Assembly: GCF_030323025.1 (NCBI RefSeq)
Contig: NZ_CP097329.1
Coordinates: forward strand, 3,272,001 to 3,336,000
Direction: 5' to 3'
Length of the DNA: 64,000 bases
DNA from: Pseudanabaena mucicola str. Chao 1806
GTDB lineage: Bacteria; Cyanobacteriota; Cyanobacteriia; Pseudanabaenales; Pseudanabaenaceae
The notes under the pieces were generated by a model that was not told where the DNA came from, ran no database searches, and saw only the letters and a program-made list of their open reading frames with translations. Shown here one piece after another: positions 1-64,000 of the stretch. Numbering within the stretch: position 1 is the first letter of the stretch; every line of letters begins with the position of its first letter. A program made the translations under genes and the position numbers.

Positions 1-637
1 CAGGGATACGTTGAATCAAACCTTTGCGTTCTAGCTTACCAAGTACACGAGTTACAGTTTCCCTAGCTAAACCACTTAAACTACTTAGCTCGCGATGAGG
101 TAAGTTGGGTATTTCTAAACCACTAGTACCCTTAGTACCCTGACCTTCTGCTAAGAATAACAGCACATCAGCAACTCGTGAAGTACTATCTGCCTCTCGC
201 AGCCGTAAACGACGATTGACTTGACGGAGACGCTTCGCCATTAACCTTGCCAAATGGATACCTGCGGCAGGTTCTGTCTCAATCAAGTGTACAAAGTCAG
301 ATGCAGGAAGGCTGCCAATTGTTGTGGGTGTCAGCGTAATGACATCCGTTGAGCGTGGTACTTGATCGAGGGGAGCCATCTCACCAAACATTTCCCCAAA
401 GCCAAGAATGTTAAGGGTAATTTCTTTACCATCAAGATTATAGGTACGAATCTTTACCCAGCCACTCAAAATAAAGTAAACTGAGTTACCCCAGTCATTT
501 TCTAGCAAAATCACCTGATCGGCTGGATGGCTGCGCGTAACCATATGGGCAGTCGCCCTTATCACTGCTTCATCAGGCAACCCCATAAAAAATGGGGCAG
601 ACATGATTTTTTGCTGAAGATCAGTTCCATCCCGCAT
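1..637 (-). CDS. Crp/Fnr-family transcription regulator (C-terminus cut by window edge)
   Basis: The gene reads leftwards from ATG at 635-637 and is still open at base 1, so about 212 residues are visible. The N-terminal two thirds form a cyclic-nucleotide-binding-like beta barrel: the stretch LSGWVKIRTYNLDGKEITLN is followed by GEMFGEMAPL, close to the phosphate-binding cassette of CRP proteins. A long dimer helix follows (AGIHLARLMAKRLRQVNRR), then a winged helix with the recognition-type motif LSGLARETVTRVLGKLERKG near the edge. It should bind DNA as a dimer and sense a small ligand. The arginine expected in a true cAMP pocket is not clear, so the ligand is unknown. No partner gene lies beside it; the TerB-like gene downstream of its start is on the same strand but 185 bp away. 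Confidence 0.9.
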   Translation of the reverse strand, partial: MRDGTDLQQKIMSAPFFMGLPDEAVIRATAHMVTRSHPADQVILLENDWGNSVYFILSGWVKIRTYNLDGKEITLNILGFGEMFGEMAPLDQVPRSTDVITLTPTTIGSLPASDFVHLIETEPAAGIHLARLMAKRLRQVNRRLRLREADSTSRVADVLLFLAEGQGTKGTSGLEIPNLPHRELSSLSGLARETVTRVLGKLERKGLIQRIP

Positions 638-822
638 AGTAGATGCTCTTAGCTATTAAAAAACTTTACTGTAAATATTTTTCTCTGAAAAAATTCACTG
701 ACAGTAACTACTTTATCTGAGTTTGAGACAAAGGCATTGTCAATCAGCACAATAACTTAGTCATTTTAGTAATTATTCAGTAATTAGTAGCCTGAAAATT
801 ATTAAACTAATTTATGCGGCAT

Positions 823-1308
823 CTAGTTATTCAGGATCCTATTTAGCCTTGATGCGAGGGCTTTGATGATCCCCTGATGTTGAATTTCATCTGGGGGAAT
901 TATTGATGCTTCAATATCAGCGACTACTTCTGATGGTAGGTCTAATATTCTAACCAGTCTTTGATATGCAGCGGCTTCATCAAGATTGACTCTTGGCTCA
1001 TTAGGATTACGACCGCTCACCTGAATTACTTGGTAGCCAAGTCTTAAAGTTAGTTTGCGATCTTCAAAACTCTTGATGTGTGGTACAACTTCCTCTAAAG
1101 GGATATTTTGCCCTAAATAATCTCTGAGGCGACTCTTAAGGGAATTACGCTCTGTGTCAGTCTTGGCAAATAATGCGGCAAATTCATCAAGCATAAGGCG
1201 AATTTCGTCAGGTTCAAGCTTGCCATCAGCCCAAGCCATAGCTGCAACTGCACGCAGAATATCCATTTGACGTGGACTAATCGGAGGTGGGAGTTCTTGA
1301 AGTGTCAT
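823..1308 (-). CDS. TerB-like (tellurite-resistance-fold) protein
   Basis: A 161-residue all-helical protein. Residues about 15-60 carry the acidic helix pair typical of the TerB/DjlA N-terminal fold (AVAAMAWADGKLEPDEIRLM), where the acidic residues are proposed to bind metal. The rest is charged and helical, with no signal peptide or membrane segment, so it should be cytoplasmic. The ATG start gives the expected N-terminus. TerB-like proteins are common in cyanobacteria with no proven role, and no other ter genes are nearby, so tellurite resistance is not implied. It lies between the regulator and a transposon and is probably transcribed alone. Confidence 0.7.
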   Translation of the reverse strand: MTLQELPPPISPRQMDILRAVAAMAWADGKLEPDEIRLMLDEFAALFAKTDTERNSLKSRLRDYLGQNIPLEEVVPHIKSFEDRKLTLRLGYQVIQVSGRNPNEPRVNLDEAAAYQRLVRILDLPSEVVADIEASIIPPDEIQHQGIIKALASRLNRILNN

Positions 1309-1521
1309 AGATTTAACCTCAAATCAAACCTGGTTGCCAAATATGCACAAATCATAGGGCAAAGCATAGGGAGAATTTTGTTAAAACATTCCGTACTTCA
1401 TCAATACTTCATAGATATTAACGAGCAGGCTCTGATACCGTAAAAATTTTAGAGAGTGCTGAATCGCATTTCTCTCAAAAATTTATCTGTGTTTTAATTC
1501 AGTAGGGATCTCTTTGACACT

Positions 1522-1542
1522 CCCCGCACTGAAGTGACGGGG
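1522..1542 (-). repeat. tnpB right-end hairpin (probable omega-RNA 3' part)
   Basis: The sequence CCCCG-CACT-GA-AGTG-A-CGGGG folds into a hairpin with one bulged A, 10 bp past the tnpB stop codon. In characterised TnpB systems the 3' end of the gene and the right end encode the guide (omega) RNA scaffold, with the guide read from the flank. By analogy the guide would come from bases just below about 1518. Confidence 0.6.
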
Positions 1543-1551
1543 ATTCCTGAT

Positions 1552-2727
1552 TCAGCGAGACAACTTGCCAGATAGACTTGCATCTAATTGGTAGAGGTCG
1601 AACTCTCCACAGGCGTGAATTTGGGTATGCCCTACCCTATTTAGACCAATAGCTAAAATATTCAGAGCCGCATTGTGGTCACGGTCTAATACAGTGCCAC
1701 AATGTCCACAGTGATGTGTACGCTGACTCAATGTTTTGACAACTTGCTTACCGCAGTTTGAGCAATTCTGGCTTGTATATTGGGGCGGTACAGCCACAGT
1801 AACCTTGCCAAACACCTTGCCAAAATATTCAACCCAATCTCGAAACATAGACCAGCTTGCATCTGAAATAGACTTAGCCAATTTATGATTTTTGACCATA
1901 TTCCGCACTTGCAAATCTTCATAAGCAATCAGGTCGTTAGACCGAACCACGCACCTTGCGGTCTTAACTGCAAAGTCTTTACGCTGCCTTGATACTTGCA
2001 AATGCTTTCTGGCTAACCGCTTAATTGCTTTCCTACGATTAGCAGATCCCTTTTTACGCTTAGAAACCCTGCGCTGCAATTTTTTGAGTTGACGCTCTGA
2101 CTTTCTAAGATAGCGAGGATTCTCAACTACTTCGCCTTTTGAGTCAGTGTAGAAGTGATTAAGTCCAACATCTAACCCGATAGTAGTTTTTGATGGTTCT
2201 ATTTCTTCACGCCGATCAACATCAACACAGAATTGAGCATAGTAACCATCAGCCCGTCTTACCAGTCTGATTCGTTTTATCTGCTCTATCTGGTAGAAAT
2301 TAAGGTCACGTGAACCAATTAATTTGAGTCTGCCAATCTTAAAGCCATCAGTCAAAGTTAGATGTTTCCGATCTTCACTAAGCTTCCATCCTGAAGTTTT
2401 GTATTCCACAGAATGACCACGCTTTTTGAATCTGGGAAAACCTTTCTTCCCTGATACTTTCTTCTTGCAATTTTCAAAGAACCGATTAATCGCTGACCAT
2501 GCTCTCTCAGCACTGGCTTGCCTTGCCTGTGAGTTTAGTTTTTTTGCAAACTCAAACTCTTTGGCAAGCACAGCGCAGTATTTATTCAGGTCGTACTTAT
2601 CGCTATCCTTTACATCCATCCATAGCCTTAAAGCCTTATTACGCACAAACAAAGCAGTACGAATCGCCTCATCTATGAGGTTGTACTGCTCTGTCTTGCC
2701 TTTAAGTTTTGCTTCAAGTACTAACAT
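1552..2727 (-). CDS. tnpB: TnpB RNA-guided endonuclease
   Basis: A 391-residue TnpB of full family length. The RuvC-like active site looks complete: D186 in GLDVGLNHF, E270 in IAYEDL and D350 in LDRDHNAALN. A four-cysteine zinc ribbon (C322, C325, C340, C343) lies between the last two catalytic residues. The N-terminal helix-turn-helix region and the basic arginine/lysine-rich stretch at about 205-245 are present. TnpB proteins cut DNA guided by an RNA made from the element's right end; this helps the element persist. Translation starts at the ATG at 2725-2727, which gives the usual N-terminus. No frameshift or stop is seen, so the protein may be active. Confidence 0.92.
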   Translation of the reverse strand: MLVLEAKLKGKTEQYNLIDEAIRTALFVRNKALRLWMDVKDSDKYDLNKYCAVLAKEFEFAKKLNSQARQASAERAWSAINRFFENCKKKVSGKKGFPRFKKRGHSVEYKTSGWKLSEDRKHLTLTDGFKIGRLKLIGSRDLNFYQIEQIKRIRLVRRADGYYAQFCVDVDRREEIEPSKTTIGLDVGLNHFYTDSKGEVVENPRYLRKSERQLKKLQRRVSKRKKGSANRRKAIKRLARKHLQVSRQRKDFAVKTARCVVRSNDLIAYEDLQVRNMVKNHKLAKSISDASWSMFRDWVEYFGKVFGKVTVAVPPQYTSQNCSNCGKQVVKTLSQRTHHCGHCGTVLDRDHNAALNILAIGLNRVGHTQIHACGEFDLYQLDASLSGKLSR

Positions 2728-2774
2728 GGATTTAGTAAGTCTTATGCTGTATGTTATAGCATAGATTAATACAA

Positions 2775-2796
2775 AGCCGTCCTAGAAGGACGGGCT
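2775..2796 (-). repeat. tnpB left-end hairpin
   Basis: An imperfect hairpin (AGCCGTCC / GGACGGGCT around a short loop) 48 bp upstream of the tnpB start. It is the usual subterminal structure at the left end of IS200/IS605 elements, where a partner TnpA would bind. Confidence 0.6.
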
Positions 2797-2820
2797 TTTA
2801 AACCCAATTTTTCGATAAAA

Positions 2821-3351
2821 CTAAGAATTTGTTGATGAGATCTTTTGCTGAAGTAAAGTTGTGTTGATTGCGCTGAGATTAATTTGAATTTCGAGGCGTT
2901 GATTTTCATCTCGAAATAGTAGGACTGTGTCGCCGTTAGGTTGAGTGAGGCTCCCAAACTGTGGATCGTCTAGCTTAATCTTTTGGTAGACGATTTTAGG
3001 CAGCGTCACACGAAGCTGGTAACTTCTGCCTGATGAAGGCAATACGTCTAAACATTGATTAAATAGATCGAGTTTGAGATAGCCAACCGAAATATTACGC
3101 TCATCAGGACTACTGGGTTTATACCAATAAAGAGTAATACCTCGTAAGCTAGGGGCTTGAATCGTGAAGGTTTCGTCGAGAGATTGTTTGCTCCAGTCGA
3201 TCGCTTCATAATTGGTACTGTCAGTAATGGGGCGTTGTTGCCAAATAATTTCTTGTCCAGCAAGGGATGCCCACCATTGAGCAATGCGTGCCAGATTTGA
3301 CTCAGCTTCAGGATCGGTGCTACCAAGTTGCCAAATAATGGTTGCTTCCAT
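2821..3351 (-). CDS. Conserved hypothetical protein
   Basis: A 176-residue soluble protein with no signal peptide or transmembrane segment. The N-terminal part is rich in tryptophan (IIWQLGS..., QWWASLAGQ, IIWQQRP), and the rest looks like alternating beta strands with polar loops. I do not recognise a family with a known function. The ATG at 3349-3351 is the natural start, and the stop lies about 20 bp before the tnpB element. It may be co-oriented by chance with tnpB. The base composition matches the neighbours, so there is no sign of recent transfer. Confidence 0.65.
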   Translation of the reverse strand: MEATIIWQLGSTDPEAESNLARIAQWWASLAGQEIIWQQRPITDSTNYEAIDWSKQSLDETFTIQAPSLRGITLYWYKPSSPDERNISVGYLKLDLFNQCLDVLPSSGRSYQLRVTLPKIVYQKIKLDDPQFGSLTQPNGDTVLLFRDENQRLEIQINLSAINTTLLQQKISSTNS

Positions 3352-3462
3352 TAGTTTTTAAGTGTGCTTACTTTTTATTCAAGCAAATAATTTTTGTAGC
3401 TCTTTTGTTTACAAAAGGCTGTATAAAAGGATAGCAGATACGTTTGAGGAGATGTAAGGGCA

Positions 3463-3642
3463 ATGTTTGGAATTGGATGGCCAGAATTAATTGTAATTTC
3501 GCTTGTGGGTGTGGCAATTTTTGGAGCTAAACGTATCCCTGAGATCGGTCGTAGCGTGGGACAATCTCTCCGAGGATTTCAGGATGAGATGAGGGGGCAA
3601 GGTGAAGCAGATCCTGCAAATACATCTGAGAAGAACAATTAG
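3463..3642 (+). CDS. tatA: Sec-independent translocase TatA/Hcf106-type subunit
   Basis: A 59-residue protein with the TatA layout: a short N-terminal membrane helix starting MFGIGWPELIVISLVG, a hinge FGAKRIPEIGRSVG with the conserved phenylalanine-glycine and proline, and an amphipathic helix (GRSVGQSLRGFQDEMR) followed by a short polar tail. TatA forms the pore-like assembly that moves folded twin-arginine substrates across the thylakoid or plasma membrane with TatC. The ATG at 3463 follows a GAGGAGATGTAAGGG purine stretch that can act as ribosome-binding site. No tatC is adjacent, as is usual in cyanobacteria. The tail is shorter than in many TatA proteins. Confidence 0.88.
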   Translation: MFGIGWPELIVISLVGVAIFGAKRIPEIGRSVGQSLRGFQDEMRGQGEADPANTSEKNN

Positions 3643-3697
3643 CAAATAAAGATTTTGAGAGTGTAGCTTTGCCACACTCTCAAAATCTTTATTTGCT
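3641..3697. terminator. Bidirectional terminator, perfect 24-bp inverted repeat
   Basis: Arms at 3641-3664 and 3674-3697 are perfect reverse complements around a 9-nt loop. The structure lies exactly between the convergent tatA and tsaE genes and overlaps the tatA stop codon; its right arm runs into the tsaE stop codon. It can end transcription from both sides, though the flanking T tracts are short. Confidence 0.75.
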
Positions 3698-4266
3698 TAC
3701 AAAAGCACACTAGTATTTGGGAGACTTTTAAGAAGCTCTACATAGGTTCTGCCCTTGGCAATTAGTTGAATAAGTCGATCACTAGGCAAGTCATCGACAA
3801 AATCTTCAGCTAAAGCATCTGTTTGGACTTGATGTTTTTGTTCTTGATCATAGAATGTACTTGCTGGCATTGAGAGATTAATCTTTAGATGTTGTGGAGG
3901 GATAGTGAGTAACTTGCTTGCCCATTCGATCGCTACGACACCGAGAGGGAAATCTTCACCCCGCCAATATTCTTCTAAGTGAAGGCTGGGAACTTGTGAT
4001 GGATCGAGGCGATAGAGATCAATATGATACAGTGGCAAGCGCCCTTCGGTATATTCATCGATGAGGGTAAAGGTGGGGCTAGCGATCGTGGTACTAATAC
4101 CAAGAGCCTGCCCAAAAGCTTGCATGAAAGTAGTTTTACCACTGCCCAGATTTCCTTCTAGCAAGATAATTGTACCTGTGGTCACAAGTTGGGCTAGTTG
4201 GGTGGCGATCGCTTGAGTCGCAGCTAGATTCTTAGCATAAAGGTCAATCTTTAAAGTCTCAGTCAT
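3697..4266 (-). CDS. tsaE: tRNA threonylcarbamoyladenosine biosynthesis ATPase TsaE
   Basis: A 189-residue P-loop protein. Walker A is GNLGSGKTT at about residues 38-46, followed by the TsaE pattern SPTFTLIDEY and the HIDLYRL strand. TsaE is the ATPase that works with TsaB and TsaD to transfer the threonylcarbamoyl group to A37 of ANN-decoding tRNAs. The length is slightly above the usual 150-165 residues because of a C-terminal extension after the core; the extension (from about residue 150) has no recognised motif. The ATG start gives a standard N-terminus. It is convergent with tatA and divergent from moaC, with a 109-bp gap to the moaC start. Confidence 0.9.
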   Translation of the reverse strand: MTETLKIDLYAKNLAATQAIATQLAQLVTTGTIILLEGNLGSGKTTFMQAFGQALGISTTIASPTFTLIDEYTEGRLPLYHIDLYRLDPSQVPSLHLEEYWRGEDFPLGVVAIEWASKLLTIPPQHLKINLSMPASTFYDQEQKHQVQTDALAEDFVDDLPSDRLIQLIAKGRTYVELLKSLPNTSVLL

Positions 4267-4375
4267 ATATTCAGGTAGACTTTTGTACTAGGGAAAGAGT
4301 TTATTGCTATCAGTTAAGCGCAAACTCTATCAATACCTTGTTTTTTATTATTGTGCGAATTGCAGCAAAGCTTTT

Positions 4376-4888
4376 ATGGATACGGATACTCCTCAGTCAC
4401 TGGCTCATCTTGATCAAAGTGGTAATGCTCAAATGGTGGATGTGACGCTCAAGCCATCAACAGTAAGAAGAGCGATCGCCGTATGCGAAATATCCATGAA
4501 AACAACCACCTTGGACGCAATCCAAGCAGGAAACTTACCGAAAGGAGATGTTTTAGGCACGGCAAGATTGGCAGGGATTATGGCAGCAAAACAAACTGCC
4601 AACTTAATCCCAATGTGTCATCCACTAAATTTGACTGGTGTCGATGTCAAAATTATTTTAGATGAAAATATTCCTGGTTATCAGATTGAAGCAGAGGTCA
4701 AGACCAAAGCTGAGACTGGGGTAGAAATGGAGGCATTAACTGCTGTTACCATTGCGGCTCTCACCATTTATGATATGGCTAAATCCCTAGAAAAAACGAT
4801 GATTATTTCTAATGCAAGGTTATTACATAAAAGTGGGGGAAAGTCGGGAGAATTTAATTCACCGAGTGGCGCATTTTGCGATCTTTGA
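4376..4888 (+). CDS. moaC: Cyclic pyranopterin monophosphate synthase MoaC
   Basis: A 170-residue enzyme of molybdenum-cofactor synthesis that converts the MoaA product into cyclic pyranopterin monophosphate. The catalytic residues are in place: H82 in MCHPL, D133 and K136 in [10 protein letters not shown], with the same spacing as H77, D128 and K131 of Escherichia coli MoaC. GGKSGEF near the C-terminus is also typical. The ATG at 4376 is chosen; an upstream in-frame start at 4304 would add 24 residues unlike the family. No other moa genes are adjacent. Confidence 0.93.
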
Positions 4889-4897
4889 AGCAAATTT

Positions 4898-5092
4898 TTA
4901 GGCAGCTTTGTGCCCTGCGTTCGCAATTAGTTCACGGACTTGAGATTCAGGTAATTGAGTCTCGATATTAACTGTTTTAGAAGCAGGATCACCTGTAACT
5001 ATTGCTGATGTATCGGCAAATTGGATCGCTTTGGAAATTGTTTCGATACAACTAGCACAGCCGATTGAGGGAACCAATAACTTTAAAGACAT
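4898..5092 (-). CDS. atx1: Copper chaperone, Atx1-like HMA-domain protein
   Basis: A 64-residue single heavy-metal-associated domain. The metal site is GCASC (C12, C15), and a histidine sits at position 61 (NAGH). The same residues at the same positions (C12, C15, H61) are known from the cyanobacterial Atx1 of Synechocystis, which hands Cu(I) to the CtaA and PacS ATPases for thylakoid plastocyanin and cytochrome oxidase. The ATG at 5090-5092 is preferred; an upstream start would add 11 hydrophobic residues not found in Atx1. No P-type ATPase gene is beside it. It is convergent with moaC, with only 9 bp between the stop codons. Confidence 0.85.
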   Translation of the reverse strand: MSLKLLVPSIGCASCIETISKAIQFADTSAIVTGDPASKTVNIETQLPESQVRELIANAGHKAA

Positions 5093-5361
5093 ATTAAGGA
5101 AGCACTCTAAAGGCAATATAAACATTTGTAGATTATAAAGCTATTAGTAAGCAGGTTTAGCATACATTAGATCTTCATCTTTAAACTACTCTGTTTTAAG
5201 ATGCTAATCCCTCATTGTGGCATGAGTATATTCGGTATAAGAGGATTTAGAAACCTTGTTCACTTGTGACGGGATGTTTCAGTTATGCTCAGACTTTTAA
5301 TTTTCAATGTAAAATTAATGTAACCGCGATATTTGGTATTTAGTATAAGAATTTGGCTATT

Positions 5362-8163
5362 ATGCAAAATATCCTAGATCTTATTCAATGCGGAATTTTT
5401 GTTTTGACCGTTGAGTCAAATCCAGATGTATCAAGTGAAGATGATCTGGAGTTAACACTACGCTTTGAAATTGCCAATCTTGCTTTTGTGCATCTGGTAT
5501 TTGGGGAACGAATGATCGATCAAACTGTTGATATAATTGGATTAACAGTTAATGAATGCTTACCTTTAGAATTTGCTAATTCCTTAGATTCACATATTCG
5601 TCAGTGCTTGCAATCGCAACAAAAGGTTGAGTATGAAGCACATCTTGATCTGATTACTAATCGAGTTTTATTAATTTCGTTATCACTTAAAACTTGCGAT
5701 AGTGATAATCTGCAAAAAATTATCGGTACTTGTCAAAATATGACAAATTTATCGAAATCTAAGGCTCATGTTAGATATGCCAATGATCAAAAATTTGGTC
5801 ATTTAGTTAGCTCTATTTCCGATGCGTTTGTAGTAGTTGATCACGAGGGGATTGTCCGCTATGTTAACCATGCCGCCGAAGAGATGTTTGGATGTAAAGC
5901 AGAAGATATTATTGGAGAGAGTTTTGGTTTACCTATCGTCTCAGGGGAAAGTACAGATATAGACATTCTCAGTCGTGGTAAGACAACCTCGGCAGAAATG
6001 CGAGTATCAGAGACTATTGATGAAGATCGCAGAGTATATGTAGTTGCATCTTTACGTGAAGTTTCTGAACGCAATCGTGTCGAAGAATCGCTGAAATTAC
6101 GCGAACGGGCAATCGCTGCTAGTCCTAATGGAATCGTGATTACTGATGCCACGCAACCAAACAATCCGATGATCTATGTAAATCCTAGCTTTGAGAGAAT
6201 TACAGGTTATAGTGCAGCAGAAGTAATCGGACGTGATTGTAAATTTCTACAAGGTGGGGATCGCAATCAGATTGGGATCTTAGATTTACGCCAAGCGATT
6301 AAGGAACAAAGAGAATGTCACGCAGTATTACTTAACTATCGCAAGGATGGAACGCCATTTTGGAATGATTTATATATCGCACCAGTATTTAACGATCATG
6401 GTGAACTAACTAACTATATTGGTATTCAAATCGACATTACCGAACAAGTCAAATCTACCCAAAGATTATTAGAAAGTGAGGAACGTCTACGCACAGTCCT
6501 AAAATCAATTAAGGAAGGAATTACTTTTAGTGATGACTCAGGCTATTTCTCGATTTTTAATGATGGGATGGAAAATCTCACGGGATATACGATCGCTGAG
6601 GCAAATGCTAGTCATGACTTTACTAATTTTCTATATCCTGATCGGGGTGAGCATGACAAGGCTTTACAACGCTTACAACTGTTGCAAGAAACTGGTCGCA
6701 CAACTACTGTTGAAACTCGGATTTGTCATAAAGATGGCACATTTAAAGATGTTTTAGTTTCCACAAGAATTATGCTCTATAAGGGGAAACGGATGTATTT
6801 GAGTAGTTACTATGATATTACTGAACGGAAGAGGGTTGAGACTCAATTGCGCTATCAAAGCGAAAGAGAATGCTTATTAAATGCAATTTTACTCAAAATT
6901 CAGCGAGAGCTGAACCTTGAACAAGTTTTAGCAATTACAGTTAAAGAAGCTCAAGAACTATTACGCATTGATCGTGTTGCTATCTATCAATTTAATCAAG
7001 ATTGGAGTGGTACATTTGTAGTTGAAGCAGTTAATGATTTATCATTATCTATTCTTGGCAAAACTATAAATGATCCATGCTTCAATCAAGAGAATATTCA
7101 AAAATATTATAAACAACCAATATCAAGTATCAATGATGTTGAGACTGACGAAATCAGCCTATGTCACAAAGAAATTTTACGACAATTTCAAGTCAAGGCT
7201 AATATTGTTGTTGCGATTTCATTTGGAGATACCCTTTGGGGCTTACTAATTGCTCATCAGTGCTTAGAAAAACGTCTATGGGAAGAATTTGAGATTGACT
7301 TACTAAGACAATTAGCGAATCATGTGGCGATCGCGATTCAACAGGTAAAATTATTTGAGCGTGTGCAAGACCTTAATAAAAATCTCGAATTTCAAGTTAC
7401 TGAGCGAACTCAACAACTAGAGCAAAGTCTTAGACAGCTTGAAATAGCTTTACTTAAAGAGAAAGAACTAAATGAACTTAAATCTCAGTTTATTTCTAGA
7501 GCCTCCCATGAGTTCCGAACTCCTTTAGCTACAATTCAAACTGCCAGTGACCTATTACGCAACTATGGACATAAGATGTCCAATGAGAAAAAGCTCGAAA
7601 GAATCGATAAGATTCAACGAGAAGTCAAGGGGATGACTAGCCTTTTAGAAGAAGTACTGGTGATTGGTAAAACTGAATCTGGAAGGTTTGAACTACGTGG
7701 AGAGACGATTAACTTAGAATCTTTTTGTTTAGAGGTTATTGAGCAAGCAAAACTCTTAGGTAATGGTAAGCATCGAGTTATCTTTAAAAATATTAATGCG
7801 CCGACCAACATTGTAATCGATACTAAATTTTTTAAACAGATTATTGCTAATCTGTTGTCCAATGCAATTAAATATTCGCCAAATAGTACGGAGGTTAATT
7901 TTACGATTTCACAAACTAGTGATCTCCAGCCCAGACTACTATTAGAATTTAAAGACTATGGAATAGGTATTCCTGAAATTGATCAAGAAAAGATTTTTGA
8001 GCATTTTTATCGTGCTCACAATGTTGGTATGATCGCAGGGACTGGGTTAGGTATGGCAATTATCAAAAATTCCATTGACATTCTCGGTGGCACAATTCAA
8101 CTTACTAGTGTTGAAAATAAGGGGACAACTGTCCGAGTGAAGTTGCCAATATCTATGGATTAG
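5362..8163 (+). CDS. Histidine kinase with PAS, LOV, PAS and cyanobacteriochrome-like GAF domains
   Basis: A 933-residue cytoplasmic sensor kinase, counted from ATG 5362 (an in-frame TTG lies 9 bp upstream). Domains in order: a PAS at about 149-235; a LOV-type PAS at about 248-360 with GRDCKFLQG, where C293 is the flavin-adduct cysteine, then LLNYRKDGTPFWN and IGIQ with the flavin-binding asparagines and glutamine; a PAS at about 376-483; a GAF at about 503-667 with C573 in DPCF and C601 in LCHKEIL; a coiled coil; HisKA with H716 in SHEFRTP; and HATPase with NLLSNAIKYSPN, DYGIGIP and GTGLGM. The two GAF cysteines are 28 residues apart, as in DXCF cyanobacteriochromes. It probably binds both a flavin and a bilin. 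The response regulator starting 63 bp downstream is the likely target. Confidence 0.88.
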   Translation: MQNILDLIQCGIFVLTVESNPDVSSEDDLELTLRFEIANLAFVHLVFGERMIDQTVDIIGLTVNECLPLEFANSLDSHIRQCLQSQQKVEYEAHLDLITNRVLLISLSLKTCDSDNLQKIIGTCQNMTNLSKSKAHVRYANDQKFGHLVSSISDAFVVVDHEGIVRYVNHAAEEMFGCKAEDIIGESFGLPIVSGESTDIDILSRGKTTSAEMRVSETIDEDRRVYVVASLREVSERNRVEESLKLRERAIAASPNGIVITDATQPNNPMIYVNPSFERITGYSAAEVIGRDCKFLQGGDRNQIGILDLRQAIKEQRECHAVLLNYRKDGTPFWNDLYIAPVFNDHGELTNYIGIQIDITEQVKSTQRLLESEERLRTVLKSIKEGITFSDDSGYFSIFNDGMENLTGYTIAEANASHDFTNFLYPDRGEHDKALQRLQLLQETGRTTTVETRICHKDGTFKDVLVSTRIMLYKGKRMYLSSYYDITERKRVETQLRYQSERECLLNAILLKIQRELNLEQVLAITVKEAQELLRIDRVAIYQFNQDWSGTFVVEAVNDLSLSILGKTINDPCFNQENIQKYYKQPISSINDVETDEISLCHKEILRQFQVKANIVVAISFGDTLWGLLIAHQCLEKRLWEEFEIDLLRQLANHVAIAIQQVKLFERVQDLNKNLEFQVTERTQQLEQSLRQLEIALLKEKELNELKSQFISRASHEFRTPLATIQTASDLLRNYGHKMSNEKKLERIDKIQREVKGMTSLLEEVLVIGKTESGRFELRGETINLESFCLEVIEQAKLLGNGKHRVIFKNINAPTNIVIDTKFFKQIIANLLSNAIKYSPNSTEVNFTISQTSDLQPRLLLEFKDYGIGIPEIDQEKIFEHFYRAHNVGMIAGTGLGMAIIKNSIDILGGTIQLTSVENKGTTVRVKLPISMD

Positions 8164-8225
8164 GGGAAGTGCAGCCAAATACCACTCAATGCCAATATCA
8201 ACAAATTGATCGAGAAAACAAAGTC

Positions 8226-9947
8226 ATGACAACGATTTTAGTCATCGAAGATGTAGAAGCTTTACGCGAAGAGATCATGGAGACGCTTTCCTATGAAGGA
8301 TTTGAGGTATTGGGGGCTGAAAATGGAGTTTTGGGGGTGCAAACTGCTAAAACCTATTTGCCAAATCTAATTATCTGCGATATTGCTATGCCAGAGCTAG
8401 ATGGCTATGGCACTCTGATGGCACTACGACAAGAGCCAAAAACATCCATGATTCCGTTTATCTTTTTGACTGCGATGACAGATAAAGCGGATATGCGCCA
8501 AGCGATGCAGTTGGGGGCAGATGACTACCTTACCAAACCATTTACATCTTCAGAACTACTAGGGGCGATCGCCTCAAGATTACAGAAATACAACTCTGTG
8601 AGGGAGCATTATTACGATGAAATCAAAGCTGTTGGTGCAAGATTTGAGTATTTGTCTCACCATGATGCACTAACACAGCTACCTAATCGGGTTTTGTTTC
8701 ATGAATCTTTAACTCAAGCAGTCCTGCATGCCAAAATCAATAATAAGTCCCTCGCTTTACTCTTCTTAGATATGGATAACTTTAATGTCATTAACAATAC
8801 TCTTGGTAATGATATTGGCGACCAATTGTTCAAAGCGATCGCGGAACGACTGAGGCGCTATACGGCTCCCTGCGATATGGTAGCTCGCATACAGGGCGAT
8901 GAGTTTGCGATGATCATCTCTGATGTATCTGATCCGATGAGCATCAAAATTGAAAGTCAAAAAATTTTAGATTTATTAAGTCGTCCCTATAATCTGTATG
9001 GGCATGAAGTTTTTATTACCAGTAGCATTGGCATTACTATTTTTCCCGATGATCACCAAGAAGCCGATGGACTAATCAAAAATGCGGAACTTGCAATGTA
9101 TTACGCCAAAACCCATGGCAGAAATAGCTACAAGTTATATAGTTCAGAGCTAAATATCCAATCTGCGGAGTATATGGCTTTAGCCAACAGCCTTCATCGG
9201 GCACTTGATCGCAATGAGTTTCGAGTGTTTTATCAACCTCTAGTTGATCTACAGTCAGGACAAATCGTTGGCGCTGAGGCTCTAGTAAGGTGGCAACATC
9301 CAGATCTAGGAATCATAATGCCTAGTAAGTTTATTCACATTGCTGAGCAGACAGGATTGATTCTGCGTTTAAGTGAGTTAATTCTTCGTGAAGTTTGTGA
9401 ACAGATGCGATCATGGAGAGAACTGGGTATCAATTATGGTTTTGTTGCTGTTAACTTATCAGGTCAGCATTTTCGTCCAGATAATAACTTACCCGAAGTC
9501 ATCGGCAAGATTTTGCAAGAAAGTAATACTGAACCGCAATATTTAGAACTAGAGATCTCCGAAAGGATCATCATGCAAAATGCAGAATCTACGATTAGTG
9601 TGTTGTCACAATTGCAAACTATGGGTGTCAAAGTAGCGATCGATGATTTTGGTACTGGCTATTCTTCACTTAGCTATCTCAAACATTTTCCTGTGAATAC
9701 CCTCAAAATTGATCGTTGCTTTATCCAAGATGTCACTAAAGATAGTCACGATGCCACAATTTCTTTAGCAATTATTGATCTTGCCCACAGTTTGTCATTA
9801 CAAGTTAGTGCTAAAGGGGTAGAAACTAGGGAACAAATGCAGTTTTTAAAAGATCATGGTTGCGATCAAATGCAGGGATATTTCTTTAGTCCATCCTTAC
9901 CTGCGGCTGAGTTTGAAAAGATGTTAATTGATGGTAAAACTTTGTAA
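8226..9947 (+). CDS. Response regulator REC-GGDEF-EAL with altered catalytic motifs
   Basis: A 573-residue protein from ATG 8226 (a GTG at 8169 is an alternative start). REC comes first, with phosphoacceptor D52 in CDIAMPELDGYG and a K in YLTKPF. The GGDEF domain follows, with its signature changed to QGDEF (Q223). The EAL domain comes last, with E351 in GAEALVRW, the IDDFGTGYSSLSYL loop and K494 in LKIDR. The glutamate of the usual EGVE motif is a lysine, K530 (SAKGVET), at the exact +36 spacing from K494 that the general-base glutamate has in RocR and BlrP1. Phosphodiesterase activity is therefore doubtful; cyclase activity is uncertain. It may act as a c-di-GMP sensor or regulator. It is co-transcribed with the LOV/GAF kinase. 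Confidence 0.9.
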   Translation: MTTILVIEDVEALREEIMETLSYEGFEVLGAENGVLGVQTAKTYLPNLIICDIAMPELDGYGTLMALRQEPKTSMIPFIFLTAMTDKADMRQAMQLGADDYLTKPFTSSELLGAIASRLQKYNSVREHYYDEIKAVGARFEYLSHHDALTQLPNRVLFHESLTQAVLHAKINNKSLALLFLDMDNFNVINNTLGNDIGDQLFKAIAERLRRYTAPCDMVARIQGDEFAMIISDVSDPMSIKIESQKILDLLSRPYNLYGHEVFITSSIGITIFPDDHQEADGLIKNAELAMYYAKTHGRNSYKLYSSELNIQSAEYMALANSLHRALDRNEFRVFYQPLVDLQSGQIVGAEALVRWQHPDLGIIMPSKFIHIAEQTGLILRLSELILREVCEQMRSWRELGINYGFVAVNLSGQHFRPDNNLPEVIGKILQESNTEPQYLELEISERIIMQNAESTISVLSQLQTMGVKVAIDDFGTGYSSLSYLKHFPVNTLKIDRCFIQDVTKDSHDATISLAIIDLAHSLSLQVSAKGVETREQMQFLKDHGCDQMQGYFFSPSLPAAEFEKMLIDGKTL

Positions 9948-9978
9948 TTCTGCACTTGAATTAGAGATTTCTAGGATT

Positions 9979-10057
9979 GGTAGTGCTGCAAAGTAATTTT
10001 TTTAGTAATTGTGTTGCGGGCGCGAAGCATCGGCAACACAATTACATTGCATGACTA
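9979..10057 (+). repeat. Dispersed palindromic repeat R1, copy 1
   Basis: A block of about 79 bp shared with 21041-21119 almost base for base; a shorter inverted copy is at 29257-29316. The centre is a long hairpin, TAATTGTGTTGCGGGCGC against its imperfect complement. This copy carries changes on the right arm (CATCGGCAACACAATTA). It lies 32 bp past the response regulator stop codon. Confidence 0.75.
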
Positions 10058-10372
10058 TCCTAGGATTTTCCTTTTTCCTTCAAGCTTTTGGGGAGTTTAA
10101 AAATAATATCTAAGTAATCCCTACAAATTACAGACTTTTGTATGTGGAAGCGCACAATGTAGGATTGATATAGAATTAATAATCTTCAGATTGGCAGTTT
10201 GTTGACTCCATTCTCAATAATTATAAAAAGATTTTACTTCGATATGATTCCTGAAAATGCTTTTCTTATTGTGATCACAGCCATCAAAGTTCATTTAACT
10301 CAAATTAAATTGGGGATTTTATTAGGTATGCAAGCGAGTAAAATTTTGTAGAGTTCTTTCAAACAATAATTC
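10058..10372. other. Intergenic region upstream of gmd
   Basis: A 315-bp AT-rich stretch with no supported gene. A 10-bp palindrome TGTGATCACA lies at 10269-10278, but it lacks the 6-bp spacer of a CRP site. The gmd promoter should be here; no clear -35/-10 pair was found. Confidence 0.4.
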
Positions 10373-11443
10373 ATGAGTACATCTAAACGCGCTTTAATTA
10401 CGGGCATTACTGGTCAAGATGGATCTTATTTATCAGAACTTTTACTAGCTAAAGGATACGAAGTTCATGGCATTATTCGTCGTTCTTCAACGATCAATAC
10501 CGATCGCATTGATCATATGTATCAGGATCCGCACCTACCAGAAACAAAATTATTCTTGCACTATGGCGATTTAACTGATGGCACAACATTAGGGCGTATT
10601 TTAGAAGCAGTTCAACCTCATGAAGTCTATAACCTCGGAGCACAGTCCCATGTTCGTGTTAGTTTCGACTCTCCTGAGTATACCGTTGATGCTGTAGGCA
10701 TGGGGACTCTGCGATTACTAGAGGCTCTGCGCGATTATCAGCAACGTAATGATACAGAAATTCGCTTTTATCAAGCGGGATCTTCGGAGATGTATGGGCT
10801 AGTACAAGCTGTCCCCCAAAGTGAAACAACACCTTTTTATCCTCGCAGTCCTTACGCTTGCGCTAAGGTATATGCTCATTGGCAAACGGTAAACTACCGC
10901 GAATCCTATGAATTGTTCGCTTGCAATGGCATTTTATTTAACCATGAGTCTCCAAGACGCGGAGAAACTTTTGTTACACGTAAAATCACTAGAGCGATCG
11001 CGCGGATCCTTGCAGGTCAACAGAAAAGACTGTATCTAGGTAATCTAGACTCTAAACGTGACTGGGGCTATGCCAAGGACTATGTTGAGGCAATGTGGTT
11101 AATGTTGCAGCAAGAACGACCCGATGACTACGTGATTTCGACAGGTGAAACCCACTCCGTGCGAGAGTTTCTCGAAGAATCCTTTGCCTATGTTAATCTC
11201 AAATGGGAAGACTATGTAGAAATTGATCCCCGTTATTTCCGACCTGCGGAAGTTGATCTCTTATTAGGTGATTGCACTAAAGCAAAACAAAAACTGGGTT
11301 GGGAACCCAAAGTAACCTTTAAGGGATTAGTTGAACTAATGGTTGATGCCGATTTAGAAGCATTGGGCTTGCCTAATCCTAAAGGTACTGAAGCACAGGA
11401 CATTGCGACCTTGAGAAAAGCTGGACAGGCTGCTACTTGGTAA
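10373..11443 (+). CDS. gmd: GDP-mannose 4,6-dehydratase
   Basis: A 356-residue extended short-chain dehydrogenase that converts GDP-D-mannose to GDP-4-keto-6-deoxy-D-mannose. The N-terminal Rossmann motif is [10 protein letters not shown]. The active site shows SSEMYG followed by the [10 protein letters not shown] tyrosine-lysine pair, and [16 protein letters not shown] is the family signature for the nucleotide-sugar site. The length is normal. It is followed 67 bp later by fcl, the next enzyme of the same pathway, so the two form an operon for GDP-L-fucose, used in cell-surface polysaccharides. The ATG at 10373 gives the expected N-terminus. No glycosyltransferase lies beside the pair. Confidence 0.96.
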
Positions 11444-11510
11444 TTGCCTCTAAACAATTTGGCAATTCTTCTAATTTTTCATAAATCATTCCTATTTCCC
11501 AGAAATTTTT

Positions 11511-12482
11511 ATGCCAGAATCTCAAGCAAATTTTCAACTCAAGCCAGATCACTTCAAGAATCAAAAAATTCTCGTCACGGGTGGTGCAGGCTTTCTGGGC
11601 AAGCAGGTGATCGCCCAACTAGTTGCCACAGGTGCAAATCCAGATTTAATTACTGTACCTAGATCAAAAGAGCATGATTTGCGATCACTAGCAGTTTGCG
11701 AACAAGTCGTTCAAGGGCAAGATTTAATCATTCACCTTGCTGCCCATGTTGGTGGCATTGGGCTCAATCGCGAAAAACCAGCAGAATTGTTTTACGACAA
11801 CTTGATAATGGGTGTGCAATTAATTCACTCGGCATATCAAGCAGATGTCCAGAAATTTGTCTGTGTTGGCACAATCTGCGCCTATCCGAACTTTACTCCC
11901 ATTCCCTTCAAAGAATCCGATCTTTGGAATGGCTATCCTGAAGTTACAAATGCTCCCTATGGGGTAGCCAAAAAAGCATTGCTTGTACAACTACAGTCCT
12001 ATCGTCAGCAATATGGGTTTAATGGCATTTACCTACTACCAGTGAACCTATATGGACCTGAGGATAATTTTGACCCACGTAGCTCCCATGTGATTCCTGC
12101 ACTGATTCGTAAGGTTTATGAGGCTCAACAAAGGGGCGATCGCACAATTTCGGTATGGGGTGATGGTACACCGACTAGAGAGTTTGTCTATTCTGAAGAT
12201 GCGGCACGTGGCATTGTGCTAGCTTCAGGTCTTTATAACGAATCTGAGCCAGTCAATATTGGCACTGGTTCTGAAATTTCGATCAAAGACTTGATTCATT
12301 TAATTGCCGAGTTAATGGGTTATGATGGCGAGATTATCTGGGAAACAGACAAGCCCAATGGTCAGCCCCGTCGTTGTCTTGATGTCGAACGAGCCAAACA
12401 AGCCTTTGGATTCACTGCTCAAATCAGTTTTCGCCAAGGTTTAAACCAAACAATCGATTGGTATCGCCAGCATGCTGCATAA
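11511..12482 (+). CDS. fcl: GDP-L-fucose synthase
   Basis: A 323-residue epimerase/reductase that turns the Gmd product into GDP-L-fucose with NADPH. The Rossmann motif is [11 protein letters not shown], and the catalytic tyrosine and lysine are in [28 protein letters not shown] is the characteristic family segment, here with the usual arginine and phenylalanine. The first 15 or so residues ([15 protein letters not shown]) extend slightly beyond the shortest homologues; no better downstream ATG precedes the Rossmann strand. It shares strand and pathway with gmd. Confidence 0.95.
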
Positions 12483-12630
12483 GTTTTAGGTTTACCCATA
12501 TGAGCAAAAAACATCAAAAAAATTAGTTTTTTTACGATGTCATCTCTTGCATATGTACCAAGCTTTGGTATGATTAGAATCCGCACGATGAAATAAGTAG
12601 TTTACTAAAACTTGCTACGACATCAAGCGA

Positions 12631-12717
12631 GGAGAGATGGCCGAGTGGTTGAAGGCGCAGCACTGGAAATGCTGTTTAGGGGAAACTTTAACGAGGGTTC
12701 GAATCCCTCTCTCTCCG
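12631..12717 (+). tRNA. tRNA-Ser (anticodon GGA)
   Basis: An 87-nt cloverleaf. The acceptor arms GGAGAGA and TCTCTCC pair fully with discriminator G at 12717. The anticodon loop CTGGAAA sits on a CAGCA/TGCTG stem, giving anticodon GGA. A long variable arm (about 12658-12696 region) marks a class II serine tRNA, and the T arm carries GGTTCGAATCC. No CCA is encoded. Confidence 0.96.
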
Positions 12718-12720
12718 TTC

Positions 12721-12753
12721 AAAAATGACCTACGCTTAGCGTAGGTCATTTTT
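12721..12753. terminator. Bidirectional terminator behind tRNA-Ser
   Basis: A perfect 15-bp hairpin (12721-12735 and 12739-12753) with a TTA loop, starting with A5 and ending in T5. It serves tRNA-Ser and the convergent CHAT gene, whose stop codon overlaps the T tract. The apex reads GCTTAGC, like other terminators in this window. Confidence 0.85.
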
Positions 12754-14213
12754 TAGAGCCAATTGCCAACTAGAATAAAAGAAGCCCAAAAGTATGGATG
12801 CTTCAAATTGATGTCAACAGAAGCTTGATTTACGGGTATTGCTGGCAAATTACGAATCCCTTTGATCTTTCCTCCTTCAATTATTACTCTGCCTTCTAAG
12901 AGATCTAATTGTGCTTGCTGAATAGCGATCGCTTTACTCTTCACGTTAGGATAGTAGTTGTAAAAATTCAACATTAACGGTGTTGTACCTGCATCACTTA
13001 CTGCCCATAATGATGCGAGGACACTTTTAGCCCGATAAATTAATGCTGTTCCACTAAGTCCCAAATTTTTTCCTACTGCAGTCTGACATGCGCTTAGAGT
13101 CAACATTTCAATTGGCTCTTCTCCCAGTCTGATTGTGCGAAGATCACTTAATTTAAGTCTCTCATTCCAAAATTGAATAAATGCTCCGTCTACGCTATCG
13201 CTTAGGAATTGAGCATGGGAAGCTATATGCACAATTCCATAGTTTTTTGAATTTTGCTGCTTCTTAAGATTTTCAATTGTAAATTTCTCATCAAGAAATA
13301 GATCTGAATTTTCAGCTAAGATTTTTGACGTAATCAGCCTAGTTTCCACTTCTACGTTCGGCAAAGCTACAAAATCTTTGGTAGCTTTTGTTAATCCCAT
13401 GGCGAGTATTTTTGAGTTGCGGCGATCAGGAATTTTCAAATTTGCTAATCCCATTGATGGCACTGCTGCTATGGCATATTTCTGAACTAAAAATTGCTTT
13501 CCATCATGCAATGCTCCTATGGGAATTGCCCGCAATATTCCATCCATCACGAAAATTAAAGTTTTAACTTCTGCATCTTTTAAGTCGCTATCAAGTGGGC
13601 GAATGATCCAGTTATATAGTTGCTGAGATGACTCTAGGTAGTCATTGCTACTAGGATCACGTATGGAATCTAAGAAGTTCTGGACTGTTTCTGTTAGTTC
13701 AACCTGCTTAACATTAGGAATAACTTTATGGATTTCTTTGCCAGAAGGAGGAATAGTGATAAGCTCAATACGATCATCATAAATAATTGGATAAATTACC
13801 CAAGACTGACTATCAGTAATTTTTGATGCTCTTTGTAGATCTTCTTGGATGGAATTAAAGCTAATCGTAGGGATTGAAGAATTGCAAGCGCCAGAATACG
13901 CACATACTGATCTAGTTCGCTCTCCATCAATCTTGTTAATGTCAATATTCACTTCAGTTTGAGTTGATTCACCATTGTTGCAAAATATTCCACCTAATAG
14001 TTCATCACAAGAAGGTTTCAAAATTGGCTTGTTTACATTAGTGGGGTTTGTAGGCGCAGTAGGAATAAGTGGTGGTGGCGAAGGAGATGGAGATGGTGAT
14101 GGAGATTGTGCTATGCGGGAAGGAACAAATGGTGGAGATGGAGATGGTGATGGCGATGGTGATGGTGATACTATGTAAGAAGGAACAGATGGCGCTAGGA
14201 AAGGAAATATCAT
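12753..14213 (-). CDS. CHAT-domain (caspase-like) protein with proline/serine N-terminal linker
   Basis: A 486-residue protein. Residues 16-49 are two runs of Ser-Pro repeats, then a unique cysteine-containing region (70-115) precedes the CHAT domain. The likely catalytic pair is H333 in HIASHAQF and C376 in LSACQTAV, and the family ending HPYFWASFILVGNW is present. CHAT proteases are caspase-like (separase/gingipain clan) and in cyanobacteria usually carry TPR repeats or act as effectors of multi-gene systems. Here no TPRs are present and no obvious partner is next to it. The start ATG at 14211-14213 gives no signal peptide, so an N-terminal loss upstream is possible. The segment between C376 and SVLASLW is a little shorter than usual. 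Confidence 0.85.
   Translation of the reverse strand: MIFPFLAPSVPSYIVSPSPSPSPSPSPPFVPSRIAQSPSPSPSPSPPPLIPTAPTNPTNVNKPILKPSCDELLGGIFCNNGESTQTEVNIDINKIDGERTRSVCAYSGACNSSIPTISFNSIQEDLQRASKITDSQSWVIYPIIYDDRIELITIPPSGKEIHKVIPNVKQVELTETVQNFLDSIRDPSSNDYLESSQQLYNWIIRPLDSDLKDAEVKTLIFVMDGILRAIPIGALHDGKQFLVQKYAIAAVPSMGLANLKIPDRRNSKILAMGLTKATKDFVALPNVEVETRLITSKILAENSDLFLDEKFTIENLKKQQNSKNYGIVHIASHAQFLSDSVDGAFIQFWNERLKLSDLRTIRLGEEPIEMLTLSACQTAVGKNLGLSGTALIYRAKSVLASLWAVSDAGTTPLMLNFYNYYPNVKSKAIAIQQAQLDLLEGRVIIEGGKIKGIRNLPAIPVNQASVDINLKHPYFWASFILVGNWL
14070..14170 (+). repeat. Hexamer tandem repeats (GGAGAT/GGTGAT) inside the CHAT gene
   Basis: Two clusters of 6-bp units, at about 14073-14108 and 14131-14169, are mainly GGAGAT and GGTGAT. 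On the coding strand they specify alternating serine and proline. Such arrays change length by slippage without shifting the frame, so the linker is probably variable between strains. Confidence 0.8.
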
Positions 14214-14400
14214 AAACTTACAACATCTAGCTAATTACTGTTATATCTCTACTACAAATATATAGCAGTTCTAAATAATTTGTAGATCGTTAGATTTATA
14301 GAAAAGTTCCCTTTTGAGGTATGCTTCCATAAAGTATCTAAAATTGACATTAGGACTTACTTACATATTGAGTAAATGTAGCATCGACTAATTTCTGTGG

Positions 14401-14439
14401 CTATCCTAAATGGTTTATGGAACACACTATTTAGGATAG
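14401..14439. repeat. Palindrome next to the insertion sequence
   Basis: CTATCCTAAAT (14401-14411) is the exact inverse of ATTTAGGATAG (14429-14439). The insertion sequence begins at the next base. The same CTATCCTA word occurs near 10053 and 20921, so the IS may have entered a dispersed palindromic repeat. Confidence 0.6.
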
Positions 14440-15695
14440 CTGAGATCTTGCACCATTCTAAAAAGGGGTTGCAAAAAGACGAGAGATGTGAAAAAAAGGG
14501 CGTAGTACTAATTTAAATAACGATATGGAAAGCATCGTTAAGCACGCCCAAAGGTTAGTTTATAGCCTTCTGAGCTTTATGCCTAGTGTGTATCAAAAAG
14601 CCAGTCTGAATGCGATATTGGGACTATTTCTCGAAGCGCAGGGACATCCTTTACCTCAACATACGCAAGTAAAATCAGCCAGTTCGTTAAGTCGGTTTCA
14701 AAATCACTATAACTGGTCTACGCGGTCAGTGATTCGGATAACCCGTCAGATCATCTTAGAGCAAATCGCTCAGCATCGACCATACAAAGGGAGTCCATTG
14801 AAGATCTTGATTGACTTGACCACATTGACAAAATGCGGCAAGTTTTTGCATCTAAATACCTCGACGGCTGACGGCTCAGCCCCATGGGTAAGGATGCTCA
14901 ACGGTAAGCGAGGACTTCATCTAGTCTTACTTTATCTAGTCTACGGTGAGTGGCGAATACCATGGAGTTTTAGAGTGTGGCGCGGCAAGGGATATGCGAG
15001 TCCATCAGACTTAGCTTGTAAATTGTTGGGAACAGTGCCAAAGCGATTAACCCAAGGCAGGAAAGTAATTGTTCTTGCTGATACTGAGTTTTGCACAGTC
15101 AAGTTTTTAAATACAGTCCGAGCAAAGGCTTGGCGAGTTGTTGTGGGCATACGCTGCAATCGTAAGCTTCAAGATGGGCGTTCGGTCAAACAACTTTATC
15201 GTCATGGCAAACGGGGGCAACAAGTTTTACTCGAAGGGCTAAGTACCACATTTACCATCTCTTGGTTCTGGCTCAAAAGAGCTGATAGCAAACGAGAGTT
15301 ACGCTTTGTGATTTCTTCTCATCCTTATTCGGGTGCTTATCTGGTGATGTTGGGTCGTAAGCGTTGGGCGATTGAGGGATTTTTCAAAACCATTAAACAT
15401 CGCTTTGGTTTACATTGTTTTGGGCAGTCTACAAAACTTGGAGTTTTTCGTTGGCTAATTCTATCTCTGATTGCTTATCTTTTGGCTCACTGGAGTACTC
15501 AATGGTCGCCACCTCCTGTCTTGGACTGGAAGGCTGCCTCTGATTTGACACTTTCTGTTTTATTCCCTTCTGTCCTTTGGTTAAAACTCCTCCGATACAT
15601 CCGAATTAATGCTGATATTGCTGCTCGTTATGGTTTTAAAATTGTTCTCAAACCCATTCCTACTTAAAGCTTTTGGGAATGGTGCAAGATCTCAG
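14440..15695 (+). mobile_element. Complete DDE insertion sequence with 19-bp terminal inverted repeats
   Basis: Perfect 19-bp inverted repeats lie at 14440-14458 (CTGAGATCTTGCACCATTC) and 15677-15695. They enclose a single intact transposase gene. The 4-bp sequence ATAG borders both outer ends and may be the target duplication. The size (1256 bp) and gene architecture fit the IS4/IS701-like group. With intact ends and gene it may still move. Confidence 0.85.
14525..15667 (+). CDS. IS4/IS701-like DDE transposase
   Basis: A 380-residue transposase filling the element. It shows DDE-type segments: LIDLTTLTKCGK (first Asp), VIVLADTEFCTV (second Asp) and RWAIEGFFKTIKHRFGL, which holds the last acidic residue in a YREK-like arrangement. 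The C-terminal tail is hydrophobic and helical. No stop codon or frameshift interrupts it. The start ATG lies 66 bp inside the left inverted repeat. The exact IS family could not be settled by eye. Confidence 0.88.
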   Translation: MESIVKHAQRLVYSLLSFMPSVYQKASLNAILGLFLEAQGHPLPQHTQVKSASSLSRFQNHYNWSTRSVIRITRQIILEQIAQHRPYKGSPLKILIDLTTLTKCGKFLHLNTSTADGSAPWVRMLNGKRGLHLVLLYLVYGEWRIPWSFRVWRGKGYASPSDLACKLLGTVPKRLTQGRKVIVLADTEFCTVKFLNTVRAKAWRVVVGIRCNRKLQDGRSVKQLYRHGKRGQQVLLEGLSTTFTISWFWLKRADSKRELRFVISSHPYSGAYLVMLGRKRWAIEGFFKTIKHRFGLHCFGQSTKLGVFRWLILSLIAYLLAHWSTQWSPPPVLDWKAASDLTLSVLFPSVLWLKLLRYIRINADIAARYGFKIVLKPIPT

Positions 15696-15800
15696 ATAGC
15701 TATATGTTCGAGTTACTATCATTAAAGGGCTTTGCTGCTCTTGAGAGTTAAAAACTATTGAGACTTTGAGTAGTACAGAAATATTTTTGGTTTTTAAGTA

Positions 15801-15914
15801 AGGGACTTGACGAGAAAAAAGGTATCACCGAGTTTGTATGGCTTCGACTTCGCTCAGCCAACGTTGGCTGAGCGAAGTCGAAAGCCGTAGGTACTTTAAT
15901 TAATCGCAAGTCCC
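15801..15914. repeat. Dispersed palindromic repeat R2, complete copy
   Basis: An outer inverted repeat AGGGACTTG / CAAGTCCCT (15801-15809 and 15906-15914) encloses a long inner palindrome (15840-15887). Each inner arm carries TTCGACTTCGCTCAGCCAAC or its complement. Related copies are at 16760-16809, inside the cobA-hemD gene, and 56334-56386. The element looks like a non-autonomous mobile repeat. Confidence 0.75.
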
Positions 15915-15933
15915 TAAGCGCAAAGCGCTGTAA

Positions 15934-17625
15934 ATGACAATTACCACAAATCCTAGAATGCAAGATATTTATCAACTCAATTTAACTCAAGGCAAAGTTT
16001 TTATAGTTGGCGCAGGAATCGGGGGCGCGGAGTTTTTGACGGTTCGTGCTAGGGATTTGATCAGTACCGCTGAAATAATTATTAGTGATGCACTGGTAGA
16101 TCGTAATTTATTAGATCTTGCGTCGCCACAATGTAATTGCATTATTGCGGGTAAACGAGGCGGTTATGAAAGCATTAAGCAAGCAGAAATTAATCAGATG
16201 CTAGTGGAATATTGCTTACAGGGTAAGCAAGTAGTGCGTCTAAAGAGTGGCGATCCTTGGATATTTAGCCGATCGCTACCTGAGATATCAGCATTGCAAG
16301 CCGCTAATTGTGAATGGGAAGTAATTGCAGGGATTTCTAGTGCGATCGCAGCTCCGATGTTAGCTGGGATACCACTTACGGAAGTAGAGGCGAGTTCTTG
16401 TTTTGCGGTCATGACGGGGCATGATTTAGATCGATTGCCTTGGGATGCGATCGCCCAAATTCCGACGTTGGTAATTTTGATGGGGACAAAGAATCTGGCG
16501 GGATTGTTGGCAAAATTACAACAGAGAAAATCTGGGAATGAAAAAATCGCGATCGTGCGGTGGTGTGGACGACCTGAGCAGCAGGTATGGACAGGGACTT
16601 TGCAGGATATCCAGTCAAAATTGCCTGAAGGCTCGCTATCGCCATCGGTGATCATTATTGGGGAAGTCGTAAAGTTTCATGAGCTTTTGTCCCATTCTGA
16701 AAAGAAATTATTAGAAAATTATGTTTGCCAAGACTTGGAATCAAGTCCCATCAAAAGTACGTTGGCTGAGAGAATTCGATGCCAACGTTGGCTGAGCAAA
16801 GTCGAAGCCAGTGTTGATCTAGAAAAGGAAAAATTACCATTGCAGGGCAAACGGATTTTAGTAACTAGGGCAGCGACACAGGCTAGCCAATTTACAGATT
16901 TACTCACTAGACAAGGTTTTGAAGTTATCGAGATGCCAACTTTGTCGATCGTACCGCCGACCAGTTGGGAAATGTTGGATCAGGCGATCGCTTCTTTACC
17001 TGATTACGACTGGTTGATTTTGACCTCAGCCAATGCCGTTGAGAGTTTTTTCGGGAGATTGCAACAGGTGGGTCAAGATAGCAGGGCTTTACATTCCCTC
17101 AAAGTTGCCGTAGTGGGGCGCAAGACCGCCGAAGTGCTTGCTAATTATGGAATTACGCCCGATTTAGTGCCAGATGATTTTATTGCCGATGCTCTGGTTG
17201 ACGCATTTCTGTCTTGCCATCATGTTTTAGCTGACAAAAAGTTATTATTCCCGCGAGTGCAATCAGGGGGACGCGAAGTTTTAGTTGAGCAGTTGCAACT
17301 GCATGGGGCAATTGTTGAGGCAATTCCAGCCTATGAGTCGGGCTGTCCTGAAGCGATCGATCCTGTCGCTTTAGCCGCTATTCAAAGCCAAAAACTTGAT
17401 GTCATTACCTTTGCTAGCTCCAAGACTGTGCACCATTTTTGTCAATTACTGGATCGAGTAGCTGCCAGAGAAACTTGGCAGGCTTGGATTGCCTCCTCAA
17501 AAATTGCTTCTATTGGTCCTCAAACTTCCAAAGCCTGTGATGATTTATTGGGGCGCGTTGATTGTGAGGCTGTGGAATATACCCTAGATGGTTTAGCTGA
17601 AGTGATCGCCAAAATCCTTAAGTAA
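15934..17625 (+). CDS. CobA-HemD fusion: uroporphyrinogen-III methyltransferase + uroporphyrinogen-III synthase
   Basis: A 563-residue two-domain protein. The N-terminal part (about 21-245) is a tetrapyrrole methylase (SUMT) that would make precorrin-2, leading to sirohaem or cobalamin. The C-terminal part (about 300-563) is HemD, starting LPLQGKRILVTRAATQ, which closes hydroxymethylbilane to uroporphyrinogen III for haem and chlorophyll. The SUMT part is diverged: the usual VGAGPGDP is VGAGIGGA (25-32), and GGDPFVFGRG is SGDPWIFSRS. This may weaken S-adenosylmethionine binding. Residues 276-292 in the linker are encoded by a copy of repeat R2. The start ATG at 15934 is used; M9 is an alternative. 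Confidence 0.88.
   Translation: MTITTNPRMQDIYQLNLTQGKVFIVGAGIGGAEFLTVRARDLISTAEIIISDALVDRNLLDLASPQCNCIIAGKRGGYESIKQAEINQMLVEYCLQGKQVVRLKSGDPWIFSRSLPEISALQAANCEWEVIAGISSAIAAPMLAGIPLTEVEASSCFAVMTGHDLDRLPWDAIAQIPTLVILMGTKNLAGLLAKLQQRKSGNEKIAIVRWCGRPEQQVWTGTLQDIQSKLPEGSLSPSVIIIGEVVKFHELLSHSEKKLLENYVCQDLESSPIKSTLAERIRCQRWLSKVEASVDLEKEKLPLQGKRILVTRAATQASQFTDLLTRQGFEVIEMPTLSIVPPTSWEMLDQAIASLPDYDWLILTSANAVESFFGRLQQVGQDSRALHSLKVAVVGRKTAEVLANYGITPDLVPDDFIADALVDAFLSCHHVLADKKLLFPRVQSGGREVLVEQLQLHGAIVEAIPAYESGCPEAIDPVALAAIQSQKLDVITFASSKTVHHFCQLLDRVAARETWQAWIASSKIASIGPQTSKACDDLLGRVDCEAVEYTLDGLAEVIAKILK
16760..16809 (+). repeat. Repeat R2 copy inserted in frame in the cobA-hemD linker
   Basis: The stretch GCCAACGTTGGCTGAGC followed by AAAGTCGAAGCC matches the inner palindrome of the complete R2 copy at 15840-15887 except for one base. 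A shorter arm, GTTGGCTGAG, precedes it. It keeps the reading frame and lies between the two enzyme domains. Confidence 0.75.
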
Positions 17626-17795
17626 AGGAAGTAAAGGTGGGTACAAAGCACCTGATCTCAGTTGTTAAAGATTATAAAAACAAGCATTATCTGACATTTA
17701 CTGGCTTTTTTCCATACAATAAATATATAGGCTCTTACGAACACAAAAGAGCCAATTAATTAGCCTAGTGGCGTTTTTTATTGAGGCTGAATTGT

Positions 17796-18644
17796 ATGGA
17801 ACTTGTTGCTTATCTCCACAGTGAAATGATTTCTGAACGCCTCCAACAAGGCGAATCTATTGATCAAGCTTTAGATTGTCAATTATTAGACTCGATCGCG
17901 AAATCGTCTCACCATGCTAAGTCCGTTGTATGTGTTGGACTCGCCGCAAGCGCGATCACTCTAAATGCTATGCCAATCTCTGCCTTTGCCCATACGCCAG
18001 AAATTGCCAGTCTGCAAGAATTATTGGCAAGACGAGGATTTAATCCTGGAGAGATCGATGGTGTGATGGGACCTGCGACTAGAGAAGCAATCGTCGCGGC
18101 TCAAACATTTTATAAGATTGAAGCTGATAGTATTGTTGGCTCTGAGACTCTCGCCGCGTTGCAGTCGGACACTTACGAATATGAGGCTGTTCAGTCAGTT
18201 CCTGCTAATTACAAAACACCAGATGAATACAAGTCCTCAGATGCGGTGAAAAATGTGCAGCAATTGCTGAGTGATCGCGGTTTTTATGGCGGTGAGATCG
18301 ATGGCATTAAAGGACCCATGACCCAAGAGGCAATTATTCTTGCCCAAAAAACCTATGGCTTAATCCCTGATGGTATCGCAGGTTCTTTGACTGTTGCTGC
18401 ATTGGAGGCAGATATCAATCCTCTGACAGTGCAGATTGAGGAAACTCAACCAAGTATTAACATTTCCGATAATGCCATCAAACAAGGACAAACTCTATTG
18501 AGTAATCTCGGTTTTTATGATGGAGCGATTGATGGTATTCAAGGTTCTCGGACAACGGCTGCCATCAAAAAAGCCCAAGCATTTTATGGCTTGCCTGTAG
18601 ATGGAGTGCTTGGTTCACAAACCCTAGCAGCATTACAATCTTAA
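17796..18644 (+). CDS. Protein with three peptidoglycan-binding (PG_binding_1) repeats
   Basis: A 282-residue protein from ATG 17796 (a TTG 15 bp upstream is also in frame). About 45 polar residues come first, then a hydrophobic segment (VVCVGLAASAITLNAMPISAFAH) that may be a late signal or membrane anchor. Three repeats of about 55 residues follow, each with a pattern like LLSDRGFYGGEIDGIKGP and ending DGIxGSxTLAAL. These bind peptidoglycan, so the protein is likely periplasmic. No catalytic domain is present. The gene is single, with its own terminator at 18646-18680. Confidence 0.85.
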   Translation: MELVAYLHSEMISERLQQGESIDQALDCQLLDSIAKSSHHAKSVVCVGLAASAITLNAMPISAFAHTPEIASLQELLARRGFNPGEIDGVMGPATREAIVAAQTFYKIEADSIVGSETLAALQSDTYEYEAVQSVPANYKTPDEYKSSDAVKNVQQLLSDRGFYGGEIDGIKGPMTQEAIILAQKTYGLIPDGIAGSLTVAALEADINPLTVQIEETQPSINISDNAIKQGQTLLSNLGFYDGAIDGIQGSRTTAAIKKAQAFYGLPVDGVLGSQTLAALQS

Positions 18645-18645
18645 G

Positions 18646-18680
18646 AAAAAATAAGCCTCGCTTAGCGAGGCTTATTTTTT
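18646..18680 (+). terminator. Rho-independent terminator
   Basis: A perfect 16-bp hairpin, AAAAAATAAGCCTCGC with its complement around TTA, starting right after the stop codon and ending in T6. The apex again reads GCTTAGC. Confidence 0.88.
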
Positions 18681-18734
18681 CTATGGATATCTGTAAATAA
18701 TAAAAGTGCTGCCATCTTCTACGGTGAATTACTT

Positions 18735-19514
18735 ATGACTACTGTCATTGATTTGAATATTCCCAAAATGGTGATCGCGGTCGGGATGATTGCGATCGCT
18801 ACTAGTTTCTCGGTCTGGCAAAAATTAGACATTGCCAAGAATCTAATCATCGCTACTTTTCGTAGCATCATTCAATTGATTGTGGTTGGTTTTTTGCTAG
18901 ATGCCGTATTTGAGATCAAGCAGCCCGTAGTTATTCTCTTCATCATTTTCTTGATGAGCCTGATGGCAGCCCGTGAAGCCAAAAACCGTGTGCGTGAAAA
19001 AGTACCTTACGTTCTACCGATTATGTGGATATCGGTGATCGTCAGTACTCTCGCCATCCTTGCATACACCACCTTCTTAGTGATTCAGCCCGATACTTGG
19101 TATTCACCGCAATATTTAATTCCTCTCTCAGGCATGATCTTAGGCAATTCGATGAATGGGGCTGCGATCGCTGCCGAGAGATTTACACAGGATTTAGTCA
19201 AGCGATCGCGGGACATCGAAACGCATTTATGTTTAGGCGCAACCCCGCAGCAGGCTATTTTTAATTATCAAACCGATGCCATTAGAGCCGCCATGATTCC
19301 CACCATTAACGTGATGATGGTCGCAGGGGTCGTCTCTTTACCAGGGATGATGACGGGGCAAATCTTAAGCGGTACTTCGCCACTATTAGCAGTGCGCTAT
19401 CAGTTAGTAATTCTATTCGCTATTACTACAGCTAATCTCATCACTGCATTAATATTAACGACTCTAGTTACACGCCAATTTTTCACTCCTGCCCAACAAT
19501 TAAAATTGCCGTAA
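18735..19514 (+). CDS. FetB/YbbM-type (UPF0014) membrane permease
   Basis: A 259-residue membrane protein with about seven hydrophobic segments. The family core is visible: FRSIIQLIVVGFLLDAVF, MAAREAKNRV, LIPLSGMILGNSMNGAAIA, LGATPQQAI and the loop MIPTINVMMVAGVVSLPGMM. In enterobacteria FetB pairs with the ATPase FetA and is linked to iron export. No ATPase gene is adjacent here, so the partner must be elsewhere and the substrate is not shown. The ATG start is well placed. Confidence 0.85.
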   Translation: MTTVIDLNIPKMVIAVGMIAIATSFSVWQKLDIAKNLIIATFRSIIQLIVVGFLLDAVFEIKQPVVILFIIFLMSLMAAREAKNRVREKVPYVLPIMWISVIVSTLAILAYTTFLVIQPDTWYSPQYLIPLSGMILGNSMNGAAIAAERFTQDLVKRSRDIETHLCLGATPQQAIFNYQTDAIRAAMIPTINVMMVAGVVSLPGMMTGQILSGTSPLLAVRYQLVILFAITTANLITALILTTLVTRQFFTPAQQLKLP

Positions 19515-19582
19515 TAAATGGATTAATTAAAAAGCGATCGCCCCAAATCTTCTCGGTTGAGAATTAAATGGAGATCGACTTC

Positions 19583-20245
19583 TCAAAAAAATCCATTAAA
19601 TGGTTCGCGGATGAAGTAGAGAGCATCGCGTCCTACAACGTTCATGCCCCCACGATCCCAAGTTCCCCATTTGGTTATATACTTTTTGCCGTTGCGATTC
19701 TCAACTACAACTGTAAAGTTATTGCGAAGCTCTCGATAGCAACCTTCTAGATTGGATAGGGTTAAATCTAGTACAGGGATATCGAATTTCGCCATTCCTT
19801 TGTTTTCGACAAAGAGACCTTCTGCTCCTCTTTCCATAATTAGAACTGTTGGACTATTCGTAACCTTCAAAATGTTTTCTTTAACATTCTTGCCCTCTTC
19901 TCCACGTTGAATCATGATCTGACGAAATTTAACACCAAAATTGATATACAGAGAATTAAGATTATCGTCGTTAAAAATTAGAGGTGTTCCATCCTGTCTC
20001 GCTAATATATAGGCAGTGGCAAGATAAGAATCGGTAGCATCGTTGAAGGGATTGATCGCCTGAGCGTTAAGTTCTCGAATTGTGTCGTGATTTCTCCCAA
20101 AAGTTACACTACGTTGGTCGTTAATATCAATTGCAGGTAGCGATCGCAAGTCACCACCAAAAGCAAACGCATTCTTCATCGAGTTATAGAGAACAAAATC
20201 TTCAACTGCAGCAATCCAATTATAGTCTTCTGCTTTTGTATCACT
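19583..20245 (-). pseudogene. C-terminal remnant of a GH13 alpha-amylase-like protein
   Basis: An open frame of 198 codons from ATG at 20177-20179 resembles only the end of a bacterial alpha-amylase: FGRNHDTIREL, then SYLATAYILARQDGTPLIFNDD, then an all-beta C-terminal part. The match continues upstream of the ATG in frame (WIAAVEDFVLYNSM), back to about 20245. There it meets the rhomboid terminator and has no start codon; reading on, the same frame runs into the rhomboid stop codon. The catalytic TIM-barrel half is missing, so this is a 5'-truncated relic. Family assignment rests on my recognition of motifs. Confidence 0.65.
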
Positions 20246-20247
20246 TA

Positions 20248-20282
20248 AAAAAAGAAGCGGTGCATTGCACCGCTTCTTTTTT
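20248..20282 (-). terminator. Terminator behind the rhomboid gene
   Basis: AAAAAAGAAGCGGTGC pairs with GCACCGCTTCTTTTTT around a short ATT loop, at the rhomboid stop codon. It also marks the point where the amylase remnant loses its 5' half. Confidence 0.8.
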
Positions 20283-20856
20283 AGGTTTTAGGAGCTAGCA
20301 ATTTTGCCGCAACAATTCCACCGATAAATCCAAACAAATGTGCTTCCCAAGAAATATAGGATCGCGTTGGTAATAATCCCCAAATTAATCCCCCGTAGGT
20401 AATGCCAATTATTAGGGAAATAGCGATCGCCACAAAACTTCGCTCAAAGTAACCCCGAAATAATAGATATCCTAAATATCCAAAAATTATGCCACTTGCC
20501 CCAATGTGAACAGAATCAGGTCTGCCAAATACCCATGTTCCAACCCCACCAATTAAGGCGGACATAAAAGATACAAAATAAAAATCTTTAATGTTTCGCA
20601 ACATTACAAACCACCCTAAAACAATGAAGGGCAATGTATTAGCGGCAACGTGATAAAAGCTTCCGTGTAAAAAAGGAGCAAACAGAATACCGCGCAACCC
20701 GATCAAGTAATGAGGCAGAATCCCTAAAGTATTAAGCCTGCTACCAAACAAGAATTTATTAACAATAAATACAGCCCAAAAGACGATGACACAACTTCCT
20801 AAAATCTTAAATTGGGTCTTTAGCTCTCCGCTAATTGCTTGCAGCTTTTGCTTCAC
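20281..20856 (-). CDS. Rhomboid-family intramembrane serine protease
   Basis: A 191-residue protein with about six membrane helices. The catalytic serine is in GASGIIFGYLGY and the histidine in WEAHLFGFIGG, forming the rhomboid Ser-His dyad. HGSFYHVAANTLPF is the conserved HxxxN region of helix 2, stabilising the oxyanion. It cleaves membrane proteins within the bilayer; the substrate is unknown. The start at 20854-20856 gives a short cytoplasmic N-terminus. It has its own terminator and no operon partner other than the amylase remnant downstream. Confidence 0.92.
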   Translation of the reverse strand: MKQKLQAISGELKTQFKILGSCVIVFWAVFIVNKFLFGSRLNTLGILPHYLIGLRGILFAPFLHGSFYHVAANTLPFIVLGWFVMLRNIKDFYFVSFMSALIGGVGTWVFGRPDSVHIGASGIIFGYLGYLLFRGYFERSFVAIAISLIIGITYGGLIWGLLPTRSYISWEAHLFGFIGGIVAAKLLAPKT

Positions 20857-21040
20857 GATTTTTGCTCCAGACTTAAAGGTATTGATCTTATGGTTAGGAT
20901 GATCCGCACTTCATGCTGACTATCCTAAACCATGCAATAAGGACAATGCTCAAAAAGTCATCAAATTATTGATTTGAAAGCACCTCCTGCGGTGGTTACT
21001 TCCAAATCATATTTAGAATTTCCATATCCCAATTAGTCTT

Positions 21041-21119
21041 GGTAGTACTACAAAGTAATTTTTTTAGTAATTGTGTTGCGGGCGCTTAGCGCCCGCAACA
21101 CAATTACATTGCATGACTA
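21041..21119 (+). repeat. Dispersed palindromic repeat R1, copy 2 (best preserved)
   Basis: Starts GGTAGTACTACAAAG and carries the perfect palindrome TAATTGTGTTGCGGGCGC-TTA-GCGCCCGCAACACAATTA, then CATTGCATGACTA. Its full length matches 9979-10057. Confidence 0.8.
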
Positions 21120-21121
21120 AC

Positions 21122-21280
21122 TTACTTTTTAGGCTGCTCAATGATGCGAATATTTACATATTGAACGTTTTTTAGTTTTTCTTTTATCTTTTTCTCCATT
21201 TCTTGTTCTTTTTTCTTCTCATGATCGTTTAACCATTGGGAAAGCCACACACATCCAGCAACAAACAAAGTTTCTAACAT
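21122..21280 (-). CDS. Small hypothetical protein (52 aa)
   Basis: An open frame of 52 residues: a short hydrophobic N-terminus (LETLFVAGCVWLSQWL) followed by a lysine/glutamate-rich helix (HEKKKEQEMEKKIKEKL) and a basic tail. The composition looks protein-like rather than random. No clear ribosome-binding site precedes the ATG. It abuts repeat R1. Function unknown; it may be a small membrane-anchored peptide or not a gene. Confidence 0.4.
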   Translation of the reverse strand: MLETLFVAGCVWLSQWLNDHEKKKEQEMEKKIKEKLKNVQYVNIRIIEQPKK

Positions 21281-21630
21281 TTTTTATGTAATTTTTTATA
21301 TAAATTCATAATAGTGAATACTACAGCTTTCAAATTTTATTAGTCAAGTAAATAATATATACATGAAGTTTTTATAATTTAATATATAAATCAGTATTGC
21401 TAAGTCAGGTAAAGATGGGCAGTGCTTCGCGCTACCTATCCTTACCTAACTTAATGACCTGCGAAGCAAGGCTTCAAATGGAGAAAAATAGCAGCAAGTA
21501 ACGCCTTTGATCAGGGTATGGAGCGCTTTCCTTTGGATAGATATTTGCGATCATCCGATTACATTACTTGAGGATCGTGGTAAGTTAAGTTTAGTTAAGA
21601 AATTATTTTGAACATCAGGCTCTTTGCTAT
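21281..21630. other. Intergenic region upstream of ftsH
   Basis: 350 bp with no supported gene. It contains an imperfect long palindrome at about 21402-21452 (arms TAAGTCAGGTAAAGATGGGC and GCTACCTATCCTTACCTAAC) that may be another dispersed repeat. The ftsH promoter should lie to its right. Confidence 0.5.
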
Positions 21631-23517
21631 ATGAAATCCTCTTGGAGAACTGCACTGCTGTGGTTGCTGCCCATAGCGATAATAGGCTTTTTTGGCTGGC
21701 AGACATTAGTTGCTCGTCCTGCTCCTAGCCGTCCGACAGTAAACGCGGCAAATACCCGCATCGCCTACGGAAGATTTCTTGAGTATCTGGATGAACATCG
21801 GGTACGCAAGGTAGATATTTTTGATGGTGGTCGCACCGCAGTAATCGTAGCAAGCGATCCCCAAATTGAGGGCAAAGAGCAACGCGCTAGAGTTGACTTA
21901 CCACTTTATGCCCCAGAGTTGATGGATAAACTCAATGAAGGTGGTGTGGATTTAGCAATTTATCCCCCTAGCAACAATGGCGCAATCTGGAATGTTCTTA
22001 GCAATTTAGTTTTCCCCGTTGCTTTAATCGCAGGTTTATTTTTCCTATTCCGTCGCTCCAATCAAATGGGTGGACCTGGACAGGCTATGGATTTTGGTAA
22101 ATCTAAGGCACGTTTTGCGATGGATGCCAAGACTGGAGTGATGTTTGATGATGTCGCTGGTATCGAAGAAGCTAAGGAAGAACTACAGGAAGTAGTTACT
22201 TTCTTGAAAAAGCCTGAACGCTTTACGGCAGTTGGCGCAAAAATTCCTAAGGGTGTTTTGTTGATTGGACCTCCTGGAACTGGTAAGACCTTACTTGCCA
22301 AGGCGATCGCTGGTGAAGCTGGTGTACCCTTCTTCTCCGTGTCTGGTTCTGAGTTCGTCGAAATGTTTGTCGGTGTTGGCGCATCTCGTGTCCGCGATTT
22401 GTTCAAGAAAGCTAAAGAAAACGCCCCTTGCATTATCTTTATCGATGAAATTGATGCAGTTGGTCGTCAACGTGGCGCTGGTATCGGTGGTGGTAACGAT
22501 GAACGCGAACAAACCCTTAACCAAATTCTCACTGAGATGGATGGTTTTGAAGGTAATTCTGGTGTGATTGTGATTGCGGCTACTAACCGTGCTGATGTCC
22601 TTGACTCCGCATTGTTGCGTCCTGGTCGCTTTGATCGCCAAATCAATGTTGATCCACCTGATATCAAGGGTCGCTTACAAGTATTGAATGTTCATGCTCG
22701 CGACAAAAAGATTAGCCCTGAAGTTTCTTTAGAAGCGATCGCCCGTCGTACTCCTGGGTTTGCGGGTGCTGACCTTGCGAATTTACTTAATGAAGCTGCC
22801 ATTCTCACTGCTCGTCGTCGTAAGGATGCGATGACGATGTCAGAAGTGGATGATGCCGTAGATAGAATCATTGCTGGTCTAGAAGGTAAAGCTCTCGTCG
22901 ATAGCCGTAACAAGCGTTTGATTGCCTACCACGAAGTTGGTCATGCGATCGTTGGTACATTGCTCAAGGATCATGATCCTGTTCAAAAAGTTACCCTCAT
23001 TCCTAGAGGTCAAGCGGCAGGTTTAACATGGTTTACTCCTGACGAAGAACAAACTCTGATCTCCCGTGGTCAGATCCTTGCTCGCATCACGGCTGCTCTT
23101 GGTGGACGTGCTGCGGAAGAAGCCGTATTCGGTTCGGCTGAAGTAACGACTGGTGCAGGTGGTGACTTGCAACAGGTAAGCGGCATGGCGCGTCAGATGG
23201 TGACTCGTTTTGGGATGTCGAATATTGGTCAACTTGCCCTCGAAGGTCAAAGCTCAGAGGTATTCCTCGGACGCAGTATGGGAGGACAGTCTCCCTATTC
23301 TGAAGATGTCTCGGCAAAAATCGACCAACAGGTTCGTGAAATCGTGCAGAAATGCTATCAAACTGCTCTGCAAATCGTGTATGAAAATCGTACAGCGATT
23401 GATCGTGTTGTTGATTTGCTAGTTGATAACGAAACTCTCGATGGTGATGAGTTCCGCCGCATCATTTCCGAATATACATCTGTTCCTGTCAAAGAAAGAT
23501 TTGTACCTCAGATCTAA
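21631..23517 (+). CDS. ftsH: ATP-dependent zinc metalloprotease FtsH
   Basis: A 628-residue membrane-bound AAA+ protease. It has an N-terminal membrane helix ([17 protein letters not shown]), a lumenal/periplasmic domain, a second helix ([14 protein letters not shown]) and the AAA module with Walker A GPPGTGKT, Walker [13 protein letters not shown] and the second region of homology around [18 protein letters not shown]. The protease site is HEVGH. FtsH complexes in cyanobacteria degrade damaged photosystem II D1 and other membrane proteins. The length is normal. Several paralogues exist in cyanobacteria, and which one this is cannot be told here. Confidence 0.97.
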
Positions 23518-23532
23518 AGGCGTTAATAGAAT

Positions 23533-23559
23533 AAGGGGCGGTGCATTGCGCCGCCCCTT
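23533..23559 (+). terminator. Terminator behind ftsH
   Basis: AAGGGGCGGTGC and GCGCCGCCCCTT form a GC-rich hairpin with one G-U pair, followed by TTTT. It separates ftsH from the crcB pair. Confidence 0.8.
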
Positions 23560-23587
23560 TTCTGTTGCATTGCTATATAATGCCGCT

Positions 23588-23971
23588 ATGTCTGACATTA
23601 TTAATATTCTTATGATTGCCGCAGGGGCAGTGGCTGGAGCGCTGGCTCGGTTTTACATTACAGAATGGACAAAAGCAAAATTTAGTCCTAAATTTCCCTA
23701 CGCGACCTTTGCCATTAACTTAACTGGATGCTTAGCGATCGGTTTCTTTTTTACCATTTCTCAAGGAATTACTGGATATCCATCGGAACTGGATTTATTA
23801 ATTAGAATTGGATTTTTAGGTTCCTATACCACATTTTCAACCTATGGTTTTGATACACTCACGTTATGGCGGAGTAAACAAATCATGACAACGGTTTTCT
23901 ATTGGTTAGGAAGCGTAATATTTGGATTAGGGGCAGTGGTTTTAGGGGCCGCGATCGCAAAGCTTATATAA
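23588..23971 (+). CDS. crcB: Fluoride channel CrcB/Fluc, first of a pair
   Basis: A 127-residue four-helix membrane protein. GAVAGALARFY, FAINLTGCLAIGFF and GFLGSYTTFSTYGFDT carry the conserved asparagine, the GxxGxxTTFSTF-like break and the phenylalanines that line the fluoride path. Fluc channels are dimers that expel fluoride. The ATG at 23588 is used; a longer upstream frame runs inside the ftsH 3' end and is not credible. It sits 22 bp before a second crcB. No fluoride riboswitch pattern was seen in front of it. Confidence 0.92.
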   Translation: MSDIINILMIAAGAVAGALARFYITEWTKAKFSPKFPYATFAINLTGCLAIGFFFTISQGITGYPSELDLLIRIGFLGSYTTFSTYGFDTLTLWRSKQIMTTVFYWLGSVIFGLGAVVLGAAIAKLI

Positions 23972-23993
23972 ATTCAAATTGAGGTAAAAATTC

Positions 23994-24407
23994 ATGAATT
24001 GGTTGCAGGGACGTTTTGCTACAGCTATAGCGATCGGTGCAATATTTGGTGCTTTAAGCCGTTTTTATGCAACCGAATTGGCTAAATCAATTTGGGGTAG
24101 GGAATTTGGATTTTATGGGACTTTCTTAATCAATGTAACGGGTTGTTTGGTTATTGCCTACATCCTGACCTTAGCAACTGAGCTTATTCATAATATTTCT
24201 CCAGAGTTACGTCTTATGACAACTACTGGCTTCTGTGGTGCTTATACTACTTTCTCATCCTATGAATTAGAAGCGAGAGATTTTCTCGAAAAAGGGAACA
24301 TCACAATGTTAGTAATTTATTTAATTGGTAGTGCGATCGTGAGTATGTTAGCCATCCAAGTTGGCGTTTTATTAGCAAGGGCAAGTAACAAAAAATTTTA
24401 TAAGTAG
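23994..24407 (+). CDS. crcB: Fluoride channel CrcB/Fluc, second of a pair
   Basis: A 137-residue paralogue of the preceding gene, with GAIFGALSRFY, FLINVTGCLVIAYI and GFCGAYTTFSSYELEA. Tandem crcB genes usually encode oppositely oriented subunits that form a heterodimer. The first is less basic at its loops and this one ends in a basic tail (ARASNKKFYK), which fits opposite insertion, though this is inference. Short spacing indicates co-transcription. Confidence 0.92.
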   Translation: MNWLQGRFATAIAIGAIFGALSRFYATELAKSIWGREFGFYGTFLINVTGCLVIAYILTLATELIHNISPELRLMTTTGFCGAYTTFSSYELEARDFLEKGNITMLVIYLIGSAIVSMLAIQVGVLLARASNKKFYK

Positions 24408-24513
24408 TTAGGTATAAAACAACTCAAAATTAGGAAGCATTAGAAGGTATTTATAAAATAATTTGTAAGCTACTGATTAGTCTTATCTACAAAGATTTTA
24501 AGCAGTAAGTTAA

Positions 24514-24771
24514 ATGCTTAGTGGTGCAGCTATTCATCAACAAGCCAAGAGTGTTGTTATACTCGCAGAAAAGTTAGTCGTAAGTCTTCTACGGCAAAAT
24601 TTTTTTCAGATGTTTAAGATTTCACCAACTGACTTCGAAAAAGCTATGAGAATAGCAAAATTTGAGCGTCACTTTAGAGCGATTGATCTAGGAATTGATC
24701 TAAATCTTGATAACGAAAGTATTAATTCAGATTTAGTTAAAGAATATGACAGTAATCACGATGACAGTTAA
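24514..24771 (+). CDS. Hypothetical protein (85 aa)
   Basis: An open frame of 85 residues: a helical N-terminal half (AKSVVILAEKLVVSLLRQ), a middle with FERHFRAIDLGIDL and an acidic C-terminus ending in DSNHDDS. I do not recognise it. It follows the crcB pair by 106 bp and is followed by two strong hairpins, which supports a transcribed gene. No clear Shine-Dalgarno sequence is seen. Confidence 0.4.
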   Translation: MLSGAAIHQQAKSVVILAEKLVVSLLRQNFFQMFKISPTDFEKAMRIAKFERHFRAIDLGIDLNLDNESINSDLVKEYDSNHDDS

Positions 24772-24826
24772 TGCTGCTTGACACATCTGGTTTAATGCGA
24801 GTTCGGGATAATTTGAAACTTTCTTT

Positions 24827-24902
24827 GAGAGAGGGTTTGCGTAGCAAACCCTCTCTCAAATCCCAAAAGTAAAAGCCTTGCTTAGCAAGGCTTTTACTTT
24901 TT
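24827..24902 (+). terminator. Two tandem hairpins (double terminator)
   Basis: The first hairpin is GAGAGAGGGTTTGC-GTA-GCAAACCCTCTCTC. The second is AAAAGTAAAAGCCTTGC-TTA-GCAAGGCTTTTACTTTTT. The second has a T tract and the GCTTAGC apex seen in other terminators here. Confidence 0.8.
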
Positions 24903-25028
24903 GACTGTTAAAATTTTCCAGCTTAACTCGAACTGACATTATTAATAAAATTTAGGTATTGCCGATAGAAGTCGTTTTTGATTTGTTGCGAGTGAACTCC
25001 CACAAATGCTACACGTTTGACTAAAGCT

Positions 25029-25616
25029 TTATAAAGATGACCAGATATTTTCTAAATTCAGTACAAATCCTAACAAAACATCTTCTCCAGACAAACTTAC
25101 AGGCGCTTCGAGAATTTCTACAGGTTGACCTAACCGATAAATCGCCACACGCTTACTTTCAGGATCGATCAGCCAACCTAGACGACAGCCATTATCTTGA
25201 TATTCCTGCATCTTCGCCAAACCCTTAATCCATGAATCCGTTGGCGACAAAAGCTCAATCACAAAGTCTGGACATAGTGGCAAAAACTGCTTGCGTTGTT
25301 CAGGACTAAGAGCATTCCATTTTTCAATAGTTATCCATGCCGCATCAGGTGAGCGATCGCTACCTCTAGGCAAAGAAAATCCCCCAGAAGAATCGAAAAC
25401 CTTACCAAGTCGCTCCTGACGATTCCAGATACTTAGATCAGTATTTAGATCAGAATTCCAAGCACTAGTTTCGCCGCCAGTGGGGGACATAATTACGATT
25501 TCTCCATTTGCATTACGCTCTAGTTTCAGTTCGGGATTTGCCGCACATAGTTCGTAAAACTGCTCTCTAGTCAGTTTCACAATCGGATCGAGATTGATTG
25601 TATAAGCAGTCATCAT
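25029..25616 (-). CDS. Uma2-family (DUF820) PD-(D/E)XK nuclease-like protein
   Basis: A 195-residue protein of the Uma2 family, expanded in cyanobacteria. Motifs seen: GEIVIMSPTGGETSAWN, PDAAWITIEKW, and FVIELLSPTDSWIKGLAKMQEYQDNG followed by LGWLIDPE. The last stretch holds the E..K of the presumed nuclease core. The role is not established; many copies lie near mobile elements. Two adjacent ATG codons (25611-25616) could start it. A second family member is at 48171-48746. Confidence 0.88.
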   Translation of the reverse strand: MMTAYTINLDPIVKLTREQFYELCAANPELKLERNANGEIVIMSPTGGETSAWNSDLNTDLSIWNRQERLGKVFDSSGGFSLPRGSDRSPDAAWITIEKWNALSPEQRKQFLPLCPDFVIELLSPTDSWIKGLAKMQEYQDNGCRLGWLIDPESKRVAIYRLGQPVEILEAPVSLSGEDVLLGFVLNLENIWSSL

Positions 25617-25700
25617 CTTTACTCCGCAAAGTGTCTTTAGATCTAATCTATTTTAAGGAAATGTTCTAGAAAAAATCATCAAATAGGTGATCGCCCAGTC

Positions 25701-25859
25701 TCACATAATTTCTTCAGCCAAAAGCTTATCCTTGCCCCGTTTATAAAGCATCAAAATTTTCGGTGGCAAAGGGATGGGATCAACCTTAAGTTCGATAAAT
25801 TTCCAAGTTTTAGCATGTTGTTTAAGGTCTGGCATGAGGAATTTGATGATACCTAACAT
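25701..25859 (-). CDS. Small hypothetical protein (52 aa)
   Basis: A short open frame with a plausible amino-acid mix (LKQHAKTWKFIELKVDPIPL, then PPKILMLYKRGKDKLLAEEIM). It is on the same strand as the Uma2 gene and 85 bp upstream of it. No recognised domain and no clear ribosome-binding site. It could be a small protein or chance. Confidence 0.3.
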   Translation of the reverse strand: MLGIIKFLMPDLKQHAKTWKFIELKVDPIPLPPKILMLYKRGKDKLLAEEIM

Positions 25860-26201
25860 AGCTTTTATGCTATAGGTTCATTATAGTTGCTTGATGATGG
25901 TTTTTTTTGAAATCATAGATTAATATCTATTAAAACAACAAGATAAACTATAGAAAAAATTATAGATTTGCTCGTTTCTAACACATACTCCCGCCTCAAC
26001 ATGACGATATACTGAGAAGCATCAAGGTATATCTACTTAATTCTTATAACCAATAGAGTCATTTGCTAGAGCAATCGCTCAACCAGTGACTTAAAATAAC
26101 AAAGATTTAATGTGTCTCGTGCTTAGCACAAACCGCATTAATTAAAACTAGCACTAATAACCAGAGCAACAGTTTACAGAGTAAAGAGGCGATCGCAAAT
26201 C
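25860..26201. other. Intergenic region upstream of ndhH
   Basis: About 340 bp, AT-rich, with no supported gene, hairpin or repeat. It should hold the promoter of the ndh cluster; no convincing -35/-10 pair was recognised. Confidence 0.4.
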
Positions 26202-27383
26202 ATGGTGATGATTGAAACCAAAGCCGAACGCATGGTCATAAACATGGGACCTCACCACCCATCCATGCACGGCGTACTTAGACTTATCGTCACGCTCGAT
26301 GGCGAAAACGTAGTCGATTGCGAACCAGTACTAGGGTACTTACATCGATCGATGGAAAAAATCGCCGAAAGTCGCACGATTATTCAATATCTCCCCTACG
26401 TGACTCGATGGGATTACCTCGCAACCATGTTCACCGAGGCAATCACCGTCAATGCACCCGAAAAGTTGGCGAATGTACCAGTACCACGACGTGCCAGCTA
26501 TATCCGCATGATCATGCTGGAATTGAGCCGCATCGCCTCTCACCTCCTGTGGCTCGGCACGTTCGTCGCAGACATCGGTGCACAAACCCCATTTTTCTAC
26601 GTTTTTCGCGAACGGGAAATGATCTATGACCTGTTTGAGGCAGCGACAGGGATGCGGATGATGCACAACTACTTCCGCATTGGGGGTGTTGCCGCCGACC
26701 TACCCTATGGCTGGAACGAAAAATGCGAAGACTTCTGCAACTACTTCCTCCCTGTCATTGACGAATACGAAAAATTAATTACCAATAACCCCATCTTCCG
26801 TAAACGGGTTGAAGGCTTAGGTACAATCACCCGTGACGAAGCGATCAGTTGGGGCTTATCAGGACCAATGTTACGTGGTTCAGGCGTAAAGCTAGATTTA
26901 CGCAAAGTCGATCACTACGAACTCTACGATGAACTCGACTGGAATGTGCAGTGGGAAACTGGCGGCGACTGTCTAGCACGTTACCTCGTGCGGGTTAGAG
27001 AAATGCGTGAATCCACAAAGATGGTGCTGCAATGTCTCAAGCAGATTCCAGGCGGATCTTACGAAAATCTAGAAGCACAAAGGGTTCTCGCAGGACCGAA
27101 GAGTGAATGGAACTCTCTCGATTATCAGTTCATCAGCAAAAAACCATCTCCTACCTTCAAAGTTGCCTCAGGCGAGCATTATGTGCGTGTTGAAGCACCC
27201 AAGGGTGAACTCGGTGTATATATTATTGGCGAAGATAGCGTCTTCCCTTGGCGTTTCAAGATTCGTCCACCTGGATTTATTAATTTGCAAATCTTGCCCG
27301 AACTAGTACGGGGCATGAAGATCGCCGACATCATGGCGATTTTAGGAAGTGTGGACATTATTATGGGTGAGGTCGATCGCTAA
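26202..27383 (+). CDS. ndhH: NAD(P)H-quinone oxidoreductase subunit H
   Basis: A 393-residue 49-kDa-type subunit of the peripheral arm of NDH-1. [13 protein letters not shown] near the start is the signature loop that approaches the quinone site, and the protein ends [19 protein letters not shown] as in other NdhH. The complex carries electrons from ferredoxin to plastoquinone for respiration and cyclic flow at the thylakoid. The ATG at 26202 is used; M4 is an alternative. Its stop overlaps the ndhA start (TAATG), showing translational coupling. Confidence 0.97.
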
Positions 27384-28501
27384 TGTACGGTGGAATTGAT
27401 TTACAAAGATCTTTAATTGAAATCCTGACAGGGCTGGGCTTACCTGCCGATGTCGCCAAAGTAATTTGGATGTTATTGCCAATGGCAGTAATGGTTTTAG
27501 GTGTAACTGTGGGCGCACTCGTCTGCACATGGCTTGAGCGCAAAATCTCCGCCGCAGCCCAACAACGGATTGGTCCTGAATATGCAGGACCTTTTGGATT
27601 GCTGATCCCCCTCGCAGATGTGGGCAAGCTGTTAATCAAGCAAGGTACAATCCCCGCTAAAGCCGATCCTCTGCTCTATACGATTGGACCCGCTTTAGTT
27701 TTCATCTCCGTCTTTTTATGTTATCTAGTCATCCCCTTTGGTCAGAACTTAATTATTTCTGACATTGGCACAGGCGTATTCTTTATCATTGCCATTTCCA
27801 GCGTTGCCCCCATTGGCTTGCTGATGGCAGGTTACTCTTCAAATAACAAGTACTCGCTTCTTGGTGGTTTACGTGCTGCCGCGCAGTCAATCAGTTATGA
27901 AATTCCGTTAGCACTGGCTGTATTAGCGATCGCCTTAATGACCAATGGGCTCAGTACCATTGATATCGTTAATCAGCAAGCCGAGTATGGCATTCTGTCA
28001 TGGAATATTTGGCGGCAACCAATTGGATTTGTGATCTTTATCATTGCTGCTCTTGCAGAATGCGAACGCTTGCCCTTTGACTTGCCAGAAGCCGAAGAGG
28101 AACTGGTTGCTGGTTATCAAACCGAATATTCAGGGATCAGATTTGCCTTCTTCTATGGTGGTTCTTATGCCAACCTGTTACTAGCGGGCTTACTTGCTTC
28201 CATCCTTTACCTCGGTGGTTGGGAATTGCCTTTCCCCATTGACAAAATTAGCGATGCTTTAGGAATTCAAGCAAATACGGATTGGTGGCAAGTTATCGCT
28301 GCTTTCATTGGTTTAACTTCAACCCTTGTCAAAACCTATGCCTTTATCTTCTTTGCAATCCTCTTGCGTTGGACAGTTCCCCGCGTGCGGATCGACCAAT
28401 TGCTAGATCTAGGTTGGAAATTTCTCTTGCCCATTGGCTTAGCGAATTTACTAATTACCGCAGCATTGAAACTAGCTTTTCCCTTTGCGTTTGGCGGATA
28501 G
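27383..28501 (+). CDS. ndhA: NAD(P)H-quinone oxidoreductase subunit 1 (NdhA)
   Basis: A 372-residue membrane subunit with about eight helices. [24 protein letters not shown] and [20 protein letters not shown] are the NdhA/NuoH quinone-pocket signatures. It anchors the peripheral arm, including NdhH and NdhI, to the membrane. It overlaps the ndhH stop and is separated from ndhI by a 136-bp repeat-filled gap. Confidence 0.97.
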
Positions 28502-28508
28502 AAAGATT

Positions 28509-28636
28509 TGGTAATGGGTGATGGGTAATGGGTAATGGGTAAGAGAATATTATTTTCTCAACTAATAAGCTAAAACCCAATTACCAATTACCAATCCCCA
28601 ATTACCAATTACCAATTACCAATTACCAATTACCAA
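28509..28636 (+). repeat. Short tandem repeats (STRR-like) between ndhA and ndhI
   Basis: The left part has about four copies of a GGTAATG-type heptamer. The right part has about eight ATTACCA heptamers. The two parts are complementary, so the transcript can form a long hairpin inside the operon. Heptamer STRR sequences are a known cyanobacterial feature. Confidence 0.85.
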
Positions 28637-28637
28637 A

Positions 28638-29228
28638 ATGCTGAAATTTCTGAATAAAGTTGGTGAATACACCAAAGATGCAGTCCAAGCGGCAAAGTAT
28701 ATCGGACAAGGGATGTCGGTAACTTTTGACCATATGCGTCGTCGTCCGATTACGGTGCAGTACCCTTACGAAAAGTTGATTCCTTCTGAGCGCTTTCGTG
28801 GACGGATTCACTTTGAGTTTGATAAGTGCATTTCCTGCGAAGTCTGTGTGCGCGTATGTCCGATTAACTTGCCTGTAGTGGATTGGAAATTTAACACTGA
28901 AATCAAGAAGAAAGAACTCAAAAGTTACAGTATTGACTTTGGAGTATGTATTTTCTGTGGTAACTGTGTAGAATACTGCCCCACTAACGCTCTATCAATG
29001 ACCGAAGAGTATGACCTATCAACCTTCGATCGCCATGAATTAAACTTTGATAGCGTCGCCCTTGGACGGATGCCCACCAAGGTAACTGATGATCCTTTGG
29101 TTAATCCTATTCGCGAGTTGGCTTACTTGCCTAAGGGTGTCATCGAAGGACATGAAGCTCCCCATACCGCCAAGCGTGCTGGCAAACGCCCTGAAGAAAT
29201 CGTGGAAGCGGCTTCTGAGCAAAAATAG
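28638..29228 (+). CDS. ndhI: NAD(P)H-quinone oxidoreductase subunit I (2x[4Fe-4S])
   Basis: A 196-residue iron-sulphur subunit. Two cluster motifs are present: [16 protein letters not shown] and [17 protein letters not shown]. It passes electrons along the peripheral arm of NDH-1. The ATG lies directly behind the heptamer repeats, so its ribosome-binding region is repeat sequence (ATTACCAAA), which lacks a Shine-Dalgarno element. Confidence 0.97.
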
Positions 29229-29256
29229 CAAAACAAAACGATGCTTAGCATCGTTA

Positions 29257-29316
29257 ACTGTAATTGTGTTGTGGACGCTTCGCGCCCACAACACAAATTA
29301 CTAAAAATTGCTACCA
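29257..29316 (-). repeat. Dispersed palindromic repeat R1, copy 3 (inverted, diverged)
   Basis: Reads in reverse: GGTAGCAATTTTTAGTAATT, then TGTGTTGTGGGCGCG, hairpin partner and ACAATTACA. It is the same family as 21041-21119 with several changes, lying between ndhI and ndhG. A small hairpin CGATGCTTAGCATCG at 29239-29253 sits beside it. Confidence 0.7.
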
Positions 29317-29345
29317 AGATTAAGGACTAAGAAAGGAAATTTGTA

Positions 29346-29954
29346 ATGAACAATATTGGTTTAAGTGATGGTTCGCAAACCGTATCCCTAGTTGTGTTAG
29401 CTGCGATGTTAACCGCTTCGGCAATGGGTGTGGTGCTTTTGCAAAATATCGTCTATGCAGCATTTTTGCTTGGAGCCTGTTTCATTAGCGTGGCGGGGTT
29501 ATATTTGCTACTCAATGCTGACTTTGTGGCGGCAGCACAGGTTTTGATCTATGTTGGTGCGGTCAATATCTTGATTTTGTTTGCGATTATGCTGGTGAAT
29601 AAGCGTCAAGATTATCAAGATGTGAAATTTGGCGCGATCCGTAGCGTAGTTACAGGTGTGGTTTGTTTAGGGCTGTTTGCCTTGCTAGGTGTAACCGTAA
29701 CCTCGACAAAGTGGGCAATTACCTCCAATATCGCCAAGCTGCCATCAACCTTGCTGGTTATCGGTCAGCACTTCTTTAGTGATTACCTATTGCCCTTTGA
29801 ATTAGCATCAGTTTTGTTATTAGTCGCTTTGATTGGGGCGATCGTACTTGCCCGTCGCGAGTTTATTCCTGATACCGTAAAATCTCAAGCAGATTCGGAG
29901 GAATCTCTCGAATTGTTAGAAAAGCCCAAAGAGCAACTGGTGTCTTCTAAGTAA
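29346..29954 (+). CDS. ndhG: NAD(P)H-quinone oxidoreductase subunit 6 (NdhG)
   Basis: A 202-residue membrane subunit with five predicted helices. LLNADFVAAAQVLIYVGAVN is the NdhG/NuoJ signature with the conserved glutamine and tyrosine. A good ribosome-binding site (AAGGAAA) precedes the ATG. The C-terminus is charged and cytoplasmic. Confidence 0.96.
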   Translation: MNNIGLSDGSQTVSLVVLAAMLTASAMGVVLLQNIVYAAFLLGACFISVAGLYLLLNADFVAAAQVLIYVGAVNILILFAIMLVNKRQDYQDVKFGAIRSVVTGVVCLGLFALLGVTVTSTKWAITSNIAKLPSTLLVIGQHFFSDYLLPFELASVLLLVALIGAIVLARREFIPDTVKSQADSEESLELLEKPKEQLVSSK

Positions 29955-29992
29955 ATCATAAATGCCTTAATTACAACTCATAGTAAACGGAT

Positions 29993-30298
29993 ATGACTTT
30001 AGAACCTTTTTTGATTATTGCGGCAGCTTTGTTCTGCATTGGCATTTATGGCTTAATTACTAGCCGTAACGCAGTGCGTGTACTAATGTCTGTGGAATTA
30101 ATGCTCAATGCTGTGAATTTAAATTTAATGGCATTTTCTAATTTCTTAGATTCCGCTAGTATTCGTGGTCAAGTATTTACGATTTTCGTAATTTCGGTTG
30201 CGGCGGCAGAGGCTGCTGTCGGTCTAGCGATCGTCCTATCGATATATCGCAGTCGCGACACAGTGGATATGGAGCAATTTAACTTGCTACGTTGGTAG
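29993..30298 (+). CDS. ndhE: NAD(P)H-quinone oxidoreductase subunit 4L (NdhE)
   Basis: A 101-residue three-helix proton-channel subunit (NuoK-like). [20 protein letters not shown] carries the conserved glutamate in helix 2, and [18 protein letters not shown] carries the one in helix 3. It ends the ndhH-A-I-G-E run; ndhD starts separately at 63098. Confidence 0.97.
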
Positions 30299-30509
30299 TC
30301 TGCTGATGCGACTTTTGGTTATGTCGTAGGTACAATTGGCAAAATTGTTATGATTTGGGCAAAAGTTTTCAAGATCTAATTTTGTCTTAGGATAAATTCA
30401 TAAATTATCACTAAGAATTTAAGACGATATATAGCACTTCCTAAAGTATAAATTTAAGTTACGGTACAGCAAAGATATTTAGACTCTTGGGCTTTCTCGT
30501 AGACAAAAT

Positions 30510-30539
30510 AAAAAGCGTTGGCATTTGCCAACGCTTTTT
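30510..30539 (+). terminator. Terminator in the ndhE-pilM gap
   Basis: AAAAAGCGTTGGCA and TGCCAACGCTTTTT form a 14-bp hairpin ending in T5. It lies about 210 bp past ndhE. The rest of the 30299-30729 gap holds no gene. Confidence 0.75.
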
Positions 30540-30641
30540 AGCTTTTTATTTTGCTTGCTAAAACGACTAAAATCATCTATAAGAAACAATGCAAAATTAG
30601 ACATCTACGGCATTAGACATGATTATTTTCTTTTTGTCCTA

Positions 30642-30669
30642 TTGACAATGGACACTTACAGTCTATAAT
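30642..30669 (+). promoter_or_regulatory. Sigma-70-type promoter of pilMNO
   Basis: TTGACA at 30642-30647 and TATAAT at 30664-30669 are both perfect consensus hexamers with a 16-bp spacer. The predicted start is about 54 bp before the pilM ATG. This is the clearest promoter in the window. Confidence 0.75.
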
Positions 30670-30729
30670 CCCTCCATTGTTTAGTATACCCAGTGCTACA
30701 AAAGCTACAAAACTCGTAAAGACACGCTT

Positions 30730-31833
30730 ATGTTCGGCTTAAAGTTTGGAAAAAAGTCTAAAAAAGGCATCGGAATCGAAATCACTTCCGAGAAAGTTAA
30801 TATTGTTCAATTGCGTCGCAAGGGGCAATCTTCCTATAAGTTAGTCTCTTATGGCAGTGTTGAACTTCCTGAAGGAACTGTTGAAGAAGGTCGTATTCTC
30901 GACCCTGTAGCGCTGGGAGAAATCATTCGCAGTTTGCTCTCAGAGAAAAAGATAAGAGCCAAAAAAGTTGCGACAGCATTACCTGGTCGTGAGACAGTTA
31001 GTCGCTTGATTCGGTTGCCTGCAGAAATTCCTGATTTGGAATTACGGGAAATGGTGCTTAATCAAGAGGCTAGTCTGTATTTACCTTTCCCCCGAGAAGA
31101 TGCAGATGTAGACTATCAAAAGCTAGGTACATCACTAGATGATGATGGGATCGAGCGTATTGAGATTCTAATGGTAGCGACTCCAAAAGAAGTAACTGAT
31201 AGCTACATTCAGGCTTTAGAGATAGCTCAGCTACAGGTGGACATTGTAGAAATTAGTAGCTTTGCTCTGATTCGAGCCATGCATAATGAGTTATCTAGAT
31301 TTAGTACCTTGGCAGAAGCTGTAGCGATCGTAGATATTGAATATGAGGCAACAGAAATTACGGTAACAGCTGATGGTGTACCCCAATTTTCACGAACATT
31401 TCCCATCGGCACTGCTCAAATTCAAAATGCACAATTAAGAGCTATTAACTTGCCACCACGTCGGACGACAGACATGGAGATGTTGAGTTCGACGGTTGTG
31501 CCTGTTATGGATGCAGCCAGATTAGCAAGTGGCGGTAATTCTCCAGGTGATGCAGCAATTATACGGGTTGTTAGCGACCTTTCTGATGAATTGAGCCGTT
31601 CAATTGATTTCTTTACTAGTCAGTCTCCTGGCTCCGATGTCGTGCAATTGTTAGTTACTGGTCCTGGAGCTTGTATCGGTCAGTTGAATGAGTTTTTTAT
31701 TCAAAAACTAGGTATTAACACAAGTGTGATCGATCCTCTCACTACGATTGGTATATCTGTAGATGAGGATATTCCCATCCAAGATCGTATGGCAATGTCT
31801 GTCTCTCTAGGTTTAGGTTTGAGGGAGGTTTGA
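30730..31833 (+). CDS. pilM: Type IV pilus assembly protein PilM
   Basis: A 367-residue actin-like cytoplasmic protein. The N-terminus FGKKSKKGIGIEITSEKVNI is the first phosphate-binding strand, ALPGRETVSRLIRLPAE is the PilM signature, and VAIVDIEYEATEITV is the second nucleotide-binding strand. PilM binds the PilN N-terminus and links the outer alignment complex to the motor. Four bp separate it from pilN. In cyanobacteria these pili drive phototaxis and natural competence. Confidence 0.95.
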   Translation: MFGLKFGKKSKKGIGIEITSEKVNIVQLRRKGQSSYKLVSYGSVELPEGTVEEGRILDPVALGEIIRSLLSEKKIRAKKVATALPGRETVSRLIRLPAEIPDLELREMVLNQEASLYLPFPREDADVDYQKLGTSLDDDGIERIEILMVATPKEVTDSYIQALEIAQLQVDIVEISSFALIRAMHNELSRFSTLAEAVAIVDIEYEATEITVTADGVPQFSRTFPIGTAQIQNAQLRAINLPPRRTTDMEMLSSTVVPVMDAARLASGGNSPGDAAIIRVVSDLSDELSRSIDFFTSQSPGSDVVQLLVTGPGACIGQLNEFFIQKLGINTSVIDPLTTIGISVDEDIPIQDRMAMSVSLGLGLREV

Positions 31834-31837
31834 AATA

Positions 31838-32548
31838 ATGTATACTCTGGAGATTAATTTTTTAAATGATCGTGCTGCACCTGAAGCACTAGCTGTAGAA
31901 AGAAAGCCGATCGCTGATTCTCAATTTTTGATTTATGGCGGTGCTGTTGCTGTAGTGGCACTTGCTCTTGTTGGTGGAGCCTTTTTATTTCTTAACTCTG
32001 CGAATGAGGGATTGCAGCAGGAACTAGCAAAGTTGACTGCCACAGAGACTTCACTGACCAGCAAGATCAAGTCCTTAGAAGATCAAGAGAAACAACTTCA
32101 GGCAATCCAAGATAGAACTAATCAGATTTTAAATCTCTTTGTTGGTAATTTGCCTGTGAGTGCGGTCATTGATGATCTGAGAAGACGTACTCCCCTTACG
32201 GTGCAAATTAAATCTATTACTCAACAAACTGCGGCGGCAGCAGCACCTCAAGCATCTAGTCAGTCAACAATAACGCTTAATGGAACAGCTACGAACTATA
32301 ACGAGTTAAATGACTACATATTACTGCTAAAATCTTCTCCTCTTTTAGATAGTGATAAAACCAAGTTAGTTTCCTCAACCCTTCAGCCAGCTACGACTGA
32401 TAAGAACTTTACATTAGTTGATTTTCAAATTCTAGTGACCACAACATCTAAAAGTCCAGCAGAATTATTGGCTCAACTACAAAAGTTAGGAGCCGATGGG
32501 CTAGTTGCCAGAGTTAATCTATTGAGACAAAAAGGAGTGATTAAATAA
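31838..32548 (+). CDS. pilN: Type IV pilus assembly protein PilN
   Basis: A 236-residue inner-membrane protein. The cytoplasmic N-terminus MYTLEINFLNDRAAPEA contains the INFL-type motif that PilM binds. One membrane helix (GAVAVVALALVGGAFLFL) and a periplasmic coiled coil plus ferredoxin-like part follow. It forms a heterodimer with PilO. A GGAGG-like site precedes the ATG. Confidence 0.92.
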   Translation: MYTLEINFLNDRAAPEALAVERKPIADSQFLIYGGAVAVVALALVGGAFLFLNSANEGLQQELAKLTATETSLTSKIKSLEDQEKQLQAIQDRTNQILNLFVGNLPVSAVIDDLRRRTPLTVQIKSITQQTAAAAAPQASSQSTITLNGTATNYNELNDYILLLKSSPLLDSDKTKLVSSTLQPATTDKNFTLVDFQILVTTTSKSPAELLAQLQKLGADGLVARVNLLRQKGVIK

Positions 32549-32549
32549 A

Positions 32550-33302
32550 ATGACCAATGCTGGAGTTATATCAAATGATGGAGATGTGTCAGGTGGAATT
32601 ACTCTATTTGGAGTGACTTTAACTTCTAAAGTTTTAGGCATTCTGATGGGAGTTGGTGGAATCGGAATGGCGATCTATGTAGCTACTACTTATGTGATGC
32701 CTATTTGGGATCAATTGCAGTCTGCACAAAGTAATATTGCTACTAAAAGTTCAGGGCTTAAAGCTTTGGAACAAAAAGTTGCAAGTAAGGGCAATGTTGC
32801 TCAAAAAATTGAAAATGCTAATGAACAGAATCAGTTTGTTTTAACGCTTCTACCGAATGTGGATAACATTGACACGATGATGCGTGATATTCAGGAGCAG
32901 ATACCTAAAACAATTGTCATTGCTTTACCGCCAGACTTATCTTATGAGATCGCGGGTTCAATGCGAGTTTTTCAGCCCGCAGATGGAATTAAGGGACCTC
33001 AGTATAGTACCTACTCATTTACTATTGGTTTTGATGGTAAGTTTGAGGATATTTTGAATACAATTCAAAGAATTGAGCGTTTGAAGCCCTTACTAGTGGT
33101 TAAGAATTTGAAATTGAATAGAAAATCACTTCCCAGTGAGAGTTTTAAATTCTCTCGTCCGATCGCCGCAGGTAAAGAAAAAGAAATTATTGACATTCTG
33201 CCACCTCTGATTGCAGCTGATTTTACTTTGGAAGCTGTTGTGCCATTGACCGAGGCAGAGCTTAAGGCGGCTGCGGCTGCGGCTGCTCCTCCCAAAAAGT
33301 AA
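32550..33302 (+). CDS. pilO: Type IV pilus assembly protein PilO
   Basis: A 250-residue bitopic protein. One membrane helix (VLGILMGVGGIGMAIYVATT), a coiled coil and a periplasmic domain with YSFTIGFDGKFEDILNTIQR, typical of PilO. It ends with a run of alanines followed by PPKK. Only one base lies between it and pilN, so the two are translated together. Confidence 0.92.
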   Translation: MTNAGVISNDGDVSGGITLFGVTLTSKVLGILMGVGGIGMAIYVATTYVMPIWDQLQSAQSNIATKSSGLKALEQKVASKGNVAQKIENANEQNQFVLTLLPNVDNIDTMMRDIQEQIPKTIVIALPPDLSYEIAGSMRVFQPADGIKGPQYSTYSFTIGFDGKFEDILNTIQRIERLKPLLVVKNLKLNRKSLPSESFKFSRPIAAGKEKEIIDILPPLIAADFTLEAVVPLTEAELKAAAAAAAPPKK

Positions 33303-33564
33303 TCAATAGTTCAGATCAAATTACAACAAAACGAACAATGCAAGGAGCTTAGGCTCCTTGTAAGGCAAGCGATCTAAGTTAATTAGGCAGCCTTATTATT
33401 TTTTTGATTTTAAATTGACAAAGTGTGGTATAATCTCGACCCATAATCGCGTCAATTCTGTCTTGGTTCTGTCGTTCCTTTAATTAGGAAATGTGCAAGT
33501 TCTTACAGGTTTACTAAAAAGATTAAGCGTATTGAGTTCCGAGAGGAACAAGAGGAGTGTAATT

Positions 33565-35880
33565 ATGAGTGCCAAGTTGAATGCCAAATTGAGTGGAAAA
33601 TCGAAGGTCAAGTCCTTGGCTTGCTGGTTGTTAATAGCTGCAAGTTGCCCACAGGTACTGGCGATCGTCCCAATTCAGGCGCAAAATCAAGTATCAGCTA
33701 ATCAAAGTAATGTCGTTGCTGTTGCTAGCCGCATTACTGATATCAATGCCAGTGTGACAGGAGATCGCCTCAATCTCACTTTAAATTTTGCCAGTAGCGA
33801 TCGACCTCAATTCACCTACTCACGTCAGGGTAAGGCATGGGTAGCATTACTAAACGGGGCGCAACTGCAACTCGGTAATGGTAATGCGAGCTATGCAAGA
33901 GCTAATCCTATGCCAGGGATCACTTCCATTGAAGCAACACAATATGCAGCTAATAAAGTCAAGATTCGCGTAAATACGACAGATCCCGAAGTACTTAAGG
34001 AACTAATTAAAAGACAGGATACTCCCGAAGGCTTGGTTTTGAGCCTAGAAACACAACCTTCAGCAGTTCAGAATAGTTCTATCTCTTCGACAAATGCTCC
34101 TGAAACAGGCGTTATCCCTAGTCAGCAGAACGCCACTGAAACAAGCAAGGTTCTGACTGCTCAAAATACTACTAGCCCATCTTCAGTTGGAAAACCATTA
34201 TTTGAACCGAAGATTACTATTACCTCCCCTGATGGTAAGACTCGTGTTGCTCAATCTAACGAGACTAATACAGCACCACCACCTGTTGCCAACCCTGTGA
34301 CTCCCCAATTACCTGGTCGTGTCCCAGGTGTTGTACCTCCATTCCGCCAATTAAAGACCCCTCCTGTTGGAGACATTGCAACTAGTACAGCTAAGCTCCG
34401 CCCTGATATTGTTGATCTTGGTACTGCTGAGCGTGTACCTAGGATTACTTTGCGTGAAGCTCCAGCGATCGAAGTATTGACACTAATCGGTCGTGTTGCT
34501 GGATTGAGTGTTGTTTCCGCAGAGACTCCTGCAGCGGGTGGCGCTGCACCAGCAGCAGGAGCCACTACAGGATTAAAACAGCCAGTTAGTCTTTCTATTG
34601 AGAATGAAACTGCTCAAGATGTCTTCAATAACGTTTTGAGAATTACTGGTTTAGAGGCAAACCGTATCGGTCAAACCATTTTTGTGGGTACAAAACTTCC
34701 TGTGACTTTGAAAAATCTAGTTACAAAAAGCTATCGACTCAATCAAATTACAGTTGGTGAGGCATCAGCATACTTAATTGGATTAGGAGCATCTCGTGTT
34801 GTCACTCGCCAACGTCCTATCCCTGGTGTACAGACAGCGCAAATAGGCACTGCTTCTCAAGCTATTGTTAATATCCCAACAGAGTCTGTCCCTACTTTAG
34901 AAACTGTAGCTATTACCCCTGAATCTGGGGCAAGTCCTTTGCTAAAAGGATTACAGGTAATCGCAGAAGAGAGAGGTAACTCACTGACGTTGATTGGTAG
35001 TCCCAAACAAGTTGAGTTTGCTGAAGCACAGCTAGCTCGCTTAGATATTCGCAAACGTCAAGTTGTTATAAATGTGAGGGTTGTGGAAATTAATCTTAAT
35101 AGTGGTACTGCACTGCCCAATCAAACCGTCACTGGAAATATTGATTTTACGGGAGGTAATCCTACTATAACACAGACTGCTGGAAATGTTTTAGGATTGA
35201 GTCTTACTAGTGCAGCGCCTATTACTCTTCCAACTTCTCTCTTGGCAACTATTACCGCCTCGGTTACTAGCGGTCAGGGTAAGGTATTGACGGATCCTAG
35301 TTTAACTGTGCAAGAGGGTGAAAGCGCCAGTATTAGCTTAACCGAAAAAGTAGTTACCGAGAATACAATAAATATTACAGCACCTACAGGAGGATCTACC
35401 GTACCAACAAGAACACAGACAATTAAAACAGAAGATGTGGGACTATCTCTAAACATTAGTCTTGCTCGTGTTGATGATAATGGTTTTATCAACCTGTCAA
35501 TTTCTCCAGCCGTGACAGCAATCATTGGGCAAACGAATTTAGGTACAGGTGAGTTTGCTGGTAGCTTTGCATCTATTTTATCGAAGAGAACTCTTAACTC
35601 TGGACAAATCCGCCTACGAGATGGGCAGACTTTAATTCTTTCAGGTATCATTAGAGACTCAGAGCGTCAGACAACTTCTAAAGTTCCAATTCTTGGAGAT
35701 ATTCCAATTCTCGGTGCACTTTTCCGAAGTGAAGCAACAACCAGTAATCGGAGTGAAGTAGTCATTGTTGTCACTCCACGTGTCATTGATGATAGTCAGA
35801 ATGCGAACTGGGGTTATACCTATCAACCTGGTCCAGAAACTCAGAAGGTAATTGATAGCAATCAACGTAAGTCTCAGTAA
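33565..35880 (+). CDS. pilQ: Type IV pilus secretin PilQ
   Basis: A 771-residue outer-membrane secretin. The ATG at 33565 is chosen because GAGGAACAAGAGGAG lies just upstream; a GTG at 33493 would add 24 residues. A signal-like segment (SLACWLLIAASCPQVLAIV) precedes an AMIN domain (about 45-140), a proline-rich linker, secretin N domains and the beta-barrel secretin core with VVINVRVVEIN and the end VPILGDIPILGALFR. It forms the pilus exit pore. A TATAAT at 33429-33434 in the 190-bp gap after pilO suggests a promoter of its own; a short hairpin CAAGGAGCTTAGGCTCCTTG lies at 33342-33361. Confidence 0.95.
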   Translation: MSAKLNAKLSGKSKVKSLACWLLIAASCPQVLAIVPIQAQNQVSANQSNVVAVASRITDINASVTGDRLNLTLNFASSDRPQFTYSRQGKAWVALLNGAQLQLGNGNASYARANPMPGITSIEATQYAANKVKIRVNTTDPEVLKELIKRQDTPEGLVLSLETQPSAVQNSSISSTNAPETGVIPSQQNATETSKVLTAQNTTSPSSVGKPLFEPKITITSPDGKTRVAQSNETNTAPPPVANPVTPQLPGRVPGVVPPFRQLKTPPVGDIATSTAKLRPDIVDLGTAERVPRITLREAPAIEVLTLIGRVAGLSVVSAETPAAGGAAPAAGATTGLKQPVSLSIENETAQDVFNNVLRITGLEANRIGQTIFVGTKLPVTLKNLVTKSYRLNQITVGEASAYLIGLGASRVVTRQRPIPGVQTAQIGTASQAIVNIPTESVPTLETVAITPESGASPLLKGLQVIAEERGNSLTLIGSPKQVEFAEAQLARLDIRKRQVVINVRVVEINLNSGTALPNQTVTGNIDFTGGNPTITQTAGNVLGLSLTSAAPITLPTSLLATITASVTSGQGKVLTDPSLTVQEGESASISLTEKVVTENTINITAPTGGSTVPTRTQTIKTEDVGLSLNISLARVDDNGFINLSISPAVTAIIGQTNLGTGEFAGSFASILSKRTLNSGQIRLRDGQTLILSGIIRDSERQTTSKVPILGDIPILGALFRSEATTSNRSEVVIVVTPRVIDDSQNANWGYTYQPGPETQKVIDSNQRKSQ

Positions 35881-36055
35881 GTTTTTTCGATTTTCCTTTT
35901 CATTTACACTCCTTTTTTGACAGCCGTAGATTGGTTTCTGCGGCTTTTTTTTATCAAAAAATGTGAACAATTCATGATCATCTCCAAATATTTTTTCTAA
36001 GCTTGTAAAAAAATACACATCATTGTGTCATAATTACAAAGCGTCAAAAAAAATC

Positions 36056-36127
36056 GCCCTCATGGCTCAGGGGTAGAGCATTCCCTTGGTAAGGGAAAGG
36101 TCACGGGTTCAAATCCCGTTGAGGGCT
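36056..36127 (+). tRNA. tRNA-Thr (anticodon GGT)
   Basis: A 72-nt cloverleaf. Acceptor GCCCTCA pairs with TGAGGGC, with discriminator T. The anticodon loop TTGGTAA on a TTCCC/GGGAA stem gives GGT. The T arm has GGTTCAAATCC. No CCA is encoded. Confidence 0.96.
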
Positions 36128-36141
36128 TAAACACTAAAAGC

Positions 36142-36170
36142 AAAAAAGCGTTGCCAAGCAACACTTTTTT
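36142..36170. terminator. Bidirectional terminator between tRNA-Thr and the TPR gene
   Basis: AAAAAAGCGTTGC and GCAACACTTTTTT form a hairpin with one mismatch-like G-U pair around CAA. T tracts lie on both sides, and the TPR gene ends inside the right arm. Confidence 0.8.
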
Positions 36171-37494
36171 ACTTTTGATCGCTTTCTAAATCAAAAACTA
36201 CCTTTTGCCAGTACCAAACTTCGGGCATATTTGGGTGATCTTGTTTGGCAATGTCGATGAGACGTTGAGCGATCGCCATATTGCCACCAACTAAAGCGAG
36301 TAAACGTTGCTGCAATTCTAAACTGGGCATCTGCATTAAATCGACTGTTGCGGCGGCATTTGCCTGTTTACGTTTTGCCTCTTGGGTTTGTTTTTCTAGT
36401 TCTGATTGCCAAAGATTGATGCGAGCTAGGGCATAGCGATAACGATCCATACTCGACTGGTTAAACCAAATATTAGCGGCTTGTTGATAGTCAGCGATCG
36501 CACCTTTCAAATCGCCAAAGTCATATCTTGCTTCAGCACGATCGCAATATAGTTGGGGATTATTTGTATCTATAGCTAACGATCGCGAAAAATCTTCGAT
36601 CGCTGTGCGATAGTCCTTAAGCTTTAGATAGGCTCTAGCGCGATTTATATAAATTTCACTATTGCTGGGATATTCGCGTAGTAACTCGTTAAAATCAGCG
36701 ATCGCACCCTGCGCGTCACCGATTTCTACCCGAATTTTGCCACGACCGATGCGAATTTCAGGATTCTGAGGTTCTAGAAATTGTGCTTGGTTGAGATCCT
36801 TGATGGCTCCTTGAGGATCACCAAGTTTGCCTAAAACTAGACCCCGCAGACAGAAAGCTCTAGCATTTTTGGGCTCAATTTGTAATAGCCAGTTGAGATC
36901 GATCAAGGCGTTGGTATAGTCACTCTGATCAATCTTTTGCTGAACATTTGCGAAGATTTCCTCCTGAGATGGTGGTAAAAGAGTCTCCAAAGGTTTATAG
37001 CTTTCGATACAACGACGACAATTCTCTTCATCTCGCAGTTCTAAAAAAAGACTTGCGGCTTTTTTGTAGGTAGCGATCGCCTTTTCGATTTGATTTTGTT
37101 GCTTGTAGGTCAAGCCTAGTAACTGGTGCGCCGTTGCTGATTTTGGGTTAAGTTCCAGAGCTTGGGCAATATCAGCTTGAGCCGCATTGAGATCGGCGAT
37201 CGCAATTTTCGTCATGCTCCGTGCAATATATGCATCTAAATATTGAGGATGAAGACTTAAGGCTTGGTTATAGTCCGCGATGGCTCCTTGATGATCTCCT
37301 AAATCAAATAGTAATAATCCCCTTTGATAGTAAGCTTCCACCAACTCGGCATCAGAGGCGATTATCTGACTAAAACATTGGATCGCTCCATAGCGATCGC
37401 CAGCCTTGGCTTTAGTTAAGCCTTGATTGTAAAAATCTTGAGACGCATCTGAATCTGAATTATTTTGATTATCTTGCGGTAAATCCTGTGTCAT
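36169..37494 (-). CDS. Tetratricopeptide-repeat protein
   Basis: A 441-residue soluble protein made of about nine to ten TPR units, for example AYYQRGLLLFDLGDHQGAIA, AFCLRGLVLGKLGDPQGAIK and IYINRARAYLKLKDYRTAIE. Such repeats form a superhelix for protein binding. There is no signal peptide or catalytic domain. The C-terminal 70 residues are helical and non-repetitive. The binding partner is unknown. Confidence 0.9.
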   Translation of the reverse strand: MTQDLPQDNQNNSDSDASQDFYNQGLTKAKAGDRYGAIQCFSQIIASDAELVEAYYQRGLLLFDLGDHQGAIADYNQALSLHPQYLDAYIARSMTKIAIADLNAAQADIAQALELNPKSATAHQLLGLTYKQQNQIEKAIATYKKAASLFLELRDEENCRRCIESYKPLETLLPPSQEEIFANVQQKIDQSDYTNALIDLNWLLQIEPKNARAFCLRGLVLGKLGDPQGAIKDLNQAQFLEPQNPEIRIGRGKIRVEIGDAQGAIADFNELLREYPSNSEIYINRARAYLKLKDYRTAIEDFSRSLAIDTNNPQLYCDRAEARYDFGDLKGAIADYQQAANIWFNQSSMDRYRYALARINLWQSELEKQTQEAKRKQANAAATVDLMQMPSLELQQRLLALVGGNMAIAQRLIDIAKQDHPNMPEVWYWQKVVFDLESDQK

Positions 37495-37593
37495 CGTGAG
37501 TACTTGCTAAGCCTCTTTGCCAAGATTGGCAATCGTACTAGTATTATAGTTAAAACCCATACTTTTGCAGTGGTTCACTCAGGAGTTGTCGCC

Positions 37594-37890
37594 ATGTCCA
37601 AACATCGCAAAGACCTAAAGCAACATCTGGAAAAAACACTACATACGTTTGCTGATGTGGCTCAAGAGCAGTATCAAAAAAATATCAAAAAAGCTCACAA
37701 AACTGTAGATAAGCAAGTTGATGTTGTTCGCGATCGCCTTGAAGAATTTGACAGTTGGGCGGTGGAAGCCGTAAATGAGACTCTAGAAAATGTGGAAAAG
37801 AAATTAGAGAAACAAGTTACGAAAACTGTCAGTCGCTTGCAAAAAGCTGTCCAAAAAGCTGCCAAATCTGCCTTTGATAAACTTAGCTAA
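37594..37890 (+). CDS. Hypothetical coiled-coil protein
   Basis: A 98-residue, lysine-rich, fully helical protein with heptad-like spacing (LENVEKKLEKQVTKTVSRLQ). The ATG at 37594 is preferred because the preceding 30 codons (from a TTG) look unrelated. It resembles small cyanobacterial helical proteins of unknown function. Divergent from the TPR gene. Confidence 0.6.
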   Translation: MSKHRKDLKQHLEKTLHTFADVAQEQYQKNIKKAHKTVDKQVDVVRDRLEEFDSWAVEAVNETLENVEKKLEKQVTKTVSRLQKAVQKAAKSAFDKLS

Positions 37891-38065
37891 GTGATGCTTT
37901 ACAGTCAAAATCAAACAAAATCCCTCAACCCATCGTTATTTTAGCCAGTAATATACAAAACAATACAAATGTTAATATTCATCAATTTTGCCCTGATCAG
38001 CCTAGAGGCAATGTTAACATCCGAAATAGTTAAACCCTGATTAAACATAGCTTTAGGAGCGCATT

Positions 38066-39286
38066 TTGACATTACGAGTTGCTGTAGTAGGCGGCGGACC
38101 TGCGGGTTCTTGTGCGGCTGAAACACTTGCCAAAGCAGGTATTGAGACCTATTTATTTGAACGGAAACTGGACAACGCCAAACCCTGCGGCGGAGCAATT
38201 CCTTTATGTATGGTTTCCGAGTTTGATTTGCCTCCAGAGATCATCGATCGCCGCGTTCGCAAGATGAAAATGATCTCTCCCAGCAATGTGGAAGTAGACA
38301 TTAAACTAGACAATCCCGATGAATATATCGGTATGTGTCGCCGCGAAATTTTAGATGCTTTTTTACGCAATCGTGCCGCCGATCTTGGCGCAAAGCTGAT
38401 TAACGGTCGTGTCCTCGATATCAAAATTAATAATAATGGCAATCAGCCCTATGTGATCACCTACTCAGACTTTGCTGAAGGTGGTAAGGAAGGTATTATC
38501 CGTACCTTAGAAATCGATTTGATTATTGGGGCTGATGGCGCTAACTCTGTAGTTGCTAAAGCGATGAATGCTGGTGACTACAACTATGCGATCGCTTTCC
38601 AAGAGCGCATCCGCATCCCTGAAGACAAGATGGATTATTACAAAGATCTTGCAGAAATGTACGTCGGTGACGATGTATCGCCTGATTTCTACGCATGGGT
38701 CTTCCCTAAATACGATCACGTGGCAGTTGGTACTGGCACAATGCACAAAAATCAACGCCTGATCAAGCAATTGCAAGCGGGTATTCGCGCCCGCGCTTTG
38801 CCTCGTATCGAAGGTGGTGAAGTGATTAAAGTCGAAGCCCACCCCATTCCTGAGCATCCCCGTCCTCGCCGCGTCGTCGGTCGGATTGCCCTTGTAGGTG
38901 ATGCCGCAGGCTATGTCACCAAGTCCAGTGGCGAAGGCATTTACTTTGCCGCGAAGTCTGGTCGGATGTGTGCTGAAGCGATCGTTGAGTTTGCTGAAGC
39001 AGGTAAGCGTATTCCTACCGAAGCCGATCTCAAGGTTTACATCAAGCGTTGGGACAAGCAGTATGGCTTGACCTATAAGGTTCTAGACATTCTCCAAAAC
39101 GTGTTTTATGCCACCAACGCTACCCGTGAAGCTTTTGTAGAAATGTGTGCCGATAAGGATGTGCAAAAGCTCACTTTTGACAGCTATCTCTACAAAACTG
39201 TCGTTCCCGCCAATCCTTTGACTCAGTTAAAGATTACTTTCAAGACGATTGGCAGTTTGCTAAGAGGTAATGCCTTAGCTCCCTAA
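38066..39286 (+). CDS. chlP: Geranylgeranyl reductase ChlP (TTG start)
   Basis: A 406-residue FAD-dependent enzyme that reduces geranylgeranyl groups to phytyl for chlorophyll a and tocopherol. The N-terminus is the dinucleotide fold RVAVVGGGPAGSCAAETLAK; GRIALVGDAAGYVTKSSGEG is the second FAD motif, and the KPCGGAIP segment is family-specific. The only start that gives the conserved N-terminus TLRVAVVG is the TTG at 38066, preceded by TAGGAG. No in-frame ATG lies upstream. It is monocistronic with a terminator directly behind it. Confidence 0.95.
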   Translation: MTLRVAVVGGGPAGSCAAETLAKAGIETYLFERKLDNAKPCGGAIPLCMVSEFDLPPEIIDRRVRKMKMISPSNVEVDIKLDNPDEYIGMCRREILDAFLRNRAADLGAKLINGRVLDIKINNNGNQPYVITYSDFAEGGKEGIIRTLEIDLIIGADGANSVVAKAMNAGDYNYAIAFQERIRIPEDKMDYYKDLAEMYVGDDVSPDFYAWVFPKYDHVAVGTGTMHKNQRLIKQLQAGIRARALPRIEGGEVIKVEAHPIPEHPRPRRVVGRIALVGDAAGYVTKSSGEGIYFAAKSGRMCAEAIVEFAEAGKRIPTEADLKVYIKRWDKQYGLTYKVLDILQNVFYATNATREAFVEMCADKDVQKLTFDSYLYKTVVPANPLTQLKITFKTIGSLLRGNALAP

Positions 39287-39288
39287 CT

Positions 39289-39319
39289 AAAAAAGGAGCG
39301 CGTTACGCGCTCCTTTTTT
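39289..39319 (+). terminator. Terminator behind chlP
   Basis: AAAAAAGGAGCGCG-TTA-CGCGCTCCTTTTTT: a perfect 14-bp hairpin ending in T6. Confidence 0.88.
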
Positions 39320-39331
39320 ATGGCGTTACAA

Positions 39332-39907
39332 TAGACCTCTTGCAGAACTGAAAACATTATAGATTTAACGATTTTTGTAAAAATGCTAAAAACAATCAAT
39401 GAAATACGAAGTTAGTAAAAATCTATCAGTTCTAGAATTTAAACAGTTGTTTGGAGTGACCAGAGAAACATTTACGCAAATGACAGAATTAATCAAACAA
39501 GCAGAATCAAATAAATTACGGTAACCGTAAACAGCATGATTTCGCTTTATTCAAAGCCAGTAGATTACATTTTCATGCACAGACACAAGGGTTTGTCGAT
39601 AAGGGTTATCAAGGTTTACAAAAGTTACACCCTAATTCACTAATCCCTATTAAAAAGACCCAAAATGGCTCATTATCCAAGGTAAATAAGTGGTTTAATC
39701 GGCATCTGGCAAGTCAACGTATTGCGATTGATCATGTTAATTGTCGTCTGAAGATCTTTAAAATTCTTTCTTAGCCTTATCGTAACTGTCGTCGTCGCTT
39801 TGGCTTGCGTTGTAATTTGATTGCTGCTATTTATAACTTTGAAGTTGGGCTTCCTGCTGCTAAATCCTCTATTTCTCTACTTTGGTCTTAGTTCTGCGAG
39901 AGGTCTA
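39332..39907 (+). mobile_element. Decayed IS5-like insertion sequence
   Basis: TAGACCTCTTGCAGAACT at the left end and AGTTCTGCGAGAGGTCTA at the right end are inverted repeats with one mismatch. They enclose 540 bp of broken transposase sequence, too short for a complete element, so an internal deletion has occurred. TA at both ends fits the usual IS5-group target. Confidence 0.75.
39399..39891 (+). pseudogene. IS5-family transposase remnant
   Basis: The N-terminal 41 codons (from ATG 39399, with FKQLFGVTRETFTQMTEL) end in a stop at 39524. A later frame reads KHDFALFKASRLHF, DKGYQGLQKLH and IDHVNCRLKIFKIL, then stops, then RFGLRCNLIAAIYNFE. These match the N- and C-terminal parts of an IS5-type DDE transposase. 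The central catalytic part is missing. Not functional. Confidence 0.8.
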
Positions 39908-39980
39908 GTAAGTAGCTATGCATAAATACCCCCAAAACAGAGTGTGGGTCGCATGCGTAGCGGGCAACCCACGATTCTTT
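39907..39980. repeat. Dispersed palindromic repeat R3, copy 1
   Basis: Begins AGTAAGTAGCTATGCATAAA and has the diverged hairpin GTGTGGGTCGC...GGGCAACCCAC. It starts at the last base of the IS5-like remnant. Related copies are at 48007-48111 and 59863-59922. The remaining 220 bp to the kinase hold no gene. Confidence 0.65.
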
Positions 39981-40201
39981 GCAAGTATACAAGACCCTCA
40001 CCTCTCGCCCATCTCCCCTTTTGGGATCTGGGAACAAGAAATTAGCCTTAATCCTCTCTTAAGGGGAGAGGAATTGGGGGGTGAGGTCGATATTCGTTCC
40101 ACGTAACATCAGTTACTAATAACTTTGCATAGGCATCTATTTGCTTAAAAATATTTTTAAAACAAACTTTAAACAGAAAATACTATCTTAGTAATATTTT
40201 T

Positions 40202-43200
40202 ATGACTGACCACCTCAATGCTTTAATCATTGACGAATCAGAGGACGATACTCTGTTGTTGTTAGGAGAGCTACGTCTTGGTGGTTTTCAGGTGATTTGG
40301 GAACGAGTAGATACGGAAATGACCCTCAGTACTGCTTTAGAGCGCCAGACATGGGACGTGATTATTTCTGAATATAGTTTGTCAGAATTGGATGCTCTAA
40401 AGGCGATCGCTATTATTCAGCAAAGATGTCTCGACATTCCTTTTATCGTTGTTTCAGGCAGTGTAGGAGAAACTGTGTCAGAGAACTTGCTGCGTCAAGG
40501 AGCAAGTGATTATTTATCTAAGGGGAATTTAGCGCGGTTATCGGCAGTAGTGCGCCGTGAGTTAAAGGAAGCAAATATTCGTTTGGAACGACGTAAAGCT
40601 GATCGAGAACTTAAGCAAACCAAAGAACACCTAAAACTGGTGATCGAAAATTCAGGTATTGGATTATGGGACTGGTGGGTACAAACTGGAACGTTATCCC
40701 TAGATGATCGATGGGTGGAGATGTTGGGATACACGCTTGAAGAATTGCAGCCCATCAGTATCGCAACTTGGCGTAATAACGTGCATCCCGAAGATTTACC
40801 CCAAGTCGAAATAGCTCTAGATCGACATTTTTGCCATGAAATAGAAGCCTATGAAATCGAATTCCGAATGCGCCATAAAATTGGTGGATGGGTTTGGGTC
40901 TTGGCTAAGGGTAAGGTGGTGGAATGGAGTGAAAGCGATCAACCAATTCGGATGATCGGTACACATCTCGACATTACAGGGCGTAAACAGAATATCGAGA
41001 TGTTGTTACAAATCAATGAAACCCTTGAAGAGCGAGTAAGGAACCTTACTGCCGAGTTGAAACAAAGTGAACTGCGCTTGCGGGAAGCTCAACAAATTGC
41101 CCATCTTGGGAGTTGGGAGCTAGATATCCACACTAGAGAAATTACTTGGTCAGCCGAAGTCTTTAGGATTTTTGGCTTAGAGCTGGATTTACCAGAGCCA
41201 AGCTACGAGAATTTTCTCAATTACTTTGTTGGGGATGATCGCGATCGCTTTATCCAATTTATCGATCATGCTATTACCAAAGGTGAAATTGATGAAATCG
41301 ATCTCCAGATTCGTCGTGATGATGGTTCTTTAGCAAATATTTTTGTCAAAATTGATGTCATTAAAAACGATGCAAATCAGATTTGCCGTTTGTTTGGCAT
41401 TGCAATGGATATTAGCGATCGCAATCAAGCTAAAATTCAGCAGCAGCAGTTATTTCAAGAATTATCTGCTTTTAAGCTTGCTCTCGATCAAACAGCGATC
41501 ATTGCTACTACCGATGCTCAAGGCAAAATCACCTATGTCAATGATTATTTCTGTAAAATTTCAGGCTATACCTATGACGAGTTGATCGGTCAAAACCATC
41601 GCATTCTTAAATCTGGCTATCATCCCTTTAGCTTTTTTCAAAGTATGTGGCACACAATTGCTAGTGGAGATGTTTGGCATGGTGAAATATGCAATCTCCA
41701 TAAAAGTGGCAGTCTCTATTGGGTAGACACCACTATAGTTCCCTTTATCAATGCTCAAGGACGACCATTCAAGTATTTGGCAATTCGTTATGATATAACC
41801 GCTAAAAAGTTCACTCAAGTAAGATTGCAGCAAGAAAACAACTTCCGTCAGCAAATTGTTGAAAGTATGACAGAAGGACTATGTGTTTGTCATAAGACTG
41901 AGAAATATCCCTTTCTCCATTTTACTGTCTGGAATCAACGAATGCAGATGATCACGGGCTACACCTTAGAAGAGATTAATCGTTTAGGTTGGGAGCAGAG
42001 TCTGAAACCATTCTCGACGCAAGCATTGTGTAATCAAGAAGATTTTGTCACCATAGATCATAAGCTCTGTAATCAGGAGTGGGAAATCTACCACAAAGAT
42101 GGTCGTAAATTGATGATTGCAATGTCTAAAACGCCCCTTTTAGGAGAAGATGGCCAATCTTACATGTTAGCAATCATTCAAGATATTACTGATCGCAAAC
42201 AGACGGAACTAAGGTTAGAGCAACAGGCGACACAGGAACACTTACTGAGTGCAATTACCCAACGCATTCGTCAATCCCTCGATCTGCAAACTACCTTTGA
42301 AACGGCTGTGCAGGAGGTGAGACAGTTCCTGAGTGCGGATCGAGTAGGTATTTTTAAATTTTATCCTGACTCCAATTTTGATGATGGTGAGTTTGTTGCA
42401 GAAGTTGTTCTACCTGAATTTGACTCCGTGATCGCTACAAAAATCCACGATCATTGCTTTGGTGAAACATACGCGGCTTTCTATGCTCAAGGTAAAATTC
42501 AAGCAGTCAATGATATATACAATGCAGGGTTTCAGGATTGTCATATTCAGGTGTTGGATCAGTTTCAAGTACGCGCTAATCTAGTAGTTCCTCTGCTCAA
42601 TGCCACAGGTTTGTGGGGGTTGTTATGTATCCATCAATGTGCTCAGCCTCGTGTATGGCAAGATGTGGAAATTGATTTAGTTAAACAAATCGCTAGTCAG
42701 TTAGCGATCGCCATTCAACAGGTCAGCCTGTTTGAGCAATTACAACAAGAACTTACTGTCCGCCAGCAAGCAGAAGCTAAGTTAAACGAGATCAATCAAA
42801 AGCTGGCTATTTCTAATGAAGACTTGGTGAAAGCAACTAGACTCAAGGATGATTTTCTAGCCAATATGAGCCATGAACTGAGAACTCCTCTCAATGCCAT
42901 TTTAGGGATGTCCGAGGGACTGCGAGACGGGGTATTTGGTGATGTTAGTGATCGGCAAATGAAGGCTTTGCGAACTATTGAATCAAGTAGTATGCATCTA
43001 TTAGCGCTGATAAATGACATTCTTGATGTCGCCAAAATTGAGTCAGGGAAAGTAACTCTAGAGCTAAATGAAATATCGATTGAGAATCTATGTCAATCGA
43101 GTATGACATTTATTAACCAACAAGCTTTTGCCAAAAATATTCAACTAATTTCTAGGATTACACCACATTTGCCTGACCTGATGTTAGATGAGCGACGAAT

Positions 43201-44005
43201 TAGACAAGTTTTAATTAATCTGCTCAACAATGCGGTCAAATTCACTCCTGAAGGTGGAACTATCACTCTATCTGTGTCCCATCATCTAGAATCCGTTGGT
43301 CTTGAGTCTATGAATTATCTCAGAATTACGGTAATGGATACGGGCATAGGAATTTCTGCCGAGAATATGCCAAAACTCTTTCAACCATTTATCCAAATTG
43401 ATAATGCCTTGAATCGCCAAAATGTAGGTACAGGTCTGGGGCTGGCTCTAGTCAAACAGATTGTGGAATTGCATGGAGGCAAGGTAGGACTTACAAGTGA
43501 ATTAGGGGTTGGAAGTTGCTTTATGATCGATCTTCCGTACCAAGCTTTAGCGAAATATGCCTTAGCAAATCTTCCTTCATCTACTACAAATCCCGAATTT
43601 AGCCTTTCTACATATCATGCAAGTAAAGTTGCTCCGCCCTTGATTTTGATAGCTGATGATAGTGAAGCAAATATCAGTACGCTCGCGGCTTATCTTGAGG
43701 CAAAGGGATATCGATTACTTTTAGCAAAAAATGGACAAGAGGCGATCGCGATCGCGAAGGAGTATTGTCCAGACTTAATTTTGATGGATATTCAAATGCC
43801 TGTGATCGATGGACTAGAAGCAACTAGACAAATTCGGCTTGATCCTAAATTAGTCAATGTACCAATTATTGCGATTACAGCTTTAGCGATGAGAGGAGAT
43901 CGTGAACAATGTCTGTTGGCTGGAGCCAATAAATACATCATGAAACCAGTTAAACTAAAGCAGCTATCTAGTGATATCCGACAGCTTTTACTCAAGCGAA
44001 TTTAG
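40202..44005 (+). CDS. Hybrid histidine kinase REC-4xPAS-GAF(CBCR-like)-HisKA-HATPase-REC
   Basis: A 1267-residue cytoplasmic kinase. The first REC (1-130) has glutamate E57 (IISEYSL) where the phosphoacceptor aspartate should be. Four PAS domains follow at about 142-265, 296-410, 420-545 and 550-680. The GAF domain at about 690-865 has C752 in DHCF and C780 in DCHIQVL, then FQVRANLVVPLL and LWGLLCIHQC, which is the full DXCF cyanobacteriochrome pattern with the canonical 28-residue cysteine spacing. HisKA has H891 (SHELRTP). The ATPase has NLLNNAVKFTPEG and GTGLGL. The C-terminal REC has D1196 (LMDIQMPVIDG). It probably senses light through a bilin. The gene is 205 bp from the IS remnant and 72 bp from the ABC gene. 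Confidence 0.9.
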   Translation: MTDHLNALIIDESEDDTLLLLGELRLGGFQVIWERVDTEMTLSTALERQTWDVIISEYSLSELDALKAIAIIQQRCLDIPFIVVSGSVGETVSENLLRQGASDYLSKGNLARLSAVVRRELKEANIRLERRKADRELKQTKEHLKLVIENSGIGLWDWWVQTGTLSLDDRWVEMLGYTLEELQPISIATWRNNVHPEDLPQVEIALDRHFCHEIEAYEIEFRMRHKIGGWVWVLAKGKVVEWSESDQPIRMIGTHLDITGRKQNIEMLLQINETLEERVRNLTAELKQSELRLREAQQIAHLGSWELDIHTREITWSAEVFRIFGLELDLPEPSYENFLNYFVGDDRDRFIQFIDHAITKGEIDEIDLQIRRDDGSLANIFVKIDVIKNDANQICRLFGIAMDISDRNQAKIQQQQLFQELSAFKLALDQTAIIATTDAQGKITYVNDYFCKISGYTYDELIGQNHRILKSGYHPFSFFQSMWHTIASGDVWHGEICNLHKSGSLYWVDTTIVPFINAQGRPFKYLAIRYDITAKKFTQVRLQQENNFRQQIVESMTEGLCVCHKTEKYPFLHFTVWNQRMQMITGYTLEEINRLGWEQSLKPFSTQALCNQEDFVTIDHKLCNQEWEIYHKDGRKLMIAMSKTPLLGEDGQSYMLAIIQDITDRKQTELRLEQQATQEHLLSAITQRIRQSLDLQTTFETAVQEVRQFLSADRVGIFKFYPDSNFDDGEFVAEVVLPEFDSVIATKIHDHCFGETYAAFYAQGKIQAVNDIYNAGFQDCHIQVLDQFQVRANLVVPLLNATGLWGLLCIHQCAQPRVWQDVEIDLVKQIASQLAIAIQQVSLFEQLQQELTVRQQAEAKLNEINQKLAISNEDLVKATRLKDDFLANMSHELRTPLNAILGMSEGLRDGVFGDVSDRQMKALRTIESSSMHLLALINDILDVAKIESGKVTLELNEISIENLCQSSMTFINQQAFAKNIQLISRITPHLPDLMLDERRIRQVLINLLNNAVKFTPEGGTITLSVSHHLESVGLESMNYLRITVMDTGIGISAENMPKLFQPFIQIDNALNRQNVGTGLGLALVKQIVELHGGKVGLTSELGVGSCFMIDLPYQALAKYALANLPSSTTNPEFSLSTYHASKVAPPLILIADDSEANISTLAAYLEAKGYRLLLAKNGQEAIAIAKEYCPDLILMDIQMPVIDGLEATRQIRLDPKLVNVPIIAITALAMRGDREQCLLAGANKYIMKPVKLKQLSSDIRQLLLKRI

Positions 44006-44077
44006 TCTTTGTGATGTAGGTTCGCTACGCCATAAAAATTAAATTTGCAGAACCCTAATGCCGATATACACAACTTT

Positions 44078-45802
44078 ATGGAAGCGATCGCCGTTTTAGA
44101 CAAAGTTTCCTATATCTATCCCAACGCCAAGGAAACCGTATTAAAAGACATTTCCTTAACGATTAACAAAGGTGAATTTCTCGGCATTATTGGCGCAACA
44201 GGATCAGGAAAAACCACGTTATGTTTAGCCTTAACAGGCATCGTGCCGCAGTTTTATGGCGGACGGTTTTTCGGCAAAATTGCGATCGCGGGTTTAGATA
44301 GCCTTGAGCATCCCGTCAGCGAATTGGCTCGACATGTTGGCATTGTTTTTGAAGATCCTGAGGTACAAATTACCGCTACATCGGTCGAGAATGAAATCGC
44401 CTTTGCTTTAGAGAATCTTTGTATTCCTCGCGAGGAGATTCTTCGTCGTATTCCCATCGCTTTAAAATCAGTACGCCTTGAGGGATTTGAGAAAAAGAAT
44501 CCACAGGAGCTATCAGGTGGACAAAAACAAAGATTAGCGATCGCGGCGGCTCTTGCTCTTCAACCCGATTTACTCATTCTCGATGAGCCAACCTCACAAC
44601 TCGATCCCATCGGTTCTCAAGAGGTATTTGCAACGGTTAGAGAATTAAAAGAAAATCTGGGTGTATCAATTGCGATGGTATCCCACGCGGCGGAAGAGAT
44701 GGCTGAGTTTTGTGATCGCATTGCCTTACTCACAGATGGTAGATTGCAAGCCATTGGCACACCTGCGGAAATCTATGCACAGGTGGAACTATTACAACAA
44801 AATAAACTCCGTCCTCCTGAAGTCGCCCACGCATTTTACAAAATTCAGCAAAAAGGAATTGCACTTGAGAAGATTCCCGTTACTTTAGAATTGGGTATTA
44901 AGGATTTAGAGATATTGCGATCGCGATCAAAACTAGTTTCCCCACCAGATTTTCCAAGTTACCTAGTGAACTTAGATAAGTCACCTATCCTCTCGGTTAA
45001 AAATCTCCAGCATATTTATACTGATGGTACGGAAGCATTAAAACATGTTTCCATCGATATCCACGAGGGTGAATATGTGCTGATCGTTGGACAGAATGGC
45101 GCAGGTAAAAGCACCCTAGTTAAGCATTTTCTGAATTTGCTGCAACCCACTTCAGGTCAAGTCCGCGTAGGCGATCGCGATACTAGCCAATTATCGGTAA
45201 GTGAGCTAGCCCAATCCATTGGCTATCTTGCCCAAAACCCTGATAACCAAATCTTTAATACCAGTGTGGAGAAGGAAGTCTCCTTTGCATTACCCTTTCT
45301 GGGTTATAGCACTGATGCGATCGAACAAGCAACCACCAATAGTCTCAAAGCGATGCAGCTATGGGAGTATCGCCACGCCCATCCTCTATCTTTGCCTAAA
45401 GGTAAGCGTGGCAGGATTGTCATAGCGGCTCTCCTCGCGATGAATCCTGAGATTATCATTCTCGATGAACCCACCACAGGACAGGACTATCAGGGCGCAT
45501 CCTCGATTTTAGAGGTCAGTCGCCAACTTCATCAAATGGGTAAGACGGTAATTGTGATTACCCATCATTTATATCTCATGCCTGACTATGCTGATCGCGC
45601 GATCGTCATGGGCAAAGGCACAGTTTTACTCGATGCCCCCTTGCGTCAAGCCTACCATCAAGTCGATCTCCTAGAATCTACTTACCTGACCTCACCCCAA
45701 TCAGTAGTGTTATCGCAGCATCTTAGCAAAATTAGCGATCGGCAATATCCACTCATCACCCCCAATGAATTCGCTCATAGCTTCATTCCTAAAGCACCAT
45801 AG
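44078..45802 (+). CDS. ECF/CbiO-type ABC transporter with two fused ATPase domains
   Basis: A 574-residue protein from ATG 44078 (a TTG 33 bp upstream is in frame). Domain 1 has Walker A GATGSGKTT, signature LSGGQKQR and Walker B LLILDEPTSQLD. Domain 2 has Walker A GQNGAGKST, Q-loop YLAQNPDNQIF and Walker B EIIILDEPTTGQD. The second signature is LSLPKGKRGR instead of LSGGQ. Energy-coupling-factor ATPases of this fused type power vitamin or Co/Ni uptake together with a T component and an S component, neither of which is in the window. The substrate cannot be told. Confidence 0.88.
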   Translation: MEAIAVLDKVSYIYPNAKETVLKDISLTINKGEFLGIIGATGSGKTTLCLALTGIVPQFYGGRFFGKIAIAGLDSLEHPVSELARHVGIVFEDPEVQITATSVENEIAFALENLCIPREEILRRIPIALKSVRLEGFEKKNPQELSGGQKQRLAIAAALALQPDLLILDEPTSQLDPIGSQEVFATVRELKENLGVSIAMVSHAAEEMAEFCDRIALLTDGRLQAIGTPAEIYAQVELLQQNKLRPPEVAHAFYKIQQKGIALEKIPVTLELGIKDLEILRSRSKLVSPPDFPSYLVNLDKSPILSVKNLQHIYTDGTEALKHVSIDIHEGEYVLIVGQNGAGKSTLVKHFLNLLQPTSGQVRVGDRDTSQLSVSELAQSIGYLAQNPDNQIFNTSVEKEVSFALPFLGYSTDAIEQATTNSLKAMQLWEYRHAHPLSLPKGKRGRIVIAALLAMNPEIIILDEPTTGQDYQGASSILEVSRQLHQMGKTVIVITHHLYLMPDYADRAIVMGKGTVLLDAPLRQAYHQVDLLESTYLTSPQSVVLSQHLSKISDRQYPLITPNEFAHSFIPKAP

Positions 45803-45832
45803 GTTAAGATCAAGACTAGTCTCACTTTTATC

Positions 45833-46598
45833 ATGACAATTTTAACTATCGAATCTCTTTGTTGGTAAGCATCCAATTTCTCATCCCTTATAGCGGTTTT
45901 CAAATGAGTATGTACTCATTTGAAAACAAAAAATCAGTCCCATTAAGAGTTTTGAGTTTTCATTTTGCCGTAGGCAAAATGAAAACCGCTATACCTCTAA
46001 GGATGCGGAAGCGAGTCTGTATGGCGTTACCGATGGAAAAGCAATTGGAACTTATTTAGAGCAAAAATTTAGGCAATATCTTAAAGATAAATATGACTTT
46101 GTGGAAGGTAATTCTGCTATTGGTATCGATTTTCTCAGCTTATTGGTAGATATGAAGGTGACAAGCTTTAGACAACCTCAGTCATCATGTCCTTTCAAAT
46201 CTGCTCGCCAAAAGATTTTTGGGCTAGGTTATGGACTGATTATTTTTGTCTATGATAAAAGCGATGACAGTAGCAATAGAACTTGGACTCTGAATATTCT
46301 GCATACAATTTATGTTAGTGCTGATAGAACGGGTGACTTTCAAATGACTCGTGGAATTCGTAGTACCTTTGCGAATGAAGATAATAAAGATGATCTGATG
46401 GCTTTTATGATTGATTGCAACTTACCTGTTGATAAAATTGAATTATCGAATATTGCGGATGAAATTCTTGGCAGACCTCCAATTCAAGGATTTCTCACGA
46501 TTTCCAACGCTCTGCAGTGGTGGCTTCAGTATAGTAGATTAATCGAACTGGCTGGCAAAGAAGAAGGACTAATCGCTATTTATAGGAGTGATGCGTGA
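45833..46598 (+). pseudogene. Restriction-endonuclease-like gene disrupted by a MITE
   Basis: The start MTILTIESL at 45833 is cut off by a stop or frameshift and then by the 105-bp MITE at 45889-45993. After the MITE one frame reads AEASLYGVTDGKAIGTYLEQ, then SAIGIDFLSLLVDMKVTSFR, QSSCPFKSARQKIFGLGYG and LTISNALQWWLQYSRLIELAG to the stop at 46598. IDF...VDMKV fits a PD-(D/E)XK nuclease core. I recall this family as type II restriction endonucleases in cyanobacteria. The only in-frame start after the MITE (GTG 46101) would delete about 35 conserved residues. No methyltransferase gene is adjacent. Confidence 0.7.
45889..45993. mobile_element. 105-bp MITE with perfect 14-bp terminal inverted repeats
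   Basis: TATAGCGGTTTTCA (45889-45902) and TGAAAACCGCTATA (45980-45993) are the ends. Inside are two more hairpins: CAAATGAGTA/TACTCATTTG and CATTTTGCC/GGCAAAATG. A related copy lies at 56410-56504. It has no coding capacity and sits inside the nuclease gene. Confidence 0.85.
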
Positions 46599-46615
46599 TA
46601 GTTAATACGGTAGTG

Positions 46616-46930
46616 TTAAAGAGGTAAGGACGAGTTGTAATGGCGAGCAAAGAAGAAAATAGCACCGATATGATTTTCTAACTTTTAAGAAAACGAAAGG
46701 GTCTTTCTTACTAACCGTCCGACTCTCTGTCTCAAAGTGCAGTTAAGTCTCTCAATGTAGGCAGTATGACCAGTTTCTTTACCTAAAGGACGATGGCGAT
46801 TAGCAGGGATTACCAATGCATAGGCAGCCCAGAAATCAGTATAAGCTACTGCACATTGCCGATAAATGGCAGGTAAAGAAGCCCATAAACACTTAGCACT
46901 ATTTTCATCTCGACTGCCCACATAAATTCG
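46616..46930 (-). pseudogene. IS1-family transposase (InsB-like) C-terminal remnant
   Basis: Reading leftwards: GSRDENSAKCLWASLPAIYR, TDFWAAYALVIP, HTAYIERLNCTLRQRVGRLV and KTLSFS, then an in-frame TAA at 46685, then KLENHIGAIFFFARHYN to 46616. This is the C-terminal half of an IS1-type transposase with a premature stop. Its 5' half is replaced by the end of the IS256-like element, which begins at about 46930. Confidence 0.8.
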
Positions 46931-47010
46931 AGAGTGTAAAGTGAAATGTGTAAAGTCTGGGAAGTAAGCAGAGAGATAATCTAGACACATAATTACTAAC
47001 ACCAAAACAA

Positions 47011-47672
47011 ATGAATATACGCAAAGAATTGCTAGATGAATTGCTGCAAGAATGTAAAACTCCACCCGATCTATTCGGAGAAGGAGGAATCCTGAAGCAA
47101 CTGACAACCGCGTTGGTGGAAAGAGCGTTGGAAGCAGAACTATCCACGCATCTGGGGTACGGAAAGCATGAACCCAGACCAGAAGGACAAACTAACAGTC
47201 GCAACGGTTATAGCCAGAAAACTATTCAAGGAGACTTTGGGGTTGCAGATATAACCATCCCCCGCGATCGGCAAGGAGAGTTTGAACCACAACTGGTCAA
47301 GAAAGGACAAAATCGACTGTCAGGACTAGACGAGAAGAGCATTGCCTTGTATGCGCGGAGGGATGAGCGTCAGGGATATCCAAGCCCAGTTGCAAGAAAT
47401 GTATGGTGTCGAAGTATCACCGACACTAATCTCCAATGTCACTGATGCGGTAATTGATGAAGTAAAGCAATGGCAAAATCGTCCCCTTGAAGCAGTTTAT
47501 CCGATAGTATTTCTAGACTGTCTGGTTATCAAAGTTCGAGACAATGGCAGGGTAATTAATAAGTCCCTGTACTTTGCCTTGGCGGTAAACATGGACGGAT
47601 ACAAGGAATTACTGGGTATGTGGATTTCCCCTAATGAGGGTGCAAAATTCTGGTTGTCAGTACTCACCGAAA
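47011..47672 (+). pseudogene. IS256-family (mutator) transposase, frameshifted and 3'-truncated
   Basis: The first frame from ATG 47011 reads LTTALVERALEAELSTHLGY, NSRNGYSQKTIQGDFG and PRDRQGEFEPQLVKK up to IALYARR near 47352. The match continues in another frame with [37 protein letters not shown] and FWLSVLTE. One frameshift lies at about 47345. The match ends abruptly at about 47672, where the cas1 fragment begins. The last two thirds of the catalytic domain are lost. Bases 46930-47010 probably contain its left end. Confidence 0.88.
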
Positions 47673-48008
47673 GCGGAAGTTTCGCTAAATCGTCCGAATT
47701 TGGTGCTGGACTTGATGGAGGAGTTTCGTCCTGTGGTGGTGGATGCGATCGCGATCGCAATTATTCAATCTCAGGTTTTAGATCCTGCTGATTTTGAGCC
47801 TTCGCCTGATGGGGATGGTATTTGGTTGGGGACGATGGCGAAGAAGCTGTTTTTGACTGAGTTGGAGCGTCATTTTAATACGGCGTTTATCTATCCGCCC
47901 CAAAATCGTAATTTACGGCTGAGTCAGATTTTGGTGGAGCAGGCGCGATCGCTGGCGCGTTGTTTTGTGGAGCGATCGCTTGATTATCAGCCTTATGTAA
48001 TTAAATAG
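47673..48008 (+). pseudogene. cas1: cas1 C-terminal fragment
   Basis: The last 110 or so codons of a Cas1 integrase: [20 protein letters not shown] is the conserved region with the active-site glutamate and aspartate context, then KKLFLTELERHF and ILVEQARSLARCFVE. The N-terminal domain and first catalytic residues are missing; the 5' side is fused to the truncated IS256 gene. It lies upstream of cas2 on the same strand, as an intact cas1 would. Without its N-terminus it cannot integrate spacers. Confidence 0.85.
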
Positions 48009-48111
48009 TGGTAAGTAGCTATGTATAAGTAGCCTTAAAACCCAAAGCGTGGGTCGCCCGCTACGCGGGCGACCCACGCTTTGGGTTTGGTTTTTAATTA
48101 TACCAAGCCAC
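48007..48111. repeat. Dispersed palindromic repeat R3, complete copy
   Basis: Outer arms AGTGGTAAGTAGCTATGTAT and its loose complement near CCAAGCCACT enclose the long palindrome AAACCCAAAGCGTGGGTCGC / its complement. The repeat begins at the cas1 stop codon. It is the best-preserved R3 copy. Confidence 0.8.
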
Positions 48112-48170
48112 TGAGCTAGTCTTGTGTGCAAGCTAGCTCAGTGGGAGCAGTGGTTGAGAATGAGGGGGAT

Positions 48171-48746
48171 TTAGTTCTCAAATGTAACTCGCTTATATAA
48201 ATCTCTTAAACTAATCTCGAAGCTAACGCATTCAAGTTTAAGAATGGCATCTTCCTCTAAATATTCAGTTAATATCCATCTGTTATCTGGCTGCTTGGTA
48301 TATTGCTCTACCCAAAAGCTGTTCTGATAAATCAAGACATATTCTTTAAATGATGGAATCGAACGATATAGCTTAAACTTGTCTGCGCGATCGTAACTTT
48401 GTGTAGAATTAGATAAAATTTCGACAATCAGCAATGGATTAGTAATTGCAGTTTGTTTTTCATCGGTGAAAACAGACTTTCCTTCAATCGCCATCACATC
48501 AGGATAGGTATAACGCTTATGTTCAGGCATCCACAAGCGCATATCACTCATAAAGACTGAGTAATTTAAGTCCTCTAAGGCTAACAAAATCCGCGCTAAG
48601 AACTTAGCCGTCAAAATATTATGATTTGCGGTTGCTCCTGCCATTGGGATAATCTCTCCATCCACAAATTCGCTTTTAAATTCGGCTTTTGCTTCTAGTT
48701 CTAGATATTCATCTACGGTGTAGCGCTTGGTTGTTGCAAGTACCAT
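48171..48746 (-). CDS. Uma2-family (DUF820) PD-(D/E)XK nuclease-like protein
   Basis: A 191-residue intact family member. Seen: MAGATANHNILTAKFLARI, PDVMAIEGK and LLIVEILSNSTQSYDRADKF followed by LYRSIPSFKEYVLIYQ, which carries the conserved D, E and K of the presumed nuclease core. It lies on the opposite strand between the cas1 fragment and cas2, which are adjacent in ordinary CRISPR loci. It is therefore an insertion into the cas operon. A role in CRISPR defence is not implied by the family. Confidence 0.88.
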   Translation of the reverse strand: MVLATTKRYTVDEYLELEAKAEFKSEFVDGEIIPMAGATANHNILTAKFLARILLALEDLNYSVFMSDMRLWMPEHKRYTYPDVMAIEGKSVFTDEKQTAITNPLLIVEILSNSTQSYDRADKFKLYRSIPSFKEYVLIYQNSFWVEQYTKQPDNRWILTEYLEEDAILKLECVSFEISLRDLYKRVTFEN

Positions 48747-48971
48747 CAGTGATTAGCCTCTCAACTTTGTGGTAATTATATCGTAACTTAACTAAGGCTC
48801 TCACCCTTAGCCCCCGATTTTTGGGGGAACAAGAAAATATAATATTTTTCAAGTCCCACAGAATTGGTGGATTTAGGGGGCTTAGATAAATCGAAATGTA
48901 GATAGTTAGACTTGTTGTTTACAAGGTAGGTGGTGGGTTCTCTAGTTCAATTTCAATGGATAGATAAAGTT

Positions 48972-49250
48972 ATGCTGTGGTTGGTATGTTATGACGTTGC
49001 GGACGATCGTCGCCGTTTAAGGTTGGCGAAGCGGATCGAGCAGCGCTGTCAGAGGGTGCAGCGATCGGTTTTTGAGTGTCCTTTGGATGAGTCGGTGTTG
49101 GATCGGCAGTTAGAGAGGTATTGGTTGCCTTTGTTAAATCTGGAGCAGGATAATTTGCGGGTTTATCCTTTGGATGCGACGGCGAAGAGGCGGACTAGGG
49201 TGTTTGGCAGTCCACGTCCTTATGAGCCGCCTGATTTTGTGATTTTATGA
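48972..49250 (+). CDS. cas2: CRISPR-associated endoribonuclease/integration factor Cas2
   Basis: A 92-residue Cas2. The N-terminus LWLVCYDVADDRRRLRLAK holds the conserved aspartate after the first strand, and RVQRSVFECPLD is the second signature. In an intact locus Cas2 bridges two Cas1 dimers during spacer integration. The ATG at 48972 is chosen; an upstream GTG at 48930 would add 14 residues before the conserved strand. No frame damage is visible, but its Cas1 partner is broken. The CRISPR leader starts directly after the stop. Confidence 0.92.
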   Translation: MLWLVCYDVADDRRRLRLAKRIEQRCQRVQRSVFECPLDESVLDRQLERYWLPLLNLEQDNLRVYPLDATAKRRTRVFGSPRPYEPPDFVIL

Positions 49251-49513
49251 GTGTTAAGCAATGTAAAGTATTGGCTATTTTTGTCGCGGGTCGTTATGAC
49301 TAGGTTTTAGGAGTTTGGGTGATTATTTGTGGGCTAATGGGTGTTTTTTAGTTTGACTTGTTGGCGAAATTGGGCTATTTTATTGATATTGCAGTTTTGA
49401 AAACAATTTTAAGTTTTCCATTTGTTTTCGAGTTCGTTTGTAAACGAATGTTAAGTGGACTGCAAAAAACGAACCTTGAAAACTTCATAGTATATAGCAT
49501 TCAGAAGCCTAGG
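49251..49513 (+). promoter_or_regulatory. Probable CRISPR leader
   Basis: 263 AT-rich bp between cas2 and the first repeat with no supported gene. The repeats nearest this side are identical, and those at the far end are degenerate, which places the leader here. T-rich runs (TTTTAAGTTTTCCATTTG) lie at about 49405-49425. Confidence 0.65.
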
Positions 49514-52500
49514 CTTCGCCACGATATTTACCCCGCAAGGGGACGGAAACTTTAGCCATTCTTTTTCATCCTGTTACCTAAAGTTAACTTCGCCACGATA
49601 TTTACCCCGCAAGGGGACGGAAACAATGAAGCCACTCTTCGGAGAGCGATTGCCCCAAGCTTCGCCACGATATTTACCCCGCAAGGGGACGGAAACTGTG
49701 CTGTAGAGTAGTTAGTTAATCTAGCGATGGAAACTTCGCCACGATATTTACCCCGCAAGGGGACGGAAACTATAGCCAATGCCAAGCACTGCAAAAGGTC
49801 TAACAATCTTCGCCACGATATTTACCCCGCAAGGGGACGGAAACCTCTCAACACATACCAGATAGGCGTCACCAACAGAGATCCGACTTCGCCACGATAT
49901 TTACCCCGCAAGGGGACGGAAACGGCGATCCTGACACTGGGGCAGCATGGAAAGCTTTCTTCGCCACGATATTTACCCCGCAAGGGGACGGAAACCATAC
50001 TTAGGTTTTGGCTTTTTGGGCTTTTTGGGCTTTGGTGGTCTTCGCCACGATATTTACCCCGCAAGGGGACGGAAACTATCGCGGTATTCAATGGCAAATG
50101 CGGTGTAGCGAGAATAGGGATCTTCGCCACGATATTTACCCCGCAAGGGGACGGAAACACAAGTAAGAGTAAACGCAAGTCAAGCTACTATCAATGCTCT
50201 TCGCCACGATATTTACCCCGCAAGGGGACGGAAACTGCGGGGAAACCAAAAAAGAATGAATCAAAATCAGTTACGCACTTCGCCACGATATTTACCCCGC
50301 AAGGGGACGGAAACTCCCGAACAGAAAAAAGTATCGGTAACATACCGATTGCAACCTTCGCCACGATATTTACCCCGCAAGGGGACGGAAACGAAATTAG
50401 TCGCGATCGCCTAGTAGTCTTGCTTGAAACTTCGCCACGATATTTACCCCGCAAGGGGACGGAAACACTTTCCAATCAGTGATTTTCTTGGTCTTGTTGG
50501 TACGCTTCGCCACGATATTTACCCCGCAAGGGGACGGAAACGTCCTTGATGTTGTCCGCAAGTAAATCTACGGAAGATTCACTTCGCCACGATATTTACC
50601 CCGCAAGGGGACGGAAACAGTAGCTAAATATTATGGACGGGAGCGTAATTACCGTGATCTTCGCCACGATATTTACCCCGCAAGGGGACGGAAACTTGCT
50701 ACAACTTTGTAGTGATATTTGTATTGAGATGCGCTTCGCCACGATATTTACCCCGCAAGGGGACGGAAACTAAAAGTACTCATTTGGCTCGTAAGATCCA
50801 AATCTACTTCGCCACGATATTTACCCCGCAAGGGGACGGAAACATTATGATTGTTGAGAGCGAACAATGACTAGATGCGCTTCGCCACGATATTTACCCC
50901 GCAAGGGGACGGAAACTTGATAATCACCAGCAAGGCCTGCATCTTCTAACAACTGATCTTCGCCACGATATTTACCCCGCAAGGGGACGGAAACTTTATA
51001 CTTTCTGGCGAAGCGCTTGTCAACGTCACGCTTCGCCACGATATTTACCCCGCAAGGGGACGGAAACTTATTACCGATCGCACCTGATAATCCACCCGCT
51101 TCTGCTTCGCCACGATATTTACCCCGCAAGGGGACGGAAACGCCCTTTATAAAAAACATAATGGGATTAACACTAGTGTTCTTCGCCACGATATTTACCC
51201 CGCAAGGGGACGGAAACGAAGACCTTCTGGTTCGCCATACACAGTCTCATAAGCAGCCTTCGCCACGATATTTACCCCGCAAGGGGACGGAAACCTGAAG
51301 CAAGATGAAGAATTAGCCAAGCAACAACAAGAGCTCTTCGCCACGATATTTACCCCGCAAGGGGACGGAAACATAACCTCCCTGTCATTGATCGCCTTTA
51401 CAGGTGCGTCTTCGCCACGATATTTACCCCGCAAGGGGACGGAAACCAACCTTAAAACCAAACTTATCTAAGTCACAAAACTTACTTCGCCACGATATTT
51501 ACCCCGCAAGGGGACGGAAACGCTATGGAAATTGCAGCCTATATAGCGTTTTCCAGTCCAGTACTTCGCCACGATATTTACCCCGCAAGGGGACGGAAAC
51601 TTCTGCTAGCGAAAATAAGAGCGATTGCGTTAAAAAGCTTCGCCACGATATTTACCCCGCAAGGGGACGGAAACTCAAAGCTTTGCCACTTTTCCCCGGT
51701 CCACCATGCTTGTCTTCGCCACGATATTTACCCCGCAAGGGGACGGAAACCGCGATCGCCTAAGCCGCTTTTTCAGATCTGAATTACTTCGCCACGATAT
51801 TTACCCCGCAAGGGGACGGAAACATTGTCTATGACTTCTCCTTGTTTTGTCGAAGTCCTAGTACTTCGCCACGATATTTACCCCGCAAGGGGACGGAAAC
51901 TTGGGAACCAAGAGGGTTTTTCTGGTCGTTACCACCTAGTCAGCTTCGCCACGATATTTACCCCGCAAGGGGACGGAAACCTGTGCAAGCACAGCACCTG
52001 CAACCAAGCCTAAAGCTTGCTCTTCGCCACGATATTTACCCCGCAAGGGGACGGAAACCCCTCCGCCCTTAGCAGTTCAATCAAGGACTCGACCTGACTT
52101 CGCCACGATATTTACCCCGCAAGGGGACGGAAACCTTAGATTGGATTAACCCGCATCTTGCTAGATGGCAAAACTTCGCCACGATATTTACCCCGCAAGG
52201 GGACGGAAACCGGGAAGCTTAGTTAAAGCTCCCATCGATCTGATCGACTTCGCCACGATATTTACCCCGCAAGGGGACGGAAACCCGCAGACAAGTCGCC
52301 GTACTCCTCGATCATTTTGTAGTTCTCCTTCGCCACGATATTTACCCCGCAAGGGGACGGAAACCAATATTGAGAACGACAAACAACGTGCCGCGATCGC
52401 TAACTTCGCCACGATATTTACCCCGCAAGGGGACGGAAACCTGAACGTCATTTCCCAATTCGCGGCATCGAGATTAGCCTTCGCCACGATATTTACCCCG

Positions 52501-55330
52501 CAAGGGGACGGAAACTAAGCCCATTCTGGACTGGATTGGATCGATTGCCGCCTTCGCCACGATATTTACCCCGCAAGGGGACGGAAACTTAGAGCGTATG
52601 GTCAATGACAGTAATCGGCAAAAGTCTTCGCCACGATATTTACCCCGCAAGGGGACGGAAACTTCCAGATTTGTGGATTATAACAATGGTCGGCGCAATC
52701 CTTCGCCACGATATTTACCCCGCAAGGGGACGGAAACTCTCGCTGTGTATCAAGTTCACGGGCTATTCCGATCGCTTCGCCACGATATTTACCCCGCAAG
52801 GGGACGGAAACTGGTTTGTCGGGATGATAAGTCAGCGATCGGGGACTTCGCCACGATATTTACCCCGCAAGGGGACGGAAACCCATATCTGTAATCCCGT
52901 TACTCCAAACAGTCATCCATCCTTCGCCACGATATTTACCCCGCAAGGGGACGGAAACATGATCGGAAGCGAGAATAGGTGTTTTCGCAAAGCTCCCTTC
53001 GCCACGATATTTACCCCGCAAGGGGACGGAAACGATTTTCATCGCGTGAGATGGCTTTTTGTACGTCAATCGGTGCGCCTTCGCCACGATATTTACCCCG
53101 CAAGGGGACGGAAACATCAGTAGAGGAGGGGCACATTGAGCTAATGATGATACTTCGCCACGATATTTACCCCGCAAGGGGACGGAAACTGAGTTAGGAC
53201 TGATGGTCTACCTTCAAAAGCCATTCTTCTTCGCCACGATATTTACCCCGCAAGGGGACGGAAACAGAGATAGTTTGTAAATATTCTAATAGACCTTCTC
53301 TATGTTCTTCGCCACGATATTTACCCCGCAAGGGGACGGAAACAGTTGTAGGTAGTCATGATGTTTTTTGTGAGTTTATAGTTGCTTCGCCACGATATTT
53401 ACCCCGCAAGGGGACGGAAACAATAAAGTGCCATCTTTAGTGACATGAGTATAAGTAGACATTGCTTCGCCACGATATTTACCCCGCAAGGGGACGGAAA
53501 CTAATTCCAGACTTTAAGGTTCGCTTTAATTCAATCTTTGGACTTCGCCACGATATTTACCCCGCAAGGGGACGGAAACTGTAGCCATTTTTAATCCTCA
53601 ATAAGATTATTAATATTCTTCGCCACGATATTTACCCCGCAAGGGGACGGAAACGACAGTCACCCTACTATGGCTGGGCAAAAGCAAAATATGCTTCGCC
53701 ACGATATTTACCCCGCAAGGGGACGGAAACTTGTTTGAGCCGACAGACACGATGTAACTAGACATAATTGACTCTTCGCCACGATATTTACCCCGCAAGG
53801 GGACGGAAACTGCTTTTTGGCTGTGATGCCGTCGGCGATCGCTTGAGCATCACTTCGCCACGATATTTACCCCGCAAGGGGACGGAAACTGTTTTCGCCC
53901 AAATCGTCCGCCAAGCTTTTAGCAAGAGCTTCGCCACGATATTTACCCCGCAAGGGGACGGAAACCGCTTACATCGCCGACAAGTAATGCAGCCTTGTCC
54001 GAGCTTCGCCACGATATTTACCCCGCAAGGGGACGGAAACTATACCAGCACCTTTTACACGAGAACGCGCACTAGATAGCCTTCGCCACGATATTTACCC
54101 CGCAAGGGGACGGAAACTCCAGAATAGGAAACGGATAAAGCTGTATTTGGCGTTTGTCCGCTTCGCCACGATATTTACCCCGCAAGGGGACGGAAACTCA
54201 ATCTTTACCATGTTTCGATCTTTTACTGAAGGTCTTCGCCACGATATTTACCCCGCAAGGGGACGGAAACTCTTCAAGCGAGTCAAGATCGCTGTAAATC
54301 GCATTTGCGACTTCGCCACGATATTTACCCCGCAAGGGGACGGAAACACCTTGTTCATGTTGCCAATCAAGCTAGTAATTAAACTAGCCTTCGCCACGAT
54401 ATTTACCCCGCAAGGGGACGGAAACTATTCATCAACTTAACAGCTTCTTTATTAGAAACCCACTTCGCCACGATATTTACCCCGCAAGGGGACGGAAACC
54501 AGACCTCGCAAACCCAAGGTAGTGTGCCGCGATTCCTTCGCCACGATATTTACCCCGCAAGGGGACGGAAACTGGTGCTAATGATATAGCTAACTACCTA
54601 GCTGAACGTCAGAACTACTTCGCCACGATATTTACCCCGCAAGGGGACGGAAACTAAGCTGTTACAGGGTAATAATTTCTATTTTCCCCAACTTCGCCAC
54701 GATATTTACCCCGCAAGGGGATGGAAACTTAACGCAGTTTAAATTTTGTCCTGGTGGAATTACGAGCTTCGCCACGATATTTACCCCGCAAGGGGACGGA
54801 AACTATAACTAAAAAGAAACTTTCCGAAGTTATCAAAAAGTCTTCGCCACGATATTTACCCCGCAAGGGGACGGAAACAAAAATACGTGAGGTTTTTTAA
54901 CATTGATGGCGGTTCTTCGCCACAATATTTACCCCGCAAGGGGACGGAAACATGAACCGCTAAAAATTGTTGCATTTACTCCCGATCTTCTTCGCCACGA
55001 TATTTACCCCGCAAGGGGACGGAAACCTCTATAGTTGGTGATCTAGCATTACAAGCTGTAGCACAACTTCGCCACGATATTTACCCCGCAAGGGGATGGA
55101 AACTCATGCTAGCCTCCTATATCATATCTTCCACCCTAACTTCGCCACGATATTTACCCCGCAAGGGGACGGAAACTAGTCACTTCATTTATTTTATGAA
55201 TTTACTAACTAACAAACATTCGCCACGATATTTACCCCGCAAGGGGACAAAAATGCTAAAATTGAAGACCGATAAGAAGGTTTCAAGAAAGAAATTCACC
55301 ATGATATTTACCCCACAAGAGGGCGTAAAC
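49514..55330 (+). CRISPR. CRISPR array: 77 repeat units of 37 bp, 76 spacers
   Basis: Repeat unit: starts CTTCGCCACGATATTT, has the palindromic core CCCCGCAAGGGG and ends ACGGAAAC. I located 77 units at 71-82 bp spacing, so spacers are 34-45 bp. Units 1-68 (to 54654) look identical. Single changes appear at unit 69 (54692, GGATGG), unit 72 (54915, CACAATATT) and unit 74 (55067). Units 76 (55218) and 77 (55294) are strongly degenerate. The gradient shows the leader is at the left and transcription runs on the plus strand. The 3' end ACGGAAAC resembles the 8-nt crRNA tag ACTGAAAC of cyanobacterial I-D/III-D arrays, so the subtype is probably I-D or III-like. Effector genes are absent. Confidence 0.98.
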
Positions 55331-55336
55331 AAAATC

Positions 55337-55470
55337 GGCTCTTCTGGGTTTGAGGGGGAAATGGTATATATGCGATACAATTGCTGGCGACATGATACGC
55401 CTATAACTCTTGCTCAGAAAGGCTTTTGGATACTATTAGCTTTGCTTATCCCCATAAACCCAGAAGAGCC
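55337..55470. repeat. 15-bp inverted repeat bracketing the start of the Nudix gene
   Basis: GGCTCTTCTGGGTTT (55337-55351) and AAACCCAGAAGAGCC (55456-55470) are perfect complements 104 bp apart. The start codon at 55361 lies between them, so the mRNA could fold over its own start. Confidence 0.7.
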
Positions 55471-56176
55471 AGATAACTTTATTTTTGGATATGTGGAGAC
55501 AGGCGAAACCCCAATCAATACAGTGATTAAAGCAACTCAAGAAGAAGCTGGAGTTGAAATTAATAACATTGTTCAAATGGGTTACATTCTAGCCGAAAAA
55601 AAAGTAGAAACTTCCTCAAACAAAAAACACCCAAAAGTTTCTACAATTAACACTGCAATTAACATTTATCATTCATTTGTGACATCTGTCTCCTCAAATT
55701 GGAACAAACAGGAAACACAACATCGACAAGTGTTAAATTCCAAAAATACCAAAAAAATATTATCTAAAAGAAACGATAACAATCAGTTAGTTCAAATCCT
55801 AGACTATGTTGCAGAATATGTAAAAAAATTAATCCTTAAAATTGAATTTGAGTTTAAGAAAAAAGCCTACAATCCTACCCTACCTACAAGCCAAGTTTTT
55901 AACTTTACAAAAAACAAAGAAGGAATGTATTGCATCGTCCGAGATTTTAACGAACAACATTTTAGTTTGCCAGGCGGAGGTTGCGATCTCGGAGAGAGTT
56001 GGGAGAATTGCTCAATTCGGGAAACACTCGAAGAGACCCAAATGGAAACTAGTAACACAAAAATTATTGGAGTTTATGTTTTAAGCTATATGGCACAAAC
56101 AGGTGCATTGCATCAAGTACAGCACATCCGAACTTTATCCAATTGCGATGAAACAATAGAATTTATTACCAGATAA
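55361..56176 (+). CDS. Protein with two Nudix boxes at the CRISPR trailer (C-terminus frameshifted)
   Basis: From ATG 55361, 271 residues. The first Nudix-like box is GYVETGETPINTVIKATQEE, with lysine in place of the usual arginine. The second, GGGCDLGESWENCSIRETLE, followed by ET, is canonical. Nudix enzymes hydrolyse nucleoside diphosphates linked to another group; the substrate is unknown. The open frame continues upstream through the last three repeats, but that part is repeat-derived and unlikely to be protein. The frame stops at 56176. A second frame continues from about 56165 as LLPDKDGFETIERNFVSKED to 56287, so a 1-bp indel has probably cut off the C-terminus. A 15-bp inverted repeat brackets the start region. 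Confidence 0.75.
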   Translation: MVYMRYNCWRHDTPITLAQKGFWILLALLIPINPEEPDNFIFGYVETGETPINTVIKATQEEAGVEINNIVQMGYILAEKKVETSSNKKHPKVSTINTAINIYHSFVTSVSSNWNKQETQHRQVLNSKNTKKILSKRNDNNQLVQILDYVAEYVKKLILKIEFEFKKKAYNPTLPTSQVFNFTKNKEGMYCIVRDFNEQHFSLPGGGCDLGESWENCSIRETLEETQMETSNTKIIGVYVLSYMAQTGALHQVQHIRTLSNCDETIEFITR

Positions 56177-56333
56177 AGATGGTTTTGAAACTATAGAAAG
56201 AAACTTTGTGTCTAAAGAAGACTTAATTAAAAAAATTGAATGGCTAAAATATGATGGAGGCGATTACTTACTAGCAGAATTAGGATAGGCGGGGGAAAGT
56301 AAAGTTATAGTTGTTTTAAATAATTTGCAGAGG

Positions 56334-56386
56334 GGCTTCGACTCCGCTCAGCCATCGGTGTAAGCTAGCTGAGCGAAGTCGAAGCT
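56334..56386. repeat. Dispersed palindromic repeat R2, third copy
   Basis: GGCTTCGACTCCGCTCAGCC on the left and GCTGAGCGAAGTCGAAGC on the right, with a diverged centre. It lies in the 250-bp gap between the Nudix gene and the convergent glycosidase gene, which also holds the MITE-like copy and a terminator. Confidence 0.75.
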
Positions 56387-56409
56387 GTAGTTCTTATTTG
56401 AATTATCTA

Positions 56410-56504
56410 TATAGCGGTTTTCAGACGAGTGCATACTCATTTAAAACCCAAAATCAATCACAGTAAGTTTTTGGATTTTCGTTTTGCCGTAGGCAAAACA
56501 AAAC
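56410..56504. repeat. Second copy of the MITE, right end lost
   Basis: TATAGCGGTTTTCAGACGAG at the left, then a body like 45889-45993 including TTTTGCCGTAGGCAAAA. The right terminal repeat is absent; the sequence instead passes into a terminator hairpin. Confidence 0.75.
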
Positions 56505-56538
56505 CAGAAAGGGGGCGCAATGCCCCCTCTTTCTGGTT
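56502..56538 (-). terminator. Terminator of the GHL10-type gene
   Basis: AACCAGAAAGGGGGC and GCCCCCTCTTTCTGGTT form a GC-rich hairpin with a small bulge, directly at the stop codon of the leftward gene. Confidence 0.75.
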
Positions 56539-57868
56539 AATTTCTAATAGCAAATCTGGGGGCAGGGTTGCGGAAGAGATATTGCAAATCCCTCTGCCGA
56601 TCGCTAACTGATTCAGGACCGTAGCCCCAGAGACTCTTGTAATAAAAGAAGGAGATGCCTAAACTACGCTCTTGAGTGGCGATCACCTGTGAATAAATCT
56701 GTGACATGGGGATATTGTTGTTACGGAGTCCAGATAGAATCCCGATACCTGTGGAAATTTTATTTTTGACTTCCGCAATTTCAGGACGACTAATTTGAGC
56801 ACGAAAATCCTCTAAATCATTGCGATAGACCTGCACAATTAACTCATTGACAATCCCTTGTCGTACCCAGCCTAGCCAATCTTGCAATTGTTGCTTATAG
56901 GCAAATTCATAGTAGTTAGGAGACACCGAGAAAATAAGATTAGGCTTTCTTTGCTTCACCGCTTTATTCAAGTTTGTCATGAATGCGGTAATTTTATTAG
57001 CTCGCCAACGCACCCAGTCAGGATTATCGGGATTAGCAGGAGCCTCGCGTTTAGTTTCTTGACGATATAGATTGAGCGTATAGCGATCATAGCCAAAGGT
57101 TTTAGGCAGGCTGGTATGGTCGTCAAACTGAATTCCATCAAGATCGTAATTAGAAACGGCTTCTAAGACTAACTCCGTCATAAATTTCTGGACTTCGGGA
57201 TGAAATGGATTGAGCCATGCAACTTGCCCTGCGGCAGTTATAGAAGTATTATCGCCATCGCGTTCTTGGGTGAGCCAATCAGGATGGTTAGTAGCAAGTT
57301 CTGATGTAGGAGGAGCCATGAATCCAAATTCAAACCAAGGCATCACCAATAAATTATGCTGATGAGCCTGCTTAATGATATCAGCGACAATATCTTGCCC
57401 CTCAGCACCTCGATACACAAAGGGCTGAATTCCTGTGTTTTGAGCAACTGTGCTCGGAAACATCACATAGCCCGAAGCCCAAACAACGGGATAAATGGTA
57501 TTGAAGTTTAGTCGCTTGAGTTGTTGGAGTGCTTGACTTAACTGTTTGCGATCGCTAAACATTGTGAAGTCATTGCTAGTCAACCAAACACCACGAATTT
57601 CCTGTCTTGGCAGCATAGGTGCTGAATTGGGTGGATTTGGCTTCTTGATCTGCGCGATCGCTTGGTGGGTCGTTGCCAAAGCAGGAATCAGGCTAGGTAA
57701 GATCAGAGTAGTAACAAAAGCGATTATAAAAAGAAATGTCAAAAAATACTTACGCGATCGCCAAATTTGCCAGAGGATAGGTCGCCATAGAGCATTCCCG
57801 AAACTATATTCATGGCAAATTTTAGATATAAAATTCTGCACTAGTTTCATGGGAGGCTTTAGTCGCAT
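56537..57868 (-). CDS. GHL10-type (DUF187) glycoside hydrolase-like lipoprotein/membrane protein
   Basis: A 443-residue protein with one membrane helix near the N-terminus (YFLTFLFIIAFVTTLIL) and a TIM-barrel domain. REIRGVWLTSNDFTMF is not exact but the core RGVWLTS, then LNFNTIYPVVWASGY, VMPWFEFGFM, WLNPFHPEVQ and YDLDGIQFDDH match the GHL10/DigH family. The last motif carries the presumed catalytic aspartates. DigH cleaves denuded peptidoglycan glycans in E. coli, so a cell-wall role is plausible. The gene is convergent with the Nudix gene and divergent from alr, whose product makes D-alanine for the same wall. Confidence 0.88.
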   Translation of the reverse strand: MRLKPPMKLVQNFISKICHEYSFGNALWRPILWQIWRSRKYFLTFLFIIAFVTTLILPSLIPALATTHQAIAQIKKPNPPNSAPMLPRQEIRGVWLTSNDFTMFSDRKQLSQALQQLKRLNFNTIYPVVWASGYVMFPSTVAQNTGIQPFVYRGAEGQDIVADIIKQAHQHNLLVMPWFEFGFMAPPTSELATNHPDWLTQERDGDNTSITAAGQVAWLNPFHPEVQKFMTELVLEAVSNYDLDGIQFDDHTSLPKTFGYDRYTLNLYRQETKREAPANPDNPDWVRWRANKITAFMTNLNKAVKQRKPNLIFSVSPNYYEFAYKQQLQDWLGWVRQGIVNELIVQVYRNDLEDFRAQISRPEIAEVKNKISTGIGILSGLRNNNIPMSQIYSQVIATQERSLGISFFYYKSLWGYGPESVSDRQRDLQYLFRNPAPRFAIRN

Positions 57869-57984
57869 AGATATAAATTATTGAATTACCTTGATTCTGT
57901 GATGGAACCCGATTGAACATCAAGCGTCTTTTTGCCGAATTACATTAATATAAATTTTTGTAAGCCATTGAGGATTGCGCTGTC

Positions 57985-59142
57985 ATGCTTAAGCAAAACC
58001 ATCGAGCATGGGTGGAGGTCGATTTATCTGCAGTTCAGCATAATGTGCGCCAACTCAAATCTTTGCTAACTGCGCCAACCGAGTTAATGGCAATTGTCAA
58101 AGCCGATGCCTATGGACATGGAGCGATCGATGTCAGTCAAGCAGCGATCAAAGCAGGGGCAACTTGGTTGGGGGTTGCGACGATTCCTGAGGGGATTCAA
58201 TTGCGCTGTGCGGGGATCACAGTGCCGATTGTGGTACTGGGGGCGACTAATGGCATTGATGAGATTAAAGCGATCGCTGAGTATCGTCTCCAACCAACAA
58301 TTTCTAATTCTAAACAAGCCCTGATCTATCACGAAGTTCTCTCTCAAAGCAAGGAACAGGTTCCTGTACATTTAAAAATTGATACGGGCATGTCACGCCT
58401 TGGTGTGAACTGGCAAGAAGCGATCACCTTTGTGCAGTTAGTGCAGCATTTACCAAATTTAGAGATCAAGAGTGTGTATTCACACTTTGCCACTGCTGAT
58501 GACCGCGATCAGAGCTTTATGCAGTTGCAAACCCAAAGATTTCAGCAGGTCATTGCATCCCTCAAGGCTGAAGGTATTAATCCACCACGCATTCACATCT
58601 GTAATACTGCCGCCATGCTAAGCGATCGCCACATTCATTACGATATCGTGCGAACAGGCTTAGGTATTTACGGACTCTATCCCGCCCCCCATCTCCAAAA
58701 TCTGGTAGATTTATATCCTGCCCTTACTGTCAAAGCTCGGATCACGCAAGTCAAAACCATCACCGCAGGTACAAGTGTCAGCTATGGGAGATCTTTTATT
58801 GCCTCCCAAGATATGACCATCGCCACTGTCGCGATCGGCTATGCTGATGGCATTCCCCGTGGTCTCTCCAACCGCATTCATGTATCAGTAAATGGTCAAA
58901 AAGTTGCTCAGATTGGCACAATTACCATGGATCAATGTGCGATCGATGTGACTCATGTGCCCAATATAAATGTTGGCGATGTCGTAACTTTCTTAGGCGG
59001 TGATTCCGAAAATACTGCCGATGACTGGGCAAATCTTCTCAGCACTATTTCATGGGAAATTCTCTGCGGCTTCAAACATCGCTTACCTCGTATTAACGTG
59101 ATGAATGCGCTCAGTCTAAAATTCTTAACTAATCTTATTTAA
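57985..59142 (+). CDS. alr: Alanine racemase
   Basis: A 385-residue PLP enzyme that interconverts L- and D-alanine for peptidoglycan. The PLP-binding lysine is K39 in AIVKADAYGHG, and the second catalytic residue Y286 is in GYADGIPRG. SRLGVN and SHFATADD are further family motifs. The ATG at 57985 gives the standard N-terminus. Monocistronic by position. Confidence 0.96.
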   Translation: MLKQNHRAWVEVDLSAVQHNVRQLKSLLTAPTELMAIVKADAYGHGAIDVSQAAIKAGATWLGVATIPEGIQLRCAGITVPIVVLGATNGIDEIKAIAEYRLQPTISNSKQALIYHEVLSQSKEQVPVHLKIDTGMSRLGVNWQEAITFVQLVQHLPNLEIKSVYSHFATADDRDQSFMQLQTQRFQQVIASLKAEGINPPRIHICNTAAMLSDRHIHYDIVRTGLGIYGLYPAPHLQNLVDLYPALTVKARITQVKTITAGTSVSYGRSFIASQDMTIATVAIGYADGIPRGLSNRIHVSVNGQKVAQIGTITMDQCAIDVTHVPNINVGDVVTFLGGDSENTADDWANLLSTISWEILCGFKHRLPRINVMNALSLKFLTNLI

Positions 59143-59295
59143 ATTCTGCTTATTCTAATCCTTGAAGTACAGTTAATGAAGTTCCCCACGTTTTAAAATC
59201 TTTTTATTGAGATAATCTTAGTACAGGACAAAAAGTTGCAAAAGTAGACAGGAAGGGGTTTTATAGAAGATAACTACACCATTCATCAAACCCCG

Positions 59296-59850
59296 ATGGA
59301 AGAGATTAACCTATTTCTTCGCGAAAAATTGCAGCCAGCAACATCTGCACTGGCATGGAGCAAGAATAGCTTTTGTGTCCATGTTCTTGATTGCGCTAAT
59401 GCGAGTAAAGACAGTCAACCTAGCAGAAATCGCCACAGGATTTAGAGGTAAAGCCAAAGTCGAATCACAACTTTAAGCGGTTACAAAGATTTTTTCGAGA
59501 GTTTGAAGTGGACTATGAAAGCATTGCTTTCATGGTCGTCAAAGTGATGAAAATACCCGAACCATGGTTAATTTCCTTCAACACCCGTGAATGATGTGAA
59601 TTGTGTAATCGATTTCTAGAAATATTTGGAGACGGCAAAATAGACTTTTTGACCGCAGACCGTGAATTTGTGGGGAAGAATGGTTTGATTACTTGCTTTG
59701 TGACACATCTATCCGTTTTCGTATCCGCATTCGTAAAAATACCTTGATTGACGACGGGCAGAAACAACTACGGGCTGACGTTTGTTTCCAATACCTCCAA
59801 GTTGAGCCATCGAAAGTGTTGTCCAAACAGACATTAACCTTAAATCGCAG
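59296..59850 (+). pseudogene. IS4-like transposase remnant
   Basis: From ATG 59296: EEINLFLREKLQPATSALAW, then several stops, MVVKVMKIPEPWLISF, then FLTADREFVGK, and in another frame LLCDTSIRFRIRIRKNTLI and LRADVCFQYLQ. The order and motifs match an IS4-type DDE transposase with multiple stops and frameshifts. No ends were identified. The rest of the 59143-59982 gap holds only the R3 fragment. Confidence 0.75.
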
Positions 59851-59862
59851 AGGAGTCGACTG

Positions 59863-59922
59863 TTCGCTAGCTATGCGGGCGACCCAAGATCTAGTTTTGG
59901 GTTTTAATTATGCTTAGCCACT
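59863..59922. repeat. Dispersed palindromic repeat R3, half copy
   Basis: CTAGCTATGCGGGCGACCCA followed by TTTTGGGTTTTAATTATGCTTAGCCACT. Only the right half matches the copy at 48007-48111, and it starts where the IS4-like remnant ends. Confidence 0.7.
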
Positions 59923-59982
59923 AGAAACCCTCCGTCTTTCAATACAGAGGGCTTTAGCATCACATTTTGTAATAAATGATTT

Positions 59983-60336
59983 CTAGCGCTTTTTGATATC
60001 TTTTGCCATATTTAAGAAGATATCCATACTGGAATCTACACGAGCATTGCTTAGTTTCGGCTCAAACTTAGGTTGAGGAGCCGATTCAGAAGCTTTGCTG
60101 CTAGGAACTTCTAATTCAGAACCTTCAATTTTTTCAGTAGCAGAAACGATTTCTACAACCTTTGCTCCTTGAACACCATTAATGGTTGGGAATGTTTTCT
60201 TTACTGTCTTGGGAGTACGCATATAATCAATATCACCAAGGGTTTTTGCGGAATCTGTATCTAAAAAATATGAATTTTCTGATTTTTCAGAATCATCACC
60301 TTGATCTTTTTTGCCAAACAATCCAAAAATTGCCAT
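59983..60336 (-). CDS. Conserved hypothetical protein
   Basis: A 117-residue acidic, low-complexity soluble protein. The N-terminus AIFGLFGKKD is followed by ENSYFLDTDSAKTLGDIDYM and RTPKTVKKTFP, which look conserved. A Ser/Glu-rich middle precedes a C-terminal helix (DSSMDIFLNMAKDIKKR). I do not recognise a function; it looks like a small cyanobacterium-specific protein. It has its own upstream gap of about 180 bp to nadB's end. Confidence 0.65.
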   Translation of the reverse strand: MAIFGLFGKKDQGDDSEKSENSYFLDTDSAKTLGDIDYMRTPKTVKKTFPTINGVQGAKVVEIVSATEKIEGSELEVPSSKASESAPQPKFEPKLSNARVDSSMDIFLNMAKDIKKR

Positions 60337-60515
60337 CTATTTACTCTTTTTGCCTAAAGTTAAAGGGAATCTGTATTTATATCGCTGTATGTAACATTTT
60401 AGCAATATAAATCTATAAAAATAAATAAACTGACAAATAAAACACGAAAACCCAGAAATTTAGGAAATCATTGCCATGCTTTCGTATAGCGTATCCACAT
60501 TTAGCGTGGGTATCG

Positions 60516-62198
60516 CTATATTTTGTGATAAATTTCGGGAGTGGTTTCCCCTTGGACAAATATTTCTTGACCATGAATCACCGTATGTAATTGCCAAGTG
60601 GAAACTGTATCAGGATAATCGAGACGGAAATGTGCACCACGACTTTCCGTGCGAAATAGAGCAGATTTGACTAGTAAATAGGCAAAGTCAATCAGGTTAT
60701 GGGTTTCTGCCCACAGGCGCGTTTTGCTCCGCAAGGTGGAAATTTCCTGTTGTAGGTTTTGGATCTGGGCGATCGCTGTCTCCATTGCCTCCGCATTACG
60801 ACAAATACCAGCAGATCGCCATGTTAATTCTCGCAATTCTTGGCGAATGGTGGCGATCCGATCTTGGGATGCGTCAGTAGCGTTAATATCTGGGAAATTC
60901 AAAGTATCAATACTGAAGTCAATCTGAGAATCACAAGTTTGCTCACTCTTGTGCTGCATCATATCTTGAGCGACCTTTTCGGCAAGACGTACTCCAAAGA
61001 CAAAGCATTCTAAAAGGGAATTGCTCGCTAGGCGATTCGCACCATGCACGCCTGTGCTAGAGCTTTCACCCACTGCATATAAACCTGTGATCGAACTTGC
61101 GCCCCATGTGTCAGTGACGATTCCACCCATGCAGTAATGGGCAGCAGGTGTAACGGGGATCGGTTGGGAAAAGAGATCAACCTGCCATTTTTTACAAATT
61201 TTAATGATGTTGGGAAAACGATAGGCTATACGATCTCGAGCTATAGGTGATAAGTCTAAAAATACGGTTGGCTCGCCCGTTTTTTGTAAATGTTGAAAGA
61301 TGGCTCGACTGACTACATCCCGAGGGGCGAGTTCGCCCTTTGGGTGATAGGCAAAGGCAAACTGATCGCCTCTATGGTCAATTAAGTGTGCTCCTTCACC
61401 ACGCACTGCCTCGCTAATTAAAAATCTTGGTGCTCCTTCAATGGCTAGAGCAGTTGGATGAAACTGGACAAATTCGAGATCGCGCACCTTTGCACCAGCC
61501 CGCCATGCGATCGCTACCCCATCACCAGTGCTCGCAGGAGGATTGGTATTTTGGGAAAACACCTGAGCGCCGCCCCCAGTTGCCAAGACGGTTACAGGTG
61601 CTAATAAACTGATTAATTTGTCAGGATCTTGCTTTAACTCAATGCAGGTAACACCCCCACAGCGATCACCTGCTGAAGACTTTTCGAGCAATACATCTAG
61701 AACCAAAACTCCTTCTAAAACCTGAATATTCGGGCGATCAATTACTCTTCTTGCCAAGGTGCTCACTAACTCCCGTCCTGTGGCATCAGCAGCATGGAGC
61801 ACCCGTCGTCGTGAATGCGCCGCCTCTAACGTTAGGGCAAGAGATTTATCCTGTAGGCGATCAAAATCAACGCCAAATTCTAAAAGTTTATGGATTTGGG
61901 GCTTGGCTTTGCTCACTAAAACTTCGACTGCTTCACGCTCACATAGCCCTGCCCCTGCGCGTAAAGTGTCCTCGATATGCAGTTGAACCGAATCATTTCG
62001 ATCAATTACGGCAGCAATTCCTCCCTGTGCCCAGTCACTCGCAGAAATGGTCAAGTTGTCCTTGGTAATCAGTGCAATTTTCCATTCCTGTTCTTGAGAT
62101 GCGTAATGCTCGGCAAGCGAGTCAGACAAGGACAGGGCAGTATACAAACCTGCTGCGCCACCACCAATTACAATTGCATCAAATTTTCTAAATTCCAC
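60516..62198 (-). CDS. nadB: L-aspartate oxidase NadB
   Basis: A 560-residue flavoenzyme that oxidises L-aspartate to iminoaspartate, the first step of de novo NAD synthesis with NadA. The FAD motif is VIGGGAAGLYTALS, and STGVHGANRLASNSLLECFV is the family signature; CMGGI precedes it with the conserved histidine (AAHYCMGG). The C-terminal helical domain is complete. The ATG at 62196-62198 gives the standard start. It reads away from psbU's terminators. Confidence 0.95.
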   Translation of the reverse strand: MEFRKFDAIVIGGGAAGLYTALSLSDSLAEHYASQEQEWKIALITKDNLTISASDWAQGGIAAVIDRNDSVQLHIEDTLRAGAGLCEREAVEVLVSKAKPQIHKLLEFGVDFDRLQDKSLALTLEAAHSRRRVLHAADATGRELVSTLARRVIDRPNIQVLEGVLVLDVLLEKSSAGDRCGGVTCIELKQDPDKLISLLAPVTVLATGGGAQVFSQNTNPPASTGDGVAIAWRAGAKVRDLEFVQFHPTALAIEGAPRFLISEAVRGEGAHLIDHRGDQFAFAYHPKGELAPRDVVSRAIFQHLQKTGEPTVFLDLSPIARDRIAYRFPNIIKICKKWQVDLFSQPIPVTPAAHYCMGGIVTDTWGASSITGLYAVGESSSTGVHGANRLASNSLLECFVFGVRLAEKVAQDMMQHKSEQTCDSQIDFSIDTLNFPDINATDASQDRIATIRQELRELTWRSAGICRNAEAMETAIAQIQNLQQEISTLRSKTRLWAETHNLIDFAYLLVKSALFRTESRGAHFRLDYPDTVSTWQLHTVIHGQEIFVQGETTPEIYHKI

Positions 62199-62257
62199 AC
62201 TCGATTGCCCTTCATTGCGATCGCTACTATACAGCGCTTTGCGCTGAATTGAAAACC

Positions 62258-62310
62258 AGAAAAAAAGGTTTGAAAGCTTTGCTTTGCAAAGCTTTCAAAC
62301 CTTTTTTCTG
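62258..62310 (-). terminator. Perfect 25-bp hairpin between psbU and nadB
   Basis: Arms 62258-62282 and 62286-62310 are perfect complements around TTT, with T/A runs at both ends. It lies about 80 bp behind the psbU stop and 60 bp in front of nadB, backing up the nearer hairpin. Confidence 0.8.
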
Positions 62311-62340
62311 AGCAAATTAAGACTTCGCAATGCTCTGAAT

Positions 62341-62378
62341 AAGGATAAAAGCCTTGCTAAACAAAGCTTTTATCCTTT
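62341..62378 (-). terminator. Terminator directly behind psbU
   Basis: AAGGATAAAAGCCTTG and CAAAGCTTTTATCCTT form a hairpin with one mismatch, 10 bp behind the psbU stop. On the leftward transcript the upper arm ends in a T-rich stretch. Confidence 0.8.
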
Positions 62379-62387
62379 TAATTTTAC

Positions 62388-62771
62388 TTACAGTCTGTAG
62401 TTGGCATTGTTAATCCGTTCACGAACCATCGACTCATCAGGTTTCTTGAGAGTAAATTTGTCAGCATTAGACTTGAGAATTTCTTTTTGGGTATCAGTCA
62501 ATCCTGCAATGTTTAAAACCTCGTCAAAGGATTGGTAAGGAGCATTATCAATGATGATGCGCCCCAAAGTGGGATACATACCACGCACTTGGCGAAAAGT
62601 GTTGATATTTGCATTATTTAAGTCAATTTTGCTAAGGTCTTGCGTATAAAAATTAGTTGGAGGTAATTCATCGGCAAACGCAGCGTTACTACCAAAAGAA
62701 CCTAAAAAGACAGTTGTCCAAATTGACGCGATCGCCACTAATAAAACAGAAAAGCGTATCAGAGCTTTCAT
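62388..62771 (-). CDS. psbU: Photosystem II extrinsic protein PsbU (12 kDa)
   Basis: A 127-residue precursor. A signal peptide with hydrophobic core VLLVAIASIWTTVFLGSFG ends at about AFADELP. The mature part contains the helix-hairpin-helix fold: IDLNNANINTFRQVRGMYPT, LGRIIIDNAPYQSFDEVLNI and LTDTQKEIL. It stabilises the oxygen-evolving complex on the lumenal side of PSII. The normal length is seen. Two tandem terminators follow. Confidence 0.97.
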   Translation of the reverse strand: MKALIRFSVLLVAIASIWTTVFLGSFGSNAAFADELPPTNFYTQDLSKIDLNNANINTFRQVRGMYPTLGRIIIDNAPYQSFDEVLNIAGLTDTQKEILKSNADKFTLKKPDESMVRERINNANYRL

Positions 62772-63097
62772 GCCTAAAATCTCTCTATTAAAAAAATAAT
62801 TTATTCACTTTCGAGATTAGCAGAAAATTGCAAACCCCTAGCCACAGGTTATCCAAATCGATAATATGTAAACAATTATCTCTATTTGTTAACTTCTCTT
62901 TACAAATCTTCAAATAGACCCAAAGCTACTCAAGGTAGCCAAATATCTGATTCTATAATGATCCCAGTCTTAAAGTTTAAATTTATAGCGATCACCTAGG
63001 TTTAAGTAACTATAAATAACTGCAAACTCTATAAGTGACCGTAGGTACAATGACTGTCTAGAAAATGGGTGGGTAATTACAACGGTTACTTTTGATT
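62772..63097. other. Divergent intergenic region between psbU and ndhD
   Basis: 326 AT-rich bp with no supported gene or hairpin. It must carry the promoters of both divergent genes; no consensus pair was recognised. Confidence 0.45.
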
Positions 63098-64000
63098 ATG
63101 TTAAGTCTCGAAAACTTCCCTTGGCTCACGTTTATCATCGCCTTTCCCATACTGATGTCGCTCTTAGTTGCCTTTGTGCCAGACAAAGGAGACGGTAAAA
63201 CCATCCGTTGGTTTTCGCTAGTTGTGGGACTGATTGACTTCGCAGCGATCGCCTATGCCTTCTGCACGAAGTATGACTACAGCAACCCCAATCTCCAACT
63301 CGTCGAGAAATACGCATGGGTTCCCGACTTGGGTTTAAATTGGTCTGTGGGCGTTGATGGACTCTCGATGCCCTTGGTCATGCTGACTGGATTTATCACC
63401 ACATTAGCAATCTTGGCATCCTGGCCCGTCACACTGAAGCCACGTTTATTTTATTTCTTGCTGTTATCCATGTATGGCGCACAGATTGCCGTCTTTGCTG
63501 TACAGGATATGCTGCTGTTTTTTCTGACATGGGAATTAGAACTAATCCCCGTTTACCTCTTGCTATCGATCTGGGGTGGCTACAAGCGTCTCTACGCTGC
63601 GACTAAGTTTATTCTCTACACAGCGATCGGTTCCCTGTTTATCCTTGTGGCAGGTTTAGCGATGGCATTCTATGGCGATACGGTTTCCTTTGATATGCAA
63701 ACCCTCGCCAGCAAAAACTACCCTCTCACATTCCAGCTACTAGCCTATGGAGCATTCTTGATTTCCTATGGGGTCAAGTTACCGATTTTTCCTCTGCATA
63801 CATGGCTACCTGACGCACATGGTGAGGCAACTGCACCAGTCCACATGCTCCTTGCTGGTATTCTCTTGAAAATGGGTGGTTATGCCCTGATGCGGATGAA
63901 TGCGGGGATGTTACCTGAAGCCCATGCTTACTTTGCGCCAATCTTGGTAGTTTTGGGGATCGTCAATATTATTTATGCGGCTCTCACCTCCTTTGCCCAG
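63098..64000 (+). CDS. ndhD: NAD(P)H-quinone oxidoreductase chain 4 (NdhD), 3' end outside the window
   Basis: The first 301 codons of NdhD run to the last base. [19 protein letters not shown] carries the conserved glutamate of helix 5, and [20 protein letters not shown] is the antiporter-type signature with the lysine and histidines of the proton channel. NdhD paralogues define respiratory (D1/D2) or CO2-uptake (D3/D4) complexes. The D1-like N-terminus suggests the respiratory/cyclic type, but the full sequence is needed to be sure. Confidence 0.96.

Follow-up and report, generated by a model that had tools for sequence, protein, structure and literature searches.

The window analysed here, a stretch of 64,000 nucleotides from the 4.53-Mb, single-contig genome of Pseudanabaena mucicola str. 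Chao 1806, contains on its plus strand an open reading frame (ORF) of 933 amino acids that extends from an ATG at position 5362 through a stop codon ending at 8163; translation could also begin at a TTG at 5353. Pfam assigns PAS-family domains, a GAF domain, HisKA and HATPase_c to the product, which we describe as a histidine kinase with a LOV domain and a DXCF-type GAF domain. The nearest named relative, the MAG Pseudanabaena sp. M53BS1SP1A06MG, is 100% identical over the best segment of the kinase.

The domains, all encoded on the plus strand, follow one another in the order PAS-like, PAS, LOV, PAS, GAF, HisKA and HATPase. Residues 11–126 (5392–5739) contain no best-scoring Pfam stretch and are assigned to a putative PAS-like alpha/beta domain from the secondary structure of the model only. 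Pfam and the model agree on a PAS domain at residues 131–233 (5752–6060) and on another at residues 372–490 (6475–6831). Between these two lies the LOV domain (residues 248–361; 6103–6444), defined by a PAS_9 match and a gapless alignment with a solved LOV protein; it carries Cys293 (6238–6240) in the motif GRDCKFLQG, the cysteine expected to form the flavin adduct. The GAF domain (residues about 506–668; 6877–7365), delimited by PDB alignments and the model, contains Cys573 (7078–7080), the second cysteine of the DXCF type, and Cys601 (7162–7164), the canonical bilin-attachment cysteine in a CH motif. HisKA occupies 7480–7683, with the phosphoacceptor His716 at 7507–7509 (ASHEFRTPLA), and HATPase_c occupies 7819–8151. 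The H, N and G boxes are intact, in agreement with the histidine kinase core proposed when the sequence was read on its own. The C-terminal REC and Hpt domains of a CdgK-type hybrid kinase were not found in the protein by Pfam.

A full-length AlphaFold2 model, built from 17 sequences, reached a mean pLDDT of 77 and a pTM of 0.32. Its predicted units fit PAS-like (about 11–126), PAS (131–233), LOV (250–358), PAS (386–485) and GAF (about 500–661) domains, followed by a long helix into the kinase core, and at this pTM the path between the domains is not fixed by the model. A Foldseek search with it returned multi-domain kinases, including the Brucella LOV-HK, every row having a TM-score to the query of 0.22 or less, too low to be informative.

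Starting 62 bases past the kinase stop codon, a second plus-strand gene (8226–9947; 573 aa) encodes a REC-GGDEF-EAL protein that, from its Pfam domains, motifs and neighbourhood, is the likely cognate response regulator. Its motifs CDIAMP, EALVRW and DDFGTGYSS are those of a phosphodiesterase response regulator, while the GGDEF site is degenerate and reads QGDEF, so that the intact GG[D/E]EF of a diguanylate cyclase is missing from the window regulator. The sequence predicts that the regulator should hydrolyse rather than make c-di-GMP, with the proviso that degeneracy of the GGDEF site does not prove loss of cyclase activity. The sequence-only reading, which dealt with the kinase, made no mention of this conserved c-di-GMP partner gene.

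Assignment of the LOV and GAF domains

When residues 244–373 were compared with the PDB, the listed matches were headed by LOV proteins, and the alignment with chain 7r5n was gapless (E 8e-43). The flavin-site residues N325 (NYRKDG), N335 (FWN) and Q356 (GIQ) are in register with those of solved LOV proteins, so that the GxNCRFLQ-like motif with Cys293 is accompanied by the Asn, Asn and Gln of the flavin site, as had been noticed from the sequence alone. The remark that some LOV proteins have DC for NC also proved correct: three of the four PDB alignments displayed (7r5n, 7a6p and 8a3u, chains that we take to be photoactive) read DCRFLQ instead of NCRFLQ, and D292 is therefore no objection to LOV identity. 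Family members have either N or D at position 292, and the flavin-site letters are largely retained. The list of matches includes 3sw1, which is the PpSB1-LOV protein of P. putida (PMC4335406).

The sequence-only reading had further placed the two GAF cysteines exactly 28 residues apart, and this is the spacing found between C573 in DPCF and C601 in LCHKEIL. The pattern D.CF-28-C[HY] arose in none of 20,000 shuffles of the kinase protein, and chance spacing of the cysteines was rejected on this count. In a PDB search the GAF domain matched best the dual-sensor kinase PPHK (6oap, E 2e-36); TePixJ was also recovered (3vv4, E 2e-26), and further top matches were a cyanobacteriochrome-derived fluorescent protein, NpR6012g4 (6bhn) and AnPixJ (3w2z). 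With residues 562–646 alone as the query, TePixJ chains topped the ranking. The alignment with TePixJ that the earlier reading had proposed as a check extends over 80 residues with no gaps and pairs the two DPCF motifs as well as the two CH cysteines, so that both cysteines are in register.

A model of the GAF domain alone (32 sequences) had a pLDDT of 88 and a pTM of 0.86. Among its 413 Foldseek neighbours at E ≤ 0.001, the best 50 were all bilin-binding GAFs, namely cyanobacteriochromes, their engineered derivatives and phytochromes, and the predicted fold thus lies nearest to the group to which the domain had been assigned. An ordinary, non-bilin GAF was rejected, as the PDB matches, the TePixJ alignment and the Foldseek neighbours all point to bilin GAFs. 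Bilin-GAF homology, the canonical cysteine and a second cysteine in Asp-Xaa-Cys-Phe, the position that defines the DXCF type (as in PMC11284453), are all present. Near the pocket the domain reads DVETDEIS and VVAI, where most rows have DIYxAxx and VVPI, respectively. Since two genes of the ferredoxin-bilin-reductase family occur in the same genome, a supply of bilin is expected.

Conservation of the kinase and its neighbour

A match at E ≤ 1e-120 was found in 34 of 38 genomes of the Pseudanabaena family, four of these matches being partial (in two pieces in G001, and over residues 365–931 in G002–G004). The idea that the architecture is unique to strain Chao 1806 was discarded on these grounds and because a LOV-PAS-GAF kinase, L118, exists in another family.

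All three cysteines are present in 25 of 30 family sequences, the window's included. The LOV cysteine is kept in 29, each GAF cysteine in 27 and both GAF cysteines in 26. L023 lacks the canonical GAF cysteine and L034 the DXCF cysteine; L025 and L026 have lost both (to Asn and Ser) and keep the LOV domain and the partner gene; L037, a distant family member, has lost the LOV cysteine with both GAF cysteines present. Because these five sequences each break one site, neither the LOV nor the GAF site is indispensable. L025 and L026 are close relatives that may represent a single event, and they come from the same genomes as L053 and L055. P. biceps PCC 7429 is a natural variant without either GAF cysteine. 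Two other kinases, L059 and L061, have no LOV domain at all and retain a GAF with DHCF and CH as well as the partner gene; the LOV domain thus has the character of a module that a kinase of PAS-PAS-GAF type has either gained or lost. The argument that either sensor suffices since none of the 30 sequences has lost both was given no weight: with so few losses, a sequence lacking both would not be expected by chance.

In 24 of 25 named relatives (L038–L062) the kinase gene is followed on its own strand by a REC-GGDEF-EAL homologue, with about 0.4 kb or less between the ORFs; in L049 the contig covers the REC part of the regulator only. In the one relative that does not show it, L058, about 1.1 kb of sequence remains, and the kinase is missing the LOV cysteine. 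These 25 relatives overlap the 30 sequences of the cysteine count, often through the same genomes, and the two sets of counts are not independent. QGDEF stands at the GGDEF site of the window regulator and of all 19 readable rows among L038–L057. Farther relatives have QGDQF, RGDEF, RGDVF or GEEVF, and L059 has GGDEF. The EAL motif is intact in all 27 readable rows.

The genome encodes one other LOV protein, L292 (1176 aa; LOV-GAF-HisKA-HATPase-REC-Hpt), whose GAF lacks the cysteine pair. The gene that follows encodes a REC-GGDEF protein with an intact GGEEF site. The pairing of an L292-type kinase with REC-GGEEF recurs in 17 of 18 Pseudanabaena loci, these being the locus of L292 itself and those of the 17 genus genomes with a second LOV match among the matches listed; the remaining locus, L302, is cut off by a contig edge, and L310 has a split kinase ORF. 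Both LOV-motif kinases of the window genome therefore adjoin c-di-GMP regulators, and the activities predicted for these two regulators from sequence are opposite.

LOV and DXCF domains outside the family

We surveyed 388 genomes of the class with one DNA motif for LOV domains, allowing no mismatches, a search that misses variant LOV domains; 129 of the genomes gave a match. The 131 matches outside the family, at least 24 of them in families f10 and f19, correspond to 130 distinct ORFs, of which 119 have at least 100 aa; 118 of these 119 are LOV-homologous at the motif. A GAF with the DXCF pair is present in seven of these 118 (L175, L189, L312, L313, L314, L315 and L334). L176 has a LOV-linked GAF with a canonical-type cysteine and no DXCF, and 20 of the surveyed LOV ORFs show distant GAF matches without the cysteine pair. 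An eighth LOV+DXCF kinase, L118/L254, an 814-aa LOV-PAS-GAF protein from another family, came from a separate genome draw and is not counted among the seven. The sequence-only reading had called the combination rare; this holds outside the family and fails within Pseudanabaena, where the combination is the norm. We conclude that the pairing, though uncommon, is real and conserved. In the open-licence literature, to the extent of the texts available, no description of a kinase combining LOV and cyanobacteriochrome domains was found.

Domain orders vary: LOV-PAS-GAF occurs, as does LOV immediately followed by GAF, and L334 has its GAF ahead of the LOV domain. L334, from family f7, is a GAF-PAS-LOV protein with a HisKA_2 kinase, and it directly precedes a REC-GGDEF-EAL gene, the two ORFs overlapping slightly; this regulator has EALIRW and no recognisable GGDEF motif. 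For the other seven of the eight LOV+DXCF genes outside the family, no REC-GGDEF-EAL gene was found in the 4 to 16 kb of DNA read. The link between LOV+DXCF kinases and c-di-GMP is thus not general, yet it is present in two differently built cases. A kinase of another order and family with a neighbour of this type may point to a repeated origin of such an arrangement.

A GAF tree was built from 88 domains, reduced to 67 rows by dropping near-duplicate genus sequences. LOV-linked GAFs are scattered over it and do not form one group, with at least six changes forced by well-supported branches, although many inner branches are weak. The 20 LOV-labelled rows include GAFs without the cysteine pair, and in rows from short loci a LOV domain may lie outside the DNA covered. 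A single fusion origin of all LOV+DXCF proteins was rejected because of the scattered labels, which suggest repeated assembly; the number of origins is not settled by the tree. A preference of LOV domains for DXCF GAFs was also considered, given that seven of the eight surveyed LOV-linked GAF proteins with a canonical-type cysteine carry DXCF (L176 does not). The count does not establish it, since, judged by eye, five of the six canonical-cysteine GAFs found in the window genome are already of this type (the query, L002, L287, L290 and L293, but not L288).

Discussion

In sequence, every mark of the two sensor families that we looked for was found in the LOV and GAF domains. We consider it probable (roughly 0.78) that the kinase bears two chromophore-containing light sensors in series, one flavin and one bilin, and acts on a c-di-GMP phosphodiesterase regulator. 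From what is known of these families, the LOV domain would bind FMN and, under blue light, form an adduct between Cys293 and the flavin that decays thermally in the dark. The GAF domain would bind a phycocyanobilin-derived bilin at Cys601, with Cys573 ligating it reversibly, as expected of DXCF cyanobacteriochromes, which carry phycoviolobilin or phycocyanobilin and form a reversible thioether at C10; a violet- or blue-absorbing dark state would then give a longer-wavelength, typically green-absorbing, photoproduct that is reset by light of that colour. Both states would bias the HisKA/HATPase core through helical linkers. Because the gene pair is conserved, the kinase is expected to phosphorylate the adjacent REC-GGDEF-EAL regulator, and c-di-GMP would thereby come under a control that blue light sets and green light reverses. 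Most likely, then, both inputs sense blue light, one of them photoreversibly, and together control a c-di-GMP phosphodiesterase.

The loss of both GAF cysteines in L025 and L026, which retain the LOV domain and the partner, and the departures from the consensus near the GAF pocket might mean that LOV is the only working light sensor and that the GAF, still of cyanobacteriochrome fold but with vestigial cysteines, acts as a linker or has a different ligand. This seems quite unlikely, as the GAF matches TePixJ without gaps and most family members keep both cysteines, including L037, whose LOV cysteine is gone, and L059 and L061, which have no LOV domain. Conversely, the LOV domain could be chiefly a redox or ligand sensor for which light is incidental; LOV folds are part of the PAS superfamily, and L037 lacks the adduct cysteine. 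The near-universal conservation of that cysteine, together with the largely retained flavin-site letters, makes this very unlikely.

Alternatives to the remaining parts of the two-sensor reading concern its colours and its output. The assignment of blue to the flavin and blue/green to the bilin is by analogy, and other DXCF photocycles are possible. A GAF that is a cyanobacteriochrome but not a blue/green one, because it holds unisomerised phycocyanobilin (PCB) or has another photocycle such as blue/orange, would change the second colour. We give this a modest chance: the DXCF member NpF4973, with unisomerised PCB, is reported to cycle at 435/600 nm, compared with 430/530 nm for TePixJ (PMC4469895), and the agreement of the CH motif and DPCF with TePixJ, which speaks for blue/green, is not decisive. 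That the neighbouring regulator works as a cyclase or has both activities, so that light would raise c-di-GMP, is unlikely. The intact GGDEF motif of L059 would fit such an activity, but QGDEF in the window and throughout the readable rows of L038–L057, and an EAL motif intact in every readable row, argue against it.

If the kinase does carry two light sensors, a thermally reverting flavin and a photoreversible bilin on one kinase would allow a single protein to compare blue dose with spectral colour. As a tentative proposal, the two LOV kinases of the genome may constitute a two-armed light control of c-di-GMP, with one arm formed by the LOV kinase and its cyclase (REC-GGEEF) and the other by the LOV+DXCF kinase and its phosphodiesterase (REC-QGDEF-EAL). 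Through flavin, blue light would act on both arms, and the green-resettable bilin switch would belong to the degrading arm only; c-di-GMP would then be set by the ratio of blue to green and not just by blue intensity. If both sites work, the kinase would be a natural one-protein integrator of flavin and bilin photocycles, conserved in most of the genus and apparently put together repeatedly elsewhere, and it would have a likely partner and an output that can be read. How two serial light sensors gate one kinase could then be tested directly. The kinase might also serve as an optogenetic part, and in filamentous cyanobacteria it would tie colour to c-di-GMP and so perhaps to motility or aggregation.

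Each half of the kinase has known counterparts. TePixJ and other DXCF cyanobacteriochromes share the DPCF and CH cysteines, 28 residues apart and without gaps. TePixJ is a chemotaxis-type receptor (its PDB name is methyl-accepting chemotaxis protein), whereas here the GAF stands behind LOV and PAS domains in a histidine kinase; to our knowledge, TePixJ has no LOV domain. Short LOV proteins of Pseudomonas (PpSB1 type) resemble the LOV domain in sequence and flavin-site letters, some with DC for NC, and in the Brucella LOV-HK (6ph4), as in the Pseudanabaena kinase, LOV feeds a kinase core. Judged by names and lengths, the PpSB1-type and 6ph4 chains have no bilin GAF, unlike the Pseudanabaena kinase. 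The output is matched by SL2, a LOV-GGDEF-EAL protein of Synechococcus elongatus in which blue light acts on an EAL phosphodiesterase; in SL2 sensor and enzyme are in one protein, and no bilin domain is mentioned in the available text of PMC8846402 and PMC5812497.

PPHK of Leptolyngbya JSC-1 (6oap), whose GAF is the nearest solved one by sequence and fold, likewise has two sensors on one kinase. Its other input, judging by the name, would be phosphorylation and not light (PMC11480761, as available in part). The PPHK GAF has DQYF and lacks the DXCF cysteine, unlike the window GAF.

The Anabaena kinase CdgK, presumably all2875, offers a parallel for the gene pair. CdgK has multiple PAS domains, one of which is reported to bind FMN, and a GAF domain, and shares an operon with the c-di-GMP response regulator CdgS (all2874); in Anabaena, c-di-GMP controls cell size (PMC9927289). 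CdgK/CdgS thus resembles the Pseudanabaena pair in joining a multi-PAS and GAF kinase to an adjoining c-di-GMP regulator, but CdgK is a hybrid kinase that is anchored in the membrane and carries REC and Hpt domains, and CdgS is a cyclase, unlike the products of the window pair (PMC9927289). No bilin is reported for the CdgK GAF in the available part of PMC9927289, whereas the window kinase has a DXCF GAF. Within the window genome, the closer counterpart of CdgK/CdgS is L292 with its REC-GGEEF neighbour.

Natural variants of the kinase and LOV–GAF proteins in other families

In two variants of the LOV–GAF kinase (L025 and L026), carried by the same genomes as loci L053 and L055 (P. biceps PCC 7429 and Pseudanabaena 'Roaring Creek'), both GAF cysteines have been lost jointly, and the LOV site is still intact. 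This form is a natural single-sensor variant.

A LOV+DXCF kinase of another family, at locus L334 (positions 1526–5885, minus strand), has the domain order CBS-GAF(DXCF)-PAS-LOV-HisKA_2 and is immediately followed by a REC-GGDEF-EAL gene with a degenerate GGDEF. The pairing of LOV+DXCF with c-di-GMP at L334 apparently is independent of that in Pseudanabaena. In family f19, L378–L388 form a run of LOV proteins of about 1370 aa each, in which LOV is followed by a tandem pair of GAFs without the cysteine pair.

Other sensor genes and transposase-like ORFs

The window encodes a second DXCF-type kinase (L002; 40133–44005, plus strand; 1290 aa), ordered REC, PAS repeats, GAF, HisKA, HATPase, REC; its GAF has DHCF and CH at a spacing of 28, and no LOV cysteine motif was found in this kinase. 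Judged by eye, two transposase-like ORFs lie near the main kinase locus, at 1552–2727 (minus strand) and 14525–15667 (plus strand), one resembling RNA-guided TnpB and the other an IS transposase.

Elsewhere in the genome, at L288:3674–6373 (G000:C1, about 404–407 kb), a GAF ORF immediately follows a bilin reductase gene, its GAF having a canonical-type cysteine (ECL) without the DXCF cysteine. A 2110-aa multi-sensor protein (L290:3969–10298) contains one DXCF GAF (DFCF and CH) and two more GAFs without the cysteine pair.

At L292:4023–8625 (G000:C1, about 938.5–943.1 kb), a LOV-GAF-HK-REC-Hpt kinase adjoins a REC-GGDEF gene with a GGEEF site. Such kinase/REC-GGDEF pairs occur at 17 of 18 Pseudanabaena loci, the kinase match at L310 being broken up, with a shorter ORF. 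The L292 kinase and its REC-GGDEF neighbour resemble CdgK/CdgS, the Anabaena multi-PAS and GAF hybrid kinase and its c-di-GMP response regulator.
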